Of a stretch of DNA of 64,000 nucleotides, positions 1 through 64,000 are shown one piece after another. The stretch's first letter is position 1. The number at the start of each line of letters is the position of its first letter. The translations under genes were made by a program, and so were the position numbers. The notes under the pieces were generated by a model. That model was not told where the DNA came from, made no database searches, and saw only the letters and a list, made by a program, of their open reading frames with translations. Origin of the DNA: Labrenzia sp. PHM005 (lineage in GTDB: Bacteria; Pseudomonadota; Alphaproteobacteria; Rhizobiales; Stappiaceae); assembly GCF_006517275.1 (NCBI RefSeq), contig NZ_CP041191.1, forward strand, positions 2,537,001 to 2,601,000, read 5' to 3'.

Positions 1-769
1 GGCGGATGTTGCATTTGAAATGAGACACATACACAGGGTCAAAGCGCACAAGTGTCGTGAATAACCGCCAATCGGCTTCCGTCAGCGTATCCCCAACAAG
101 ATACCGTTGATCTGCCAGACGGTTTTCCAATTGATCAAGTGTCTTGAAGAGTTCAGCTACTGCTTCGTCATAGGCGTCCTGTGTTGTCGCAAAGCCAGCT
201 TTGTACACACCATTGTTCACCGTGTGATAGATCGGCTCGTTGATGGCGTCGATTTGGTCGCGCAATCCTTCAGGATAGTAGTCAGCTTCCGAACCGGTCA
301 GATGATTGAACGCTGTGTTGAACATGCGGATGATTTCCGCGGATTCATTGCTGACAATGGTCTGCTTTTTCTTGTCCCAAAGGATCGGAACCGTCGCGCG
401 CCCAGAATAGGTGGGGTCGGCTTTGACATAGACCTGCCAAGCGTAGTTTGCCCCCGTCAACGGTTCGTTTTCTCCGAACTCCCAACCGTTTTCCAGCATC
501 AATGGCTGAACAGCGGAAACACTGATCAAATCTTCCAATCCTTTTAGTGTCCGGAAAATCAGGGTTCTATGCGCCCAAGGGCAGGCAAAGGAGACGAAAA
601 GGTGATAGCGGCCGGATTCAGCTTCAAATCCGCCCTGTCCGGTTGGCCCGGGACTGCCATCTTTTGTGATGAAATTGCGGAAAGCGGCGTCCTTGCGCAC
701 AAACCGCCCGCCGGTTGATTTTGTGTCATACCACTGGTCGTGCCAGACGCCCTCAACAAGCGTTCCCAT
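1..769 (-). CDS. Glutathionyl-hydroquinone reductase, GST superfamily (3' end outside window)
   Basis: The reverse strand is open from an ATG at 769 to the window edge: 256 codons of a protein that is normally about 320 residues. An AAGGAG Shine-Dalgarno precedes the start. The N-terminus (GTLVEGVWHDQWYDTKSTGG) and the CPWAHR motif with its cysteine near residue 63 are hallmarks of the YqjG/ECM4/PcpF (Xi-class GST) family, which removes glutathione from glutathionyl-hydroquinones through that cysteine. The C-terminal helical domain runs off the edge. The family assignment is firm; the physiological substrate is unknown. The protein is cytosolic by lack of a signal peptide. Confidence 0.9.
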   Translation of the reverse strand, partial: MGTLVEGVWHDQWYDTKSTGGRFVRKDAAFRNFITKDGSPGPTGQGGFEAESGRYHLFVSFACPWAHRTLIFRTLKGLEDLISVSAVQPLMLENGWEFGENEPLTGANYAWQVYVKADPTYSGRATVPILWDKKKQTIVSNESAEIIRMFNTAFNHLTGSEADYYPEGLRDQIDAINEPIYHTVNNGVYKAGFATTQDAYDEAVAELFKTLDQLENRLADQRYLVGDTLTEADWRLFTTLVRFDPVYVSHFKCNIR

Positions 770-1153
770 ACCGGTCTCCTTTTGCAAAACTCTGTAACAA
801 TAGCTTGTGTCTCGGCGGCCATTTTCAATCAATTGAATGCACTGTTCGCAGCCAGAGAACAATGCGGATCGGTTTTTCTTACTGGGGCCGATTGAAAAAA
901 GTTCTGGACCGGAAAGTGTTATGCGTGGTAGGCGCTAGCCTCTGTTTTGAAATGGTGTGCCGATGATGTCCGGCCACCGCATGGGAAAGACACCGGATTG
1001 ACGAGCGCAGGTCACATGCTCCGACGACGAACCAGCCGACGAGGAAACTCTCGTCTGCACCGTCGCGGCTGACCTGATCCCGGAACACCTGATTCAAAAA
1101 CGGGATACCGGCGGGCGCGTAACTGATACACTTTGCCAGCTGGAAACATCCCC
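770..1153. other. Gene-free stretch between divergent genes
   Basis: This stretch separates the leftward GST-family gene from the rightward acetyltransferase and must hold both promoters. I see no convincing coding frame (short frames here lack Shine-Dalgarno sites and family-like sequence), no terminator and no clear operator. Confidence 0.5.
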
Positions 1154-1651
1154 ATGAAACAGACCTCCTGGGTCATTCGTCTCGAAGACGCCGCCGACAA
1201 CACAACGATTGAAGATCTGCAAGCCGAGGCTTTTGGTCCGGGCCGTTTTGCACGGACGGCGTTTCGTATTCGCGAAAATGTGCCACATAGGGAAGATTTA
1301 GCGTTTGTCGGCATGGCTGGCAGCCAGCTTGCAGGATCTGTCCGGCTGAGCCCAATCACCATTGGTGAAACGGATGCGCTCCTCCTAGGGCCTCTGACGG
1401 TCTCTCCTGATTTTAAAAACCGCGGGCTTGGAAAAGCTTTGATGCTGACGGCACTGGACGCCGCAAAAGCTGCAGGCGACCAGTTTGTTCTGCTTGTGGG
1501 CGATGCACCGTACTACAGCCCCTTTGGATTTGAGCAGGTACCATTTGGCAAGATAACCTTGCCCGGTCCGGTGGATCCGGAGCGCCTATTGATTGCCCGG
1601 TTGCATCAGGACGACCTGCCTGAAGGCCATGTTCACGGAAAGACGCTTTAA
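1154..1651 (+). CDS. GNAT-family N-acetyltransferase (YhbS-like)
   Basis: A 165-residue single-domain GNAT protein. The acetyl-CoA-binding motif A is visible as LTVSPDFKNRGLGKAL, with the R-x-x-G-x-G/A pyrophosphate loop at about residues 90-94, followed by the PYYSPFGFE element typical of YhbS-like enzymes. The start is taken at the ATG at 1154, preceded by GGAAA, rather than an upstream in-frame TTG at 1133. It ends in a 4-nt convergent overlap with the VWA-type membrane gene on the other strand. The substrate cannot be told from sequence. Confidence 0.85.
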   Translation: MKQTSWVIRLEDAADNTTIEDLQAEAFGPGRFARTAFRIRENVPHREDLAFVGMAGSQLAGSVRLSPITIGETDALLLGPLTVSPDFKNRGLGKALMLTALDAAKAAGDQFVLLVGDAPYYSPFGFEQVPFGKITLPGPVDPERLLIARLHQDDLPEGHVHGKTL

Positions 1652-3723
1652 CGGCCTTCCCGGTACCAAGTTGCGGTCGTCGCGCCGAGAAGTATGGCCA
1701 ACCCAAGAAGTCCGATCAACAGCGGGAACCGGTCTACGCCGTTCAAGACACTGGCCTCAGTTGCCTTCAGCCCGATCCAGCCATTGCCGGCATAACTTGC
1801 AGATGGCCGCATGGAGACCACGCGCGGTAGGTCGAGATCGCCACCGACATCCCGCAGACGCCGGGCAGTGCCACCTGTCGCCTCACTGACCGGGGTCAAC
1901 ACTTCAGTCGTGGAGAGAACGTCCGTGTATTCCCGCGGGTTCTGCGGGCCAACATGGATCAGTGCGTTCATTGCGCCATCGCTGATCGAAAAGAGGCCAG
2001 TTTCCGTCGCAGGTACGGACCCACGCCACAAGCCCGGCTCCTGTTCTGTCATGCTGAGCTCAGAGCGGTCTCCTGTCGGCGTAACGACTGTGACATCATT
2101 CGCGGTTTGGCCCAGTGTTTGCCGTTCTACGATCAATTCAGGTCCACGTAAGGAGACGTTAAGTGCTTCTTCTTCCAGGTCAGGTTCCTGCATCAGCCAG
2201 TGTGCCAGGCGCCGAAGAAGCGGCACGTGCGGGCCACCGCCCTCAAAGCCGCGGGCCCACAGCCAGACATGATCGGACAGGAGCATAGCGACCCGGCCTT
2301 TCTCCTCGCGATTCAGCACAAGAAGCGGAGTCTCGCTCGGGCCGGACATCAGCGTATGGCCGGCATCCAATTCTGTATCGACCGCGCGGAACCATCGGCT
2401 CCAAGCCGGTGGGTCTTGTTCAGCACCGGGTAATCCGCGTGTCACGGGATGCCGTTCACCCAAGCTGGCAAGCGTGGCATGGAACGGCTGTTCTAGAATA
2501 GCGCCAGTCGGACGGGCCGGAAGGATCGGGGCAAGCGGGGTCCGATAAAGACTGCCACCCTCAGCATAGTCCGGACCGCCGGCAAGGAGGACGGCACCGC
2601 CTTCGCGGACATAACGGGCAATGTTGTCGAAATAGAGCATCGGCAGAACGCCGCGCCGGACATAGCGGTCGAAGATGATCAGATCGAACTCATCGATCTT
2701 CACCGAGAACAATTCCCGGGTCGGGAAAGCGATCAGCGACAGCTGATTGATCGGGGTTCCATCCTGCTTTTCCGGCGGCCTGAGAATGGTAAAATGCACA
2801 AGATCGACCGAAGCGTCGGATTTCAAAAGATTGCGCCAAGTCCGCTCGCCGGCATGCGGTGAGCCGGAAACAAGCAGCACCCGCAAATTCTCCCGGATGC
2901 CATCAATGGTGACCACGGCCCGGTTGTTCAAAGTGGTGAGTTCGCCGGGCAGGGAGTCTGCTTCGATTTCAAAGATGTTGTCCCCGCCATGGGCGATTTC
3001 AACGGGTATGTTGATCTTTTCACCTGTGCGAGCCGTACGGGTGGTGACCACGCTGCCATCACGCTTCACAGTCAGATTGACTTGGTCGCCAGGGCCTGTG
3101 CCCAACCCCTGATCTACAACTGTCAGGCTGATGGTTTGTTCAGATCCGACAAGACCGAAACGCGGAGCTGTATCCAAAACAATGCGGCGATCGCGTTCGT
3201 CGGCGCTTCCGGTGATCAGTCCGTGGACTGGCGCGTCGAAGCCGAGAGCCTCTGCATTTTCGGGAACATCGTGGATCTGGCCATCCGTGATGATGATTGC
3301 ACCGCCCACCCGTTCGGGCGGGACGTCAGCTAGACCGTTGGCAAGTGTCTGGAATACCTCAGTGCCATTTCCCGATCCGGAATTTCGCGCTTCCAAGAGC
3401 CGCAGATCAAATCCATCAAGCGCTTCAATTCTGGACTGAATTTCTTCTGCGGCGGCTGTCGTGGTGTCTTCGCGTTCTGCCAGCCGCTGGCTTTGGCTTT
3501 TGTCGACAACCAACGCCACCACGCTGGACAGAGGTTCTCTGTCTTCGCGCTCAATTGATGGATTGGCCAGAGCCAGGACAAGCAAGGCCATGGCGGTTGT
3601 TCGCAGCAACCATCCACGCAGATTGATGAACCCCAGAAAAAGCGCAATCAGAGCCGTTACAACCGCGGCTGTTATAAGCAGCCATTGCGGGACAAGCGGA
3701 TCGAATGAGATTGACCAGACCAT
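1648..3723 (-). CDS. Membrane-anchored protein with VWA-like and GATase1-like regions
   Basis: A 691-residue protein with two membrane segments at the N-terminus (about residues 14-33 and 42-55) and one at the extreme C-terminus. Just after the second helix comes LVVDKSQSQR, a DxSxS metal-adhesion (MIDAS) signature at about 74-78, then IIITDGQ, as in von Willebrand A domains. A later region (VLLVSGSPHAGERTW, then VREGGAVLLAGGPDYAEGG) resembles the glutamine-amidotransferase-like fold often fused in such proteins. It is the last gene of a leftward MoxR / DUF58 / BatA-like cluster with tight spacing (8 nt), so it probably works with the MoxR AAA+ ATPase in an envelope-associated metal-dependent complex. 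Exact role unknown. Confidence 0.75.
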   Translation of the reverse strand: MVWSISFDPLVPQWLLITAAVVTALIALFLGFINLRGWLLRTTAMALLVLALANPSIEREDREPLSSVVALVVDKSQSQRLAEREDTTTAAAEEIQSRIEALDGFDLRLLEARNSGSGNGTEVFQTLANGLADVPPERVGGAIIITDGQIHDVPENAEALGFDAPVHGLITGSADERDRRIVLDTAPRFGLVGSEQTISLTVVDQGLGTGPGDQVNLTVKRDGSVVTTRTARTGEKINIPVEIAHGGDNIFEIEADSLPGELTTLNNRAVVTIDGIRENLRVLLVSGSPHAGERTWRNLLKSDASVDLVHFTILRPPEKQDGTPINQLSLIAFPTRELFSVKIDEFDLIIFDRYVRRGVLPMLYFDNIARYVREGGAVLLAGGPDYAEGGSLYRTPLAPILPARPTGAILEQPFHATLASLGERHPVTRGLPGAEQDPPAWSRWFRAVDTELDAGHTLMSGPSETPLLVLNREEKGRVAMLLSDHVWLWARGFEGGGPHVPLLRRLAHWLMQEPDLEEEALNVSLRGPELIVERQTLGQTANDVTVVTPTGDRSELSMTEQEPGLWRGSVPATETGLFSISDGAMNALIHVGPQNPREYTDVLSTTEVLTPVSEATGGTARRLRDVGGDLDLPRVVSMRPSASYAGNGWIGLKATEASVLNGVDRFPLLIGLLGLAILLGATTATWYREGR

Positions 3724-3731
3724 CAGACCTC

Positions 3732-6551
3732 CTATTGCCCCAGCCGTTCCAGAAGGGCCGGAATGTGGACTTGATCGGCCTTGTAGTTGCCAGTCAGGCT
3801 ATACATGACGATGTTAACACCAGCCCTAAAAGCGTAGTCCCGCTGCACCGGATTATTCGGCACGGTCGGGTACATAAACTCGCCTGAGGGGGTGATGGCC
3901 CAGGCCGCGGCAAAATCGTTGCCGGTAATCATCAGCGGTGAAACACCGTCTCCGGCCCGCACCGGGCGGTCCCCACGGGCATTGATGTCTTCAAGGCTTT
4001 CGACCCACAAAGGACTGGTGGCATAGCGGCCGGGAAATGTTTCCAGAAGATAGAACGCCTTCGTCAGGACATGGTCCGGTGGAACTGGCTCCAAGGGCGG
4101 GACATCCAAGTCTTCCAGGATCTGGCGCAATTTCAGTGTGGCTGGTGTGGAGCCAAAGCCGGTAGTCGACGCATTGATATGATCGCGGGTGTCAAACAGG
4201 ATCGTCCCTCCATTGCGCATGAAGGTGTCGATCCGGGCAATTGTTCGGTCGCTCGGCTTGTCCGCTGCGGGGTCAATGGGCCAGTAGAGCAGAGAATAAT
4301 AGGACAGTTCGTCCCGGGCTATGTCGATTGCAACCGGTTCGCCGGGTTCCAGTGCTGTACGTTCTGCGAGGAATTGAGAAAGACCGCTTAGCCCGGCTGC
4401 ACTGGCATCATCGACTTCTGGAGACCCGGTGAGCACATATGCGAGCCGGGTTTGCAAGGTTGCTTCCAAGGCCCTCAAATCGTCTGAAGACGATTGCGCT
4501 TTGGCAGAATTCAGATCGGCTCCGAATGCCAGCAGCGTTGCGGTTAGAGCAACGGCTGCAACGCTGGCCATTCGGCTACGCAACCGCATGCGGCTGATGC
4601 CGCCTGCGAGGAAAAATACTGCGGCCGCATCCAGGATCATCAACAGGAAGACCAGTGTGAAGAAAACTGCCCGCAGATCCAATGGATCAGAGGCGGGATA
4701 GGGAGCTGTCTCCGCGTCCGGTCCTAGGGCTTCAATGTTGAGCGGCTGCAAGGTGTCGTCCGGGCGCATCAAATTGAGCGCGCGAAAACCGTCCTCGGTT
4801 CCATAAAGGCCAGGTGGTGTTCGGCGGCTAGCAAGCGCATCGCGGAATTCGTTCGCACTGACAGGTGTTACGTCGACCGGGGGCGAGCCAAAGCGGCCAT
4901 AGCCGTCAAGTAGCCGCAAGGGTGGCAGAACGCTGCGGGCGGCTTGTCCATCTTCCGCCGTTTCGGAGGCTTGTGCGACATTAGAAACAGACAGTATCCG
5001 TCGCAGCATATTTAAGAAAACGCCTGACAGCGGCAGGTTGGACCAAGTGGAATCGGCCGTCACGTGGAACAAGACAAGGCTGCCGGCGCCCGATTGTGTT
5101 GCGGTAACCAAAGGCGTGCCATCTTCCAGCATCGCCCAGGTGCGTTTGGGAAGATCGGAGGTCGGTTCGGCCAATACTTGACGGGTGACTGTCACTTCCC
5201 CGGGGACTTTCAAGCCGGAGAATGGCGATGTTTCCGGGAAGGGCGCCAGATGCTGCGGTTGTTTCCAAGAAAGCGAGCCGCCAAGCGACCGGTCGCCAGC
5301 CCGCAAGCTTACCGGGATCAGCTCGTCCGTCCCGCCCGCTGTTCTGGGGCCGGCAAATCGAACCAAGGTACCGCCGTTGCGAACCCAGTCGGCGAGCACA
5401 TCTGCTGTTGTGTCCGGCAAACGCCCGACGTCAGCCAGTATCATCACGGAGATACCCTGATCGATCAGCGCAGGTACTGCCACGGCGATGTCGCTGTCAC
5501 GGGGGCGGCGGATATCGGAGAAGGGCGCAAGGGCACGTTCAAGATAGTAGAGCGGCGACAACAGCGGTTGATCGAGGTCACCTGATTGTCCCGAAATAAG
5601 GCCAACTGTCCGCCGGCGCCAGCTGTCGTCAACCAATTGGACTGCTCCAGCCGCCAATTCGCCGGTGATTTCGACCCGGGCGATGTCATTGCGCAACTCG
5701 CTTGGAAGCTCAAACCGCGCTTCGGCCTGCAATTCATCACCCGCGAAAGTCGCCGTTGCTTCTGCAAGAACCAGCCCCTTCAGATCCAGAGCCCGGACAT
5801 TTGCCGTCTTCGTTTGGTTTTCTGGATGCCGGACGACATCTACACTCAAGGCTTCGGTGTCGTTTGCAAGGCCCTTAAGGCCAAGCGGTGTTTCCAGTCC
5901 AGTCAGAACAGTTACCGGAGTACCTTCTGTAAGCGCAGCCAATGTTTCCAGAAACGGGTCGACAGTGTGTGTTCCGTCCGAGAGCCAAACGACAGCGCCA
6001 GGAGGTGTTTCTTGGGCGGCTTTTCGAAGGCCAATGTTCAACTCGCTGCGCAGCGGAGGGTAAGGTCTTGGGTCCAGCGCTCGTAGTTTCTCAAGCGCGG
6101 CAGCAGGGCTTTCTGGAACAAATGCCTGACCAGGACCTTCTGCTGTCGCGGCAAACAGCACTGGCTGACTGTTTTGTTCGGCTTCTGCGAGGATCTGTTC
6201 GGCGGTCCGAACCTGGTCGACCCATCCTTCGGCGGAGGTCCAGCCGTTGTCGATCAGCAGCCACAAAACGCCGTCACGGCTGGCCACTGGCTCTTGCGCC
6301 CGCCAGACAGGCCCAGCAAGGGCAATGATCAAGATCGCTGCGAGTAACAGCCGCAACAAGGTCAGCCACCAGGGGCTTCGCTGTGGAGTTTCATCATGTT
6401 CATCGATGTCGATCAAAAGGCGTGTTGGGGGGAAGGCAACTTGCCGCGGGCGTGGCGGGGTGAGGCGCAAGAGCCACCAGATCACCGGTAGCAACGCCAA
6501 CGCTGCGAGAATCCATGGAGCGGTAAAGGTCAGCGGCAAACTTGCAAACAT
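3732..6551 (-). CDS. BatA N-terminal domain / DUF4159 membrane protein
   Basis: A 939-residue protein. The N-terminus (FTAPWILAALALLPVIWWLL) is the aerotolerance-regulator (BatA) N-terminal region with two membrane helices, followed by a VWA-like domain whose MIDAS position reads LLIDNGWTSAEGW and so looks degenerate. A central membrane helix lies near residues 640-665, and the last ~230 residues fit DUF4159 (LSYYSLLYWPIDP, then MRNGGTILFDTRD). It follows DUF58 by 3 nt and precedes the VWA membrane gene by 8 nt, implying one transcript. In characterised relatives, MoxR-VWA sets act in metal insertion or stress tolerance; the role here is not established. Confidence 0.85.
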   Translation of the reverse strand: MFASLPLTFTAPWILAALALLPVIWWLLRLTPPRPRQVAFPPTRLLIDIDEHDETPQRSPWWLTLLRLLLAAILIIALAGPVWRAQEPVASRDGVLWLLIDNGWTSAEGWVDQVRTAEQILAEAEQNSQPVLFAATAEGPGQAFVPESPAAALEKLRALDPRPYPPLRSELNIGLRKAAQETPPGAVVWLSDGTHTVDPFLETLAALTEGTPVTVLTGLETPLGLKGLANDTEALSVDVVRHPENQTKTANVRALDLKGLVLAEATATFAGDELQAEARFELPSELRNDIARVEITGELAAGAVQLVDDSWRRRTVGLISGQSGDLDQPLLSPLYYLERALAPFSDIRRPRDSDIAVAVPALIDQGISVMILADVGRLPDTTADVLADWVRNGGTLVRFAGPRTAGGTDELIPVSLRAGDRSLGGSLSWKQPQHLAPFPETSPFSGLKVPGEVTVTRQVLAEPTSDLPKRTWAMLEDGTPLVTATQSGAGSLVLFHVTADSTWSNLPLSGVFLNMLRRILSVSNVAQASETAEDGQAARSVLPPLRLLDGYGRFGSPPVDVTPVSANEFRDALASRRTPPGLYGTEDGFRALNLMRPDDTLQPLNIEALGPDAETAPYPASDPLDLRAVFFTLVFLLMILDAAAVFFLAGGISRMRLRSRMASVAAVALTATLLAFGADLNSAKAQSSSDDLRALEATLQTRLAYVLTGSPEVDDASAAGLSGLSQFLAERTALEPGEPVAIDIARDELSYYSLLYWPIDPAADKPSDRTIARIDTFMRNGGTILFDTRDHINASTTGFGSTPATLKLRQILEDLDVPPLEPVPPDHVLTKAFYLLETFPGRYATSPLWVESLEDINARGDRPVRAGDGVSPLMITGNDFAAAWAITPSGEFMYPTVPNNPVQRDYAFRAGVNIVMYSLTGNYKADQVHIPALLERLGQ

Positions 6552-6554
6552 TGA

Positions 6555-7502
6555 TTACGCGCCTCCCTTCGGGATCACATCCAGATTGCCGGACAAGGCA
6601 CTGTGCAGAACCAGAAGCGGTTCTGCCGCAGAATGATCTGTATGATGAAGAACATAAGTCCAGCCGGCCCGCCGGGCCATGTCGCGGATTTCAGCGCGAT
6701 GGGCTTCAAGGCGGTTCTGGTATTCTGCTCTCCAGGTTTCGGCCCGTCCCGCTGTGAGCCGGATCCCTTGCTCAGGATCACTGAACTCTATGCGGCCATC
6801 AAAGGGGAAGGTTTCTTCGATCGGATCGAGAACCTGCACGAGATGACCACGGGCGCCAGTGCCTGCGACCTGTGCAATCCAGGCAGAGATCTCTTCCAGA
6901 GGATCCAGAAAGTCGGAGATCAAGACGACATCTGCAAAACGTTTGACATCGGTGGGATCCGGCAGCGCGACCGGTTTCGATAAATGGGTGAGGGCATCGG
7001 CGAGCCGTTCGGCAGCCCTTCGGTCCGAAAATGGCCGCGTGACACCCGTCAAACCGATTCGTTCGCCGGTTTCGGCGAGCATGTCTGCAACAGCCAGCAT
7101 CAAAACAAGAGATCTGTCACGTTTGCTGGCTTCAGAAAGGCGCGACCGGAATACCATGGACGATGACAAATCTGCCCACAACCAGACCGTATGAGCGGCT
7201 TCCCATTCACGTTCGCGCACATAAAGATGGTCATCTCGGGCGGACCGGCGCCAATCAATGCGCTTGGCCGGTTCCCCCATATTAAATGGCCGGAATTGCC
7301 AGAAGCTTTCACCAGGTCCCGCGCGGCGGCGGCCATGCCAGCCTGCGATGATGGAACTTGCAACATGGCTGGCTTCAACAAGCAGATCCGGGAGCGCATC
7401 CGCAACCGAGCGGGCTTCGCCAATGACATTCGGCCAAGTCGTCTGGTCGATATTCGCTCGCTCACCTAGTGAGGCCATGGTCTCAAGTTCCTCCCTCGTC
7501 AA
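6555..7502 (-). CDS. DUF58 domain protein
   Basis: A 315-residue protein with the DUF58 hallmark, residues FRPFNMGEPAKRIDWRRSAR followed by a conserved acidic stretch and WADLSSSM, a VWA-like DxSxS element. DUF58 proteins are almost always encoded with a MoxR AAA+ ATPase and membrane VWA proteins, exactly as here: moxR lies 13 nt upstream and the BatA/DUF4159 gene 3 nt downstream. Predicted cytosolic. A second in-frame methionine (codon 9) is an alternative start. Function in this lineage is unknown. Confidence 0.87.
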   Translation of the reverse strand: MTREELETMASLGERANIDQTTWPNVIGEARSVADALPDLLVEASHVASSIIAGWHGRRRAGPGESFWQFRPFNMGEPAKRIDWRRSARDDHLYVREREWEAAHTVWLWADLSSSMVFRSRLSEASKRDRSLVLMLAVADMLAETGERIGLTGVTRPFSDRRAAERLADALTHLSKPVALPDPTDVKRFADVVLISDFLDPLEEISAWIAQVAGTGARGHLVQVLDPIEETFPFDGRIEFSDPEQGIRLTAGRAETWRAEYQNRLEAHRAEIRDMARRAGWTYVLHHTDHSAAEPLLVLHSALSGNLDVIPKGGA

Positions 7503-7515
7503 AGAAACCTTCCAA

Positions 7516-8535
7516 TCAGGTTATGGTTTCCTTCACCCGGCGGATGATATCGCGGACGGTATGCCCATCAGCGCGCGCCGCAAATGTCAGAGCCATCCGG
7601 TGCTGAAGAATCGGCTCAGCAAGGGCGAGCACATCATCCAAGGACGGAGCTAGGCGGCCATCGACCAGTGCCCGTGCCCGGACGGTGAGCATCAAAGCCT
7701 GGCTAGCACGTGGTCCGGGGCCCCAGGCAATCAAATCAGTGAGATCTGAGTTTTCTGAACTCTCTCCCGGCCGGGCAGATCTCACCAGTTTCAATATACT
7801 TTCAACGACAGATTCGCCGACGGGCATGCGCCGCACCAGCTGCTGGTACTCCATCAATTCTTGAGCGGTAATTGCGCCATGCGCAGCCGTTTGCCCGGCT
7901 CCTGTCGTCTCCAGCAGAATGCGCCGCTCGGCTTCCAAATCCGGATAATGCACATCAATCTGCATCAAGAAGCGGTCAAGCTGTGCTTCTGGGAGTGGGT
8001 ATGTGCCTTCCTGTTCCAATGGGTTTTGTGTTGCCAGAACGTGGAATGGGCGAGGCAGATCATGCGGATGCCCCGCGACCGTGACATGATATTCCTGCAT
8101 GGCCTGTAGAAGGGCCGATTGGGTCCGCGGGCTGGCACGGTTGATCTCATCCGCCATCAGGAGCTGGGAGAATACCGGCCCCGGAATAAACCGGAAAGAC
8201 CGTCCCCCGCTGGCGTCTTGCTCCATGACCTCTGCGCCAAGAATATCGGACGGCATCAAATCGGGCGTGAACTGAATCCGTCGGGCGTCAAGTCCAAGGA
8301 CGGTTCCCAGAGTTTCTACCAGTTTGGTTTTGGCAAGACCGGGGACGCCGACCAACAAACCATGTCCGCCGGCCAGAATGGTAACCAGTGATTGCTCAAC
8401 CACTGTTTCCTGTCCGAAAATGATGCGGGCTATGTCGGCTTTAACATCTGAGATGCGCTCGACTGCCCGTTCCGCGCTTTCAGCAACAGCGGCGAGATCT
8501 TCTTCGGAGGGATTTGTGGGAGAAACGACGCTCAT
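7516..8535 (-). CDS. MoxR-family AAA+ ATPase
   Basis: A 339-residue AAA_3 ATPase. Walker A reads GVPGLAKTK, Walker B/sensor LLMADEINRASPRTQSALLQ, and sensor-1 is in VLATQNPLEQEGTYPLPEAQ; the C-terminal lid has the usual VRRMPVGESV element. MoxR ATPases act as chaperones that help mature metal or cofactor-containing complexes with VWA partners. It heads a leftward four-gene cluster (moxR, DUF58, BatA/DUF4159, VWA membrane protein). The promoter should lie in the 275-nt gap before the divergent DUF1285 gene, where I found no clear operator. Confidence 0.92.
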   Translation of the reverse strand: MSVVSPTNPSEEDLAAVAESAERAVERISDVKADIARIIFGQETVVEQSLVTILAGGHGLLVGVPGLAKTKLVETLGTVLGLDARRIQFTPDLMPSDILGAEVMEQDASGGRSFRFIPGPVFSQLLMADEINRASPRTQSALLQAMQEYHVTVAGHPHDLPRPFHVLATQNPLEQEGTYPLPEAQLDRFLMQIDVHYPDLEAERRILLETTGAGQTAAHGAITAQELMEYQQLVRRMPVGESVVESILKLVRSARPGESSENSDLTDLIAWGPGPRASQALMLTVRARALVDGRLAPSLDDVLALAEPILQHRMALTFAARADGHTVRDIIRRVKETIT

Positions 8536-8810
8536 GGATCACCTATCCTGTTGCTTTGACGGTGCGGCGGTTGCCGGGCGGAGGCGGTAGGCTGCTAAGT
8601 TGCTGCTGTTATGACAGTTTGACACCATATAAACTGGTACATAAGGCGCAATTGTGCGCCATACAGTGGATAGGTCCAAGAATCTTTTCATCGCTTTTGG
8701 ATAAATGCAAAAAGATCAATGGATATCAGGTAGAAACGCACGGCCTCATTGATAGAGGCTAGGTAGATTTTCGGAGCCTTGGTAAAACGAATTTGGGCCG
8801 AGGGAAAAAG

Positions 8811-9404
8811 ATGACAACAGACGCACAGACGGACGCTTCCTTGCCAGAAGGCCTCAAGGCGTTGATGAGCCGGGCCGATGCAAAGGATAAGACATTAAGG
8901 CCGGTCGATAAATGGAATCCGCCATTTTGCGGGGATCTGGACATCCGGATTGCCCGGGACGGGACCTGGTATTACCTCGGTTCTCCTATCGGCCGGAAGC
9001 CTTTGGTGGAACTGTTTGCCTCCGTCCTGCGTAAGGATGAAGACGGCAAACACTATCTTGTCACACCAGTCGAAAAGATCGGTATCACAGTCGAAGATGC
9101 GCCGCTCCTGGCGGTTGAGATGGCTGTTGAGGGCGAAGGGACTGCGCAGACTTTAACAGTACGCTCAAATCTCGGTGATTTGATCCGAATCGGTAAAGAT
9201 CATCCGCTGCGATTCGAAATGGAGGCGGAGAGCGGAGGTCTAAAACCCTATGTTTTGGTTCGTGGCCGTCTCGAAGCGCTATTCACCCGCGCTTTGATGT
9301 ATCAGCTGGCGGACCTAATAGCGGAGCATACCGTTTCCAATGGAACCGAGACGGGTGTTTGGAGCAGCGGGCAGTTTTTTGCCCTTGATCCTGACCTCCT
9401 GTAA
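8811..9404 (+). CDS. DUF1285 domain protein
   Basis: A 197-residue protein that matches DUF1285: PVDKWNPPFCGDLDIRI near the N-terminus, then RDGTWYYLGSPIGRKPLVEL and a C-terminal YVLVRGRLEALFTRALMYQL. The start is the ATG at 8811, preceded by GAGGGA; a TTG 18 nt upstream is less likely. Gene order DUF1285, Nudix CoA pyrophosphatase, DUF6111, CCA transferase recurs in Hyphomicrobiales (from general knowledge), suggesting a co-transcribed housekeeping set. Function is not known. Confidence 0.88.
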   Translation: MTTDAQTDASLPEGLKALMSRADAKDKTLRPVDKWNPPFCGDLDIRIARDGTWYYLGSPIGRKPLVELFASVLRKDEDGKHYLVTPVEKIGITVEDAPLLAVEMAVEGEGTAQTLTVRSNLGDLIRIGKDHPLRFEMEAESGGLKPYVLVRGRLEALFTRALMYQLADLIAEHTVSNGTETGVWSSGQFFALDPDLL

Positions 9405-9458
9405 CCTTGTTCCAACTTGTGATTGCCCTTTGAATGGAACTGACCCATATCAGAATCA

Positions 9459-10109
9459 ATGACAGCTTCTTTTGAGACGATCGATAACAGCCTGACCGGT
9501 TGGGCCCAAGATTTGAAACAACGGCTTGATCTCGCAGCACAAGTGGAGCCTGAACGGGACACTGGCGATCATATTTTAAATCCGGGTATCGATCTGTTTG
9601 CGAGTTGGGAGAAGCCACCGCGCGAAGCAGCTGTGTTGATCGGCCTGCGCAATGCTGCTGACGGACCAAGTGTTGTCCTGACACAGCGCACCGGGCATTT
9701 GAATTCTCATGCAGGACAGGTGGCCTTTCCCGGTGGAAAAATCGATCCGGAAGATAATGGTCCGGTTGATGCCGCCCTGCGGGAGGCCCATGAGGAAATT
9801 GGGCTGGATCCGGGACTCGCACGGCCATTGGGGAAACTGGCGCCATATTTCACTGGATCGGGTTATCGCATCATACCGGTTATTGCGGCTGTTGATGAGC
9901 CGGTCAGCTATGTTCCAAATCCGAACGAGGTGGAAGACGTCTTTGAAGTGCCATTTCAGTTCCTGATGGATCCGGCCAATCACCAGAAGCAGAGCCGGGT
10001 ATGGAATGGGCAACGCCGCTACTTTTATGAGATGCCTTTTGCCGACCGTTACATCTGGGGTGTAACGGCTGGAATTATTCGCTCCTTGTACGACACGGTG
10101 TACCGCTGA
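9459..10109 (+). CDS. Nudix hydrolase, CoA pyrophosphatase type
   Basis: A 216-residue Nudix protein. The family-specific CoA box LNSHAGQVAFPGG is followed directly by the Nudix box (about residues 92-114) with the catalytic REAHEEIGL helix whose glutamates bind Mg2+. Such enzymes split CoA and its derivatives into 4'-phosphopantetheine and 3',5'-ADP. Its TGA overlaps the ATG of the DUF6111 gene by one base (TGATG), implying translational coupling. The Shine-Dalgarno is weak. Substrate assignment rests on the CoA box, not on assay. Confidence 0.9.
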   Translation: MTASFETIDNSLTGWAQDLKQRLDLAAQVEPERDTGDHILNPGIDLFASWEKPPREAAVLIGLRNAADGPSVVLTQRTGHLNSHAGQVAFPGGKIDPEDNGPVDAALREAHEEIGLDPGLARPLGKLAPYFTGSGYRIIPVIAAVDEPVSYVPNPNEVEDVFEVPFQFLMDPANHQKQSRVWNGQRRYFYEMPFADRYIWGVTAGIIRSLYDTVYR

Positions 10110-10369
10110 TGCTGCGCATAATACTGACGCAACTGTTTCTGTTTTTGCTGCCCTTTGCTTGTTATGCGACGTGGTTATGGTTGTCCAAAAAGGGCGACAA
10201 ACCAGAGAGCTGGTCGCGCGGCCCCGTCGCGTGGCTGACGCTTGCCGGTCTGGCTTTGACAATTTCTGGGTTTGTTGCAGTTGCCCTTTTGAACAAGGCA
10301 CCGGAAGGTAAGGAGTACAGACCTTCGGAGTTTAAGGACGGAGTGCTCGTTCCGGGCCGGTTCGAATAG
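10109..10369 (+). CDS. DUF6111 small membrane protein
   Basis: An 86-residue protein with two membrane helices (about residues 4-24 and 41-60) joined by a polar loop KKGDKPESWSRG, and a C-terminal PSEFKDGVLVPGRF tail, a pattern matching the DUF6111 family. It starts within the stop codon of the upstream Nudix gene and ends 4 nt before cca, so it is part of the same transcript. Function unknown; it has no catalytic motif. Confidence 0.8.
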   Translation: MLRIILTQLFLFLLPFACYATWLWLSKKGDKPESWSRGPVAWLTLAGLALTISGFVAVALLNKAPEGKEYRPSEFKDGVLVPGRFE

Positions 10370-10373
10370 TGCC

Positions 10374-11621
10374 ATGAAGGAAAAGGCGCATCAGATACTC
10401 GCTGCGGCTGATTGGCTGCTGTCGAAAGATATACAGGCCGTGTTTTCTGCGATTGACCGGGACGGGGATAGTGCACGTGTTGTTGGCGGGGCAATCCGAA
10501 ACACATTGCTGGGTTATTCCGTTCCCGACATCGATATCGCGACCACAGCGACGCCTCAGGATGTGATGCGCCGTGCTTCTAATGCGGGGTTGAAGGCAAT
10601 TGGAACCGGGATCGACCACGGTACCATCACTGTGATCAGCAATGGCTTCCCTTATGAAGTGACGACATTACGGGAAGATGTCGAAACCTACGGTCGGCAG
10701 GCCCGCGTGGTGTTTGGCCGCGATTGGACCAAAGATGCACTGCGCCGGGATTTTACGATGAATGCCCTTTACGTGGATCGGCATGGGTATTTGCACGATC
10801 CGCTGGACGGCCTTGAGGATTGTTTTGCCCGCCGGGTTCGTTTCATTGGCGACCCCGATATGCGCATCCGCGAAGATTACCTGCGAATTCTGCGGTTTTT
10901 TAGGATCTATGCAGCCTATGGCGAAGGCGACATGGACGCGGACGGGCTCGGCGCATGTTTGCGTGAGCGTGACGGATTGCGGCACCTTTCCGCAGAGCGT
11001 ATTGGCCATGAAATGCGCCGACTAATGGCAGCGCCCAAGGCGGCCATTGCTCTGCGAATGATGAATGATTGCGGCCTTTGGGAGATCGCAACAGGCGGAC
11101 TGGCCCGGATTGACGATTATGATGCTTTGCGCGCGCTCGATGGAATAGCTGCTGAAACCCGCGATCCGGAACTTGGGTTGATCGTCCTTGCTGGATTTGT
11201 CCGCGAGGATGTGGACCGGGTGGCAGACCGGCTCCGCCTATCGAATTCGGAACGCAGACGGATGATGACCGGCTGGACCGTTTATAAGCAGTTCCGGCAG
11301 GCGGATACTTGGCCAGACTTGAAGTGGTTGTTGTATGTTCATGGCCGCCAAGGCGCTATTGATGGGCTGCTGGCCTATTGGGCAGCTTTTGAGGGACAAT
11401 ACCGGACCGGTTCGAAACCGGATTTTAGTAAGTCGCTGCAGACTTTGCGAACGGCCGATATCCCGATCTTTCCATTGAAGGGTGCGGACGTGATTGCCTT
11501 GGGCCATCCTCCAGGGCCAGGCGTCGGCCAGTTGCTCAAGTCACTTGAACAGATTTGGCGCGAGAGCGGATTTACGCTTGATAAGAAAGATCTGATGTCC
11601 CGGGTGGTGATCAACGTTTAG
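10374..11621 (+). CDS. cca: CCA tRNA nucleotidyltransferase
   Basis: A 415-residue class II polymerase-beta-fold nucleotidyltransferase that adds or repairs the 3' CCA end of tRNAs. Visible motifs: flexible-loop VVGGAIRNTLLG, catalytic DID at residues 52-54, RRDFTMNALY at about 124-132, and the LRILRFFRIYAAYG ribose/template element. It follows the DUF6111 gene by 4 nt. A poly(A) polymerase of the same superfamily is an alternative, but the length and alphaproteobacterial context favour CCA addition. Confidence 0.93.
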   Translation: MKEKAHQILAAADWLLSKDIQAVFSAIDRDGDSARVVGGAIRNTLLGYSVPDIDIATTATPQDVMRRASNAGLKAIGTGIDHGTITVISNGFPYEVTTLREDVETYGRQARVVFGRDWTKDALRRDFTMNALYVDRHGYLHDPLDGLEDCFARRVRFIGDPDMRIREDYLRILRFFRIYAAYGEGDMDADGLGACLRERDGLRHLSAERIGHEMRRLMAAPKAAIALRMMNDCGLWEIATGGLARIDDYDALRALDGIAAETRDPELGLIVLAGFVREDVDRVADRLRLSNSERRRMMTGWTVYKQFRQADTWPDLKWLLYVHGRQGAIDGLLAYWAAFEGQYRTGSKPDFSKSLQTLRTADIPIFPLKGADVIALGHPPGPGVGQLLKSLEQIWRESGFTLDKKDLMSRVVINV

Positions 11622-11707
11622 CGAATTGATAAGGGTCCTTCGATAAATATCCTAGAAGGTTCCGCTGGGTCATGATGCGGGGCTGGGAGGATTTGGGGAA
11701 ACGGGCA

Positions 11708-12829
11708 ATGCCACAAAGCGAAGTCATATTGATCTCCGATGGGCCGCTGCCAATGGCATCGCCGCTACGGAAAGTGCCGTTTTTCTTTCCCGCACGTCTG
11801 ATCGACATGGCGAAAGTCTCCGAAAAAACCGTTGGAGACGCAGCTGTCGCTGTGATTGAGCTAATCGGATCGAGCGAAGCTGGAATGTCGGCTCTCAAAG
11901 CGTCGTGGCAAACCATTGCCGAAATCCCGGTGATCTGCATTGTTGCCAAGTCGGATCGTAGAGAACTCACACAAGCCGCTGCACTCGGGCAAACGGAATT
12001 GTTGGATCGCGAGGCGCCGTTGGCCCTGTTGCTTCAACAAATCAAAAAGCATCTCAACACCGACATTCTTGCAGACCTTCCGGACGATACGCCTGCAAAG
12101 ACGGCCGAGGCTTATGGCAAATCAAATGCGTTTCTTGAGTCCTTATGCATGTCTGCTTCCACCGATATGGAAATCAAAGTCAAGGCCATGGAGGACAGTG
12201 CCGCGGAGATGCTGGCTGCCATTGAACTTGATGGTTTGAACACCTGGATGCAGGTCGTTCAGCACCACCACAGCGGCACGTATAGTCATTCCCTGAAAGT
12301 GTCTGGTCTGGCCGGAGCCTTTGCGCGTCATCTCACGTGGTCTGAAGCCGACTGTAAGGAAGTGATCGCTGGCGGGTTGGTACATGATATCGGCAAAATG
12401 CGCATTCCACTGACGATCTTAGATAAGCAAACTGCACTCAGCGATGAAGAATTGGCATTGGTCCAAAAACACCCGATCTATGGCCAGGAGATCCTGAAAC
12501 CGCGCTTGGAAGTTCCTTTTGAAGTCAAACGGATGGCCATCCAGCATCACGAATATCTAGATGGGTCCGGATATCCGAATGGTTTAAAGGGAAAACGTAT
12601 TTCGCCGAAGGTCAGACTGATAACAATTTGCGATATTTTCGTCGCTTTGACCGAGGAGCGGGCCTACAAAGAGGCTATTCCAGTCCGTCAGGCTCTGGCC
12701 AATATGAGAGAAATGGGGCCAAAACTCGATCAGGATTTGCTGCGCCAATTCGTCGGAATGATCGTGGACAGGGGCTTCGGTGAAGTCTCAAAGCCAAGTT
12801 CGGCGGCGGACAATGGCGCCGCCGCATAG
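11708..12829 (+). CDS. HD-GYP domain protein, candidate cyclic-di-GMP phosphodiesterase
   Basis: About 373 residues. The N-terminal ~125 residues (EVILISDGPLPM onward) look like a degenerate receiver-type domain. The C-terminal HD-GYP domain is intact: HSLKVSGLAGAFA, GGLVHDIGKMRIP (HD), QHHEYLDGSGYPNGLKG (the GYP motif with HHExxDGxGYP) and ICDIFVALTEERAYK. These metal-ligand residues support hydrolysis of c-di-GMP. The ATG at 11708 has GGGGAA 7 nt upstream and is preferred to an ATG at 11672. It lies 86 nt after cca and may have its own promoter. Target of regulation unknown; motility or biofilm is an inference from family. Confidence 0.88.
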   Translation: MPQSEVILISDGPLPMASPLRKVPFFFPARLIDMAKVSEKTVGDAAVAVIELIGSSEAGMSALKASWQTIAEIPVICIVAKSDRRELTQAAALGQTELLDREAPLALLLQQIKKHLNTDILADLPDDTPAKTAEAYGKSNAFLESLCMSASTDMEIKVKAMEDSAAEMLAAIELDGLNTWMQVVQHHHSGTYSHSLKVSGLAGAFARHLTWSEADCKEVIAGGLVHDIGKMRIPLTILDKQTALSDEELALVQKHPIYGQEILKPRLEVPFEVKRMAIQHHEYLDGSGYPNGLKGKRISPKVRLITICDIFVALTEERAYKEAIPVRQALANMREMGPKLDQDLLRQFVGMIVDRGFGEVSKPSSAADNGAAA

Positions 12830-12855
12830 AGCTATCGGTTGGATTTACCGGTCTA

Positions 12856-13782
12856 TTAAGGCCACTTCACCACGGGCGGCATGGACGACAGGATCGAGGT
12901 AACATTGCCGCCGGTCTTGAGCCCGAAAATTGTGCCTCGATCATAGAGAAGATTGTATTCCACATACCTGCCCCGGCGGATCAATTGTTCTTCGCGCTGG
13001 TCATCGGTCCAAGATTTTTCAAAATTGCGGCGGACCAGCTCTGGATAGATTTTAAGAAATGCCAGGCCGACGTCCTTCGTAAACGCCAGATCCGCGTCCC
13101 AATCTCCACTATTGAGATAATCATAGAAAATGCCGCCGATGCCCCGCGGTTCATTGCGGTGTTTTAGGAAGAAATACTCGTCGCACCAGTCTTTGTACCT
13201 GGGATAATCCGCTACTGCATGCGGGTCACAAGCTGCCTTCATCGCCGCATGGAAGCCGACGGTGTCAGGATCTTCCTGGGTGCGGCGGGCATCTAGAACT
13301 GGTGTCAGATCAGCGCCACCGCCGAACCATTGCCGGGTTGTGACAACCATGCGCGTGTTCATGTGAACCGCGGGCACATTGGGATTGTGCGGGTGGGCAA
13401 TGAGGCTGATCCCCGAGGCCCAAAATCTTGGATCCTCGCTCGCGCCAGGGATTTGCCCCCGGAACTCAGGTGAGAATTCACCGTGGACCGTCGAAATATG
13501 AACGCCAACTTTTTCAAACACCCGGCCATGCATCATAGACATGACCCCGCCGCCACCTTTGGCTCCGGTGCTGTCGGTACGCTCCCAAGGAGTGCGCTCA
13601 AACTTGCCCACAGGCTGGTCGCCCAAAGGGCCTTTGCGGTCACCGATTTCGTCTTCCAGCGTTTCAAACGCATTGCAAATCTGATCACGCAGATCTTTGA
13701 ACCACGCAGCGGCTAACTTTTTTTTGTCCTCGATACCATCAGGGATCGGGCCACCACGGGATTCAGGAGAGTTTGCTGTCAT
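12856..13782 (-). CDS. hemF: Oxygen-dependent coproporphyrinogen-III oxidase
   Basis: A 308-residue HemF that decarboxylates coproporphyrinogen III to protoporphyrinogen IX using O2. Conserved blocks are evident: [50 protein letters not shown] and [20 protein letters not shown] with GGN near the C-terminus. GAGG precedes the ATG. It is convergent with the HD-GYP gene (26 nt apart) and is 48 nt downstream of trmL on the same strand. Aerobic haem supply would serve the bc1 complex encoded nearby. Confidence 0.96.
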
Positions 13783-13830
13783 CGGAAATGCCTCGGCATA
13801 GTAAGCTTCTTCCGGGAAGATAATCCCGGC

Positions 13831-14307
13831 TCAAGATTGGCCTGCTCTTTTAGGAAATGCTTGTGTCTGCCGCAAGGCCTCGCCAAGCACCATGCCAGTG
13901 GAAACAGCAACGTTCAGCGAGCGCATGCCATCGGCCATAGGAATGGTCAGCCGGCCGTCCGCCAAAGCGTGAATGTCTTTGGGCACCCCTGTACTTTCCC
14001 GGCCCATAAGCAAGATATCTCCGGGCTGATATTCAAAATCTGTATAGGCCAGGTCAGTTTTGGTGGTGAGCAACAGAAGGCGGCGGTTTTGATCGCGCCT
14101 CCAACTGTCGAAAGCTTCGAAATTGATGTGCCGTTTCATCGCCGCCCGCTCAAGGTAATCCATACCCGCGCGCTTCAATGCGCTGTCGGATATCGGAAAA
14201 CCGGCTGGTTCGATTATGTGAACTGTGACGTTCAAACAAGCCGCCAATCTTAGGATCGTGCCAGTATTTTGCGGGATGTCAGGCTGGTAAAGGGCGATAT
14301 CGGGCAT
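13831..14307 (-). CDS. trmL: tRNA (cytidine/uridine-34-2'-O)-methyltransferase
   Basis: A 158-residue minimal SPOUT methyltransferase. LYQPDIPQNTGTILRLAACL at the N-terminus, LLMGRESTGVP in the middle and IPMADGMRSLNVAVSTGMVL near the C-terminus are the three motifs that form the AdoMet-binding knot. TrmL methylates the wobble ribose of tRNA-Leu. AAGGA lies 8 nt before the ATG. It is likely co-transcribed with hemF downstream. Confidence 0.95.
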   Translation of the reverse strand: MPDIALYQPDIPQNTGTILRLAACLNVTVHIIEPAGFPISDSALKRAGMDYLERAAMKRHINFEAFDSWRRDQNRRLLLLTTKTDLAYTDFEYQPGDILLMGRESTGVPKDIHALADGRLTIPMADGMRSLNVAVSTGMVLGEALRQTQAFPKRAGQS

Positions 14308-14437
14308 ATGTTTGGTCCTTAGAAAGCCAACGCCTCCTAGCAGGTCGATTGCTTTCTGTCATGCACCGTGGCCCAAGCCTTGGCTCCAAGCGTAAGATAG
14401 GTGCTAGAATCGCTTGCCCGCCTTGTCTGGAAAACTC

Positions 14438-16291
14438 ATGTCCGCCCTGTTCCGGCTTTTTGAATCCTGGATCGATCCCTTCCGTCCGCTGCCCGAGGCG
14501 CCGATCCCTCGCGGCGGCCTGGCCTTTCTGATGTTCTTCTTAAAACAAGCGCGCTGGCCGTTTTTTCTGATGCTGTTTGCAGGTGGCCTGACGGCCTTTG
14601 TGGAAGTCACGCTGTTCAGTTTTCTGGGCAAAATCGTGGATCTTCTGGATAGCAGCACCCCTGAAACATTTTTTGCTGATCATGCATGGATCCTGGTGGG
14701 CATGGCCGTTTTCGTCGTGGTCGTACGGGTGGCAGCCAACACACTGATGGCCTTGCTTGAGGAGCAGACAATTGTTCCTGGGTTCTTCAATCTTGTGCGG
14801 TGGCAGGCACACCAACAGGTGATGCGCCAGAGCCTAAGTTACTTTCAGGATGATCTGGCCGGCCGGTTGTCCCAAAAGGTCTTGCAGTCTGGCCTGTCTG
14901 CTGGCGACTTCATGGTCAATCTTCTGCAGGTCGTTTGGTTCATCGTGGTCTATGCCTTGACCACCCTGGTGCTGGTTGCGGATCTGGATCTGTGGCTTGG
15001 CGCCATCGTGTGCCTGTGGCTCGGTTGTTTTTCCCTCACAGCATGGATCTTCGTACCGCGGGTTAGGGGAGCGGCAAAGGAAACGGCCAACGCTTATTCC
15101 GGGGCATCCGGACGGCTTGTGGATACCTACAGCAATATACAGTCCGTCAAACTTTTCGGGTCTCTGAGCGAAGAGAATCGGGGCGCCCGTTCGGCGTTCT
15201 TGCATTTCATCGGCAAGTTGATGGCCTTTACCCGGTTGCTGACGACGATCCGGATGGTAATGAGCCTGATAAACGGGGTGATGATCGTCGCGATCACGGC
15301 CGTGGCTTTGATTGCCTGGCAAAAGGGCGGCATTAGCACGGGGCATGTGGCTTTCACGTTGAGCCTTATTTTGCGGCTGAGCATTCTGCTCAATCGTTTG
15401 TTCAATCAGCTGAATGGCTTGTTCCGGAATTTCGGCACCCTCCAGGACAGTATGGAAGCTATCGTCAAGCCAGTGACTCTCACCGATAAAGCGGGTGCTA
15501 CAGCTTTAACGGTTAGCAAGGGTGCCGTGGACTTTCAGGGGATCAAGTTTCATTACGGCAAACAGGGTGGGGTCATTGATCATCTGGATCTCTCGATCAA
15601 ACCGGGCGAACGTGTCGGCCTGGTTGGACCTTCAGGAGCCGGTAAAACCACATTGACCAGTCTTTTGCTGCGGTTCTTCGACGTTGAAGCTGGCCGGATA
15701 TCCATTGATGGCCACGATGTTCGCAGCGTTACTCAAGAATCGCTTCGCAAGTCGATCGGAATGGTGACACAGGATCCTTCCTTGTTGCACCGGTCCATCC
15801 GCGAGAACATTTTATATGGGCGTCCCGACGCTAGCGAAGCCGACCTTTATCAATCCGCCCGGCGGGCGCATGCGCTGGACTTCATTGAGGCATTGGAAGA
15901 CAAGTCCGGACGCAAAGGATTCGATGCCTATGCGGGTGAGCGTGGGGTTAAATTGTCCGGCGGGCAACGCCAGCGGATTGCGATTGCCCGGGTCCTTCTA
16001 AAGAACGCGCCAATCCTGGTTTTGGACGAGGCAACGTCTGCGCTCGATTCTGAAGTGGAAGCGGCGATCCAGGAAAACCTGCAGCAACTCATGGCGGGAA
16101 AGACAGTCATTGCTATTGCCCACCGACTCTCGACCATTGCAGCTCTCGACCGGCTTGTCGTGATGGATGGAGGACGGATTGTGCAGGAAGGCACGCATGA
16201 GCAATTATTGCGAGATGAAGCCGGTCTTTATGCTCAACTCTGGCGGCGTCAGTCTGGTGGATTTTTGAGGGCCGAAGTTCTGGATGGCTAG
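14438..16291 (+). CDS. ABC transporter, fused permease/ATPase (exporter half-transporter)
   Basis: About 617 residues: an N-terminal six-helix ABC membrane domain (TM segments from residue ~25 to ~310) and a C-terminal nucleotide-binding domain with Walker A GPSGAGKTT, signature LSGGQRQRIAIAR, Walker B ILVLDEATSALDSE and the H-loop AHRLS. This is the type I exporter (MsbA/lipid or drug) architecture, working as a homodimer or with a partner. The N-terminal LFESWIDPFRPLPE resembles WFENLIDPFENTEL of the second exporter at 19.2 kb, so the two are paralogues and may pair. The ATG at 14438 (GGAAAA upstream) is preferred to a TTG at 14414. Substrate unknown. Confidence 0.92.
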   Translation: MSALFRLFESWIDPFRPLPEAPIPRGGLAFLMFFLKQARWPFFLMLFAGGLTAFVEVTLFSFLGKIVDLLDSSTPETFFADHAWILVGMAVFVVVVRVAANTLMALLEEQTIVPGFFNLVRWQAHQQVMRQSLSYFQDDLAGRLSQKVLQSGLSAGDFMVNLLQVVWFIVVYALTTLVLVADLDLWLGAIVCLWLGCFSLTAWIFVPRVRGAAKETANAYSGASGRLVDTYSNIQSVKLFGSLSEENRGARSAFLHFIGKLMAFTRLLTTIRMVMSLINGVMIVAITAVALIAWQKGGISTGHVAFTLSLILRLSILLNRLFNQLNGLFRNFGTLQDSMEAIVKPVTLTDKAGATALTVSKGAVDFQGIKFHYGKQGGVIDHLDLSIKPGERVGLVGPSGAGKTTLTSLLLRFFDVEAGRISIDGHDVRSVTQESLRKSIGMVTQDPSLLHRSIRENILYGRPDASEADLYQSARRAHALDFIEALEDKSGRKGFDAYAGERGVKLSGGQRQRIAIARVLLKNAPILVLDEATSALDSEVEAAIQENLQQLMAGKTVIAIAHRLSTIAALDRLVVMDGGRIVQEGTHEQLLRDEAGLYAQLWRRQSGGFLRAEVLDG

Positions 16292-16379
16292 TTTTTGGTT
16301 CGATGACGTTTTGGCAGATTGTGTTTGATCTAGTGTGCGGTGAGCAACGTAAAGGTCGGGTCAATTACCTGAGGGTCTT

Positions 16380-16784
16380 ATGGTTCAGTTCGCCACCGCC
16401 TATGTCACCACCGCCATCGTGTTTTTCGCAGTCGACTACGTCTGGCTCAGCCAAATCGCGACACGATTTTATTTTGATCGGATAGGTCATCTTCTTATGG
16501 ATCGGCCGAACATGGCGGCGGCAGCCGCTTTTTACCTGATTTACGTGGTGGGGATTGTGGTGTTCGCTGTTGGGCCGGCCCTGAAAAACGACAGTCTGGC
16601 ATATGCGGTTATTTACGGTGCATTGTTCGGTTTCTTCACCTATGCAACCTATGACGTCACCAATTACGCCACCATGAAGAACTGGCCCGTAATCGTTGTG
16701 GTGGTTGATGTTGTATGGGGTACAATTTTAGCGGCGTCCTCCGCTGCGCTTGGTTTTTTGTTGAGCCGGCAGTTGTTGAATTAA
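16380..16784 (+). CDS. DUF2177 family membrane protein
   Basis: A 134-residue integral membrane protein with four predicted helices. The FFAVDYVWLS, FFTYATYDVTNYATMKNWP and DVVWGTILAASSA segments match DUF2177. GAGGG lies just before the ATG. It sits 88 nt after the first ABC exporter, possibly on the same transcript. No biochemical role is known for the family. Confidence 0.88.
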   Translation: MVQFATAYVTTAIVFFAVDYVWLSQIATRFYFDRIGHLLMDRPNMAAAAAFYLIYVVGIVVFAVGPALKNDSLAYAVIYGALFGFFTYATYDVTNYATMKNWPVIVVVVDVVWGTILAASSAALGFLLSRQLLN

Positions 16785-16970
16785 TTCATCACTAAGAAGA
16801 AATGACGTGGGTGCGTTTGCCGGGTGACGCTGCGGTTTCTGCGTTGGGGCCTTAAGGCTTGTAGTTACTCATTTTTTACAGCTTTGCATTATTTATCGAC
16901 GACGATTCAGGTTTGGGCAGGTGCGTTACCCGTAGACTGCCATGTTTGTTGGGTTGGGGCCCGTACTATC

Positions 16971-18290
16971 GTGACGCTTTCCATAAACGGCCGTTTTGTT
17001 TCCATGGTGGTAACTGCCGCCTTGATCATGATGGGTGGCACCGCATTCGCCTTCTACACATTTCGGCAGGCATTGATCGAACAGCTTGGAACCTCAAGCG
17101 GCGCCCAGCAGTTCCTGGACGGCAATGTGGCTTCAAATATCGACGGGCTGATCTTGGATCAAATGATCACGATTGGGCTAACGATGACACCAGTGGGCCT
17201 AGTTTTTCTAGGACTTGCGGTAGTTCTTGCGGTGGGAATTGCCCGCCCGTTGAGCCGGCTCCAGTCCGCACTTGACCGTCTTTCGGCCGGAGATCTTGAT
17301 ATCGAGATTGATGGCGTTGAACGTCACGATGAAATCGGTTCCATAGCCCGGTCTGTCACTGACTTTCGCAGCAATTTGGCTGAAAATGCTAGAGAGCAGG
17401 CGCGCAAGGACCAAGCGCATCAGGAGGCATTGACGGAAGAACGGTCGGCCTTGATGCAAGATGTTGCCGATGACTTTGAGAAGTCGGTCATGGGGGTTGT
17501 GTCGTCTTTGATAGAGTCGACGGGAACCGTTGAAAACAATTCAGTAGACTTGAGAAACGCTGTTGAGTCGTCTCTTCAAGCGGTCTCTGAAGTCAGCAGT
17601 GCGTCAAGCGATGCCAACCAGTCTGTGGAGACAGTAACAGGGGCTTCCAATCGTTTGTCGGACTCCCTGTCACGGGTTCGCGACGATGTCGATCAGGCAA
17701 GTGATATTGCAGATGCCGCTGTGGCTGAAGCCCGTAAGACTGATGAGATTGTTGGCCGCCTGTCGGAAACGGGCCGGGCAATTGGCGAAATCGTTGAACT
17801 TATCAGCCAGATCGCAAGCCAAACCAACCTACTTGCTTTGAACGCCACAATCGAGGCGGCGCGGGCAGGAGATGCCGGCCGTGGATTTGCTGTTGTGGCC
17901 AATGAAGTCAAGGCGCTTGCCGAACAGACCACAAAGGCAACCGATGACATTTCTGCGCAGGTCGCCGCAGTCCAGGATGTGGCGGAGCAATCAGGTGTCG
18001 CCATTTCGTCGATTGCGGACACCATTCAGCGGGTAAGTGAAATTTCGTCGAAGATCCGGGAAGCTGTCGAAGACCAGACGTCTGCGACAGGGGAAATCAA
18101 CGGCAGCGCACAGACGGCACTGGACAGCTCAGAGCGTGTTTCAGGCAATGTCAGCGCATTGAACGATGCGATGGAAGCGAGCCGGACGGCGACGGAAGGA
18201 ATGAGCAGTGCATCCGCAGAACTGGGTAGTCTTTCCAATTCCCTCCAAGCTCAGGTGTCCCAATTCCTGCAAAGTGTCCGCGCAGCCTAA
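16971..18290 (+). CDS. Methyl-accepting chemotaxis protein (short sensor)
   Basis: About 439 residues from a GTG start; the frame stays open upstream but that stretch is not protein-like, and [14 protein letters not shown] is a typical receptor N-terminus. Helix 1 (about 8-30) and helix 2 (about 65-90) bracket only ~35 periplasmic residues, so there is no classic sensor domain. A HAMP domain ([20 protein letters not shown]) leads to the signalling domain with hairpin tip [20 protein letters not shown], the CheA/CheW-binding region. It presumably senses membrane or cytosolic cues or works with a binding protein. No CheR-docking pentapeptide is seen at the C-terminus. The exact start is uncertain. 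Confidence 0.88.
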
Positions 18291-18485
18291 ATCTTTGACG
18301 CTTGTCTATGGTGGTTAAGTCCCGCTGCCTTATATGTCCCGGGCTGTATGAAGCATTACGACCGTGCACCCACATGTCACATATGTGGCTGATTTGTCAC
18401 AGCTCTGGGTTTAGGTGCAGTTCGGCGGAAATCGCTCTTCCCTTAGCCGCGTTTCCAAAGTAACAAGAAGTCCTCAACCTTGACG

Positions 18486-18533
18486 GGTTGTTGTTTCAAT
18501 CCCTTTGGCCGCCCGGCCAAGCAACCAGGAGGG
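18486..18533 (+). promoter_or_regulatory. Leader hairpin next to uORF Shine-Dalgarno
   Basis: A nested stem-loop is formed by GGTTG (18486-18490) with CAACC (18522-18526) and TTGGCC (18505-18510) with GGCCAA (18515-18520). It abuts an AGGAGGG Shine-Dalgarno at 18527-18533 that serves a 24-codon ORF. CCCT at 18501-18504 could alternatively pair with AGGG in the SD, so two exclusive structures, one masking the SD, can be drawn. This is seen by inspection only; no energy was calculated. Confidence 0.5.
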
Positions 18534-18538
18534 CTTAC

Positions 18539-18613
18539 ATGCTGAATCGTTCGACGCACACAGCGACAGCCGTCCATCGGGTTCGCACGGGATCATCTGC
18601 GCGTTTCGCCTAA
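18539..18613 (+). CDS. Putative 24-residue leader peptide
   Basis: ATG at 18539, TAA at 18611-18613, with the strongest Shine-Dalgarno in the neighbourhood (AGGAGGG, 5 nt spacing). The peptide begins MLNRSTHTAT and is rich in Thr, Arg, Ala and His, without a run of one amino acid that would point to an amino-acid attenuator. Its stop codon lies in the loop of a GC-rich stem (18599-18622). It is about 130 nt upstream of a small membrane protein gene coupled to an ABC exporter, the arrangement of translation-controlled leaders of drug-exporter operons. I do not recognise the peptide; that it is translated is inferred. Confidence 0.55.
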   Translation: MLNRSTHTATAVHRVRTGSSARFA

Positions 18614-18661
18614 AAAGCGCGCCTGAGTTCCTAACACTTTTCCGACGTCCGGCTTAAGCCG
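18599..18661 (+). promoter_or_regulatory. Tandem stem-loops after leader ORF
   Basis: GCGCG (18599-18603) pairs with CGCGC (18618-18622) across the leader stop codon, so a ribosome finishing the uORF would melt it. A perfect 12-nt palindrome CGGCTTAAGCCG follows at 18650-18661. Neither stem is followed by a U-run, so a simple intrinsic terminator is not supported; Rho-dependent or translational control is possible. The remaining ~80 nt up to the membrane protein ATG shows nothing further. Confidence 0.4.
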
Positions 18662-18742
18662 CCCATCAGTTCTGGCTGCATGCGTGTCCTTGCGCGTGTC
18701 TGCGGGCGTTTCTCTCAATTTCCTTCGTTTCGGAGACACATC

Positions 18743-19213
18743 ATGTCCTTCGGTGATCCCCTTGGGCCATTCCGGCCCAGCTTAGGCCCGGATATCGTCC
18801 AGGAGCCACTTGTCCGGCGCCCAGACGTCATCATTGAGCCGTATTTGAAACCGCGCCCGTCCACACGACTGGGTATACGCAACTTTTTGAAGATATTCGG
18901 TTTGTTTGGCGGGGCGACTGGCGTTCTGACAGTGCTGTTTGCGGCGCCGGTCTTCGTTTCCGAATTCGCAGCGATCGAAACTGTCGGCGTCCATGGCAAG
19001 ACCCTGACAGCGCTCCAGTTCGCTGACCGGCTTGAAAATCTTCTGTTTGGTTCCTTTATCGTGGCAGTATCGCTGGTAAGTTTCTGTGCTTCGGCAGCGA
19101 TTGCATCTCCGCGCCTCGGCGTGCGCGATCATGAGAGGGAGCCCTATAAATTCGAGTGCGGGGATGGTCATGCATCCGTCCAGCCCACTCATGCAAAGGT
19201 TCATCATGTATAA
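18743..19213 (+). CDS. Hypothetical membrane protein coupled to ABC exporter
   Basis: About 156 residues from the ATG at 18743 (CGGAG upstream; an in-frame ATG at 18680 lacks one). The N-terminal ~55 residues are polar and Pro-rich (DPLGPFRPSLGPDIVQEP); two helices follow (about 52-75 and 98-122), then a polar tail. I recognise no family. It overlaps the ATG of the following ABC exporter by 8 nt, implying coupled translation and possibly a subunit relationship. Regulated, by position, through the leader ORF upstream. Confidence 0.65.
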   Translation: MSFGDPLGPFRPSLGPDIVQEPLVRRPDVIIEPYLKPRPSTRLGIRNFLKIFGLFGGATGVLTVLFAAPVFVSEFAAIETVGVHGKTLTALQFADRLENLLFGSFIVAVSLVSFCASAAIASPRLGVRDHEREPYKFECGDGHASVQPTHAKVHHV

Positions 19214-21044
19214 GTGGTTCGAAAACCTGATTGATCCGTTTGAAAACACGGAACTCGATGTACCGCCGAAAGGCTTCTGGGCTTTCTGTTGGTACTACAC
19301 CAAGCCGGTGTGGCCAATCCTTGCCGTGGCCTCGGTCTTGGGCGCTACAATTGCGATCCTGGAAGTCATGGTCTTCACCTTTCTGGGAGACCTAGTGAAT
19401 TGGCTGGGAACGGAAAACGCTGAGACGTTTTTTGCTGACAACTGGGGGCGGCTCCTTTGGATGGGGGCTGTTGTTCTCGTCCTTCTGCCAGCGGTCTCGG
19501 CGGTTTGGGAAATGGCTTTCCATCAGGGGCTGATGGGCACCTATCCGATGTCGGTGCGCTGGCGGGTTCACCGGTATCTGCTCCGGCAAAGCGTCGCGTT
19601 TTATCAAAACGACTTTGCCGGCCGGATCGCCAACAAATTGATGCAAACGGCTCTGGCTGTCCGGGAGGTTGTCACCCGGATTGCGGATATCCTTGTCTAT
19701 GTCGTCGTTTATTTTGTCGCTGCTTTGTTCGTGGTCGCTGAGGCAAGCCCGTATTTTGCGATACCCTTCGTGGCTTGGCTGTGCGGATATCTGCTGACAA
19801 TGCGGATCTTCATTCCACGATTGAAGAATATTTCGCGGGATCAGGCAGACGCCCGGTCGCTTATGACCGGTCACGTGGTGGATGCTTACACCAATATTTC
19901 CACCGTGAAGCTCTTCTCACATGCTGCGCGGGAAGAAGACTACGCAAAGAAGTCCATGCTTGATTTTCTGAAGACAGTCTTTCTTCAGATGCGCCTGGTG
20001 ACGGGCATGAACATCACCTTGATGGCATTGAATGTGGTGTTGCTCTTTGGTGTGGCGGCACTGTCTATCGTACTTTGGCAACAAGGACTGGTGGGCACCG
20101 GCGAAATCGCAGTCGCGGTTGCGCTGGTTCTCAGGCTCCAGGGCATGTCGCAATGGATCTTGTGGGAAGTTTCCGGTCTTTTCGAAAACATCGGCACGGT
20201 TCAGGACGGCATCAACACAATTTCGCGGGAGCGTGATGTGGTTGATGAGCCGGATGCAAAGCCACTAGTTGTCGTAAAAGGCGAGATCCAGTTTGAGAAG
20301 ATCCGGTTCCACTACGGCAAAGATGCCGGGGTGATCGAGGACTTGAGCTTGACCATCAAGGCGGGTGAAAAGATCGGACTCATTGGCCGCTCTGGCGCAG
20401 GTAAGTCCACCTTGGTGAATTTGCTTCTCCGATTCTACGACCTGGAAGGTGGCCATATCCTGATCGATGGACAGGATCTGTCTAAGGTCCGTCAGGACGA
20501 TATTCGCAAGAACATCGGTGTGGTCACACAAGACACGTCTCTCTTGCATCGGTCGATTTTCGAAAATGTTGCCTATGGCAAGCCGGATGTCAGCCGGGAA
20601 GAGGTCATGGCTGCGCTTAAAAAGGCGCACGCCGATGAGTTCGTGCACGGACTTGAAGACCAAAACGGCCGGACTGGCCTGGATGCTCATGTCGGTGAAC
20701 GGGGCGTGAAACTCTCTGGTGGTCAGCGTCAGAGAATTGCGATTGCCCGGGTGCTCTTGAAAGATGCACCGATCCTGGCGCTCGACGAGGCGACTTCGGC
20801 ACTCGATTCCGAGGTGGAAATTGCAATCCAGGAAAGCCTGTTTGACCTGATGGAGGGCAAGACAGTGATTGCGATTGCGCACCGGCTGTCGACCATTGCC
20901 GCCATGGATAGGCTGATTGTCATGGACAACGGTCGAATCATGGAAGAGGGCTCTCATCACGAGTTGCTGGAGCGCAACGGGGTGTATGCGCAGCTCTGGC
21001 AACACCAGTCTGGTGGCTTCTTGGCACCGGTTCAGGCCGCCTGA
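19206..21044 (+). CDS. ABC transporter, fused permease/ATPase (paralogue of the 14.4-kb exporter)
   Basis: About 612 residues with six N-terminal helices and a C-terminal ATPase: Walker A GRSGAGKST, signature LSGGQRQRIAIAR, Walker B ILALDEATSALDSE, H-loop AHRLS. MYKWFENLIDPFENTELDVP and the whole layout resemble the exporter at 14.4 kb, so this is a paralogue. The start at 19206 sits inside the end of the membrane-protein gene (ATGTATAA overlap) with AAAGG 5 nt upstream; the longer open frame to 19086 is only read-through of that gene. Substrate unknown; lipid or toxic-compound export is inferred from fold. Confidence 0.92.
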   Translation: MYKWFENLIDPFENTELDVPPKGFWAFCWYYTKPVWPILAVASVLGATIAILEVMVFTFLGDLVNWLGTENAETFFADNWGRLLWMGAVVLVLLPAVSAVWEMAFHQGLMGTYPMSVRWRVHRYLLRQSVAFYQNDFAGRIANKLMQTALAVREVVTRIADILVYVVVYFVAALFVVAEASPYFAIPFVAWLCGYLLTMRIFIPRLKNISRDQADARSLMTGHVVDAYTNISTVKLFSHAAREEDYAKKSMLDFLKTVFLQMRLVTGMNITLMALNVVLLFGVAALSIVLWQQGLVGTGEIAVAVALVLRLQGMSQWILWEVSGLFENIGTVQDGINTISRERDVVDEPDAKPLVVVKGEIQFEKIRFHYGKDAGVIEDLSLTIKAGEKIGLIGRSGAGKSTLVNLLLRFYDLEGGHILIDGQDLSKVRQDDIRKNIGVVTQDTSLLHRSIFENVAYGKPDVSREEVMAALKKAHADEFVHGLEDQNGRTGLDAHVGERGVKLSGGQRQRIAIARVLLKDAPILALDEATSALDSEVEIAIQESLFDLMEGKTVIAIAHRLSTIAAMDRLIVMDNGRIMEEGSHHELLERNGVYAQLWQHQSGGFLAPVQAA

Positions 21045-21349
21045 ATCAGACGATTAGACAAAGCTAGGCCGGGATTTTTGCAAATTCCGGCCTTGCAGCT
21101 TTCCAAAAAATGGCAGAAAAACGGCGCTGTTGTGGTTTGATCTGCGACATATGGGTAATGAGGCGTTTGTTGAACTGGACAAGCGCTTTGAAGGGTGCAA
21201 AAAGACACACGCTTTGCTGGGTGCGGAAACTCGCCGCACCTGGTCACCGTTGAGCCCGGCATTCGTTCGCTGATGTTCCTTTCAAGGGAAACATCCGGAC
21301 ATGCGCGGGCTTTCGGTACAGGTAGAACAGGTTTCGAGAGGACGCGACC
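21045..21349 (+). promoter_or_regulatory. Intergenic region and petA leader with two inverted repeats
   Basis: Just after the ABC exporter, AAGCT...GGCCGGGA (21061-21074) can pair with TCCGGCC...AGCTT (to ~21102), an inverted repeat without a U-run. Nearer petA, GGTGCGG (21220-21226) pairs with CCGCACC (21234-21240). The petABC promoter must lie between them, but I could not single out -35/-10 boxes with confidence. No gene is evident. Confidence 0.45.
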
Positions 21350-21910
21350 TTGGCACATACGGATCAGGCGGAACCAAACCGCCGCGATTTCCTCTACATT
21401 GCGACCGGCGCCATGGGCGTTGTGGGCGCTGGCGCGTTGGCATGGCCGTTCATCGATCAGATGAACCCGGATGCCTCCGCATTGGCTTTGGCTTCGATTG
21501 AAGTCGACATCTCTGCCGTGGAAGAGGGGCAGTCAATCACCGTGAAATGGCGCGGTAAACCGGTTTTCATCCGCAACCGCACCGAAGCGGAAGTGGAAGA
21601 GGCCAAGTCCGTTCCGCTTTCTGATCTTCCAGATCCGTTGGCACGTAACGCCAACCTGCCGGCAGATGCTGATGCTTCCGACGTCAACCGTGGCGTCGAA
21701 GGTCAGGAGAAATGGCTGGTTCAGGTCGGGATCTGTACCCACCTTGGCTGTGTGCCGCTTGGCGATGCCGGCGACTACAAAGGCTGGTTCTGCCCTTGCC
21801 ATGGCTCCCACTATGACACTGCCGGCCGTATCCGTAAGGGCCCGGCTCCCGAGAATTTGCTGATTCCGCCGCTGCAATTCGTTGGCGATTCAACGATCAA
21901 AATCGGCTAA
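21350..21910 (+). CDS. petA: Ubiquinol-cytochrome c reductase, Rieske iron-sulfur subunit
   Basis: A 186-residue Rieske protein of the cytochrome bc1 complex. A twin-arginine motif NRRDFLY precedes a single helix anchor (about 17-37). The [2Fe-2S] ligands are in CTHLGC (129-134) and CPCHGS (148-153), including the disulfide cysteines, then the GPAPENL Pro loop. The start is a TTG at 21350 with GAGAGG 8 nt upstream; no in-frame ATG is available. First gene of petABC, transferring electrons from quinol to cytochrome c1 at the periplasmic face. Confidence 0.96.
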
Positions 21911-21935
21911 CGGCAAAGATTTTTAGGAGACAGCC

Positions 21936-23201
21936 ATGGCTGGACATTCGAATTACGTACCGCAGAGCGCTGCGGCGAAGTGGCTGGAAAGCCGCCTGCC
22001 GGTTATTTCGCTCATGCATGGGTCCTTTGTGGACTTCCCGACCCCGAAAAACCTCAATTACTGGTGGACCTTCGGCGGCATTCTTTTCTTCGTGCTGATT
22101 GCTCAGATCATCACCGGTATCGTTCTGGTGATGCATTACACTCCGAGCACCGGCGCAGCTTTTGACAGCGTCGAGCACATCATGCGTGATGTGAACTTCG
22201 GCTGGCTGCTGCGTTACCTGCACGCCAACGGCGCATCGATGTTCTTCATCGCCGTCTACATCCACATTTTCCGCGGTCTCTACTACGGTTCCTACAAGGC
22301 GCCGCGCGAGATTTCCTGGATCCTGGGTGTCATCATCTTCCTGATCATGATGGCAACTGCCTTCATGGGTTACGTTCTGCCATGGGGCCAGATGTCCTTC
22401 TGGGGCGCAACCGTGATCACCAACCTGTTCTCGGCGATCCCGTTGGTGGGTGAAGATATCGTGATCTGGCTGTGGGGCGGCTTTGCGGTCGACAATCCAA
22501 CGCTGAACCGCTTCTTCTCGCTGCATTACCTGCTGCCGTTTATGATCTTCGGCGTGGTTCTGCTGCACGTTTGGGCATTCCACACCACCGGTAACAACAA
22601 CCCGTCCGGTGTTCAGCCAAAGACCAAGCAGGACACGATCCCGTTCCACCCGTACTACACGGTCAAGGATCTGTTCGCGATCATTGTCTTCATGATCTTG
22701 TTCGCGTATTTCGCATTCTATCTGCCTAACTATATGGGTCATGCGGACAACTACATCGAAGCCAACCCGCTGGTAACACCGGCGCATATCGTTCCGGAAT
22801 GGTACTTCTTGCCGTTCTACGCGATCCTGCGTGCAGTCCCGGATAAGCTGGGCGGCGTTATTGCGATGTTCGGTGCTATCGCGGTTCTGTTCATCCTGCC
22901 GTGGCTGGACACTTCCAAGGTTCGCTCTGGTGCTTACCGTCCGCTGTTCAAACAGTTCTTCTGGATCTTCGCGATCAACGCGGTCGCTCTTGGCTACCTC
23001 GGCGCGATGCCGGCTGAAGGCTGGTACGTGATCTTCTCCCGGATCTGTACCCTCATCTACTTCGGCTACTTCCTGGTTGTCCTGCCGATGCTCGGCTTCT
23101 TGGAAAAACCGTTACCGCTGCCAGCTTCGATTTCTGAAGCTGTCCTGAAAGGCGGGTCCGGCACGCCGGCTGGTGCAACAGCTGCACCGGAAACGAAATA
23201 A
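21936..23201 (+). CDS. petB: Cytochrome b of the bc1 complex
   Basis: A 421-residue polytopic protein with eight membrane helices. It carries the paired haem-ligating histidines in helices B and D ([12 protein letters not shown]... and [14 protein letters not shown]) and the Qo-site PEWY motif ([15 protein letters not shown]). GGAG precedes the ATG; petA ends 25 nt upstream and petC starts 30 nt downstream. Codon usage is strongly biased to C/G-ending, highly expressed-type codons compared with neighbours. Confidence 0.97.
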
Positions 23202-23231
23202 CGCGAACCGGATCAGGAGTTATTTGAGACA

Positions 23232-24071
23232 ATGAATACCATGATCAAAATGGTTCGTTCCCTAGCAATGGTGGCAGCTGTCGCCATTGCGGCCCCGGCC
23301 AACGCTGCCGGCGGGAAGATTGAGGTCGACTTTCAGCAATGGTCGTTTGCTGGTCCTTTCGGTTATTTTGACCGGGGACAGCTGCAGCGCGGCTTTAAAG
23401 TCTACCGGGAAAACTGTTCTGCTTGTCACGGCTTGAGCCGGGTTGCTTTCCGCAACCTTGCTGAAGACGGCGGCCCGGGCTTCACCGAAGAGCAGGCAAA
23501 GGCTATTGCCAAAGAATATACCGTCATTGACGGTCCGGATGACCTCGGCGACATGTTCGAGCGTCCGGCGATCTTGGCAGACCGCTTCCCATCACCGTTC
23601 CCGAACGAAAATGCTGCGCGTGCATCAAACAACGGCGCTTATCCGCCGGACTTCTCTTTGCTTGCAAAGGCCCGTGCTCCACAGCGTGGTTTCCCGTGGT
23701 TTGTCTTCGACATCTTCACGCAGTATCAGGAAAATGGTCCGGACTATATCTACTCGCTGCTGACCGGCTACGTGGATGCTCCGGAAGGAGTTGAGGTGCC
23801 GGAAGGCCAATACTTCAACCATTCGTTCCTGGCCGGCCAGTTCATCTCCATGGCTCCGCCGCTTTATGAAGAAGCGGTTGAGTACACAGATGGCACGCCG
23901 ATGACCACCGAAAACTATGCGCGTGATGTTGCCGCGTTCATGATGTGGGCCGCAGAGCCGCATCTTGAAGAGCGCAAGAAGATCGGTTTCCGCGTTATGC
24001 TGTTCCTGATCGTCTTTGCGGGAATGCTGTACTTCACCAAGAAAAAAGTCTGGCGGGACGTGGAGCACTAA
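23232..24071 (+). CDS. petC: Cytochrome c1 of the bc1 complex
   Basis: A 279-residue precursor with an N-terminal Sec signal peptide ending near PANAAGG, the covalent haem site CSACH (62-66), the FISMAPPLYEEAV segment carrying the axial methionine, and a C-terminal membrane anchor (VMLFLIVFAGMLYF) followed by KKKVW. It passes electrons from the Rieske protein to soluble or membrane cytochrome c. Last gene of the operon; a strong terminator follows. Confidence 0.97.
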   Translation: MNTMIKMVRSLAMVAAVAIAAPANAAGGKIEVDFQQWSFAGPFGYFDRGQLQRGFKVYRENCSACHGLSRVAFRNLAEDGGPGFTEEQAKAIAKEYTVIDGPDDLGDMFERPAILADRFPSPFPNENAARASNNGAYPPDFSLLAKARAPQRGFPWFVFDIFTQYQENGPDYIYSLLTGYVDAPEGVEVPEGQYFNHSFLAGQFISMAPPLYEEAVEYTDGTPMTTENYARDVAAFMMWAAEPHLEERKKIGFRVMLFLIVFAGMLYFTKKKVWRDVEH

Positions 24072-24098
24072 GCTTCCGGCTACGACTGACGATTTCGG

Positions 24099-24127
24099 AA
24101 AAGGCGGGCTTTGGGCCCGCCTTTTTT
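24099..24127 (+). terminator. Intrinsic terminator of petABC
   Basis: GGCGGGC / GCCCGCC with a short TTTGG loop, followed by TTTTTT. Placed 28 nt after the petC stop. Confidence 0.92.
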
Positions 24128-24204
24128 CATTTGGAACTGTTCAAGACCGGTCTCGCTTGCTAAGCAATTTTCTGGATTTAGTGATTTCTCTAAAGAGGGC
24201 AGTT

Positions 24205-25086
24205 ATGAGCGATGCGGTTCTAGGGATCATCGGCGGATCCGGTATTTATGACCTTCCAGGTCTGGAAGAGTCTCAGTGGATCAGCGTGGAGAGCCCTTGG
24301 GGCGAACCATCCGATCAGGTCCGGATCGGGATGATCGATGGCCTGAAAATTGTCTTCCTGCCGCGTCATGGGCGGGGTCACGTTTACTCTCCGACCACCA
24401 TCAACTACCGAGCCAACATCGACGTTATGAAACGATGCGGTGTGACGGATCTCTTATCCGTGTCGGCGTGTGGTTCTTTGAAGGAAGAACACGAACCTGG
24501 AATGTTCGTGCTGGTGGATCAGTTTATCGACCGGACGATTGCGCGGGAAAAAAGCTTCTTTGGCACCGGCTGTGTGGCGCATGTGTCCATGGCAACCCCG
24601 GTTAGCCCGAAGCTCGTCGACGCGGTGGCGGCGGCAGCTAGAGCGGAAGGCTTAAACTATCACAAGGGCGGAACTTATCTCGCGATGGAAGGTCCGCAGT
24701 TCTCCTCGCTTGCCGAAAGTCAGCTTTACCGGTCCTGGGGCTGTGACGTCATCGGCATGACCAATATGCCGGAAGCCAAGCTCGCCCGCGAAGCCGAGAT
24801 TTCCTATGCGACCGTTGCCATGGTGACTGACTACGATAGCTGGCATCCGGACCATGGTGAAGTCGACATTCAGGCAATCCTCAAAGTGCTTCATGATAAT
24901 GCAGAGAACGCTCAGCGTTTGGTTGGGCGGGTCGCTAAAGACTTGCCAAGAGAGCACCGGTCCTGTCCGGCAGGCTCGGATACCGCGTTGGAATTTGCCT
25001 TGATGACGGCACCGGAAAAACGCGATCCAAAGCTTGTTGCCAAACTTGATGCTGTTGCCGGGCGTATCCTGAACAAGGCGTCATAG
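24205..25086 (+). CDS. mtnP: S-methyl-5'-thioadenosine phosphorylase
   Basis: A 293-residue purine phosphorylase that splits MTA into adenine and 5-methylthioribose-1-phosphate. GIIGGSGIYDLPGL at the N-terminus and FLPRHGRGHVYSPTTINYRA (phosphate and ribose binding) are typical, with YLAMEGPQFSS and GMTNMPEAKLAREAEI further on. The ATG at 24205 has AAAGAGG upstream. apt follows 126 nt later, so adenine released here can be reclaimed; the methylthio part can feed methionine salvage. Confidence 0.95.
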   Translation: MSDAVLGIIGGSGIYDLPGLEESQWISVESPWGEPSDQVRIGMIDGLKIVFLPRHGRGHVYSPTTINYRANIDVMKRCGVTDLLSVSACGSLKEEHEPGMFVLVDQFIDRTIAREKSFFGTGCVAHVSMATPVSPKLVDAVAAAARAEGLNYHKGGTYLAMEGPQFSSLAESQLYRSWGCDVIGMTNMPEAKLAREAEISYATVAMVTDYDSWHPDHGEVDIQAILKVLHDNAENAQRLVGRVAKDLPREHRSCPAGSDTALEFALMTAPEKRDPKLVAKLDAVAGRILNKAS

Positions 25087-25212
25087 CCTTTCTGCCAATA
25101 CACCTAATTCTCAAAAGGCTTCGACCCGCGCGGTAAACTTGATATAAGCGTCGGTCGGGGCTGTGCAGCGGTTTGAGTTGCGCTTAATAGTTTTTGCAGG
25201 GAAGAGAGCAAA

Positions 25213-25761
25213 ATGACCGATCAGACAATCCAGGATGAACTGATCAGCGCAATCCGAACCATTGAGGACTACCCGAAAGAGGGGATCCTTTTCCGCGACA
25301 TCACAACGCTATTGGGCAATGCTCGCGCTTTCCGGCGCGCGGTTGATGCGCTCGTTCAGCCTTGGGCCGGGTCTAAGGTTGATCAGATCGCCGGTATCGA
25401 GGCTCGGGGCTTTATTTTGGGCGGTGCAGTTGCGCACCAGCTGTCTGCCGGATTTGTGCCGATCCGCAAGAAGGGCAAGCTGCCACATGAAACTGTGCGC
25501 ATCGCCTATTCGCTTGAATATGGCCTGGATGAAATGGAAATGCACAAGGATGCAATCCAGCCGGGCGATAGGGTCATTCTGGTTGACGATCTGATTGCGA
25601 CCGGTGGAACCGCGGAAGCTGCTTGCAAACTCCTGAGATCCATGGGCGCCAATATTGAAGCGGCTTGTTTCATTGTTGACCTGCCGGATCTTGGCGGCAG
25701 GAAAAAGCTGGAAGAGTTGAAAGTGCCCGTGCGTACTCTGGTCGAATTCCCGGGGCATTGA
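25213..25761 (+). CDS. apt: Adenine phosphoribosyltransferase
   Basis: A 182-residue type I phosphoribosyltransferase that makes AMP from adenine and [15 protein letters not shown] and [11 protein letters not shown] are APT-specific, and [16 protein letters not shown] is the PRPP-binding loop. GGGAAGAGA precedes the ATG. It is downstream of mtnP, which produces adenine, and 6 nt upstream of bluB. Confidence 0.97.
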
Positions 25762-25767
25762 CCCCTT

Positions 25768-26430
25768 ATGGGGGCAGGCGGGCTGGACGAACCGGCCAAA
25801 CCGGTTTTCGACACAGACTTTCAGCAAGACTTTGAGACCCTGCTCCGGTGGCGACGGGATGTGCGCCGGTTCCGGACAGATCCGATCGCTCCAGAAGTTT
25901 TGATAGAGCTGCTTGGACTGGCGGATCTTTCGCCGTCTGTCGGCAACAGTCAGCCCTGGCGGATCGTGCAGGTTGAGAGCTCAGATAAACGGGCACGCGT
26001 TGCTGCATCGTTTGAAGCTGAAAATGCCGCAGCGGGCAGCGCCTATAGTGATGAGAAGGCGCAGCTGTACCGGCAGCTAAAACTTGCGGGCCTTAAGGAA
26101 GCCCCGGTTCATCTGGCGATCTTCAGCGATACCAATCCCCAACAAGGATATGGTCTTGGGCGGGCAACCATGCCGGAAACGCTGGCATATTCCACTGTCA
26201 CCATGATCCATACCTTTTGGCTGGCCGCCAGAGCGCGAGGCATTGGCGTCGGGTGGGTCTCCATTTTGGATCCGGATCAAGTTAGTGAGATCCTTGAAGC
26301 TGACCCCAGCTGGAAGTTGGTCGCTTATCTGTGTGTCGGATATCCTGAAGAAGAACATATGGATCCGGAACTGGAGCGTGTCCGCTGGCAGGCCCGCAGC
26401 CCATTGGACGAGCGCCTGTTTCGCCGCTAG
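25768..26430 (+). CDS. bluB: 5,6-dimethylbenzimidazole synthase
   Basis: A 220-residue flavin-destructase of the nitroreductase fold that turns FMNH2 plus O2 into 5,6-dimethylbenzimidazole, the lower ligand of vitamin B12. LLRWRRDVRRFRTDPI contains the Asp in the position used by BluB for catalysis, SPSVGNSQPWRIV binds flavin, and GIGVGWVSILDP is the family C-terminal motif. It begins 6 nt after apt, so it is probably co-transcribed although the pathways differ. Implies cobalamin synthesis elsewhere in the genome. Confidence 0.93.
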   Translation: MGAGGLDEPAKPVFDTDFQQDFETLLRWRRDVRRFRTDPIAPEVLIELLGLADLSPSVGNSQPWRIVQVESSDKRARVAASFEAENAAAGSAYSDEKAQLYRQLKLAGLKEAPVHLAIFSDTNPQQGYGLGRATMPETLAYSTVTMIHTFWLAARARGIGVGWVSILDPDQVSEILEADPSWKLVAYLCVGYPEEEHMDPELERVRWQARSPLDERLFRR

Positions 26431-26491
26431 CATAGCGCCGGCCGATAAAATAAATGATTCACGGTCAGCCGCAGGGAGTTGAGGAGCCATC

Positions 26492-26971
26492 ATGTCTGTA
26501 GCCATCCATGCAACAACAGTGGACGATCATGCAGATGTTCTGCAGCTGTTGATGGACCGGTGGACCTCACCGGAGATGATCATCGAGAATGAAACGATCG
26601 ACGCTTCCCGGCTGCCTGGTTATACCGCGCGTAGTGATGGCGAATTGGTCGGATTGGTCACACTGATCAAGCGGGAAACCGAATGGGAAATCCTGACACT
26701 GGATTCTCTGAACCGCTGGGATGGGGTCGGCAGCCGGCTATTGCAAGCTGTTGTTGAGGAGGCCAAGGCCAATCATATCCACCGTCTGACGGTACGCACC
26801 TCAAACGACAATCTGGATGCTTTTCGGTTTTATCAGCGCCGTGGGTTCCGTCTTGAACGGATTGGCCAAGGCGTGATCGATGCCGAACGGGAGCAGAAAC
26901 CCGGCATTCCGCTTGCCGGCGATTATGGCATTGAGATCCACGACGAAGTGTTTTTCGCCCGTAGTTTATAA
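26492..26971 (+). CDS. GNAT-family N-acetyltransferase
   Basis: A 159-residue single-domain GNAT protein. RWDGVGSRLLQAVVEEAK is the acetyl-CoA loop, and RTSNDNLDAFRFYQRRGFRL is motif B with the conserved FYxxxGF element. GGAG precedes the ATG at 26492. It lies 61 nt after bluB. Substrate unknown. Confidence 0.85.
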   Translation: MSVAIHATTVDDHADVLQLLMDRWTSPEMIIENETIDASRLPGYTARSDGELVGLVTLIKRETEWEILTLDSLNRWDGVGSRLLQAVVEEAKANHIHRLTVRTSNDNLDAFRFYQRRGFRLERIGQGVIDAEREQKPGIPLAGDYGIEIHDEVFFARSL

Positions 26972-27148
26972 GCGCCCACAGCGCTCCTAGATCAACGACT
27001 ACTTCTCCTAAACGCTGCCGGTTTTGCCGCGAATAGCGCAGATTTGCCTTGCGCTGCACAATAGTTATAATTCCGGCATCGCGTGTTCAAAAAACGACAT
27101 TTTGCATCAGCGCGACGAACTGCAAAATGTTGAAGGGGGAGTAAAAAA

Positions 27149-28171
27149 TTGTCTGCCGCAAAACCTTTGGAATCGGCTGAAGATATTTCTGATATTGCTT
27201 TTGGTTTTATGGGGTCGAAGGCCCTTTTTTCTGCGCTTCATGCAGATATCTTCTCAATAATTTCCGAAAAAACTTTATCTCCCTCCGACATATCTAAGAA
27301 ATGTAAACTGGATACTGAGCGCGTTACAACACTTCTGACTGCACTGACGTCCCTCGGCTTGGTGCGGCGCGAAGGTGAGGGTTTTACCAATTCCCCCGCT
27401 GCAGAGGCCTTTCTGGTAAAGGGCCAAAAATATGATTTTGGCGATTATCTGCGATTTCAGATCGACCGGCAAATGTATCCGTTTATGACCCAGCTCAACG
27501 AGGCGTTGGAGGGGTCTTTAGAAGAGGATCAGGTTGCGTCTTACGAAGAATGGTTCAGCGATGCGGATGAGGCAAAACTTTATTCCCAGTCACAGCACTC
27601 CGGATCGCTTGGGCCCGGCCGCGGCCTGGCCAAGTTGGTTGACCTTTCGAACACCAAAACACTGCTGGATGTTGGCGGCGGAACCGGTGCCTTTTCCATC
27701 TCTCTGTGTAAAGCCTATGACGAGCTGAAATCCACTATTCTGGACTTCCCGAATGTCGCCAAGGTCGGCCGGGAATACATTGCTGCTGAAGGGCTGGACA
27801 ACCGGATATCCTATCAGCCGGGCAATGCGCTCGATGATCCGTGGCCGCCTTCTGCCGATGCCGTTTTAATGTCCTATCTGTTTTCCGGTGTGCCGGGGAC
27901 GTCCATTCCGGGCCTCGTGCGCAAGGCGATGGACACGCTCACCCCGGGCGGCGTCTTTATGGTGCATGACTTCATGGTTGATGACAGCCGGGAAGGGCCG
28001 AAGCTTGCCGCGCTCTGGCAGCTGCAGCACACGGCCTTTAATCCGGAAGCAAAATCAATCACCAGCGACTATGTCGCTGGTCTGATGGAAGCGGCTGGCT
28101 TTGACGGGATCACTGTTAAAGAAATGATCCCGGGCATGACGACCTTGGTTTTTGGACGAAAGCCAGCCTGA
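27149..28171 (+). CDS. Class I SAM methyltransferase (Methyltransf_2 type), candidate DsyB
   Basis: A 340-residue protein from a TTG start with a strong GGGGGAG site. It has an N-terminal winged-helix dimerisation domain (residues ~10-85; GFMGSKALFSALHADIFSII, TLLTALTSLGLVRREG) and a C-terminal AdoMet domain with LLDVGGGTGAFSI at 172-184 and TLTPGGVFMVHDFM. Length, domain order and likely host fit DsyB, the methylthiohydroxybutyrate S-methyltransferase of DMSP synthesis in Labrenzia and other alphaproteobacteria. O-methyltransferases of the same superfamily (CrtF, BchU, hydroxyindole OMT) are alternatives. The family call is firm, the DsyB call is inference from recalled features, not alignment. 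Confidence 0.6.
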   Translation: MSAAKPLESAEDISDIAFGFMGSKALFSALHADIFSIISEKTLSPSDISKKCKLDTERVTTLLTALTSLGLVRREGEGFTNSPAAEAFLVKGQKYDFGDYLRFQIDRQMYPFMTQLNEALEGSLEEDQVASYEEWFSDADEAKLYSQSQHSGSLGPGRGLAKLVDLSNTKTLLDVGGGTGAFSISLCKAYDELKSTILDFPNVAKVGREYIAAEGLDNRISYQPGNALDDPWPPSADAVLMSYLFSGVPGTSIPGLVRKAMDTLTPGGVFMVHDFMVDDSREGPKLAALWQLQHTAFNPEAKSITSDYVAGLMEAAGFDGITVKEMIPGMTTLVFGRKPA

Positions 28172-28185
28172 TCACCACAAGCACT

Positions 28186-28214
28186 GAACGCCGGGATCAA
28201 TCCTTCCGGCGTTC
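28186..28214. repeat. Inverted repeat between convergent genes
   Basis: GAACGCCGG (28186-28194) and CCGGCGTTC (28206-28214) form a perfect 9-bp stem. It overlaps the last codons of the leftward MaoC gene and lies 14 nt after the methyltransferase stop. There is no U-run on either side; a bidirectional stabiliser or Rho-type end is possible. Confidence 0.55.
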
Positions 28215-28676
28215 GACAAATACGTTTGCCTTGAAGGAAAAAACCAAGTCACCGTGTTGATTGTGCGCCATCATATCTGAATGGAGAATGCCCCATTCCG
28301 GACGGCTACGGCTTTCTGTTTTTCCAGTTATGACCCGCTGATACGACAATGTATCACCGGCAAAGACCGGCTTGAGCCATTTCAGCTTATCAAAGCCTGG
28401 GGATGGGCCGATGCGCGCGACAGTGCGGCCTTCATCAACTGCCTCTTGAACCAATCGTTTGTTTGTAGCCACGAGCAGTTTCATAAAGACAGCTGCCGTG
28501 TGCCAGCCGGACGCGCACAGCCGACCGAAATGTGTCTGTGCAGCGCCTTCTTCGCTTAAATGGAATGGCTGAGGATCGTACTTCTCGGCAAAGCGAATGA
28601 TTTCCTCAGCCGTAAAGGCATGGCTGCCGAGGTCTGTCGTATCGCCGATCACGATATCTTCGAAGAACTTAGTCAT
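28197..28676 (-). CDS. MaoC-family (hot-dog fold) dehydratase, second of pair
   Basis: About 159 residues from an ATG that overlaps the upstream stop (ATGA). IIRFAEKYDPQPFHLSEEGA contains the D-x-x-P-x-H hydratase-type motif and LCASGWHTAAVF is the following helix. Hot-dog MaoC proteins hydrate enoyl-CoA thioesters, though many members in this subgroup have unknown substrates. It is clearly a tandem paralogue of the upstream gene. A heterodimer is plausible. Confidence 0.85.
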   Translation of the reverse strand: MTKFFEDIVIGDTTDLGSHAFTAEEIIRFAEKYDPQPFHLSEEGAAQTHFGRLCASGWHTAAVFMKLLVATNKRLVQEAVDEGRTVARIGPSPGFDKLKWLKPVFAGDTLSYQRVITGKTESRSRPEWGILHSDMMAHNQHGDLVFSFKANVFVERRKD

Positions 28677-29158
28677 CCGGCGGTCTCCCGCTTGCGGAAG
28701 AGGATCGGGTTTTCCCAAAATAAAACCTGAGTTTGATCCTGATTGGCCGCGGTGACGCGGAATGTCACGATGCCTAGATCTGGTTTGGACCGCAGCTCCT
28801 TGCTGGCCAGCACTTCTGCACGTGCCGTCAGCGTGTCGCCTGGATAAACCGGCCGCTGCCACTTCAATTCGTCAATGCCCGGTGAACCCTGGCCGGATGA
28901 CCGGTTGAGAAGGCCGGTTGCAAGCAAACGCATGACCATGGCCCCGGTGTGCCAGCCCGATGCCGCCAATCCGCCCAGCAGGGATGCTTTGCCGGCTGTT
29001 TCATCGAGATGAAATGGCTGAGGGTCGAATTCAGCAGCAAAGTCAATAATCTCGTCCTTGCTAACGCTGATGCTGCCCAACTCAAAGATCTGGCCGGGCT
29101 GAAAGTCTTCAAAATGATAGATGTCTGGCATGAATGATTTCAAGGTCGGAGGGGCCAT
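28673..29158 (-). CDS. MaoC-family (hot-dog fold) dehydratase, first of pair
   Basis: 161 residues (or 152 if the ATG at 29131, MPDIYHFEDF, is used; neither start has a good Shine-Dalgarno). IIDFAAEFDPQPFHLDETAG carries the hydratase-type Asp and His, followed by GLAASGWHTGAMVMRLL. It overlaps the second MaoC gene by 4 nt, showing coupled translation. Likely acyl-CoA dehydratase/hydratase; substrate unknown. Confidence 0.85.
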   Translation of the reverse strand: MAPPTLKSFMPDIYHFEDFQPGQIFELGSISVSKDEIIDFAAEFDPQPFHLDETAGKASLLGGLAASGWHTGAMVMRLLATGLLNRSSGQGSPGIDELKWQRPVYPGDTLTARAEVLASKELRSKPDLGIVTFRVTAANQDQTQVLFWENPILFRKRETAG

Positions 29159-29203
29159 AACGCGGGAATCCGCGCTATGGTGGTCCGCAATTTTACCGAT
29201 TAA

Positions 29204-29566
29204 TCAGTCGTAGTAAATCTCATTATCACCGAGATAGACGTTGCTGGCGGCACAAATGTCGATCGCGATCGGCTCATCAAGGACTTCGCTGTCGTTATCA
29301 CCCAGCCATCCGACCTGGAACACCTGATCGCAGTTCCCGGTATCTGCATTAAAGGACGCCTGAGCGTTCTGGCCAGGGACCAACGCATCGGCGAGCCAAT
29401 TGTCGCTCCAGCCATCACCGGCATTGGTGTAGAAGCCGACAACCACATTGCCTTCTGTATTGTTATAGATCTGGAAGTACCCTTCAGATCCAGTGCCTTG
29501 GGCTAATACCGTTCCAGAAAAGGTGGTCAGTGCTGCCACCAGGCAGAGTGAATTTATTATTCTCAT
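29204..29566 (-). CDS. Small secreted protein, unknown function
   Basis: 120 residues from the ATG at 29566, which has GGGGGAG upstream; a longer open frame has no such site. A Sec signal peptide (MRIINSLCLVAALTTF...VLAQ) gives a mature protein of ~97 residues: acidic, with two cysteines (GNCDQV and DICAAS) that could form a disulfide. The pattern FQIYNNTEGNVVVGFY, W...L...PG, C, then a second C resembles a set of small beta-rich exported proteins, but I do not recognise a named family. Confidence 0.65.
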   Translation of the reverse strand: MRIINSLCLVAALTTFSGTVLAQGTGSEGYFQIYNNTEGNVVVGFYTNAGDGWSDNWLADALVPGQNAQASFNADTGNCDQVFQVGWLGDNDSEVLDEPIAIDICAASNVYLGDNEIYYD

Positions 29567-29681
29567 GAAAGCTCCCCCAAAATGACCCTCGATTACGGGG
29601 TCTGTCTTTAACGCTAATGCTATGAGGGAGATATGTAAAACCCAAATGATATGGGCGGTTCTTGTCCAAATCTCCAAAAAT

Positions 29682-30002
29682 CTATCTGTTCAGTTCTATG
29701 GCCTGTTTCAGATAATAGGTGAGATGATCCTGATTGTAGGTTTGAATTGGCAATACTCGAATCGATTTTCCTTTGCCCGTCAATAATCCGCGGCTGTCGG
29801 TCATCTTTGCGCCCTTCAGGAACCCAATATCGATCCCATGTGGCATCGTTCTTAAATGGCAGATCCCGCCTTTCGCATTGGCATAGGTCGTGATCCTTGG
29901 TTTCTGGGTTTCTTGGAACCCATATCTTGTCAGAAGAAGATCGCGGACCTGAAGAAATAGGTCGCGATGATCAGATGCCATGTCCCGTTCAAATTGTGTC
30001 AT
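29682..30002 (-). CDS. DUF1801-like protein
   Basis: 106 residues. HRDLFLQVRDLLLTRYGF, ITTYANAKGGICHLRTMPHG and IDIGFLKGAKMTD follow the DUF1801 (YdhG-like, SHOCT-less) pattern, a small soluble fold seen in iron-chaperone-like proteins. No catalytic residues are assignable. It stands alone between the secreted protein and the SLC13 transporter. Confidence 0.7.
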   Translation of the reverse strand: MTQFERDMASDHRDLFLQVRDLLLTRYGFQETQKPRITTYANAKGGICHLRTMPHGIDIGFLKGAKMTDSRGLLTGKGKSIRVLPIQTYNQDHLTYYLKQAIELNR

Positions 30003-30107
30003 GAGATGCTCCGTTTTTGTTGGCCGGAGCTCTCTTAACTGGTCACAACTGACATCCTCCTGGCAGGAGACTTCAATCAGCCCTGAAAAAACAGCGAACC
30101 GGAAATG

Positions 30108-31883
30108 TCAGAGCGGCCAGAAAAGGAGAATCGCCGGAATGCCAATTGCAAGAACGAGTGCTTCCAACGGCAATCCAATCCGCCAGTAGTCACCGAACCG
30201 GTAACCTCCAGGGCCCATGATGATGGTGTTGTTCTTGTGCCCGATTGGCGTAAGGAAGGCACAGGAGCCGGCAACGGCGACAGCCATCAAAAACGGGTCT
30301 GGATTGACGTTCAAGGTGTTTGCGATCTGAACTGAAATGGGCGCCGCTATCAGGCAAGTTGCGACATTGTTCAAAAAATCCGACAGGGTCATGGTCACGG
30401 CCATTAGGACCGCCAGCGTGACCCAAGCCGGCGCGTCTGCGGTAAGTGTTAGAATGCCGTCGGCAATGATTTGAGCGTTGCCGGCTTCTTCAAAGGCTTG
30501 TCCCAACGGGATCAGGGATCCAAGCAGGACGATCACTTTCCACTCCACAGCCGAATAGACTTCTGTTCCACTAACGAGACCTGCTGCGGCATAGAGAACC
30601 ACACAGGCGGCCAAAGCCACAGGTAAATAGGCGAACCCAGCTACCGCGGCGGTGATTGCCAGCGCAAATCCCCCGATGGCTAGCCAGGCTTTGTTGCGCT
30701 GGATCATGCCGGTCGTCCGGCCCTCGAGCGGGAATACGCCCAGCCATTGGATTGCGGTATCAAGCCGTCCGGATCTGCCAAGCAGCAGGAGAACATCACC
30801 GGCGCGAATCTGTTCGTGCCGGACCCGGTTCTGGATGCGCCGGCCTTCCCTGGAAATGCCGAGTAGAGTAACGCCATAGCCGTATAAAAGGCGCATCTTG
30901 AAGGCCGACATGCCGACAATTCGGGCACTGTCCGGAACAATTGCCTCGACCAGATTGAGCGCGCCGCCAGTGATCCCGCCCTTGTGTTGCTCTGAACCGG
31001 CAAAGTCGAGTTTGGCAGCGCCCATAAAGGCTTCGATGGCTTTGGGATCTCCTTCAACCAGTAGGAAGTCGTTTTCCTTGATGAGCTCGGCCCGGGCAAA
31101 CCCCCGGATCCGGCGCCCATGGCGGATAAGCCCGATGATGGTGATGTCTTTTTCTTCTGCCACTGGATAAAGATCGCCGACCGTAAACTCCTTATCCTTT
31201 GAGAGCTTTCCGACCTTGAGTTCCGCGCTGTAAAGGCCATCCGCAAGGCCTGTTTCGTCGGGAGCTGCCCGGAAGCGGGCCGGTAGCAGGCGCCAGCCGA
31301 TCAGGGTAACGAAGGCGATGCCGCTGATGGCAACCGCCAAACCAACCGGGGCGAAGTCAAACATGGAAAATGGGCTGCCGAGCGCATCGGACCGGTATTC
31401 GGCAATGACGATATTGGGTGGCGTGCCGATCAGGGTGATCATGCCGCCGAGGATTGTTGCGAACGACAGCGGCATCAGCGACAGACCGGCCGAGCGGGAA
31501 GCTTTCTTGGCAGCTTCAAGATCGAGCGGCATCAGAAGCGCCAGCGCTGCGACGTTGTTGATAATGCCGGACAGTGCTGCGCCCACCACGGCCATAATGC
31601 CGATGTGGCCGGGAAGGCTGCGCGAAGCGGAGAGCAATTTTCCGGCGACGAGTTCAACTGCTCCGGAATTCATCAGGCCTCTGGAAACGATCAGGACGAG
31701 GGCGATGATGATGACCGCGGAATGGCCGAAGCCTGAAAAAATCTGACCCGTTGGGACGAGGCCCAAAAGGGCGGCCAGGATCAAGGCGGCGAAGGCGACC
31801 AGATCAAAGCGGATCCGGCCCCAGACCAGAAGGGCGAAGACAACGGCGAACAATAGAAAAAGTAGGATTTGATCAGGGGTCAC
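30108..31883 (-). CDS. SLC13-family permease with two RCK_C domains
   Basis: About 591 residues from a GTG at 31883 preceded by GGAG; the open frame extends to 31997 but that N-terminus is not protein-like. Membrane helices at both ends carry the divalent-anion/Na+ symporter motifs GIINNVAALALLMP and LIGTPPNIVIAEY, and SDFLNNVATCLIAAP in the second repeat. Two soluble TrkA_C/RCK_C domains sit between the halves (FTVGDLYPVAEEKDITIIGL and VPDSARIVGMSAFKMRLLYG). Such proteins import sulfate, dicarboxylates or other anions. The substrate is not determinable here. Confidence 0.87.
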   Translation of the reverse strand: MTPDQILLFLLFAVVFALLVWGRIRFDLVAFAALILAALLGLVPTGQIFSGFGHSAVIIIALVLIVSRGLMNSGAVELVAGKLLSASRSLPGHIGIMAVVGAALSGIINNVAALALLMPLDLEAAKKASRSAGLSLMPLSFATILGGMITLIGTPPNIVIAEYRSDALGSPFSMFDFAPVGLAVAISGIAFVTLIGWRLLPARFRAAPDETGLADGLYSAELKVGKLSKDKEFTVGDLYPVAEEKDITIIGLIRHGRRIRGFARAELIKENDFLLVEGDPKAIEAFMGAAKLDFAGSEQHKGGITGGALNLVEAIVPDSARIVGMSAFKMRLLYGYGVTLLGISREGRRIQNRVRHEQIRAGDVLLLLGRSGRLDTAIQWLGVFPLEGRTTGMIQRNKAWLAIGGFALAITAAVAGFAYLPVALAACVVLYAAAGLVSGTEVYSAVEWKVIVLLGSLIPLGQAFEEAGNAQIIADGILTLTADAPAWVTLAVLMAVTMTLSDFLNNVATCLIAAPISVQIANTLNVNPDPFLMAVAVAGSCAFLTPIGHKNNTIIMGPGGYRFGDYWRIGLPLEALVLAIGIPAILLFWPL

Positions 31884-32253
31884 CTGGAACAATCTCCGAT
31901 CCCGATAAGCGAAAAGAAGTGTCAGAAACTTAGGCCGGATTGGAGTTGAGCGTCGAGCGATTTCTAATTGGCGATGTCCGGCAGTCACCGCTTTCATGGC
32001 GTAATTGTAAAAGCGGGCAGACGGTACGGGTGCCCATATTGCCGTACCATGAGATCTGTCGGGCTAGTTGTTGGTGTTGTTTCTGGAAATTGGGTTTTGT
32101 GAGTGTCTTGTGGAAATCTAGAGTTGTATTTATGGCAGGTGCGGCTACAGACATGTTTTTGCCGCTGTGTTTGTTTGAACACCCGGTCGCCACAATCAAT
32201 ACCCACTTCTTTTCAAAGAAGGCGGTATCTGCCGCTGGAAGAGGAGAATTCTA
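31884..32253. other. Gene-free stretch with an inverted repeat
   Basis: GGTACGG (32023-32029) pairs with CCGTACC (32042-32048). The stretch contains the promoter of the leftward SLC13 gene and presumably that of the small rightward ORF at 32254. I see no further coding frame or terminator. Confidence 0.4.
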
Positions 32254-32415
32254 ATGAGCAAAGGACAAAAAACTGCCCTTGAGACCATCACCAGCGCGAC
32301 CTTCGCGCGCATCCAGTATTATGTCAGGGCAAGTCACTACCGGCAAATCCATGGAAAATGGGCCGGCGAAGCTGCGCCAAACCCGCTTGTTATGATGGGG
32401 TTGGAGCGCAGCTAA
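32254..32415 (+). CDS. Small protein of 53 residues, unknown
   Basis: An ATG at 32254 with GAGGAG 7 nt upstream, ending in TAA at 32413-32415. The peptide starts MSKGQKTALETITSATFARI and is basic in its middle, with no membrane segment, signal peptide or cysteine. Small helical soluble protein is a guess. The convergent FAH gene ends 40 nt downstream. The strong ribosome site is the main support; I recognise no family. Confidence 0.5.
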   Translation: MSKGQKTALETITSATFARIQYYVRASHYRQIHGKWAGEAAPNPLVMMGLERS

Positions 32416-32455
32416 CACTGCTGGAGCTAATCCGTCCGGCGGAAGGTCTTACGGT

Positions 32456-33142
32456 TTATTCAACCGCAATACTGAGCGGGGGAAGTCCATCGACTGTTCC
32501 GAGCAATTTATCGCCGCGGACAACGGGTCCAACACCAGCTGGCGTTCCGGTTTGGATGATGTCACCGGGGGCCAGCTCGAAATAGTCTGACAGATAGGAA
32601 ATCATTTCCGGTATTTTCCAGATCATCTGATTGAGATCACCTTCCTGACGCAGGTCGCCGTTTACGGTTAGCTTGATCGTGCCGGTATCAGGATGGCCGC
32701 TTTCGGCTGCAGGAACCAAGGCTGTAATGGGCGCCGAATCCTCAAATGCTTTGCCGATTTCCCAAGGGCGGCCCATCTTTTTCGCCTGGCCTTGCAAGTC
32801 TCTGCGCGTCATGTCGAGGGACACGGCATAGCCAAAAACGTGGTCTAGAGCTTCGCTCACCGGGATGTTTCTGCCGCCGGATTTTAGAGCCACAGCCAAT
32901 TCTATCTCGTGATGCACATCTTCCGATTTCGGCGGGTAGTGGAACGTGCCGGACGTGTCGAGATTGTTTGGGTTTTTCTGGAAAAAGAACGGTGGCTCCT
33001 TATCCGGATCATGGCCCATTTCCACTGCATGAGCTGCATAGTTTCGCCCGATGCAATAAACGCGTCGGACCGGGAAGAGAGCATCTGTCCCCAATATGGG
33101 GAGGGTAGGAACCTTCGGTGGCTCAATCACAAAATCTGGCAT
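32456..33142 (-). CDS. Fumarylacetoacetate-hydrolase-family protein
   Basis: 228 residues of a single FAH domain. YCIGRNYAAHAVEMG opens the fold, metal ligands are in HHEIELAVAL (E-x-E) and VSLDMTRRDLQ (Asp), the catalytic-loop Lys is in WEIGKAFEDSAP, and LAPGDIIQTGTPAGVGPV closes it. The relatives closest in pattern are fumarylpyruvate or acylpyruvate hydrolases (NagK/YcgM). It is transcribed away from a GntR regulator and ABC importer, so it probably degrades part of the imported compound. Confidence 0.9.
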   Translation of the reverse strand: MPDFVIEPPKVPTLPILGTDALFPVRRVYCIGRNYAAHAVEMGHDPDKEPPFFFQKNPNNLDTSGTFHYPPKSEDVHHEIELAVALKSGGRNIPVSEALDHVFGYAVSLDMTRRDLQGQAKKMGRPWEIGKAFEDSAPITALVPAAESGHPDTGTIKLTVNGDLRQEGDLNQMIWKIPEMISYLSDYFELAPGDIIQTGTPAGVGPVVRGDKLLGTVDGLPPLSIAVE

Positions 33143-33465
33143 GCGTGACCTCGGCTTGTTCTTGTGAGCGTTGGCGTTCGACCCTACTCAAAAATCGATC
33201 AATCGCAATCAATATTTTTAATTTCGATATTTTCTTGCAAAATTCGAATTGATCTGGATTAATTAGGATATTGATTGGAAATAGATCGATCAATTGATGC
33301 GATGGCGACACATCGCACTGCAATGGGGTCTCCGCATACAGCCGACTCTGTGCATAATCGATTATTGTCAATCAGGAATAAAAAATCGATAAAAATACAA
33401 TTTTGTGTTGATTGTCGATTAGACTCAGTGTTTGATCACGAATGTGTGATGAGGGAGAGCGATCT
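33143..33465. promoter_or_regulatory. AT-rich divergent promoter region with repeated ATCGAT elements
   Basis: Markedly AT-rich compared with its surroundings. ATCGATCAATCG (33194-33205) and ATCGATCAATTG (33285-33296) are near-identical 12-mers, and ATCGAT recurs at 33357-33362 and 33385-33390. These spaced repeats lie between the FAH gene and the GntR gene and are good candidates for GntR operators. No coding frame is evident. Confidence 0.55.
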
Positions 33466-34155
33466 GTGTTAACCCGTCCGGAATCATCGAATTGCGCAAA
33501 CGCCGTCAGCGCCTTGAAAGCCTTTATCGCTGACAATGCGTATCAGCCTGGTGACCGGCTTCCGGCCGAACGGGAGTTGATTGATCAGCTCGAGATCAAG
33601 CGGACGGTTCTGCGAAAAGCGCTCGATATGATGGAGCGGGAAGGGGCTATCTGGCGGCATGTTGGCAAAGGAACTTTCGTTTCTGCTCCGACTGACATGC
33701 TCGACATTGGCAGCTTGTCTGATATTGGCCGGCAGATCACACCGGTCAAAATGATGAAGGCGCGTCAGTGCATAGAGGCTGCGATTGCAAGAGAAGCGGC
33801 AATCCATGCCTCACATGAGGCCGTTCAGAAGATCAATGGCTTTAAGGACCGTATCCGCGGCGTGTCGAGCTGGGCCGAATACGAAGCGCTGGACGATCAA
33901 TTCCATGCAGCTGTTGCGGAGGCTGCGGACAATATTCTGCTTCTGGCTTTGTTTGATCAACTTAACAAGGTCCGCCGGGCTGTCGCCCTAAGTACGGTCA
34001 TTCGCGCAACAGAGCGGCCGCCGGAAAACCATACAAGTTTTGAAGAGCATGACCGGATCTGTGCGGCCATTGAGGCGCGAGATCCAAAGGCTGCACATGA
34101 CGCAATGTGGCAACACATCCAGTCCGTGTCGGCCCGATTATTCGAGCAGCTGTGA
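33466..34155 (+). CDS. GntR-family (FadR-type) transcriptional regulator
   Basis: About 229 residues from a GTG at 33466, placed 8 nt after GAGGGAG (an ATG at 33442 is too close to any site). The N-terminal winged helix reads YQPGDRLPAERELIDQLEIK then REGAIWRHVGKGTFV; the C-terminal ~150 residues are all-helical in the FCD manner (AIAREAAIHAS, DDQFHAAVAEAADN, EEHDRICAAIEARDP) and would bind an acid ligand, often with a metal. It probably controls both the FAH gene and the ABC importer that starts 89 nt downstream. Confidence 0.9.
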   Translation: MLTRPESSNCANAVSALKAFIADNAYQPGDRLPAERELIDQLEIKRTVLRKALDMMEREGAIWRHVGKGTFVSAPTDMLDIGSLSDIGRQITPVKMMKARQCIEAAIAREAAIHASHEAVQKINGFKDRIRGVSSWAEYEALDDQFHAAVAEAADNILLLALFDQLNKVRRAVALSTVIRATERPPENHTSFEEHDRICAAIEARDPKAAHDAMWQHIQSVSARLFEQL

Positions 34156-34244
34156 GGAGGCTGTTTTGAACCGGCAAAGAAGGCGAAGGAGGTCGCACTC
34201 TAGGCCGGAATAAAGAACCGCGAGGTTCAAGTTGGGAGGAAATA

Positions 34245-35222
34245 ATGAAACGCTTACTTCGTAAACTCTGCGTGGCCGCTGCCGCGCTGCCGATGGCTGC
34301 TGCCTTAATGACCGGATCTGTAGCTGCGGAAGGCAAGATCAAGATCGCATTGGCCGAAACGCCATCAGACGAACTTGCCGCGTTTTTCGTGGCGCTTGAC
34401 CGGGCGAAAGCCAATGGCCTCGACTACGAGTGGACCGCTTTTTCAGATGAAGAGTTGGCTATTCAGGCCGTGTTGAGCGGTCAGATGGACATCGGTTTTG
34501 GAACACCCTATGCGGCCATGCAACGCTCTAAAGCCCCCATCCGGATCGTATTTCAGCTGTCCAAGCTGAAGTTCTTCCCGGTCACGTCCAAAAAGTACAG
34601 CAAACTTGAGGACCTCAATGGGGAGCCGATCATGCTGCACTCCCGCGGTGGCGGGACAGATTCCATTGCCAATGTGATTGAGGACAAGCTCAACATTGAA
34701 TTCGGCGACCGGTCTTATGTTCCAGGTTCGTCCAACCGGGTGGCGGCACTGATGGCCGGGCAAACCGATGCGACGATTGTTGATTTGTCGAACAAGAACA
34801 AGGTGATGAAAATCGCCGGTGACAAGTTCAACGTCTTGCCGATGTTTGAAGTTGAAGCCAGCGACGAGGCATTGTTTGCAAATCTCGACTGGATCAAATC
34901 CAACGAAAAAGATGTCGCCATCTTCGTTGAAGCCCTGGTTAGCACTTGGCAGGACATGTCGAAAGATCCGACGATCATTTCCAAGGAAACCGATCCGGAA
35001 GGTCCGATTGGCCAGTTGCCACCGGAAATCCTCGGCAACTTGGATACCTTCTATTCGGACGCTGTTGCAGGCGGATTGTATTCTCCGAACGGTGGAGGCC
35101 GCACTGCCGCAAAGGCTGATCTGGAGTGGTACCACAATGCCGGTCAGTTGGAAGGTGATCTCGCGTCCTTGAATATTGAGGACTTCTGGTACCTCGCACC
35201 GCTGGATGCAGCGACGAAGTAA
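34245..35222 (+). CDS. ABC importer substrate-binding protein (NMT1/SsuA type)
   Basis: 325 residues with a Sec signal peptide ending near GSVAAEG, then IKIALAETPSDELAAFFVAL and EELAIQAVLSGQMDIGFGTP typical of NMT1/SsuA/ThiY-like binding proteins. GGGAGG precedes the ATG. It is the first gene of an importer with two permeases and one ATPase. Substrate is unknown; linkage to a FAH hydrolase and GntR regulator suggests a carboxylated or heterocyclic compound. Confidence 0.85.
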   Translation: MKRLLRKLCVAAAALPMAAALMTGSVAAEGKIKIALAETPSDELAAFFVALDRAKANGLDYEWTAFSDEELAIQAVLSGQMDIGFGTPYAAMQRSKAPIRIVFQLSKLKFFPVTSKKYSKLEDLNGEPIMLHSRGGGTDSIANVIEDKLNIEFGDRSYVPGSSNRVAALMAGQTDATIVDLSNKNKVMKIAGDKFNVLPMFEVEASDEALFANLDWIKSNEKDVAIFVEALVSTWQDMSKDPTIISKETDPEGPIGQLPPEILGNLDTFYSDAVAGGLYSPNGGGRTAAKADLEWYHNAGQLEGDLASLNIEDFWYLAPLDAATK

Positions 35223-35292
35223 GCCGGCCGCTCAGGCTGCCGGACGTCCGGCAGCCTGACATGCTTTTTCCGTTCAATAAGGACAGCGATAA

Positions 35293-36054
35293 ATGAAAAG
35301 CCGCTCTTTCTGGCTGAAAATTCTATCGGCGGTGATCCTGTTTGGAGCTTGGCAGATCGCAGGAATGATTCCGGTCAGCTACGCGTTTCCGACTTTCTTT
35401 GAATCCATGGGCGCTATGCTGCGCATGGCCGGCGATGGCACGTTGTTCCAGGCCTATCTGGAAACCTTGCGCCCATTGGTCGTCGGCGTAGCGATTTCAG
35501 CGGTTTTTGGAATAGCTCTTGGATTGTGGATCGGCCTCAGCGCCAAGTTCGACTGGCTGTTCTCGCCGATTTTCATCGTCATGCAAGCCGCGCCGCTGGC
35601 TGCTCTGATCCCGCTTCTGGTGATGGCTTATGGAATCGGCCTGACATCCAAGGTGTTTGTGGTCTGTATCATGGCGATGCCGGTCATCGTTCTGAATACT
35701 GCAAGTGCCGTGCGCAATACACCGTCGTCGATCAAAGACATGGGCCGTTCATTCCTGGCGTCAGACAGGGAAATCATCTTGAAGATCATCATCCCGGCTG
35801 CTTCGCCTGTAATCTTTAGTGGATTGCGGCTTGGTGTTTCTGCCGGCTTCATCGGCGCCATTCTGGCGGAACTCAAAATCACGCCGACCGGTGTTGGCGA
35901 CATCATCACCTACAGCCGTTCGATCGCGGATTATCCGGCCATGTACGCCGCGATCTTCTCAATCATCCTTCTCGCCGTCGTGTTCCTGAATCTCTTGGAA
36001 CGGCTTGAGGTCTACCTGTTTGAAGGAAATGTCCGTGGTTATGCCTCAGATTAA
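35293..36054 (+). CDS. ABC importer permease 1 (SsuC/TauC type)
   Basis: 253 residues with about six helices and the EAA-type cytoplasmic loop (DMGRSFLASDREIILKIIIP) followed by GLRLGVSAGFIGAILAEL. AAGGAC precedes the ATG. It lies between the binding protein and the ATPase gene, which overlaps its last ~9 codons. The second permease downstream implies a heterodimeric channel. Confidence 0.9.
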   Translation: MKSRSFWLKILSAVILFGAWQIAGMIPVSYAFPTFFESMGAMLRMAGDGTLFQAYLETLRPLVVGVAISAVFGIALGLWIGLSAKFDWLFSPIFIVMQAAPLAALIPLLVMAYGIGLTSKVFVVCIMAMPVIVLNTASAVRNTPSSIKDMGRSFLASDREIILKIIIPAASPVIFSGLRLGVSAGFIGAILAELKITPTGVGDIITYSRSIADYPAMYAAIFSIILLAVVFLNLLERLEVYLFEGNVRGYASD

Positions 36055-36838
36055 AGAAGTCGTGGATCCCGCAGCCGCACCGGCTGACAACGCGGTTGTT
36101 GTCCGTGGCGTATCAAAAACCTATGGCGATGTAGAAGCGCTGAAAAACCTGTCCTTGGAGTTTCCAAGAGGTCAATTGACGTCTCTCTTAGGTCCATCCG
36201 GCTGCGGAAAGACAACGCTTCTTAAAATTATCGCTGGCCTTCTCGACGCAAACAGCGGGGAAATCGAGGTCAACGGCAAACCGGTCACGGGGCCGGGCCC
36301 AGACCGTGCCTTTGTCTTTCAAGATTTTGCTTTGCTGCCATGGGCAAATGTTTTGAACAATGTGGCCTTTGCCTTGGAACTCAGAGGTGTTGCGCGCTCC
36401 GAACGCGAAGCGATTGCGGAGAAATACATCGCCGAAGTCGGATTGAAGGGCTTTGAGAAGAAGTATCCGCATCAACTTTCCGGCGGCATGCGCCAGCGAG
36501 TTGGACTGGCGCGGGCCTTGTCGGTAGATGCGGATGTTCTGCTGATGGACGAACCGTTTTCAGCTGTTGATGAGCAAACCCGGCGCAAGTTCCAGGAAGA
36601 TCTTCTGAACCTTGTCCAGAACGAAAACAAGACATTTATCTTCGTCACGCATTCGATCGAAGAAGCAGTCTATGTCTCCGATCAGATCGCGATTTTGCTA
36701 CCGCGTCCGAGCCGTGTCTCTGAGGTTATCCGGCCGACAGGTTTGCGTACCAAGAATGTCGACAACATTCGCAGAGACCCAGAATACCTCGACATCGTCG
36801 ACAGTATCTGGGCGTCGCTGCGCAGTTATGTGGAATAG
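36029..36838 (+). CDS. ABC importer ATPase (SsuB/TauB type)
   Basis: About 269 residues. Walker A GPSGCGKTT, signature LSGGMRQRVGLARAL, Walker B VLLMDEPFSAVDEQTR and H-loop VTHSIEEAV are intact. The start overlaps the permease end; ATG at 36029 or 36041 are both possible (GAAGGA sits at 36022-36027), so the exact start is uncertain. The N-terminal ~25 residues are an extension before the ATPase core. Confidence 0.92.
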   Translation: MSVVMPQIKEVVDPAAAPADNAVVVRGVSKTYGDVEALKNLSLEFPRGQLTSLLGPSGCGKTTLLKIIAGLLDANSGEIEVNGKPVTGPGPDRAFVFQDFALLPWANVLNNVAFALELRGVARSEREAIAEKYIAEVGLKGFEKKYPHQLSGGMRQRVGLARALSVDADVLLMDEPFSAVDEQTRRKFQEDLLNLVQNENKTFIFVTHSIEEAVYVSDQIAILLPRPSRVSEVIRPTGLRTKNVDNIRRDPEYLDIVDSIWASLRSYVE

Positions 36839-36846
36839 GAGGCGAT

Positions 36847-37599
36847 ATGACTATCTTTGGAGTTCGCCTGCCAGCCATGTCGTCGCTCATCCTGTGGGGG
36901 CTCTTGTGGGAGATCGTTGGCCGTTTGGATCTGACCTTCTTCATCCCGCCCTTGTCGGAAGTGGTGGTGACGCTGTTCTCAGTGATTACGACCGCGCCCT
37001 TCTTAAAAGCTCTGTCTGAAACCGCCTATGCGTTTGCTGTTGGTGTGACGTCGGCGATTGTGATCGGCATTCCGATCGGGATCTTGATGGGCAAGAACCG
37101 TTTGATCGATGAGTTGCTGCTGCCCTGGGTCAACATGTTCCTCAGCGCGCCGCTGACCGCGCTGGTTCCGGTGCTGATGGTCTTGTTCGGCTTTGGAATG
37201 AAGTCGATCATCATCACGACGACGCTGTTCGCGATCTGGATCATTATCCTGAATGCCCGGGCTGGAGTGTTGCAGATCAACCGGTCCTTGATCGAAATGG
37301 CACGGTGTTATGGCGCCAATCCGCTGCAGGCCTTTTACAAGATCTATTTCTGGGCAGCTCTGCCGGAAATTCTCGGCGGCGTGCGCATTGGCGTGATCCG
37401 GGCGGTCAAAGGCGTGATCATCGGCCAGTTGCTGATCTCGATTGTCGGTTTTGGCGCGCTCTTCGAGCTCTATGCAAACAACTTCCTGATGGCGCATTTC
37501 TGGGCGGTGCTGCTGGTGCTGTTTGCGCTCGCCTTCTCAGTGGCCGAGTTCCTTGGGTACCTGGAACGGCGGGTTTCATATTATGCGGCGTCGCGGTAG
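36847..37599 (+). CDS. ABC importer permease 2
   Basis: 250 residues with about six helices and an EAA loop (EMARCYGANPLQAFYKIYFW, then GGVRIGVIRAVKGVIIGQLL). TAGGAGG stands before the ATG, 8 nt after the ATPase stop. It is similar in layout to permease 1 but not a near copy. Two permeases with one binding protein is seen in riboflavin, thiamine-pyrimidine and hydantoin-type importers. Confidence 0.9.
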   Translation: MTIFGVRLPAMSSLILWGLLWEIVGRLDLTFFIPPLSEVVVTLFSVITTAPFLKALSETAYAFAVGVTSAIVIGIPIGILMGKNRLIDELLLPWVNMFLSAPLTALVPVLMVLFGFGMKSIIITTTLFAIWIIILNARAGVLQINRSLIEMARCYGANPLQAFYKIYFWAALPEILGGVRIGVIRAVKGVIIGQLLISIVGFGALFELYANNFLMAHFWAVLLVLFALAFSVAEFLGYLERRVSYYAASR

Positions 37600-37624
37600 G
37601 CTCGGGCCCTATTGCGAGAACTGG

Positions 37625-37656
37625 AGCCCGGGCAATTTGCCCGGGTTCTTTTTTTG
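37625..37656 (+). terminator. Intrinsic terminator of the ABC importer operon
   Basis: GCCCGGGCAA / TTGCCCGGG with a two-base turn, followed by TTCTTTTTTT. It lies 26 nt after the permease 2 stop, before the convergent iron-type operon. Confidence 0.9.
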
Positions 37657-37712
37657 GTCAAAACAGAATTTGCAAAGTTTGTTCTTACCGGCTCAATCCA
37701 CCTCTTCGATGT

Positions 37713-38822
37713 TTAAGCATTCTCGGGTGGTAACAGAACCGGGGCAGACTGCTGAAACGACAGGCTGACATCGGTCCCAGGTTGAAGCGGCGCGTTGATG
37801 TCGCCAGAGGTGACAAACAGCGATCCAAACTCTGCCTTTAGCGTGTATTCCATGTGGCGGCCGACATAAGTCGCCTTTGAAACCTGCGCTGGAATGCCGC
37901 CGTCTTGTGATCCGACTGAAATGCCGATGCGGTTTGGTCTGACTGCAAGGACAGCCGGGCCGGCAGGTAGTCCGCGTGCGGGCAAGGACTGCCGGTAGGA
38001 CCCGATGCTGATCGAAGCCTGATCTCCGTCAACGCTTTCGATGTCACATCCGATCAAGTTGGCTTCGCCAATGAAGTCTGCAACGAACTGATCGTCCGGC
38101 AACTCGTAGAGATCGCGGGGCGCGCCCTCCTGAGCAATCTGGGCATTACGCATCACGATAATCCGGTCGGAGACTGCGAGCGCCTCTTCCTGATCGTGGG
38201 TGACATAAACCACCGTCAATCCCAGGGATTGCTGAATGTCACGGATTTCCTCACGCACCTGACGGCGCAGCTTGGCATCCAGGTTTGAGAGCGGTTCGTC
38301 GAACAGCAGAACTTGCGGCTCCAGCACCAAAGCGCGGGCGACAGCAACACGTTGCTGCTGGCCGCCGGAGAGTTCCGACGGCAAGCGGTCGCCATAGCCG
38401 GCCAGACCGACAAGTTCCAATCCGTCCAAGGCCCGATCGCGAACCTCAGCCCCTTTGAAGCCGCTAAACTTCAGGCCATAGGAGACGTTTTCCAAAACAC
38501 TCATGTGCGGGAAGAGCGCATAGGACTGGAACACCATTGAGACGTCCCGATCTGTCGCCGGCAACTTGGTCACATCCTGATTGCCGATCAGAATGCGGCC
38601 CTCGGTCGCCATTTCCAGCCCTGCGATCATACGCAAAGTCGTGGTCTTGCCGCAGCCGGAAGGTCCGAGCAGCGTGACCAGCTGCCCGGCTTCGATCGTC
38701 AGCGAAATGCTGTCCACCGCGGTGACGTCCCGGCCATAGACCTTGGTGACGTTTTCAAACGTGACGGAGGCTGCATTGCCTTTGGGTTTCACAGTCATCG
38801 TCGGTTCCGTTCTAGAAGTCAT
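37713..38822 (-). CDS. ABC importer ATPase (FbpC/PotA type)
   Basis: 369 residues. Walker A GPSGCGKTT, signature LSGGQQQRVAVARAL, Walker B VLLFDEPLSNLDAKLRR, H-loop YVTHDQEEAL, and a C-terminal TOBE domain (from ~260). The N-terminal ~15 residues are a leader of uncertain start. It overlaps the permease gene by 4 nt (ATGA). Family includes iron(III), polyamine and 2-aminoethylphosphonate importers. Confidence 0.9.
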   Translation of the reverse strand: MTSRTEPTMTVKPKGNAASVTFENVTKVYGRDVTAVDSISLTIEAGQLVTLLGPSGCGKTTTLRMIAGLEMATEGRILIGNQDVTKLPATDRDVSMVFQSYALFPHMSVLENVSYGLKFSGFKGAEVRDRALDGLELVGLAGYGDRLPSELSGGQQQRVAVARALVLEPQVLLFDEPLSNLDAKLRRQVREEIRDIQQSLGLTVVYVTHDQEEALAVSDRIIVMRNAQIAQEGAPRDLYELPDDQFVADFIGEANLIGCDIESVDGDQASISIGSYRQSLPARGLPAGPAVLAVRPNRIGISVGSQDGGIPAQVSKATYVGRHMEYTLKAEFGSLFVTSGDINAPLQPGTDVSLSFQQSAPVLLPPENA

Positions 38823-41023
38823 TTGGCACGCTCCGTCCTCCGGCCGATGTCGGTTTTACCGACAAACAGTTGAAGCAGGGCGATGGCTGTGAGCATCACC
38901 AAAATGAGCGTGTTGGAATAGGCAATCGCCAGTCCGTAGTCGTTGTTTTCCACCCGGCCGATGATGTAGCTGGTTGCCATGTCGTATTCGGCGCTGACCA
39001 GGAAGATAACGGCGGAAATCGCGGTCATCGCCCGGACAAAGGAATAGACAAGGGCCGCCAGGATCGCCGGTTTCAAGAGCGGCAGGATCACCCGTCTGAA
39101 CGTTGCCGCACTGTTGGCACCAAGCGTCAGCGAGCTTTCATCCAGGCTCTTGTCCAGCTGGCTCATCGAGGCGATACCCGCTCGCACACCAACCGGCATG
39201 TTGCGGAAAACAAAGCTGATGATCAGAATGACGCCGGTTCCGGTGATCTCGATCGGTGGGACGTTGAAGGCGAGAATGTAGCTCACGCCAATCACGGTGC
39301 CGGGGATCGCGAAACTCAACATCGTGCCGAATTCAAACGCATTCTTTCCAGCAAACGACTGCCGCGTCAGCAGATAGGCCGTGACCAGGCCGACAGCAGC
39401 CGTCAATGGAGCCGCAAGAGCAGAGATCTGGATGGTGGTCCAGAAACTGTTCCAGGCAGAGCCTGTCCAGCGGATGCCGTCTTCAACCAAACGAATGGAG
39501 AAGGCCGTCTCATAGTGTTTGAAGGTCAGCGTGTTGTTGACGCCCCAAAGCTCGACGAACGAACCATAGAAGATCATCACGTAGATGACGGCGGTGAAGG
39601 CCGCCCAGATGAAGGCGATCGAATAGACTGGGATCATCACGCCAAAGGGTAGGGTCGGATGGATCCCGGAATCGCCTTTGCCGGACACTGTGGTGTAGGA
39701 CTTCTTGCCGAGCCAGAAGCGTTGCGCGTAGAACGCCGACAAGGTGAAGCCGAGCAGAACAATCGCCAGCACCGCCGCGCGGCCCTGATCATATTGCGCG
39801 CCAACAATAGCAAAGAAGATCTCCGTCGACAGCACATCGAAGTTGCCGCCCAGAACCAACGGGTTGCCGAAATCGGCCATACTTTCAATGAAGCCGAGTA
39901 GGAAGGCGTTGGCGAGACCCGGACGCATCAATGGCAAGGAGACTGTCTTAAAGACTTGCCAGCGGTTTGCCCTCAAGGTTTGTGCTGCTTCTTCCATTGA
40001 TGGGCTGACACCTTCAACAACACCGATCAGCACCAGAAAGGCGATGGGCGTGAAAGCAAGCAGCTGGGCGATCAGAATTCCTGGAAGACCATAGACCCAG
40101 CGGGTTGGCTGCACGCCGAGAACATCGGCGACGGCGGTCGTGATGGTGCCGGACAAGCCAAACAGCAAGATTATTGCCAGGCCAATAACAAACGGCGGGG
40201 TGATGATCGGCAATACCGTCAGCGCCCGCAGGAGTTTCTTGTGCCGGAAGTTGCTGCGTGTTGCCACAAGCGCAAAGACGAGGCCGAGCGCGGTGGTCAG
40301 GAAGCCAACCAGGATTGCAAGAAACAGCGAATTCCAGGCCGCTCCGCAGCGTCCGCCGGACAGGCAATCGAGGCTCCAAAGGCGGGAACTGAGGAACTTG
40401 GAGAAGAAGACAGCGACCGAATAGGTGTTTTCTTCGGTTACGAAGGCGGCGATCAGCAGTTTGGCGATCGGGAAGAAAACGAACACCGTGACAACTGTGA
40501 TGACGAAGCCGATCGATGAAACGACAAAGACATCACCATTGACGGCGCCGCGGGCCGCGATCCCTTGTGTGAATAGGAACAAGAAACAGGTCGCCACCAG
40601 CATGGCGCCATAGCCCATGCCAAATTGCCGGTCTCCGAGCGGGCCGAAAAGGCTCTCCAGCCAGGAAAAGTTCCAGCCGCGCAGCCCGATGCCGAAGCCT
40701 TGAGCGATCAGCCAGGCGGCGCCGAAACCACCGGCAAGGATAAGTATCCGGGCGTAATTCGGATGTGCCTTGGGCAATGAGACGGCTGCAAGTGCGCCGA
40801 GCAGCGGCAGCACGAGCGGTGAAAGCCAGAGTTTCTCACCTTGAACAAAGAGGAACAGACCCGGAGCATAATCGCTGTCGAAGGGGTAGCCATCGACCAG
40901 CCACTCCAGGGTCCAGAATTCCTCAATGCCATACCAGGGGAGAACGGCAAATCCCAGCCATCCGATAACGATCCAGAAGATCAGGACAGGACGGCTGGAA
41001 TTACTATTATGAGCGAGTTTCAC
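38819..41023 (-). CDS. ABC importer permease, fused double FbpB-type with extended N-terminus
   Basis: 734 residues: two permease units in one chain, each with the EAA loop (EEAAQTLRANRWQVFKTVSL and DESSLTLGANSAATFRRVIL). In front lies an extra ~180-residue region with about five helices (FWIVIGWLGFAVLPWYGIEE, LSPLVLPLLGALAAVSL). Ordinary FbpB proteins are ~550 residues, so the extension is unusual. It is 2 nt downstream of the binding-protein gene. Confidence 0.9.
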   Translation of the reverse strand: MKLAHNSNSSRPVLIFWIVIGWLGFAVLPWYGIEEFWTLEWLVDGYPFDSDYAPGLFLFVQGEKLWLSPLVLPLLGALAAVSLPKAHPNYARILILAGGFGAAWLIAQGFGIGLRGWNFSWLESLFGPLGDRQFGMGYGAMLVATCFLFLFTQGIAARGAVNGDVFVVSSIGFVITVVTVFVFFPIAKLLIAAFVTEENTYSVAVFFSKFLSSRLWSLDCLSGGRCGAAWNSLFLAILVGFLTTALGLVFALVATRSNFRHKKLLRALTVLPIITPPFVIGLAIILLFGLSGTITTAVADVLGVQPTRWVYGLPGILIAQLLAFTPIAFLVLIGVVEGVSPSMEEAAQTLRANRWQVFKTVSLPLMRPGLANAFLLGFIESMADFGNPLVLGGNFDVLSTEIFFAIVGAQYDQGRAAVLAIVLLGFTLSAFYAQRFWLGKKSYTTVSGKGDSGIHPTLPFGVMIPVYSIAFIWAAFTAVIYVMIFYGSFVELWGVNNTLTFKHYETAFSIRLVEDGIRWTGSAWNSFWTTIQISALAAPLTAAVGLVTAYLLTRQSFAGKNAFEFGTMLSFAIPGTVIGVSYILAFNVPPIEITGTGVILIISFVFRNMPVGVRAGIASMSQLDKSLDESSLTLGANSAATFRRVILPLLKPAILAALVYSFVRAMTAISAVIFLVSAEYDMATSYIIGRVENNDYGLAIAYSNTLILVMLTAIALLQLFVGKTDIGRRTERAK

Positions 41024-41025
41024 GA

Positions 41026-42051
41026 TTATTGCGGCAGTGTGGAGACCTCATCATCCCATTTTTTTAACAACCGCTTGCGTTCGTCGCTGGAGCCGTATTT
41101 TGCAAAATCATAGTCGATCAGTTTGATCGAGGACAGATCCGGCGCCTTGTCCGATGTCGGTGCGTTTTTGTTGGACGGAACCTGGAACGCATTGACCTGC
41201 AGTGCCAATGCCTGCGCATCAGCCGACAGTGCCCAGTCGTAGAATTTTTTTGCGTTTTCCGGGTTTCTGCCATCTTTCACGATCGACATGGAGCCGATTT
41301 CGTAGCCTGTACCTTCACACGGTGCGACCACCTTGATCGGGAAGCCGGCCGCAGCCTGTTTGACGGCGTCATGCATGAAGACGATGCCAATGGTGTTTTC
41401 TCCGCGGGCTGCTGCCTTGATCGGAGCTGATCCGGATTTTGTGTACTGGTTGATGTTCTTGTGAAGGCCTTTCATGAATTCAAAACCTTCGTCTTCGCCG
41501 AAGAGCTGCATGATGGTTGCCAGTGTTGTGTAAGCCGTTCCCGAGGAGTTCGGGTTGGCCATCTGGACGTGGCCCTTATATTCCGGCTTCAACAAGTCCT
41601 TCCAGCAAGACGGCTCCGGCAGATTGTTCTTGGCAAGAACATCTGTGTTGTAGCCGTATCCAAGTGCTCCGGAATAGATGCCGATTGTTCTGTCACCGGC
41701 AGAGCTTGCTTGCGAAATAGCCCAATCTTGAAGTTCGCCGCGGATGGGCGTGACATAGGATTCTGTCAATCCCTCTTCAGCGGCCTGAAGATGCGGGTCA
41801 CCGGTTCCGCCCCACCAGACATCACCTTTCGGATTGGACGCTTCCGCCTTGATTTGAGCGAAGGTTTCACCGGAGCTTTTCCGGGTCATGTTCACTTTGA
41901 TATCGGTCGCGTCCTCAAAGCCATTGGCCATCAATTGGCACCAGTCTTCCTGCGCGCTGCAATACAAAGTGAGCTTTTCCGCCGACAATGCAGGACCCGC
42001 GGCCAGAAGGCCCAACAATCCAGCCGACGCTAACATCAACGATTTCCGCAT
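41026..42051 (-). CDS. Iron(III)-type ABC substrate-binding protein
   Basis: 341 residues with a signal peptide (MRKSLMLASAGLLGLLAAG...) and a Type II binding fold: GDVWWGGTGDPHLQAAEEGL, ALGYGYNTDVLAKN, PCEGTGYEIGSMSIVKDGRN, AKKFYDWALS. GGGAGG precedes the ATG. The fold family is FbpA/FutA-like. The C-terminal Tyr-Tyr pair that binds ferric ion in classical FbpA is not obvious, so iron is a family-based guess; another small ligand is possible. No clear Irr, RirA or Fur-type box was seen upstream. Confidence 0.82.
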   Translation of the reverse strand: MRKSLMLASAGLLGLLAAGPALSAEKLTLYCSAQEDWCQLMANGFEDATDIKVNMTRKSSGETFAQIKAEASNPKGDVWWGGTGDPHLQAAEEGLTESYVTPIRGELQDWAISQASSAGDRTIGIYSGALGYGYNTDVLAKNNLPEPSCWKDLLKPEYKGHVQMANPNSSGTAYTTLATIMQLFGEDEGFEFMKGLHKNINQYTKSGSAPIKAAARGENTIGIVFMHDAVKQAAAGFPIKVVAPCEGTGYEIGSMSIVKDGRNPENAKKFYDWALSADAQALALQVNAFQVPSNKNAPTSDKAPDLSSIKLIDYDFAKYGSSDERKRLLKKWDDEVSTLPQ

Positions 42052-42173
42052 TCCTACCTCCCAGTTAGAATATTTATTTCATGAGGTTATTGGAATGGAA
42101 TTTTTTGGACAACTAAAATTTTGCCAACTAATCAATTTTTTGAATTGCTGGAGCAATTTGCGCCGAACAAAAC

Positions 42174-42200
42174 AAAAAAGGCGCCGCAATGTGCGGCGCC
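42174..42200 (-). terminator. Intrinsic terminator of ychF
   Basis: Leftward stem GGCGCCGCA / TGCGGCGCC with ATG loop; the reverse strand then reads CCTTTTTTGTTTTG. It lies 30 nt after the ychF stop. Confidence 0.9.
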
Positions 42201-42230
42201 TTTGAAAGCGAATACGGAAATTAAGAAAGA

Positions 42231-43331
42231 TCAGGTGTTGAACTTGAACAGCAGGACATCACCATCCTTGACGATGTATTCCTTGCCTTCGTCCCGCGCC
42301 TTGCCAGCTTCCTTGGCAGCGCTTTCGCCGCCAAGCGAGGTGTAATCGTCATAGGCGATCGTCTGCGCGCGAATGAAGCCGCGTTCAAAGTCAGTGTGGA
42401 TTACGCCGGCAGCCCCCGGCGCCTTGGTGCCCTCGGTGATGGTCCAGGCACGGGTCTCTTTTGGACCGGCAGTGAAGTAGGTGATCAGACCCAGAAGGTC
42501 GTAACCGGCCCGGATCATCCGGTCGAGGCCCGGCTCCTCCAGTCCGATGGTTTCCAGGAACTCTTCCTGCTCTTCATTGTCCAGCTGCGAGATCTCCGCT
42601 TCAATTGCAGCGGAAATGACAACGGATACAGCACCTTCAGCAGCGGCCTTTTCGGCAACTTTCTGGGACAGAGCATTTCCTTCGGCAGCCGATCCCTCGT
42701 CAACGTTGCAGACGTAAAGCACCGGCTTGGAGGTCAAGAGGTTGAGCCCCTTCAGCATCTTGGCTTCTTCGGTATCGGCGACGTCCAGCATGCGGGCTGG
42801 CTTACCATCCTGCAGCAGCTCAAGGGCTGCTTCCATAATTGGCAGCACGGCCTTGGCTTCTTTGTCGCCGCCAGTCGCTTTCTTCTTCAAAGGCGCGATG
42901 CGCTTTTCAAGGCTTTCCATGTCGGCGACCATGAGTTCCGTCTCGACCGTATCGGCATCGGCAATCGGATCGATGGCCCCGTCCACATGGGTGATGTCGT
43001 CATCTTCAAAGCAGCGCAGCACGTGGGCAATGGCATCCACTTCGCGGATGTTGGCCAGGAACTGGTTGCCGAGGCCTTCGCCCTTGGAGGCTCCACGTAC
43101 CAGGCCGGCAATGTCGACAAAGGTGATCCGGGTCGGGATCACTTCTTTGGAGTCGGCAATTTCCCGGATCGCATAAAGGCGCGGATCTGGCACAGCCACT
43201 TCGCCGGTGTTTGGCTCGATCGTGCAGAAAGGGTAGTTTGCGGCCTGAGCCGCCGCTGTCTTGGTCAGCGCATTGAAAAGGGTGGACTTACCGACATTCG
43301 GCAGTCCGACAATGCCGCACTGGAAACCCAT
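42231..43331 (-). CDS. ychF: Ribosome-binding ATPase YchF
   Basis: 366 residues, the full family length. GIVGLPNVGKSTLFNALT is the P-loop, then FVDIAGLVRGASKGEGLGNQ (G3) and YVCNVDEG (altered G4 favouring ATP), with the C-terminal TGS domain ending in GDVLLFKFN. YchF is an Obg-family ATPase bound to ribosomes and regulated by redox. Its upstream region is a 142-nt gap. Confidence 0.97.
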   Translation of the reverse strand: MGFQCGIVGLPNVGKSTLFNALTKTAAAQAANYPFCTIEPNTGEVAVPDPRLYAIREIADSKEVIPTRITFVDIAGLVRGASKGEGLGNQFLANIREVDAIAHVLRCFEDDDITHVDGAIDPIADADTVETELMVADMESLEKRIAPLKKKATGGDKEAKAVLPIMEAALELLQDGKPARMLDVADTEEAKMLKGLNLLTSKPVLYVCNVDEGSAAEGNALSQKVAEKAAAEGAVSVVISAAIEAEISQLDNEEQEEFLETIGLEEPGLDRMIRAGYDLLGLITYFTAGPKETRAWTITEGTKAPGAAGVIHTDFERGFIRAQTIAYDDYTSLGGESAAKEAGKARDEGKEYIVKDGDVLLFKFNT

Positions 43332-43473
43332 CGTGAGTTCGCTTTCGGTTTGTGTCTGAAACTGTTGCCGCGCTACATGCCCGAGGGGGCAGATAAGGTC
43401 AAGGGTTTCTGCGATGTCAGCTGGGATGCTGGCTGCCGATTTGGCGCTGTCTTTGCGGAAATGAGCAGCGCCG

Positions 43474-44658
43474 TTATTCGCTGGTGCGCGCGATGCGGTT
43501 TAATATCCCCGAACTCACTGCCAGGATCGCATTTTCATCCAGCGCTTCCGGAGAATTCCAGGTCGCTACAAAACACCACTTTGTGCCGTTGTGTGCGGTC
43601 AAATGGTATGTGAGGTTTAGAACGCCTGTCTCACTGCCGCCTTTGAAAGCAATGGTTTTCCAATCCGCCGGCTTTGCTTGCCCGGGATTGATCTTGAACA
43701 CTGGCAGATCCCGCACTTTGGAGATGACCTTGCACAGGCTGGGGACAGCCGTATACCATTCCAATCCGTGCTGATAGCCGTTGTTGACATCGCCGGGGTC
43801 GGGCGCGGGGCGTCCTCCCAGTTCAGCAAGAATTCTGCGTTTTTCCGAAAGACCGCCAGAAAGATACTCAGATGCCTCTTCATCAGAGGCTTTGAGCTGG
43901 AAGAATTGGCGTGTTGTCAAAAAAGGAACCTGTTCTGAGATCTTTTCGAGTTGCGCCAATGGCAGCTGCGACATGAGGAGGTCTGTTGCCGTGTTGCCGG
44001 AAATGGAAATCATTAATGCGGCTGCGGTTTCGACCGTCACATGATGACCGTCGGGCCAAGTGTGCAGAGTTCCGGATGGCAGGGATTTATGGAATTTATT
44101 CAGTGTGAGCACGCTCGACCATTCAATCTCTCCCGCTTCCACTTTCATTGCGAGTGCGTCCAGCACAAACAATTTGAAAGCGGACCCGACAGCCAGTTTT
44201 TCCGATGGGGCGTGGCTGGCGACTATCTCTCCGTTCTTCGTCAAGAGATAAGAGGACCGCTCAGCAAACCTTGGAAGCTTTTGCAAGAGATCTTTCAACG
44301 TACCGGATTGTTGAATGTCCTTGATTTCAAAACCGGTTATTTGACCGTTGCCACTTCGGAACAGCCGAATTGTGACATCATGTGTTGCCGTTGAGAGCGC
44401 GAAGTTTCTAGATTGGGTCGATTTGGAAACCTGTTCCGCCGGGCCATACGTGGTTTTGAGCTCTTTCAATGCTGGCCGCAGCCTTGTCATCGGGACGGCG
44501 GTCCGGAAGGACAGCGCGAACCAATCAGAGTGCGGGGCGGTTTCGTTCCAGATCCGTAACAGGAGCGTTTCATCGGACAAGTCTGCAGTATCGGTCTCAG
44601 CTTGGGCAGGGCCGGCAACCAGAAGAAACAAAAGCACTATTGTAAACACTGTTTTCAA
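43474..44658 (-). CDS. Periplasmic serine hydrolase of class A beta-lactamase fold
   Basis: 394 residues with a signal peptide (FTIVLLFLLVAGPAQA). A ~115-residue N-terminal domain of unknown type precedes the catalytic domain, which contains SAFK (S159-K162), SGN (220-222) and KGGSETG, matching the SxxK, SxN and KTG triads of the class A family. It lacks the EPELN omega loop in a clear form, so a penicillin-hydrolysing enzyme is not implied; esterase or peptidoglycan-related roles are possible. It sits alone on the strand, 109 nt downstream of the RNase T2 gene. Confidence 0.82.
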   Translation of the reverse strand: MKTVFTIVLLFLLVAGPAQAETDTADLSDETLLLRIWNETAPHSDWFALSFRTAVPMTRLRPALKELKTTYGPAEQVSKSTQSRNFALSTATHDVTIRLFRSGNGQITGFEIKDIQQSGTLKDLLQKLPRFAERSSYLLTKNGEIVASHAPSEKLAVGSAFKLFVLDALAMKVEAGEIEWSSVLTLNKFHKSLPSGTLHTWPDGHHVTVETAAALMISISGNTATDLLMSQLPLAQLEKISEQVPFLTTRQFFQLKASDEEASEYLSGGLSEKRRILAELGGRPAPDPGDVNNGYQHGLEWYTAVPSLCKVISKVRDLPVFKINPGQAKPADWKTIAFKGGSETGVLNLTYHLTAHNGTKWCFVATWNSPEALDENAILAVSSGILNRIARTSE

Positions 44659-44766
44659 AGCGGTGCCTGATTGGTTGGGATTGGACGGTCCTATCTAATT
44701 TGTAGAAGTAGTTGAGTGCAGGGTCATTACGTGACCTGCTCTCTTATTGAGAAGCGCTCAGAACAG

Positions 44767-45783
44767 TTACTGCAGTCCAGTTGGATCAATCAGTCCGCCG
44801 CTGCATCCCATCTCGGTTTCAATTGCGGCTAGCATCAGATCGCCAAGATTAGAGGAAGGATTGATTAGGCCGCGCAGGCTGATCCAGATTTCATTGATTA
44901 AGGTGCGGTTGCCATCGTTGGTACACTTGACGAGTACACGGTCGCCTGCACCTTGACCAAAATCTTGATCAAAGGCGGCTCGGATTTGGGCGCCGGTCAC
45001 TTCCTGGCCGACGTTGTTGAAGAAGAGGTCGCCAACAGCCGAGTCATTCACAAGACCTGTCAGCAGGAGCGTGTCGTCATAATATTCATCGGCGCCGCCT
45101 TCGCCGAAGTAACAAGTGCCGTGTTTGATCCATTCATGATGGTGCAGATGGCTGGCAACCCCGGGCATGGCCGCAGCAAGTGCATCAGCTGTTTCGGTGT
45201 CGAGGTCCGGCGCGGGGAGTAAATGCCAGCTGCCCGGCTTGTCGAGGTTGCGGACAGAGGCGGAGACGCCGCAATAATCATTGCCGCGGGGTTGTGGCCA
45301 CAATCCATGGATTGAGAGCTGCCGGGTCGTGTGGGGCAGATTTCCGGTATTTAGATCCTGGCATTCCTGTTTGCCAGGCCGGATTTCGCAAAAGGCCGGC
45401 TGCCAGCTCAAGGTCAGAAGATTGTCCGTCGATTCCCGTGCATCCGGAACCGGCGTGATTTCATCGTCGGTCAGAGGCGGCGCCGTTGCCGTATCCGCTT
45501 CAACAACATGTATGCCGCAGGAGGTGCTTACCCAGCGCGATTGGGTCACGGGGGCGCCATCGACATGGATTTGGAAAAAGTCCCCGCCTGTCTTGTTGAT
45601 CCCAAGGAGCTCATAAGCAAGCTGCGGTGCGGTCAGAATGTCACCGGGGTTCGTTTGGCGGTTTTTGCTTTGGTAGGCCTCACAGACCTGCTCGGCGATA
45701 AAATAGCCCTCAAGCTTCTCAAAGGCGGCTGAAGGGCCAATCGATAAGCCCAATATGGCGGATGCTAAAAGAAAGTGACGCAT
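44767..45783 (-). CDS. Secreted ribonuclease T2 family protein
   Basis: 338 residues with a signal peptide (HFLLASAILGLSIGPSAA). The two catalytic signatures of RNase T2 are intact: CAS I with LSIHGLWPQ (His general acid/base) and CAS II with HEWIKHGTCYF (His, Glu, Lys, His). An extra ~125-residue N-terminal part precedes the T2 core. In E. coli the homologous RNase I is periplasmic and degrades RNA broadly; here several cysteines would form disulfides. Role in phosphate or nucleotide scavenging is inference. Confidence 0.9.
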   Translation of the reverse strand: MRHFLLASAILGLSIGPSAAFEKLEGYFIAEQVCEAYQSKNRQTNPGDILTAPQLAYELLGINKTGGDFFQIHVDGAPVTQSRWVSTSCGIHVVEADTATAPPLTDDEITPVPDARESTDNLLTLSWQPAFCEIRPGKQECQDLNTGNLPHTTRQLSIHGLWPQPRGNDYCGVSASVRNLDKPGSWHLLPAPDLDTETADALAAAMPGVASHLHHHEWIKHGTCYFGEGGADEYYDDTLLLTGLVNDSAVGDLFFNNVGQEVTGAQIRAAFDQDFGQGAGDRVLVKCTNDGNRTLINEIWISLRGLINPSSNLGDLMLAAIETEMGCSGGLIDPTGLQ

Positions 45784-45875
45784 GGTTTTCCCTTAAAATA
45801 GCCTAGGGTCATCATGTCTACGCAGATCACTATATTATGACGGGAAAGTCTTTGTAACTAAATTCTTGATTGCAG

Positions 45876-46619
45876 TTACGCGCTGTTGCCGCCGCCAAGC
45901 AACTTCTTCAGCATATCGGCCATCGGTCCAGACTTCGGCAAGGGCGCTGGCTGGGTTTGCCGCGCCTGATGGATATGGCTTTTTTGTTTTGGCTTCGATG
46001 CCTGATCGGTTTTGGCTGAGGTTGGCTTGCCGTTCCGCCGCGCCTTTTCTGGTTCTAAAGCCAACGTGAGTTTATTGGCGAATTGGCTGTCCTTTGCCTC
46101 AGCCATCAGGCCGGCATTGTCCGCGATTTCGGTCAGAAGCGGTTCCAGCCAGTCTTGATCGGCTTTTGCGAAGTCGCCCAGAACATAATTGGACACGAGT
46201 TTCTTGTCGCCAGGATGGCCGATCCCAAGCCGCAAACGGCGGTAATCCGGACCGATATGAGCTGAAATCGACCGCAAGCCATTGTGGCCGCCATGCCCTC
46301 CGCCTTTTTTCATGCGGAATTTCGCGGGTGGCAGGTCCAACTCGTCGTAGATGACGACAATGTCTTCCGGGTCGATCTTGAAAAAGCGCATCGCTTCCCC
46401 GACCGAGCGCCCGGATTCGTTCATATAGGTCGACGGTTTGAGCAGGAGCACCTTTTCGCTGCCGAGCCGGCCTTCGGAGACCTGACCCTGAAACCGAGCC
46501 CGCCACGGCTGAAAGCCGGAATGGCGCCGATGGATTTCGTCGGCGGCCATAAAACCAATGTTGTGCCGGTTGCCAGCGTATTTTGCACCGGGATTTCCAA
46601 GGCCGACGATCAGTTTCAT
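45876..46619 (-). CDS. pth: Peptidyl-tRNA hydrolase
   Basis: About 247 residues. [19 protein letters not shown] (catalytic His), [13 protein letters not shown] and [15 protein letters not shown] are the three conserved blocks. The last ~55 residues are a low-complexity Lys/Pro/Gln-rich tail ending in [15 protein letters not shown], common in alphaproteobacterial Pth. The ATG at 46619 is likely; a GTG one codon upstream is possible. It follows rplY by 133 nt, with two hairpins in between. Confidence 0.97.
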
Positions 46620-46665
46620 CACGGGTCTCTGAGAGCGTTTCAGTGGCCGCAGTTTAACAGCCGAA

Positions 46666-46731
46666 AATTAAAAAGAAAAAGCAGCCGGTTTGGCTGCTTT
46701 GGGGATGCAGAAGGCGGTGCCGCCTTCTGCA
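46666..46731 (-). terminator. Tandem hairpins after rplY, distal one an intrinsic terminator
   Basis: Reading leftward from rplY, GCAGAAGGCGG / CCGCCTTCTGC (46708-46731, two-base loop) comes first, then AAAGCAGCC / GGCTGCTTT (46678-46700), whose reverse strand ends in a TTTTTCTTTTT tract. The second is a good terminator; the first, with no U-run, may stabilise or attenuate. pth lies beyond, so read-through or a second promoter supplies it. Confidence 0.8.
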
Positions 46732-46752
46732 AAATCAACGAGAAGATCAAGC

Positions 46753-47376
46753 TTATTCGCTTGCTTCTTCCTCACCGTCTTCGGAAGCTTCAGCGTCGTC
46801 CTGAGCACCGCCACCAGGAGCAGCCAGTGTTGCAACAGTGAAGTCACGGTCGGTGATGGTCGGCTGTGCGCCTTCCGGCAAAGTGGTTGCGGAAATGTGC
46901 AGCGTGTCACCGATTTCAACATTCGCCAGATCGAAGACCAGGGATTCCGGAATCGCATCTGCTGGAACGATGAGTTCGACCGTGTGGCGAACAACGTTCA
47001 GCATGCCGCCTTTTTTCAGGCCCGGGCAGGTTTCTTCGTTGATGAATGTCACCGGAATGTCGACGGTCAGTGTTGTGTCACTGGAAACGCGCAGGAAATC
47101 AACATGCAGGACATCGTCGCGCACAGGGTGCAGCTGGAAGTCCTTCGCGATGACTTTGTGCTTTTTGCCGTCAACATCGATCGTGCCGATGTGTGTCAAA
47201 AAACCACCTTTGTGCAGGGTCAAAGTGGTTTCTTTCACCGGAATGGTGATCGGCATAGCCGGTTTTTTGTCGCCGTAAATAACGGCAGGTAGAAGGCCTT
47301 CGCGACGCAGTGCCCGTGCGGCCCCCTTGCCCACACGATCCCGTGCCGACGCCTTCAGCTCATAGCTGGCAGCCAT
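46753..47376 (-). CDS. rplY: 50S ribosomal protein L25 (Ctc form)
   Basis: 207 residues of the long L25/Ctc type. [20 protein letters not shown] starts the 5S-rRNA-binding domain, [14 protein letters not shown] its hairpin, and the C-terminal domain has [19 protein letters not shown], ending in an acidic [12 protein letters not shown] tail. AGGAG lies 7 nt before the ATG. The rplY-pth order is standard in bacteria. Confidence 0.97.
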
Positions 47377-47689
47377 GGCAAACTCCTATAGGTATATGAT
47401 ATGGACCGGCGAACAGGCGCACCGAATTGACGATAACTTGTCCGGGATCGGTCCTTTGAACGCCTCCTCCAGGGGTGCAGGCGCGAGCGCCATATACCGG
47501 AAACTTGCCAGAAGAGCAAGTCACCTTGCGATAGCCAGTCCATTGTAATTTTTACGCAAAACACAAAGTAAATAACATCAATCAGTGATTGTTGCTTCCG
47601 TGCTGAGGAAGTTCCAGTTTTATTACTATATTCTGGGTTGAGTGAAAACAGTATTCAATCAACAAAGCGTAAAAATGTACATATGTGAT
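47377..47689. other. Gene-free divergent promoter region of rplY and the periplasmic sensor gene
   Basis: With the repeat listed next this 363-nt stretch has no gene. It must hold the promoter of rplY and of the rightward gene at 47740. The central part is AT-rich. I could not fix either promoter. Confidence 0.4.
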
Positions 47690-47735
47690 TAATCTCCGTC
47701 CGGTTGAATGACGTATCGGAACTCAACGGAGATTA
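47690..47735 (+). promoter_or_regulatory. Perfect 10-bp inverted repeat sequestering a Shine-Dalgarno
   Basis: TAATCTCCGT (47690-47699) is the exact reverse complement of ACGGAGATTA (47726-47735), which contains the GGAG Shine-Dalgarno of the gene starting at 47740. If formed, the hairpin (26-nt loop) would hide the ribosome site. A competing pairing GTTGA (47703-47707) with TCAAC (47723-47727) is possible. A repressor operator reading is less likely because the repeat overlaps the ribosome site. Mechanism is inference; no folding energy computed. Confidence 0.6.
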
Positions 47736-47739
47736 GTCC

Positions 47740-48309
47740 ATGAGAAAATTTGTGCATTCCGCTTTGTTTGTCCTCCTGGCAACGGGTGCTGCTGGGGCAA
47801 ATGACTTCCAATCCGAACTGGAAACATTGGCAAACGGTCAGATTTCCGAAATTGCCACCTCTGCCGAAGTTGTTTCCGCAGTCCAGGCCCGTAACGGTGA
47901 AACGGCCGGTTACGATCAGGCCAAAATCGATGAGCTGGACAAAACGTGGCGTGCAGAAACGGAAGCCGTTGACCAGCCCATGATCGATGCGACTTTGGAA
48001 AATGATTTGTCTGGCTATCTTGCCGATGTCCAGGACGGCAGTGATGGGTTGTTCACCGAGATCTTTGTCATGGATGCCAAAGGTCTCAATGTTGGCCAAA
48101 GTGATGTCACATCCGATTATTGGCAGGGCGACGAAGCCAAGTGGAAAGATACTTTCGGGGCTGGAGCGGGATCCGTTCACATTAGCGAGCTTGAGGAAGA
48201 CGAAAGTACACAGTTGTTGCAGAGCCAGGTCAGTGTCCCGGTGGTGGATCCGGACAGCGGCGAGCCGATCGGTGCCGTGACCTTCGGCGTGAATGTCGAA
48301 AAACTTTAA
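47740..48309 (+). CDS. Periplasmic single-domain sensor-like (PDC/Cache-type) protein
   Basis: 189 residues with a signal peptide (MRKFVHSALFVLLATGAAGA) and no other membrane segment. The mature region resembles a PDC/Cache ligand-binding unit: SGYLADVQDG, FTEIFVMDAKGLNVGQS (the strand-turn-strand around a D/N-x-G-x-N/V site), SDYWQGDEAKWKDTFGAG and PVVDPDSGEPIGAVTFGVNV, which is the classic final strand pair. Being soluble and placed before an MCP gene, it may act as a periplasmic ligand-binding partner. Its translation may be controlled by the upstream hairpin. Confidence 0.75.
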   Translation: MRKFVHSALFVLLATGAAGANDFQSELETLANGQISEIATSAEVVSAVQARNGETAGYDQAKIDELDKTWRAETEAVDQPMIDATLENDLSGYLADVQDGSDGLFTEIFVMDAKGLNVGQSDVTSDYWQGDEAKWKDTFGAGAGSVHISELEEDESTQLLQSQVSVPVVDPDSGEPIGAVTFGVNVEKL

Positions 48310-48318
48310 CTCTTAAGC

Positions 48319-48340
48319 GGCAAGGCACCTTTGCCTTGCC
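48319..48340 (+). promoter_or_regulatory. Intercistronic stem-loop
   Basis: GGCAAGGC (48319-48326) pairs with GCCTTGCC (48333-48340) between the periplasmic protein and the MCP gene. Only a CTCCTCTT run follows, so this is not a strong terminator; it may set the ratio of the two proteins. Confidence 0.6.
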
Positions 48341-48364
48341 CTCCTCTTGTCAGGAGCAGAGCCT

Positions 48365-50488
48365 TTGAAAGTCTCTCAGAAGCTGCCAGCGATCATGGTC
48401 GGAATTGCATTGTTTTGTTCAGCCGGAGTCGGTGCTGCGAGTTATATCTCCGGTGCACAATCCGTGCGGGATCTGGCGGAAGAGCGGTTGATGGGCTTGG
48501 CGGAAAGCCGCAAAGATGCCTTGGCGGATTACTTTGCTGCGAAACAGGCGTTGATAAAGGGGCATGCAACAGGCAAGGGGCTGCGTGCGGCTTATTCGGA
48601 CTTTGATAAGAATTGGGCAAAGTACGGTGACAAGGCCCAGGCGATGCTCACCAAGATATATGTCACCAACAATCCTCATCCAGTAGACCAGCGGGCGGAT
48701 CTGGTGAAAGCTGGGCGGAAGCCCTACGACAAGGCACATTCAAAACATCATCCGGCCTTACGTGAATTCGCAGTGGCCAACAGTTTCGATGAGATTCTGC
48801 TGGTGAATCTGGCAGGAGATATTATCTACACCGTCCAGAAAAAATCGGATTTTGCGCAAAACCTGAACATTGGCGACTGGAAAGAAACCGCAGCCAATAA
48901 AGCTTTTCAGGCCGCATTGAACGGGGCACCGGACCAGGCGCATATCATCGATGTGGAGGATTACGCCGCCTCTGGTGAGCCGGTTGGGTTTATGTCGGTT
49001 CCGGTGTCACTCGGATCCAAAGTGATCGGTGTTGCCGTTTATAAGACTGCTGTCTCGAAGATCAGCGGCATGCTTGGCAAATATGCAGGCCTTGGAGAGA
49101 CGGGGAATGTCTTTCTGGTCAACAGTGACGGACTGATACAGAACGACAGTTTCCGTACGCCGGACGTTTCGGAAGTCACGAGCGACCTCTTGAAAGGCAA
49201 AAGCGTTCTGCAAGTTCTTGGCACCTCTCCCAAGTTTGAAACGCTGGCAGATCTGGAAGGCCGGGAGGTGTTCGCGGCAGCGGTGCCTTTCCAGTATCTC
49301 GGCAAGGACTATGCTCTTGTCGTTGTGCAGGACACTACTGAGGTTCTGGCGCCACTGGCCAGCCTTCGCAATTGGACGCTGTTGATTGCAGCTGTCTGTG
49401 CGCTGGGCGCAGGGCTCCTCGGAGTATGGGTTTCCAAGCGGTTGTCGGACAGAATAAGTGCCCTTGCCAAGGTTATGGGGACATTGGCCGAAGGGGATGC
49501 AACGGTAGAAGTTCCGTCTCAATCGGCAAGTGACGAGATTTCACAAATGGCAGATACTGTCATTGTCTTCCGCGAAAATGCCTTGGAACGCGAGCGGCTC
49601 GAGTTGGAGCAAAATCAAAATCAAAGAGCCCGGGAAGAGCAGACGCAAAAAGTTTCTGAGCTGATCGAAGGCTTCCGAGGTGAAGTTGAGCAAATGCTGG
49701 ATACGGTTGTTGAAAACAACAATCAGATGCAGGCTGCTGCGGAAGGTCTCAACGGGATTGCAGATGAAACTTCGGGTGAAGCGACAAACGCTTCTGCTGC
49801 TTCCGAGCAAGCATCGGCAAACGTTCAGACTGTCGCATCGGCCTCGGAAGAATTATCAGCTTCTATTCAGGAAATTGGCCGCCAGGTCGACAGCACAACC
49901 GAAATCATTCGCGGGGCTCTCGGTTCGGCGCAGGAAACCAACGAACGCATCGGCGGTTTGGCTCAACTTGCTCAAAACATCGGGGATGTCGTCAATCTAA
50001 TCTCGGACATTGCCGAACAAACCAACTTGCTTGCGCTCAATGCTACGATTGAGGCTGCGCGCGCCGGCGAGGCTGGGCGCGGGTTTGCGGTCGTTGCATC
50101 TGAGGTCAAAGAACTTGCGACGCAAACGGCAAAGGCGACCGAGCAGATTGAATCCCAAGTGTCTGAAGTTCAGGCGGCCACGAAAGATGCAGTGTCTGCA
50201 ATCGCCACAATTGCCGAGACAATGGCAACAGTGGACAGCTACACCGATAACATTGCTGTGGCAGTCCAGGAGCAGGGGCAGGCCACCACTGAAATTTCAG
50301 CAAATGTCCAGGAGGCTGCACAAGGTACACGCACTGTCGCTGGCTCCATGGTGACCATTAGCGACAAGTCACAGATCACCAGTTCATCTGCAGCAGACGT
50401 TCTTCGGGCTTCCACAGATGTTGCGGAAAAAACAGATGTCTTGAGAGGAACGGTTGACCGTTTCTTGAAAGCGGTTGCGGCGGCATAA
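48365..50488 (+). CDS. Methyl-accepting chemotaxis protein with large periplasmic sensor
   Basis: About 707 residues from a TTG at 48365, 8 nt after CAGGAG. Helix 1 (about 8-30), a ~310-residue periplasmic sensor with Cache-type features ([36 protein letters not shown]), helix 2 ([20 protein letters not shown]), a HAMP domain ([20 protein letters not shown]) and the signalling domain with tip [20 protein letters not shown]. It is encoded 55 nt after the periplasmic sensor protein and may share its ligand. Confidence 0.93.
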
Positions 50489-50508
50489 GCTGATCACGGT
50501 TGCCAGGT

Positions 50509-51198
50509 TCAGCCACCCGGCAACCGGCGGGATGTGTCTTCCAGATAGTCCGGATCAGCCTTTTTCGCAAAAGACGCCCGCCAGGGTGCTGCGAGTTCCG
50601 GCAAGTTCGCCAATGCCAAGGCTGTGGCACTGTCCAGCCTCGGGTTGAAGCGGGCCATAATCACGTTGCGCAGGTTCCAGTCCGGGCAAGGGCGTTCGAC
50701 AAGCGTCATCGCCGCGCCTTCCTGGATATGGCCGGTTTGCAAGACGCGGTAATACCAGCCTGTCTTACCTGTTTTTTGGAAGTTGGCGGCGAGAGCCGGA
50801 TTGGACGTATGCAGGTTGAGTTTCCAGCAAGGCTGGCGGCCTTGAGCAATCTGGAGGCGGACCGAACCCACAGCAAACACGTCGCCAATACAAAGATCAG
50901 CCTCGGTGAACCCGTGCGAAGAGATGTTTTCACCGAATGTCCCGGGCTCGTAGGCGAAGCCGTCTGTGCCAAAAAGTTCCGCCCAGTCGGCGTAGTGTTC
51001 CGAAGGATAATGGTGCAGAGCCTTCTCCGGGCCGCCGTGAACTTCCAGATCGGCCTGTTGGTCGTCAGAAATGCCGGTTTCCGTCACAAAAACCGATCCG
51101 CCAACCCGGTTTTTGCGGATCGCAGACGGCGCTTTTCCGTCCCAACGCTGTTCCGGTTTTCCGGTATAAAGTCCGAGGATCTCTGCGGCTGTCGTCAT
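50509..51198 (-). CDS. MOSC-domain protein (YiiM-like)
   Basis: About 229 residues from the ATG at 51198 (GGAAG upstream). DLEVHGGPEKALHHYPSEHY is the conserved MOSC N-terminal block, YEPGTFGENI follows, and the cysteine of QGRQPCWKLN is the residue expected to bind the Mo-S ligand. MOSC proteins take part in molybdenum cofactor sulfur handling or detoxify N-hydroxylated bases (YiiM). It overlaps the MarR gene by 4 nt, so the two are one operon. Confidence 0.92.
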   Translation of the reverse strand: MTTAAEILGLYTGKPEQRWDGKAPSAIRKNRVGGSVFVTETGISDDQQADLEVHGGPEKALHHYPSEHYADWAELFGTDGFAYEPGTFGENISSHGFTEADLCIGDVFAVGSVRLQIAQGRQPCWKLNLHTSNPALAANFQKTGKTGWYYRVLQTGHIQEGAAMTLVERPCPDWNLRNVIMARFNPRLDSATALALANLPELAAPWRASFAKKADPDYLEDTSRRLPGG

Positions 51199-51764
51199 GT
51201 CGTTGCTTCCTGCTTGGCAGCGTGTTCGTGGCAAATCTCGTTTATTTCAGACGATTTCAAGGTCACCTCTAACAGCTGGCAGTACTGGCCTGAAGCGGTT
51301 TCCTGGTGGTGTCTGCAGTCTTTGCAAAGGCCAAAGGACTTTCCGCCACGCTGGTCAAGAAGCTGACGGACCAACGCGCTTAAACCATCCTGCAGAGCAA
51401 TCGCCTTTTCCATCGAAAGTCCCGCGATTGCGTCCTCCATAGCCGACTGTGTTTCCAGCATCTTTAGGCCGGGGAGCGTGAGGTCATAGCGGATACTGCG
51501 TTTGTCTTCCGGCAGCCGTGTCTCGGCAATCAGGTCCTTCCGGGCCAGCGCTTTCAAGGTCTGCGAAGCGGTTCCGCGCGTAGTCGCAAGATAATCGGCG
51601 ACATGGGACGGCGCCCGGGAAAACTTGTTTGCCCGGCCGAGATAGGCCAGCGCAGCATATTGCGACGGATTGAGCGGGCCATTCCATTCTTCAGCAGCGT
51701 TCAGGCGGCCTAGCCGGTCAATCAGGTCTGCAATGAGGCGGCTTTGTCGTTGGGGGTTCAGCAT
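51195..51764 (-). CDS. MarR-family regulator with C-terminal Cys-rich motif
   Basis: 189 residues: a MarR winged helix (HVADYLATTRGTASQTLKAL recognition region, then RLPEDKRSIRYDLTLPG wing) followed by a ~50-residue C-terminal tail with four cysteines and two histidines: C147-x2-C150, C162 and C178, in LCKDCRHHQ, GQYCQLLE and NEICHEH. Such spacing could bind zinc or an Fe-S cluster, making the regulator redox- or metal-responsive. There is no Shine-Dalgarno before the ATG, in line with the predicted leaderless transcript (see the promoter entry). Confidence 0.85.
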   Translation of the reverse strand: MLNPQRQSRLIADLIDRLGRLNAAEEWNGPLNPSQYAALAYLGRANKFSRAPSHVADYLATTRGTASQTLKALARKDLIAETRLPEDKRSIRYDLTLPGLKMLETQSAMEDAIAGLSMEKAIALQDGLSALVRQLLDQRGGKSFGLCKDCRHHQETASGQYCQLLEVTLKSSEINEICHEHAAKQEATT

Positions 51765-51770
51765 GGAAGT

Positions 51771-51822
51771 TTTATAGCGAGTCGAAATTAAACTTGCAAT
51801 AATAGCGACTCGCTATTATTAG
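51771..51822. promoter_or_regulatory. Divergent promoters sharing one -35 box, with two MarR-type operators
   Basis: TTGCAA at 51794-51799 is its own reverse complement. Leftward it reads TTGCAA, 17 nt, TATAAA (51776-51771), a strong promoter for marR whose start point would fall at the marR ATG. Rightward it reads TTGCAA, 17 nt, TATTAG (51817-51822) for the gene at 51852. A perfect 23-bp palindrome AATAATAGCGA-C-TCGCTATTATT (51798-51820) lies between the rightward -35 and -10; an imperfect copy (8 of 11 matches) centred at 51781 covers the leftward spacer and -10. Autorepression and repression of the divergent gene are the natural reading. Confidence 0.75.
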
Positions 51823-51851
51823 GTTGGCTTCTTTCAACAAGGAGAACATCC

Positions 51852-52610
51852 ATGCTTAAGAAACTTCTTGGCGGCCTGGTTTCCGTACTGGTTCCTGCAA
51901 CGGCGTTTGCAGGCGGAGATCATAGCGGCCACGCGATCCATCAACACGGCGCGGTCTTGTCGAGTGAAAATGTCGAGATCGACCAAAACTACGATATCCT
52001 GGCAGCACACGTGCACCGGAGCGGGCGAATTGTGACGTTTCACATGACGCTGAAAGGAACGGCCGGTGCAACGGTTCCTGAACCGGCCGGCCAGCTCGCG
52101 GGTGCCCCGGTTGAGGCCTATGTCTGGCCGACATCGCTGAAGCCGGACGCTGTGGGATTTGAAAGTGAAGATGGCATTTTGGCGTTGGTTGCCACGTCCC
52201 ATCCCGACTTCGATGATACGCCACTTTTTGATGAGGACGGGGATGGCGATGCCGGGAACGATGGCGCCAAATGGCATTCCCATTGGGTCGTGCTAACGCC
52301 CAATGAAGCATGCGGAGCCGGGACCTTGTCTGTGAAGGATATTCCGGATGGTGTTTCACCAAAAATGCCAGCCACCTGGCCCGGATTGCCGATCTACATC
52401 GATAGCCCGGGCTATTCTCCGGTGCTTTCAGGTGAGGAGATCACAATCAATGTCAGCTTTGATGATCCGGCCATCGCCAGCGGAATGTCTTATGACGGCG
52501 TGACGTCCGCCCTACGGGTTAATCAGAACATCCACGCGCCATTGCTCTGCGTCGTTGATGTCTTTGATGTTGCATCTGGAGATCTCAGCCTTCCAGGAAA
52601 GCTGAACTGA
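51852..52610 (+). CDS. Periplasmic His-rich protein with acidic loop, unknown function
   Basis: 252 residues with a signal peptide (LLGGLVSVLVPATAFAGG). Right after cleavage comes GDHSGHAIHQHGA, a cluster of four histidines likely to bind metal; later DEDGDGDAGNDGAKWHSHW resembles an acidic Ca-type loop next to two more histidines. Two cysteines (EACGAG and LLCVVD) could pair. AAGGAG precedes the ATG. It is divergent from the Cys4 MarR regulator and MOSC gene, suggesting control by metal or oxidative state. No named family recognised. Confidence 0.65.
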   Translation: MLKKLLGGLVSVLVPATAFAGGDHSGHAIHQHGAVLSSENVEIDQNYDILAAHVHRSGRIVTFHMTLKGTAGATVPEPAGQLAGAPVEAYVWPTSLKPDAVGFESEDGILALVATSHPDFDDTPLFDEDGDGDAGNDGAKWHSHWVVLTPNEACGAGTLSVKDIPDGVSPKMPATWPGLPIYIDSPGYSPVLSGEEITINVSFDDPAIASGMSYDGVTSALRVNQNIHAPLLCVVDVFDVASGDLSLPGKLN

Positions 52611-52633
52611 AAATCGCGGCCATGGCTGCAAAC

Positions 52634-52660
52634 AAAAAAAGCGCCGGCATGGCCGGCGCT
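52634..52660 (-). terminator. Intrinsic terminator of prs
   Basis: AGCGCCGGC / GCCGGCGCT with ATG loop; the reverse strand continues into TTTTTTT. On the plus strand the same stem may also end the His-rich gene (short TTT only). Confidence 0.88.
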
Positions 52661-52685
52661 TTGACGTCTTCTGTGATCCAGAAAA

Positions 52686-53618
52686 TTAATTGAACAGACT
52701 GGAAACTGATTTTTCCAAGGCTGTGCGGTTGATCGCTTCGCCCATCAGCGGCGCGATGGAGATCGCCCGGATGTTCGGCGCAGCGGTGATCGCAGCGGTC
52801 GGCTCGATGGAATTGGTAATTACCAGCTCCTTCAGCTTGGACGAAGTCACACGCGCAACCGCGCCGCCAGACAAAACACCGTGGGTAATGTAGGCGGTCA
52901 CCGACTTGGCGCCCTTGGCGAGGAGCGCATCAGCTGCGTTGCAGAGCGTGCCGCCACTGTCGACGATGTCATCCACCAGAATGCAATCGTAGCCATTCAC
53001 ATCGCCGATGATGTTCATGACTTCCGATTCTCCAGGCTTGTCGCGGCGTTTGTCGACGATGGAGAGTGGCGCCTCAATGCGCTTGGCCAGCGCTCGGGCG
53101 CGAACCACACCGCCAACATCCGGAGAGACGACCATTACATTGTCGGTCGCGTAGCGCTCCTTGATGTCTCGGGTCATCACCGGGGCTGCAAACAGGTTGT
53201 CGGTGGGAATGTCGAAGAAACCCTGTATCTGCCCAGCGTGAAGATCCAGCGTCAAGACGCGATCTGCACCGGCCTCAGTGATCAGATTGGCCACTAATTT
53301 TGCGGAAATCGGTGTCCGGCCGGAGGCGCGGCGATCCTGACGGGCATAGCCGAAATAAGGGATCACGGCCGTGATCCGGCGGGCCGAGGACCGGCGAAGC
53401 GCATCAATAATGATCAAGAGCTCCATCAAATGGTCGTTGGCCGGATAGCTGGTGGGCTGGACGACAAAGACGTCCTCACCGCGTACGTTTTCCTGGATTT
53501 CTACGAAGATTTCCTGGTCGGCAAAGCGCCGGACCTGGCATTTGGCCAATGGTACATCCAAATATTTGGAGATTTCCTCAGCCAGGGCTCGGTTGGAGTT
53601 GCCCGCGACGATCTTCAT
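52686..53618 (-). CDS. prs: Ribose-phosphate pyrophosphokinase
   Basis: 310 residues from the ATG at 53618 (AAGGA upstream; a TTG three codons earlier has none), the standard length. [32 protein letters not shown] (ATP loop), [15 protein letters not shown] and the PRPP motif [13 protein letters not shown] are all present. It makes PRPP from ribose-5-phosphate and ATP, supplying apt and other transferases. Confidence 0.97.
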
Positions 53619-53778
53619 AAGCCGCAAGTCCTTCTGGTGCGGAGCCGGGTCTATTGGGCCAAGGTGGCCGGATAAACACGCGGTTGGAGCCTAAGTCGTT
53701 CAAGGTGCCTCTTGCCTGGACTTTTGCTAAAAAACCTCGGCAGGCGGCGGCGTTGTAACAATCAACCGGTCAGACGAC

Positions 53779-53811
53779 AACCGCGCTATTGGAGTCTGGC
53801 GCGGTTTTTTT
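53779..53811 (+). terminator. Orphan rightward intrinsic terminator
   Basis: AACCGCGC (53779-53786) / GCGCGGTT (53799-53806) with 12-nt loop and a run TTTTTTT. There is no plus-strand gene upstream for about 1.1 kb (prs is on the other strand), and no gene downstream on this strand. It could end a small RNA or an antisense transcript starting near prs; for the leftward lipoprotein gene the U-run is on the wrong side. Confidence 0.6.
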
Positions 53812-53855
53812 CGTTTTTATGACGAACAAGGTGCTTGAACCGTTTCAATAGGTTC

Positions 53856-54377
53856 TTATTGGTTGAGCCAGGCCTTGATTTCCACCACAGATCGTTCCGC
53901 GATGCGCGAAAGCACGTCGGATGAGGCGCCCGTCCATGGATCTCCCGTTGATCCTCCCGTCTCCTCCGTGCCAGAGATTCGCTTCAGGCGGCGTCCCGAT
54001 CTGTCGACAACATCAAACACATAAAAGATGGTGCCCTGGCCGGGCTGTCCTGTTGCTGCCAGGTAGCCATTGACCCGGTAGGTGGCGTCGGCGCCGACAC
54101 GCCTGACCAACTTGAGGCCCTGAGTGGCCGCTTTTGCGCCGATTTCGGATGACAATTCATCCGCTATGTTTCCGGGCGCGCCCGTGAACGGTTCGAAGGC
54201 GAAAGTCACGCCCTGTTCCTGATCAATCTCCTGGATGAATTGTGGAGCAGTTGGCGTTGCAGATATCGCTGATGGCGGCTGAGGCGATCCTTGGCAAGCT
54301 GCCAGGCCAATCAACAAAAGAAGACCGCCCGCGGCCTTAAAAAGGTTTGCTTGAGCAATTGAGATTCTTTTGCACAT
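53856..54377 (-). CDS. Predicted lipoprotein, unknown function
   Basis: 173 residues. The N-terminal hydrophobic segment ends in LLLLIGLAACQG, a lipobox with the acylated cysteine at about residue 28. The mature part has FEPFTGAPGNIADELSSEIG and YRVNGYLAATGQPGQGTIFY. The alternation of strands and a helix suggests a small periplasmic lipoprotein of the outer or inner membrane. I recognise no family. lgt, which acylates such proteins, is encoded 2.2 kb away on the same strand. Confidence 0.7.
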   Translation of the reverse strand: MCKRISIAQANLFKAAGGLLLLIGLAACQGSPQPPSAISATPTAPQFIQEIDQEQGVTFAFEPFTGAPGNIADELSSEIGAKAATQGLKLVRRVGADATYRVNGYLAATGQPGQGTIFYVFDVVDRSGRRLKRISGTEETGGSTGDPWTGASSDVLSRIAERSVVEIKAWLNQ

Positions 54378-54667
54378 GAAGACGGTTGGCCTGATTTATG
54401 TAATTTACGAGAGAGTCGGTTGCCCGGAAAACCCGGAATCCCGCTCAGATCGGGTTCTGGTTTAGCCCGACTTGCGCGGCAGGTCGAGAGGGATGGTGGA
54501 TAAGCAGGGTTTTTGGACCTTGGGTTTTTATCCTGATCGACCCTTTCTTTCGAAAAATGAGTCTTTTGGCCAGCGCCAGTGTCGAGGAATTCGGGTGAAA
54601 CGGCAGGAGAACCATGAGCCTCGATGATCTCTTATTGTTGCGGCCTTTCTGGCGTTTGGGAACAAAC

Positions 54668-55435
54668 TCAACCCTTGATCATGATCGCACTGACCTGCCG
54701 TCCATAATCCGGCTCCTTGCGGTGCGTCGTCCGGCGGTAGGAAAAAAACCGCGCTTCATCCTTGTAGGTGCAGATATTCATGGCATTGACGTGCGCCAAA
54801 CCAAGGCCGGTAAGCCGATCTGTAATGAAGGCCGGCAGGTTGAACATATGAAAACCGTCTTGGGACGAGGGTATGAAATACTGCGCCCAAGAAGATGATT
54901 CCGATAAGAAGCGGTCGTGGAACTCCGGGCCGACCTCATAAGAAGCTTGCGAAATGGTGGGGCCGAGCACCGCCCGGATCCGGCCTCTTTGCGCACCCAG
55001 GTTCTCCATCGCAGCAACCGTATTTTGAAGAACACCTGAGATCGCCCCCTTCCAGCCTGAGTGGGCCGCACCGATGACGGATGCTTCAGGATCAGCAAAC
55101 AACACCGGACCACAGTCCGCCGTGGAGATGCCCAATGCAAGGTTGGGGGTTGCGGTGACCAGGGCATCCGCTTTGCGGCTCTGATCATCCAGCCAAGGGC
55201 CGTCAACTGTCAGTACATCTGGAGAATGGATCTGATAGGGCGAGACCAAATGATCGCGAGCGACGCCAAAGGTGCGCGCGACACGGGACCGGTTCTCCAG
55301 AACCAGATCCCGGTCATCGTCCGAGCCAAGGCCGATGTTCAAGCTGTCATACAGACCGGAGGACACGCCGCCCTCGCGGGTGAAGAACCCATGTGAAAGT
55401 CCGTCAGACTGAAGTTCCGGAGCTTCGAGTTTCAT
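54668..55435 (-). CDS. pgeF: Peptidoglycan editing factor / multicopper-type purine nucleosidase family
   Basis: About 255 residues from the ATG at 55435 (GGAGAG upstream). GISTADCGPVLFADP and VIGAAHSGWKGAISGV hold the zinc-binding Cys and His pair of the YfiH/PgeF (formerly laccase-domain) family. In E. coli PgeF removes L-Ser wrongly built into peptidoglycan stem peptides; related proteins are purine nucleoside enzymes. It follows midA and lgt on one strand, a common alphaproteobacterial order. Confidence 0.9.
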   Translation of the reverse strand: MKLEAPELQSDGLSHGFFTREGGVSSGLYDSLNIGLGSDDDRDLVLENRSRVARTFGVARDHLVSPYQIHSPDVLTVDGPWLDDQSRKADALVTATPNLALGISTADCGPVLFADPEASVIGAAHSGWKGAISGVLQNTVAAMENLGAQRGRIRAVLGPTISQASYEVGPEFHDRFLSESSSWAQYFIPSSQDGFHMFNLPAFITDRLTGLGLAHVNAMNICTYKDEARFFSYRRTTHRKEPDYGRQVSAIMIKG

Positions 55436-55475
55436 GTGGCTCTCCAAAATTGGACTCATCCATTCTCAAATGCAC

Positions 55476-56564
55476 TTAAGGTGCCGGATCAAATGGCGCA
55501 AAGGGTATTCCGTCTGTAGTGACGGCCAGGACCTTAAAGAGAGATCCCATTTGGTCAGGGGCCGCCAGGCGTTCAACCGCATCACGGATGCTGTCTTGTT
55601 GGTGTGGCGACTTTCCGGCGCCAAGGCTGCCAGCACGTTCCAGGAGCCCAGCCCGCAGCAGGAATTCTCCTTGTTCGAGAAGCGGCAAGGGGACAGCTCC
55701 GGCAGCCTGCGCGGCGAGGGCAAGGGTCTCAAAATTGACGTGGGCCGTAATGTCGGCTTCGCCGGGATGCGCAAGAACATCATCATAGCTGTGTTTATAA
55801 AGGGCCTGTAATGTGTCTACGGCAGCCGATTTCGCGTAGCCATAATCTATGAAAAGCGCGATGCCGCCGTGTTTGGCAATCCGTGCGGCGATTTCTTCTG
55901 CGATCGCATTGGCCGCAGGTTGGGTTTCCAAAATGCTGCCGTCTGACGCGCTAACGGCTCCGGCCGGAATTGCAGTATCGGGCAGTCTGGCTACGCCGAC
56001 GCCAAAAACAAGGTTGCCTTTATCGTCTAACCCCACCTGGCGTTCCTGCCAGCCGCTGGCTGTTTTGACGAATTGGTGAATGGGTAGAGCGTCGAAAAAC
56101 TCATTCGCGATGACAATCAACGGGCCGTCCGGCACCTGGGCAAAGTGATCCCGGAACTCCGGTTGAAGCGGAGCTGTCTTTAGCGTGTCGCTCTGAACTT
56201 GCCGGAGGCGCGGGCTCATTTCGACAAGGTTTAAGCGTGCCGCATTGAGGAAGGCGGGCCGCTGTACAGCAACCCTTAGAAAGTCTGCCATCAACGTACC
56301 GCGCCCCGGGCCAAGTTCCACCAGCTGAACGGCCTCCGGCGCGCCGAGGCTTTCATAAGCTCCCAGGCAAACGGCGCCGATCAGTTCGCCAAACATTTGG
56401 CTCACTTCCGGCGCTGTGATGAAATCGCCTTTACGGCCAAATGGCTCGCGTGTTGTGTAATAGCCGAACTGCGGGTCGCTCAGGCACAGCGTCATGTATT
56501 CGGCAACGGACAACGGTCCGTCGGACATAATGCGTTGGCGAAGTTTGTCTTTCAAACACGTCAC
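55476..56564 (-). CDS. SAM-dependent methyltransferase, MidA/NDUFAF7 family
   Basis: 362 residues from a GTG that overlaps the lgt stop by one base (TAGTG). GYYTTREPFGRKGDFITAPE and VQLVELGPGRGTLMADFL (AdoMet site) are typical of this DUF185 family, with IVIANEFFDALPI. The mitochondrial homologue NDUFAF7 methylates an arginine of complex I; the bacterial role is less certain. Operon lgt, this gene, pgeF. Confidence 0.92.
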   Translation of the reverse strand: MTCLKDKLRQRIMSDGPLSVAEYMTLCLSDPQFGYYTTREPFGRKGDFITAPEVSQMFGELIGAVCLGAYESLGAPEAVQLVELGPGRGTLMADFLRVAVQRPAFLNAARLNLVEMSPRLRQVQSDTLKTAPLQPEFRDHFAQVPDGPLIVIANEFFDALPIHQFVKTASGWQERQVGLDDKGNLVFGVGVARLPDTAIPAGAVSASDGSILETQPAANAIAEEIAARIAKHGGIALFIDYGYAKSAAVDTLQALYKHSYDDVLAHPGEADITAHVNFETLALAAQAAGAVPLPLLEQGEFLLRAGLLERAGSLGAGKSPHQQDSIRDAVERLAAPDQMGSLFKVLAVTTDGIPFAPFDPAP

Positions 56565-57394
56565 TACTCAGCTACCTGGCTGGGGCGTTTGGCGGCCCAA
56601 ATCATCGCGGCAATTCCTGCCAGAATCATCGGGGCGGACAACAACATTCCCATGGTCAGGAAACCGCCGAAATAACCGATATGGGCGTCAGGTACCCGGT
56701 AAAACTCAACGAAGGACCGGGCCAGTCCATAGCCGCAGGCAAAGGCGCCAGCTAAAAAGCCCGGCTTTTTCAGAAGATGAAACCGGTGGCTCAATACCCG
56801 GAGAACCAAGAATAGAACAATACCTTCCAGGGCCGCTTCGTAAAGCTGGCTCGGATGGCGAGGTTCAGGACCGGCGTTGGGAAAGACAAACGCCCAAGGA
56901 ACATCAGTTGGCCGGCCCCAGAGCTCACTGTTGATGAAATTCGCCAGCCGTCCAAAAAACAATCCAATCGGGGCAGCACAGCCCGCCAAGTCGAACATAG
57001 TCCAAAGCGGAAAACCGCGCTTCCACGCAAACAGGATCATGGCAATGACCGTTCCCGCAAAACCGCCATGAAACGACATGCCGCCGGACCAGATAGCGAG
57101 GATTTCTCCCGGATTTGCGAAATAGTAGGTCGGATTATAAAAGAGCACATAGCCGAGGCGGCCGCCTAAGATAATGCCAAATGTCCCCCACAGGACAAAG
57201 TCATCGAGATCCACCGGCGTTGGTCTCTTACTCCCGGCCCACAGCCCGTCGTTGAGCACAAGCGCGCGCATGTAACGCCAGGCCAAAACAATCCCGGCGA
57301 TATAGGCCAGCGCATACCAGCGCAGAGCAAATGGGCCGATTTCAACAATGACCGGATCAATGGCTGGGAACGGCAGGGCAAGAAGAGGGGGCAA
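56564..57394 (-). CDS. lgt: Prolipoprotein diacylglyceryl transferase
   Basis: 276 residues with seven helices. The [10 protein letters not shown] block with catalytic His, [18 protein letters not shown] with the Arg/Asn signature and [11 protein letters not shown] are the key conserved elements. It attaches diacylglycerol to the lipobox cysteine of exported lipoproteins. The start is a TTG at 57394 with GAGG 7 nt upstream. First gene of a three-gene operon with midA and pgeF. Confidence 0.97.
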
Positions 57395-57616
57395 TCTGAA
57401 ACCTCATGAGGTCGGTAACGCTGCGAAGGCGGCTTTTCGGTGGCAACGCTTGCGCGATCTACTGCGCTGCGTCAAGGCTCTCGACATGCATCATTCTTGT
57501 TCAATACCGGCGTTATACTGAGTTTCCGATTGGCTGCGTCGATATCGAAGCTTGAAGTTGCCTGCGAACCCTCATACGTAGCGTGTATCTGGAATTTCCT
57601 TATATAGGAGCGGCAT

Positions 57617-57883
57617 ATGACCCAAGGCCCGAACCGTTTGCTCGATGACTTTGCCAAATTGATGACCGATGCCGCTGGTGTCGCACAAGGGGCCCGCCGC
57701 GAAGTGGAAACTGCCTTTAGAGCTCAGGCTGAGCGGTTCATGTCGGATATGGACATTGTCTCGCGCGAAGAACATGACGCTGTTAAGGAAATGGCAGCTC
57801 GTGCCCTCGACAAAGTTGAAGAGCTTGAAACCCGTCTTGCTGCCCTGGAAGGCGGCGATAAGGATGCGCCATCCGGGGATTAA
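57617..57883 (+). CDS. ubiK: Ubiquinone biosynthesis accessory factor UbiK
   Basis: 88 residues, all helical. MTQGPNRLLDDFAKLMTDAA, then a coiled-coil C-terminus (VEELETRLAALEGG) match UbiK/YqiC (BMFP family). UbiK trimers help late steps of ubiquinone synthesis at the membrane. AGGAG stands 7 nt before the ATG. It is divergent from lgt (222 nt gap) and has its own promoter. Confidence 0.9.
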   Translation: MTQGPNRLLDDFAKLMTDAAGVAQGARREVETAFRAQAERFMSDMDIVSREEHDAVKEMAARALDKVEELETRLAALEGGDKDAPSGD

Positions 57884-58324
57884 TGCTGCTTGGGTAAGGT
57901 GGCGCTACAAAACCGAATCGTGACGGTAGAGGATGGTCCGGTGAACCGGGCCATGCCTTCTGGGCAAATTACCTTGCCAAGTTAGTGCAATTTAGTGTGA
58001 TCGACCGATTTCTGTTAACGAATCATGACGGTAATGTAACGGTTGAACTTGGCGGAATTGCAGTGTTTTTGCGCATTTTGGCTAATTAAGCTGCTGAGTC
58101 GTCCACAAGTTTCGACATTTTTATTGAATTTGGTAGGTAGGCCGTAAGTCCTTCCTGCTCCTATACTCAAGGACAACAGGGATTCGTCGGAGCAAGACGG
58201 AACCGGTCATTGATTGGGCCAGTTAAGGACGCGTCTTTGCTCCTCTGCTTGGGACTTACCCCGGCGGCCCACCCGGTTATCCTAATCGGGTACTCGGCCC
58301 CGGCTGGAAAGGGGAGTAGGCATC
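57884..58324 (+). promoter_or_regulatory. Gene-free stretch with long structured leader of the ybjN-like gene
   Basis: 441 nt without a gene. GGAGCAAGACG (58189-58199) pairs with CGTCTTTGCTCC (58232-58243, one bulge), and a second multi-part hairpin CCGG-GGCC-ACCCG (58261-58275) pairs with CGGGT-GGCC-CCGG (58287-58303). The latter ends 7 nt before the GGGGAG ribosome site of the gene at 58325. A TATACT at 58162-58167 could be a -10 box. A regulatory leader or an independent small RNA are both possible; I could not match a known RNA family. Confidence 0.5.
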
Positions 58325-58825
58325 ATGAGCCTCATCGAGATCGACTTCGAGAGACCTGACAACCCCGTTGATACCATCGAAACTGTGGCCGCATTGAACG
58401 ACTGGACGTTCGAGCGCTCAGATGATGATGAGATCACGATCTCCATTGCCGGAAGCTGGTGTAATTATCATGTTTCCTTCTCGTGGATGGAGGATGTTGA
58501 AGCCTTGCATCTGGCCTGTGCCTTTGATCTCAAAGTGACAGAGCTCAGAAAGACGGAAGTCGTTCAGCTTCTGGCTCTGGTGAATGAGCAATTGTGGGCG
58601 GGGCACTTTGACCTCTGGAGCAAAGAGGGCGTGGTGATGTTCCGCCAATCGCTCATTTTGGCAGGCGGCGCCGAACCGACTTCGGCACAGATCGAAACCA
58701 TGCTGTCGAATGCCCTTGAAAACTGCGAACGTTTCTATCAAGCATTCCAGTTCGTTGTCTGGGCCGGTCACAGCGCACAAGAAGCGCTCAGCACCGCTCT
58801 GTTCGAAACTGCAGGAGAAGCATGA
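58325..58825 (+). CDS. YbjN-domain protein
   Basis: 166 residues. MSLIEIDFERPDNPVDTIET and the central FDLKVTELRKTEVVQLLALV, then LWAGHFDLWSKEGVVMFRQS, fit the YbjN fold (a chaperone-like, type III-secretion-chaperone fold). GGGGAG lies 8 nt before the ATG. Its last codons overlap the proC start by 4 nt (ATGA), so they are coupled. Function unclear; E. coli YbjN affects stress and motility. Confidence 0.85.
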   Translation: MSLIEIDFERPDNPVDTIETVAALNDWTFERSDDDEITISIAGSWCNYHVSFSWMEDVEALHLACAFDLKVTELRKTEVVQLLALVNEQLWAGHFDLWSKEGVVMFRQSLILAGGAEPTSAQIETMLSNALENCERFYQAFQFVVWAGHSAQEALSTALFETAGEA

Positions 58826-59640
58826 CCTTTTCAAAAGAGCGCCCCTTTCTGCTTGTCGGTGCTGGCAAGATGGGAGGGGCCATGTTGTCCGGCTGGATGG
58901 CGGACGGTATTGATCCGGCTTCCATTCTGGTACTGGATCCATTTTTGTCAGCCGAAGTCAGCAATCTGCTGACCAAGCACGGCATTCGGCATGTCACCGA
59001 CGTGCCGGAAGAGATGACCGCCGGCATCGTTTTGGTGGCCATAAAACCGCAGATGATGGACGAGGTTCTGCCTAGCCTGGCGCCGGTGATTGACCAAGAG
59101 ACATTGGTTTTATCGGTTGCCGCAGGCACACCTGTCTCTAAGTTTCAAAGTGCATTTGGCGATATTCCTGTCGCGCGCTGCATGCCCAATACGCCGGCAA
59201 TGGTCAAACGTGGCATCACCGCCGTTTTTCCGAACCAGAAAGTTTCTGAAGAGCAAAAAAGCACGGTCACCCGCCTGTTGACGGCAGTGGGGAAGGTGGT
59301 GTGGCTCACCAGTGAAGACCAGATCGATTTGGTGACAGGTGTGAGTGGCTCGGGGCCAGCCTATGTGTTTTACCTCGCAGAAGCCCTGCGGGAAGCGGGC
59401 AAAGCAGCCGGATTGCCGGACGCCCTTGCTGACGAACTGGCGATCGCGACGGTGTGCGGCGCAGGGGAGCTGATGCATCAGTCGGGCGAAGATCCAGCAA
59501 TCTTGCGTCAAAACGTGACCAGCCCGAACGGCACGACGGCTGCGGCACTGGATATCCTGATGGCCAGCGGCGGTTTGCAGCCCGTGATGACGGATGCCGT
59601 GGCAGCCGCCGTCAAACGTGCCCGGGAACTTGCTGGTTAG
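58822..59640 (+). CDS. proC: Pyrroline-5-carboxylate reductase
   Basis: 272 residues. LLVGAGKMGGAMLSGW is the NAD(P)H-binding loop, VLVAIKPQMMDEVL and CMPNTPAMVKRGITAV follow, and DLVTGVSGSGPAYVFYLAEA with the C-terminal VTSPNGTTAAAL complete the active site. It makes proline from P5C. Translationally coupled to the YbjN-like gene. Confidence 0.96.
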   Translation: MTFSKERPFLLVGAGKMGGAMLSGWMADGIDPASILVLDPFLSAEVSNLLTKHGIRHVTDVPEEMTAGIVLVAIKPQMMDEVLPSLAPVIDQETLVLSVAAGTPVSKFQSAFGDIPVARCMPNTPAMVKRGITAVFPNQKVSEEQKSTVTRLLTAVGKVVWLTSEDQIDLVTGVSGSGPAYVFYLAEALREAGKAAGLPDALADELAIATVCGAGELMHQSGEDPAILRQNVTSPNGTTAAALDILMASGGLQPVMTDAVAAAVKRARELAG

Positions 59641-59725
59641 CTAAAGCATTTGGGGTGCGGCGAGATACCCCTTTTCGCCGCATTCCGGGTTTCCTATGTT
59701 TCTCATAAGACAAGGAGATCCGGAT

Positions 59726-60436
59726 ATGGCGACCGCAAAGACGAAGCAGAAGATCCTCACCACTTTTTTGGACCTGCTTTCGGAGCATCCTTACGAGGAT
59801 GTTTCTTTGCAGCTGCTTGCGGAGACGGCAAAGGTCAAGCTGTCGGAGCTGCGCCGCGCCTATTCTTCCAAGCTGGCTTTAGTTGAAGCCTTTTACGAGA
59901 GTGTCGATACGGCCGTTCTAGATCAGCGTGACGAGGATCTTGGCGATCAGCCGCCCCGCGATCGGCTTTTCGATATTCTGATGACCCGCATCGATGTCTT
60001 GGCCGAGAACAAAGAGGCTGTTCGGGCGTTTGCTAAGGCTGCATCGCAGGATCCTGGCCTTGCCTTGGATTTCAACCGCTTTGCCGTCCGCTCGCAAAAA
60101 TGGATGCTGGTTGCCGCCGGGATCGATCTTTCCGGTATTAAGTCCGGTATCGTGGCGCAGGCTCTGGCGGTGTCCTTTTCCCGTGTGGTCGACACCTGGC
60201 TGGACGAACCGGATGAAGGCATGCCGCGGACCATGTCCCGCCTCGACAAGGAACTCGACAAGGGATCGTCCTTCATGAAACGGCTGAACCGTCTGGAGGG
60301 CGTTGCCAAAGGATTCCGGAAGTTTGTGAAGGCAGCTTCTAGAAGGCGGTCGCGGCGCTCTGGCCGGGACAGATATCCAGACGATGATTACGCTGCGGAT
60401 TCCGAGCCTGAGGCAATGCGGGAAAGCAGCGTGTAA
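59726..60436 (+). CDS. TetR-family transcriptional regulator
   Basis: About 236 residues from the ATG at 59726 (AAGGAG, 8 nt). The N-terminal helix-turn-helix is KILTTFLDLLSEHPYEDVSL then LLAETAKVKLSELRRAYSSK. The ligand domain is helical. A basic C-terminal extension (KAASRRRSRRSGRDRYPDDD) is unusual for TetR proteins. It lies 85 nt after proC. COQ9-like fold is a distant alternative. Confidence 0.83.
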   Translation: MATAKTKQKILTTFLDLLSEHPYEDVSLQLLAETAKVKLSELRRAYSSKLALVEAFYESVDTAVLDQRDEDLGDQPPRDRLFDILMTRIDVLAENKEAVRAFAKAASQDPGLALDFNRFAVRSQKWMLVAAGIDLSGIKSGIVAQALAVSFSRVVDTWLDEPDEGMPRTMSRLDKELDKGSSFMKRLNRLEGVAKGFRKFVKAASRRRSRRSGRDRYPDDDYAADSEPEAMRESSV

Positions 60437-60497
60437 TTCTGGGCTTTACTCGTACCAATTCTGCCGCCATCTTCGCTTCAAAATGATGGAGTGACGT

Positions 60498-60839
60498 GTG
60501 AGCGACCAGATTAGTTTTGACGATTTTTTGAAAGTTGATGTCCGGGTTGGCCGTGTAATCGAGGCTGAGGAATTTCCTGAAGCCCGGAAACCGGCTTACA
60601 AGCTGAAAATCGATTTTGGACCGGAGATCGGCATCAAAAAAACCTCAGCCCAGATCACCAAGCATTACACTCCGGAAACTTTGAAAGACCGGCTGGTAAT
60701 GGCTGTGGTCAACTTTCCACCGCGCCAGATCGGACCGGTGATGTCGGAAGTCTTGACGCTTGGCGTACCCGATGGTGACGGTGAAGTGGTTCTTCTAACG
60801 CCAGACAAGGATGTGCCAATCGGCGGCCGGCTTTATTAA
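60498..60839 (+). CDS. csaA: tRNA-binding (CsaA-type) protein
   Basis: 113 residues of a single OB-fold domain: ISFDDFLKVDVRVGRVIEAE, KPAYKLKIDFGPEIGIKKTS, VVNFPPRQIGPVMSEVLTLG. This is the EMAP/Arc1p-type tRNA-binding fold, full length for CsaA, reported to have chaperone-like export activity. The start is a GTG with GGAG upstream. It overlaps the histidine kinase end by 4 nt, convergently. Confidence 0.93.
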   Translation: MSDQISFDDFLKVDVRVGRVIEAEEFPEARKPAYKLKIDFGPEIGIKKTSAQITKHYTPETLKDRLVMAVVNFPPRQIGPVMSEVLTLGVPDGDGEVVLLTPDKDVPIGGRLY

Positions 60840-62230
60840 GCCGGAATTCTTAGCCGGGCTCTGAGGCCACCGAGCGGGCTGTCTTCCAGATAGAGATCAC
60901 CGCCATGAGACCGGGCGATGTCGCGGGCAATGGCAAGCCCCAGTCCGCTTCCGGTTTCATCCAGGTTTCTGGCAAGATCCAGCCTTTGAAAAGCGCGAAA
61001 TGCCTGGTCGCGCTGGTCCTCCGGAATGCCGGGCCCGTTATCGTCAACGGTGATGACCAGCCAATTCTTCTCAATGTGGCCGCCAAGCGCGACGCGATCG
61101 CCATATTTGCAGCCGTTGGTGACAAGGTTGGCGAGGCATCGTTTCATAGAATTGCGGCGCAAGAGAACTTCCGACGGTCCTTTAAAGTTCGCGGACACCG
61201 TGTTGCCGGAAATCTCCGCTTCTTCTTCCAATTCTTCAAAAAGCAACGCTACGTCGGTTTCCTGCGGGTCTTCGTCTCCGTCGCCTTTTGCAAATGCTAG
61301 GTAATCTTCCAGCATACCGCTCATCTCGTCGACGTCTTTACGCATAGCATCGCTTTCCGGTGTGTCGCCAAGGAAGGCCAGCTGCAGGCGCAGGCGCGTT
61401 AGGATGGTGCGTAAATCGTGGCTGACACCCGCCAGCATGGTAGTGCGTTGCTCGATCTGACGTTCAATCCTGCGGCGCATATCTGCAAAGGCGATGCCGG
61501 CCCGCCGGACTTCCAGAGCACCGCTTGCCTTGTAGTCATCAACCGGGCGTCCCTTACCAAAGGCTTCAGCGGCATTGGCGAGCCGGATGATTGGGCGCAT
61601 TTGATTGCGTAGGAACAAGACCGCGATGATGATGAGCACAACGGCGGTTGAGAACATCCAGACGAGAAAAATATGTGAGTTGGACGCATAGGTTTGGCTG
61701 CGGCGGGTAAACACGCGCAGGATCGCGTCGTCCAGCTGAATGCGGATCTCTACAAATCGGGACCGGCCGACGGTGTCGATCCAAAATGGCCGCCCAATGG
61801 TCTGTCCGATTGCCTTGCTCAGTTCCTGATCAATCACGTCGAAGAAAGGTTTGGGAGCAGGCGGCGGCAGTGGTTCTAATGGCAACACCGACATCGACAT
61901 GCCAAGTGCACGCGATCCCATTTCCTCAATTTTTGTATGTTCCGGGTCTTGCGGAAAATTCTCCAGCGCATAGACAACGGCAGCAATCTCACGCACGACC
62001 GCTTCGGACATCCGCCGGGAAACCAGCTGATAGTGGCGCTCCATAAACACAAAGGCGATCACGGATTGCAGGATAACAACCGGGATCACAATGATGAGGA
62101 AGGTTCGCGTGTAGAGGCCCTTGGGCATGACCCGGTACAGAAAACGGGACACGCGCCGATAGCCACGATGAACCGTTTGAAGGGGCAGATACGGGGTAAA
62201 CCTCTGGAGAAGCCTCTCAATGCTTGCCAT
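60836..62230 (-). CDS. Sensor histidine kinase (EnvZ-like)
   Basis: 464 residues: two helices (about 43-65 and 187-208) around a ~120-residue periplasmic part, a HAMP domain (RPIIRLANAAEAFGKGRPVD), the H-box GVSHDLRTILTRLRLQL with the phospho-His, N-box LANLVTNGCKYG, G1 VDDNGPGIP and G2 GSGLGLAI. The Ile after HDLRT in place of Pro is typical of alphaproteobacterial EnvZ-like kinases. It is 11 nt downstream of the response regulator gene. Confidence 0.93.
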   Translation of the reverse strand: MASIERLLQRFTPYLPLQTVHRGYRRVSRFLYRVMPKGLYTRTFLIIVIPVVILQSVIAFVFMERHYQLVSRRMSEAVVREIAAVVYALENFPQDPEHTKIEEMGSRALGMSMSVLPLEPLPPPAPKPFFDVIDQELSKAIGQTIGRPFWIDTVGRSRFVEIRIQLDDAILRVFTRRSQTYASNSHIFLVWMFSTAVVLIIIAVLFLRNQMRPIIRLANAAEAFGKGRPVDDYKASGALEVRRAGIAFADMRRRIERQIEQRTTMLAGVSHDLRTILTRLRLQLAFLGDTPESDAMRKDVDEMSGMLEDYLAFAKGDGDEDPQETDVALLFEELEEEAEISGNTVSANFKGPSEVLLRRNSMKRCLANLVTNGCKYGDRVALGGHIEKNWLVITVDDNGPGIPEDQRDQAFRAFQRLDLARNLDETGSGLGLAIARDIARSHGGDLYLEDSPLGGLRARLRIPA

Positions 62231-62241
62231 ACGTGCGGAGC

Positions 62242-62940
62242 CTAGTCACATGCGAGCCGGTAACCGATGCCGCGGACCGTTTGCAGAAATATCGGATTTC
62301 CAGGATCTTCTTCAATTTTCCGCCGTAGGCGATTGATTTGAACGTCGACTGTGCGTTCTCCTAGGCCGCTGTCATCGCCAACGATCTTGTGCCGCGGAAC
62401 AGTCGCGCCCGGCTGCTCAGCAAAGATCGACAAGATTTGTTTTTCCCGGTCGGTCAAGCGGATGGATTTATCGCCATTCTTCAACTCACCGCGAGAGGTA
62501 TTGTAGCAGAAGGGGCCAAACCGTATTTCGGTGACGGTGGTCGGCGGCTGATACTGGCCGCGCCGCAAGATGGCGCCGATCCGCAACAGGAGTTCTTTCG
62601 GCTCAAAGGGTTTTCCCAGATAATCATCAACACCGGCCTCCAATCCCGCGATGCGATCCGGGGCGTCGGTCCTGGCCGTCAGCATCAAGATCGGGACCTG
62701 GGATGTCTGGCGCAGGGACGCGGCGAGCTCTGTGCCTGTTTCACCCGGCATCATGACGTCCAGGATAATGAGGTCGAACTCCAGGCCGGACAGGCATACC
62801 CGTGCTTCTGCCGCATTGGCCGCTGCCGACACCCGGTAACCATTGTCTTTTAAAAGCCGCCCAAGAAGATCTCGGATCCGGCTGTCGTCATCCACCAAAA
62901 GCAAGTGGGGTGCATTGTCTTCGGGAGCGGTCGCGTTCAT
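62242..62940 (-). CDS. OmpR-family response regulator (PetR-like)
   Basis: 232 residues: a receiver domain (LLLVDDDSRIRDLLG acidic pair, LIILDVMMPGETG phospho-Asp, KPFEPKELLLRI Lys) and a C-terminal winged helix (IRLTDREKQILSIFAEQPGA... TVDVQINRLRRKIEEDPGNP). The order MarR, this gene, histidine kinase with divergent ilvE matches PetP/PetR loci. In Rhodobacter PetR and PetP control bc1 genes; that is inference here. Confidence 0.9.
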   Translation of the reverse strand: MNATAPEDNAPHLLLVDDDSRIRDLLGRLLKDNGYRVSAAANAAEARVCLSGLEFDLIILDVMMPGETGTELAASLRQTSQVPILMLTARTDAPDRIAGLEAGVDDYLGKPFEPKELLLRIGAILRRGQYQPPTTVTEIRFGPFCYNTSRGELKNGDKSIRLTDREKQILSIFAEQPGATVPRHKIVGDDSGLGERTVDVQINRLRRKIEEDPGNPIFLQTVRGIGYRLACD

Positions 62941-62991
62941 TACCGGTCACGTTTCCTTCCAAACACAGGCATCGGCCGGAGCCGGTCAATC

Positions 62992-63543
62992 TTACAGGTC
63001 ATACGAACTGCGTATCAGTCCGATGATGTCATCCCGGGCTTCCGGATCAATCACTTGCAACAAAAAACGCCGGACGACTTTATCGGCCCCATCTGGCAAT
63101 CCAATTAGGGCACGTTCAAGGCGGTTTTGTTGCAAACGGGCCAGGTCGTCCGCCAGTGCTCGGCCCTGATCAGTCGTATAGAGCAGACGCTGGCGGCGGT
63201 CATGCGGTCCTTCACGCTGTTCGATGATCCCGGCATCGACGAGTTGCTTCAAAACCCGACCGAGGCTTTGTTTGGTAATCCGCAAGATTGCAAGCAGATC
63301 CGTCACCATGATCCCTGGATTGCGTTCCACGAAATGGAGAACTCTGTGGTGCGCCCGGCCAAAATCATATTCGGCCAGAACATCGTCCGGATCGCCGGTA
63401 AAATCCCGGTAAGCAAAGAATAAAAGCTCGATCAAATCATAAGGAACGGCATCTACAGGATCCCCTTCATCTCCTGCCGGTGCCAGCCGACTCATTTTAT
63501 TGGATTTGGAGGGTAAGGAAGCTTTGAAATTTATGTCAGTCAT
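62992..63543 (-). CDS. MarR-family regulator (PetP-like)
   Basis: 183 residues with a MarR core: FGRAHHRVLHFVERNPGIMV, ILRITKQSLGRVLKQLVDAG recognition helix, EQREGPHDRRQRLLYTTDQG wing. The N-terminal ~30 residues are polar. It is 51 nt upstream of the response regulator and divergent from ilvE (247 nt), the layout of petP-petR. Function by homology only. Confidence 0.87.
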   Translation of the reverse strand: MTDINFKASLPSKSNKMSRLAPAGDEGDPVDAVPYDLIELLFFAYRDFTGDPDDVLAEYDFGRAHHRVLHFVERNPGIMVTDLLAILRITKQSLGRVLKQLVDAGIIEQREGPHDRRQRLLYTTDQGRALADDLARLQQNRLERALIGLPDGADKVVRRFLLQVIDPEARDDIIGLIRSSYDL

Positions 63544-63790
63544 ATTGACTTATTTCGGACCGATTGTTACTTGTTGACGGCGGCGCGCGAAATGATTGGT
63601 CGTTTTGTTGCTTTTTTCAGCATTTACTGACAAACGAATCCAATCAGGATCGGCGCGCTTCTCAAGGATACCGATAGTTGACGTGCTGTGCAAAAGATAC
63701 AGCCATTCGATGGGCCTTCTTTCGCCAGAGCCAATTGAATAGCAACTAGATAATGAAAACATGCTCTATAGAGCGGGCGGGAGTTAAGAA

Positions 63791-64000
63791 ATGGCTGGAA
63801 AGCCCTTTGATCAGCTTACGGGTGATATCTGGTATGATGGCACCTTCGTGCCCTGGTCGGATGCCAAACTGCATGTCTTGAGCCATGGACTGCACTACGG
63901 CAGCAGCGTGTTCGAAGGCGAGCGCGCCTATGGCGGCCGTATTTTCAAGTCCGAAGAACATACGGAACGTCTTCTAGCCTCTGGGCGTGAACTCGGGTTC
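63791..64000 (+). CDS. ilvE: Branched-chain amino acid aminotransferase (N-terminal part)
   Basis: An open frame from an ATG at 63791 to the window edge: 70 codons of a ~290-300-residue protein. [20 protein letters not shown] and [20 protein letters not shown] are typical of fold-type IV transaminases of the IlvE group (the catalytic Lys lies beyond the edge). Upstream is the divergent PetP-like gene. Confidence 0.9.

Follow-up and report, generated by a model that had tools for sequence, protein, structure and literature searches.

In S. meliloti the duf1127_1 gene is preceded by a leader of 279 nt, in which a 29-amino-acid upstream open reading frame (uORF) is found and its ribosome binding site (RBS) is paired with the C-rich codons 3-10 (PMC12218461). 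According to the same report a 45-nt region with 38% C and 18% G begins just past the uORF stop, the leader is described as having no working intrinsic terminator, and tetracycline acts as inducer (PMC12218461). Termination requires translation of the uORF, and synonymous recoding relieves the attenuation; the early C-rich codons and the post-stop stretch are the two elements of this leader, of which the codons can be masked by the RBS, while the role of Rho was inferred and bicyclomycin is absent from the main text (PMC12218461). For the bmrCD exporter genes induction by drugs was demonstrated (PMC4191407).

In this article we describe a leader from Labrenzia sp. PHM005, which judging from its relatives is of the Roseibium/Labrenzia type within the marine family Stappiaceae; the leader is located in a stretch of 64,000 nucleotides (contig NZ_CP041191.1, positions 2,537,001 to 2,601,000), which is called the window. 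The local order of genes is an ABC exporter paralog (14414-16291), a DUF2177 protein (16380-16784), a chemotaxis receptor (16824-18290), the leader, a small membrane protein of 156 aa (18743-19213, + strand), an ABC half-exporter of 612 aa with ABC_membrane and ABC_tran domains (19206-21044, + strand), a Rieske protein and the bc1 genes, where the cytochrome b and c1 labels downstream of Rieske were taken from the listed translations. The start of the small gene was set at 18743 rather than 18680, and the half-exporter gene overlaps its end; the membrane character of the 156-aa protein was read off its sequence, and no match to it was obtained in Pfam or NCBIfam. A sequence library search placed the exporter among MsbA-like half-exporters, with scores under the curated cut-off in each of the best 25 of 187 families, and in a structure-library comparison ABCB structures were near to it. 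It is a putative pump, and any transport of drugs by it would be hypothetical. Two ABC half-exporter genes (14414-16291 and 19206-21044) flank the DUF2177 and chemotaxis receptor genes beside the bc1 genes, a second exporter is close by also in a number of relatives, and the two paralogs of the window may form a heterodimer.

Relatives of the exporter at E 1e-180 or better were recognized in 84 of the 87 genomes of the family (83 with a match of at least 62% identity) and relatives of the small membrane protein in 56 of the 87. In R. hamelinense (L081, G074) the gene of the latter stands in two tandem copies after the leader. The Rieske gene lies downstream of the exporter in 47 of the 48 Stappiaceae loci, and the sequence of the sole exception (L120) ends about 1 kb past the exporter. 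The exporter is also found beside Rieske in Bauldia and Cohaesibacter (L148, L151, L156, L178, L181), where no uORF was found by the widened Shine-Dalgarno (SD) rule given below; since these loci have the pairing without a detected uORF, the exporter-Rieske pairing is maybe older than the leader.

The leader (18475-18745) consists of two 5' hairpins, the uORF, a hairpin at its stop codon, a C-rich linker, a three-way junction (3WJ) and the main SD. Hairpin P0 is formed by 18475-18479 with 18486-18490 and hairpin P1 by 18505-18510 with 18515-18520, both on the + strand and both with covariation in 15 relatives. The uORF SD, AGGAGGG (18527-18533, +), is embedded in GCAACCAGGAGGGC, a stretch invariant across 15 aligned leaders and different in R. 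sediminicola (L116), which is outside that set. The uORF itself (MLNRSTHTATAVHRVRTGSSARFA; 18539-18613, +) has 24 codons from the ATG at 18539 to the TAA at 18611-18613. The AGGAGGG site and the 24-codon ORF between hairpins that a first-pass annotation of this DNA had pointed out are therefore present, at slightly changed coordinates, and so is the stem that was said to carry the uORF stop in its loop: a hairpin at 18599-18622 (+), with 8 bp (18599-18606/18615-18622) and -11.1 kcal/mol in the local fold, encloses the TAA. Codons of the uORF at 18571-18586 (+) are predicted from duplex and local fold to pair with its own SD region, and we call them the SD mask. After the stop there is a linker, by composition C-rich and G-poor (18623-18643, +), which is a candidate rut-like site, and then the 3WJ (18644-18710, +) with the stems P3 (18644-18649/18705-18710), P3a (18650-18661) and P3b (18675-18703). 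The main SD of the small membrane protein gene, GGAG at 18732-18735 (+), is present in all 40 leaders compared. From the uORF stop to the first ATG of the operon (18743) 129 nt were measured, where about 130 nt before a two-gene operon had been stated, and the two genes overlap. Upstream of the leader a near-palindrome, TGTG..CACAG, was seen at 18371-18402, which by eye many relatives match with CTGTGTCC-GATTGG-CAACAG-like letters; this stretch is perhaps an operator or part of a promoter.

The energy of the whole-leader fold is ordinary in the window (z -0.80, matched by 44 of 200 shuffles), and the junction stem P3 and the SD mask are both missing from the global minimum-energy fold. Since the single-sequence fold is unremarkable, the case for a structured leader rests on the relatives. 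Without any guidance RNAalifold returned the 3WJ, the hairpins P0 and P1, and a short helix between the uORF SD and codons of the uORF. Among the 15 relatives 94.4% of the cells of P0 and 96.7% of those of P1 are paired, and in each hairpin both bases have changed in 3 of 6 pairs (together 95.6% and 6 of 12), and in the comparison with shuffles one of five measures, the number of pair types, was not raised (365/500). For the 3WJ 98.4% of the cells are paired in 15 sequences. In 40 matches (37 distinct, coming from 48 sources) the figure is 96.9%, and both bases have changed in 12 of 17 pairs, in an alignment that leans towards the structure because it was fitted to it. None of 500 shuffles attained any of the five measures of 3WJ covariation, and slid versions of the junction pair at 20-63%. 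Its unpaired letters are fixed as well, namely AA in the loop (40/40) and a U flanked by two GC pairs (38/40). An alternation between CAACC/GGUUG repeat pairings was considered and rejected: P0 covaries, but the competing pairing is by eye broken in L008 and L015. U-rich letters follow P0 in many relatives (by eye), and P0 could also end the transcripts of the upstream receptor gene.

A DNA search with 18290-18760 gave matches in 16 of 41 genomes, all of them within the 25 genomes of the same genus. From 15 of the leaders matched by DNA the covariance models R1 (3' domain) and R2 (5' domain) were built, the latter with P0 in a wrong register, so that it served solely as a detector. R1 and R2 match 34 and 33 of the 87 family genomes, all within the 45 genomes of the own genus, at one place per genome at E 0.01, and strong adjacent matches of both were obtained in 32 genomes. 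Across 397 genomes of the order R1 has 7 matches, all in the own genus; the searches of more than 40 genomes were run with stricter filters, which lose weak matches. With a cut-off of E 1e-3 a broader model of the junction, R3, has matches in 42 of the 87 genomes of the family, namely in 40 of 45 in the own genus and in 2 of 5 in the genus g20, Pannonibacter. Two genomes outside its training, G024 and G017, were matched with the match ending exactly at the ATG of the small gene. Weak matches in the Pannonibacter loci L129 and L130 (E 0.007 and 0.004) share one end position, which in L130 is the expected start codon, and very weak ones in five Pseudovibrio loci (E 0.14-2.1) end exactly at the start codon; neither group was counted as proof, and at E up to 1 R3 also has weak matches away from the locus. 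Over 385 genomes sampled across the class R3 matched the own genome alone. Rfam gave 0 matches in the window at the gathering cut-off, and up to E 5 it gave 7 in L001, L006 and L011, none of them inside the leader. We infer that the 3WJ is a new RNA domain, one that has no match in Rfam.

The models match fewer family genomes than the exporter or the small protein do, and the detectable sequence of the leader is therefore narrower in distribution than its genes. For this reason the DNA upstream of other exporters was read directly, for 24 exporters where the models had no strong match and at 80 named exporter loci. When a strict SD rule was applied and the length set to 17-34 codons, uORFs were found in 21 of 23 Roseibium loci (0.06 expected) and in 10 of 14 loci of Stappia, Pannonibacter and Hongsoonwoonella (0.02 expected); the 10 Pseudovibrio loci had none (0.02 expected), nor had the reverse strand of the same 47 loci, used as control. 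The uORF SD of most Pseudovibrio loci is GGGAGA-like. When the rule was widened, uORFs were recognized in 43 of the 48 Stappiaceae loci (0.26 expected), a count for which the SD variants had been added after inspection of Pseudovibrio. Outside the family the widened rule detected a uORF in 1 of 32 loci (0.30 expected), of which L185 was unscannable because its upstream DNA is too short. Expectations came from dinucleotide shuffles for the strict count and from first-order Markov resampling for the widened one. Loci were placed in Stappiaceae on the basis of record title and identity, and the 48 take in AO1-B, BW5 and SP118, which are less explicitly labelled members. R. hamelinense was scored as a miss in both counts, since the second copy of its small gene pushes the uORF further upstream. 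The uORF spans more lineages than the 3WJ, and it is apparently older than its own sequence. Conservation of the stems and the uORF in relatives had been named earlier as a test of this leader, and the outcome is positive, with the uORF in 43 of 48 Stappiaceae loci and covarying hairpins and 3WJ. The original observation is right and better founded than had been claimed.

What has been kept in the uORF was further studied in 29 distinct leaders, chosen by the word CAACCAGGAGG, of which 28 were used in the pN/pS count. The frame is open in all 29 (24 codons in 28 and 23 codons in one), and of the shifted frames +1 is open in 0 and +2 in 21. Variation is alike at the three codon positions (0.37, 0.39 and 0.39 in 28 uORFs). 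For 28 sequences pN/pS was 0.81 in the frame of the uORF, with 0.92 and 0.71 in the two shifted ones. In close pairs it was 0.70 (23 pairs) or 0.59 (75 pairs), with 0.88/0.78 and 0.62/0.70 for the shifted frames, and by distance class the uORF had 0.70/0.59/0.74/0.86 against 0.62/0.70/0.66/0.73 for the +2 frame. The peptides differ between genera; neither the pN/pS test nor the comparison between genera revealed a conserved peptide or arrest motif in the uORFs, and a C-terminal motif common to all of the peptides was not seen by eye. The peptide thus appears to be weakly selected at most, and because the frame is kept nevertheless, the act of translation or the RNA would count for more than the peptide. 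In the uORFs of the 48 loci internal Met (z 6.9) and Ala (z 4.6) are over-represented and Pro is depleted (z -5.0). Cys is found in 45 of 48 peptides; attenuation by cysteine was rejected, as the cluster-weighted enrichment of Cys is just z 1.9 and the peptide of the window has no Cys. The macrolide type of arrest motif is +X+, and it was rejected too: RLR, RFR or RQR stand before the stop in a part of the Roseibium set alone, where they are equally accounted for by the stop-codon hairpin.

The masking of the uORF SD was analysed as a duplex in 55 uORFs, grouped in 20 clusters at 40% identity. In 18 of the 20 clusters the SD stretch forms a stronger duplex with codons of its uORF than with shuffled codons. 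The mean z is -1.13 (Wilcoxon p 1.3e-4), with clusters that are not independent at this identity cut, as several are Roseibium. In the window the duplex has -14.2 kcal/mol (z -2.06 against codon shuffles). In 44 of 55 uORFs the partner of the SD begins between +29 and +35 nt, and the letters of the mask vary by eye from GGGC/GUCC with GCAACC/GGUUCGC in the window to GGGAGA/UCUCCC in Pseudovibrio; it is absent or weak in some lineages, among them the Stappia stellulata group, L087 and L012. The uORF stop is inside a short hairpin with a mean probability of 0.76 against 0.56 in shuffles (p 0.044, 20 clusters), and this hairpin is absent in Pannonibacter, R. polysiphoniae, Pv. exalbescens and L082. 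The stretch from stop to junction measures 25-51 nt in 40 leaders, with 33.6% C and 16.0% G; leaving out its first 8 nt, C/G is 3.04, compared with 0.90 in the DNA before the leader and with 1.13 for the 3WJ. C exceeds G in the linker of 40/40 leaders and, at nt 7-36 past the stop, in 54 of 55 uORFs. The linker is a possible Rho-loading (rut-like) site, judging from this composition.

The segment 18200-19300 contains 6 terminator-like matches against 1.3 in shuffles, including P0 and 18689-18706. The window scan found none within the uORF (18539-18613), and the one between uORF and gene in the window is that at 18689-18706, where the aligned relatives have by eye no U-run. As these matches exceed the shuffles, P0 or the junction of the window may act as an intrinsic terminator. 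The predicted median of unpaired bases over 40 leaders is 0.20 for the uORF SD and 0.15 for the main SD. Occupancy of the uORF was modelled by folding solely the RNA from 13 nt past the stop, and it had no effect on the main SD, whose median was 0.15 in the whole leader and 0.17 in the occupied one (40 leaders). Since both folds bury the main SD equally, the uORF is unlikely to free it, within the reach of such a simple folding test, and a role of the uORF in antisequestration was rejected on this flat result. The main SD pairs mainly with the region of the stop hairpin in 1 of 40 leaders (L091) and mostly with that of the 5' hairpins in 7 of 40 (0.49 or more, predicted); short hairpins over the main GGAG differ by eye in sequence between Roseibium and Pseudovibrio. 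The coupling of the uORF to exporter expression that the first-pass annotation had proposed is partly supported, in so far as the leader is conserved across the family, structured and likely regulatory.

Our preferred reading, which is tentative and which we hold to be possible rather than probable, is that this is a cis-acting translated leader adjusting the transcription of the small membrane protein and ABC exporter genes to the translation state of the cell. Across Stappiaceae there recur a uORF with a strong SD, base pairing between this SD and codons of the same uORF, and the G-poor stretch after the stop; over most Roseibium the frame and length of the uORF, the stop-codon hairpin and the 3WJ are kept while the peptide drifts, and the hairpin and the 3WJ are partly kept in other genera also. 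With normal initiation and clearance of the uORF, the C-rich codons and the linker would be exposed between ribosomes, Rho, a presumed participant, would load on them, and transcription would stop before the exporter. Were initiation to slow down or be blocked, or were ribosomes in short supply, the first of these elements would be covered, either by a ribosome that has paused or by the hairpin of SD and codons, and transcription would continue into the exporter operon. The 3WJ beside the main SD would act as a second, separate control. It should be emphasized that the 3WJ is the best-supported structure of the leader and is unexplained by this translation-sensing model. The main rival, somewhat unlikely in our estimation, takes the 3WJ as a ligand-binding aptamer, i.e. 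a new riboswitch controlling access to the main SD, with the uORF as accessory. It draws on the strong covariation and the fixed unpaired letters of the junction, on its position directly before a main SD predicted as sequestered, and on the single place per genome in the R1 and R2 searches. Nevertheless the junction has no match in Rfam, it was found at one operon in one family, which is unusual for a metabolite switch, it occurs in fewer lineages than the uORF, and no switching pairing between 3WJ and main SD was noticed in an unsystematic look.

Another, unlikely explanation is that the leader acts on translation or decay, where translation of the 5' uORF would protect the mRNA or feed ribosomes and the hairpins would damp both SDs. 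The G-poor linker is not accounted for in this way, the main SD is not freed by uORF occupancy in the folding test, and 129 nt and the 3WJ separate the uORF stop from the main start, which is far for reinitiation; on the other hand the predicted folds of the 40 leaders leave little of either SD unpaired, with the main one bound mostly to the 5' hairpin region in 7 of these, and the hairpins over the main GGAG that differ in sequence between Roseibium and Pseudovibrio would also suit it. A sensor based on peptide-specific stalling in the style of tnaC, erm or bmrB, by which a drug or cysteine would open the exporter operon, is very improbable. The exporter downstream, the Cys in 45 of 48 peptides and the close-pair pN/pS of 0.59-0.70 could be cited in its favour, but pN/pS is not below that of the +2 frame in most distance classes, the Cys enrichment falls to z 1.9 after weighting with none in the peptide of the window, and a C-terminal motif shared by all was not seen. 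That the leader is a product of chance or a relic with no regulatory role is hardly credible: the ordinary global fold energy would agree with it, and against it stand the uORF in 43 of 48 loci where 0.26 were expected and the covariation reached in 0 of 500 shuffles. A leader with two inputs may also be imagined, although as a whole it is quite unlikely: a self-masking uORF would report ribosome availability via Rho, a 3WJ aptamer would report a second signal at the main SD, and both would control the exporter. In this proposal the pump may serve the upkeep of the respiratory chain or the envelope and not drug efflux, a role suggested by the Rieske (bc1) gene downstream in 47 of 48 loci. The leader would also open a testable route to the exporter beside the bc1 genes, which is uncharacterised.

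Among the matches listed in the open-licence PMC literature the leader itself was not reported. Its resemblance to bmrB-bmrCD of Bacillus subtilis lies in a uORF leader placed before ABC exporter genes; bmrB, as described, codes for 53 aa, and inside this coding region are a terminator and alternative stem-loops, unlike the uORF of the window with no terminator-like match, and the BmrC/BmrD pair contrasts with the half-exporter and small membrane protein here (PMC4191407). The bmrCD type of analogy drawn in the first-pass annotation is weak and not supported in mechanism, given a uORF with no terminator-like match, a peptide that appears weakly selected at most, and an occupancy with no effect on the main SD in the folding test; the 6 terminator-like matches in 18200-19300 speak for the other side. 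In CruR of Bordetella pertussis translation of a uORF gates Rho before a transporter gene, and a transporter follows here too, but CruR is a DUF2946 protein with conserved CXXC and RAPP, while the present peptide is unconserved between genera (PMC9426467). A structured RNA domain together with a translated uORF is shared with the metE and ppe2 B12 riboswitches of Mycobacterium tuberculosis, which differ in having a known ligand, the leader described here having no Rfam match (PMC11260477).

Three features of the duf1127_1 type, namely a uORF with a strong SD, predicted pairing of this SD with uORF codons, and a C-rich, G-poor stretch after the stop, are found in the present leader. As in duf1127_1, a short uORF lies at the 5' side, the RBS pairs with its C-rich codons, a C-rich, G-poor stretch follows the stop, and the RNA rather than the peptide sequence appears to be important (PMC12218461). 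The sizes are similar, with 279 nt there and a distance of about 270 nt between P0 and the start codon in the window, and the masked codons are 3-10 in duf1127_1 and about 11-15 in our case (PMC12218461). The downstream gene differs, being DUF1127 there and an exporter operon here, and for the conserved 3WJ and stop-codon hairpin of the present leader no counterpart is seen in the available part of that report (PMC12218461). By analogy we infer that the Stappiaceae leader shares the duf1127_1 mechanism. If this is right, the self-masking uORF of one S. meliloti gene would exemplify a means of sensing translation status that is more widespread in Alphaproteobacteria. Within a family the layout of this design would be conserved more than the peptide, and in the present leader it would be combined with a new structured RNA.
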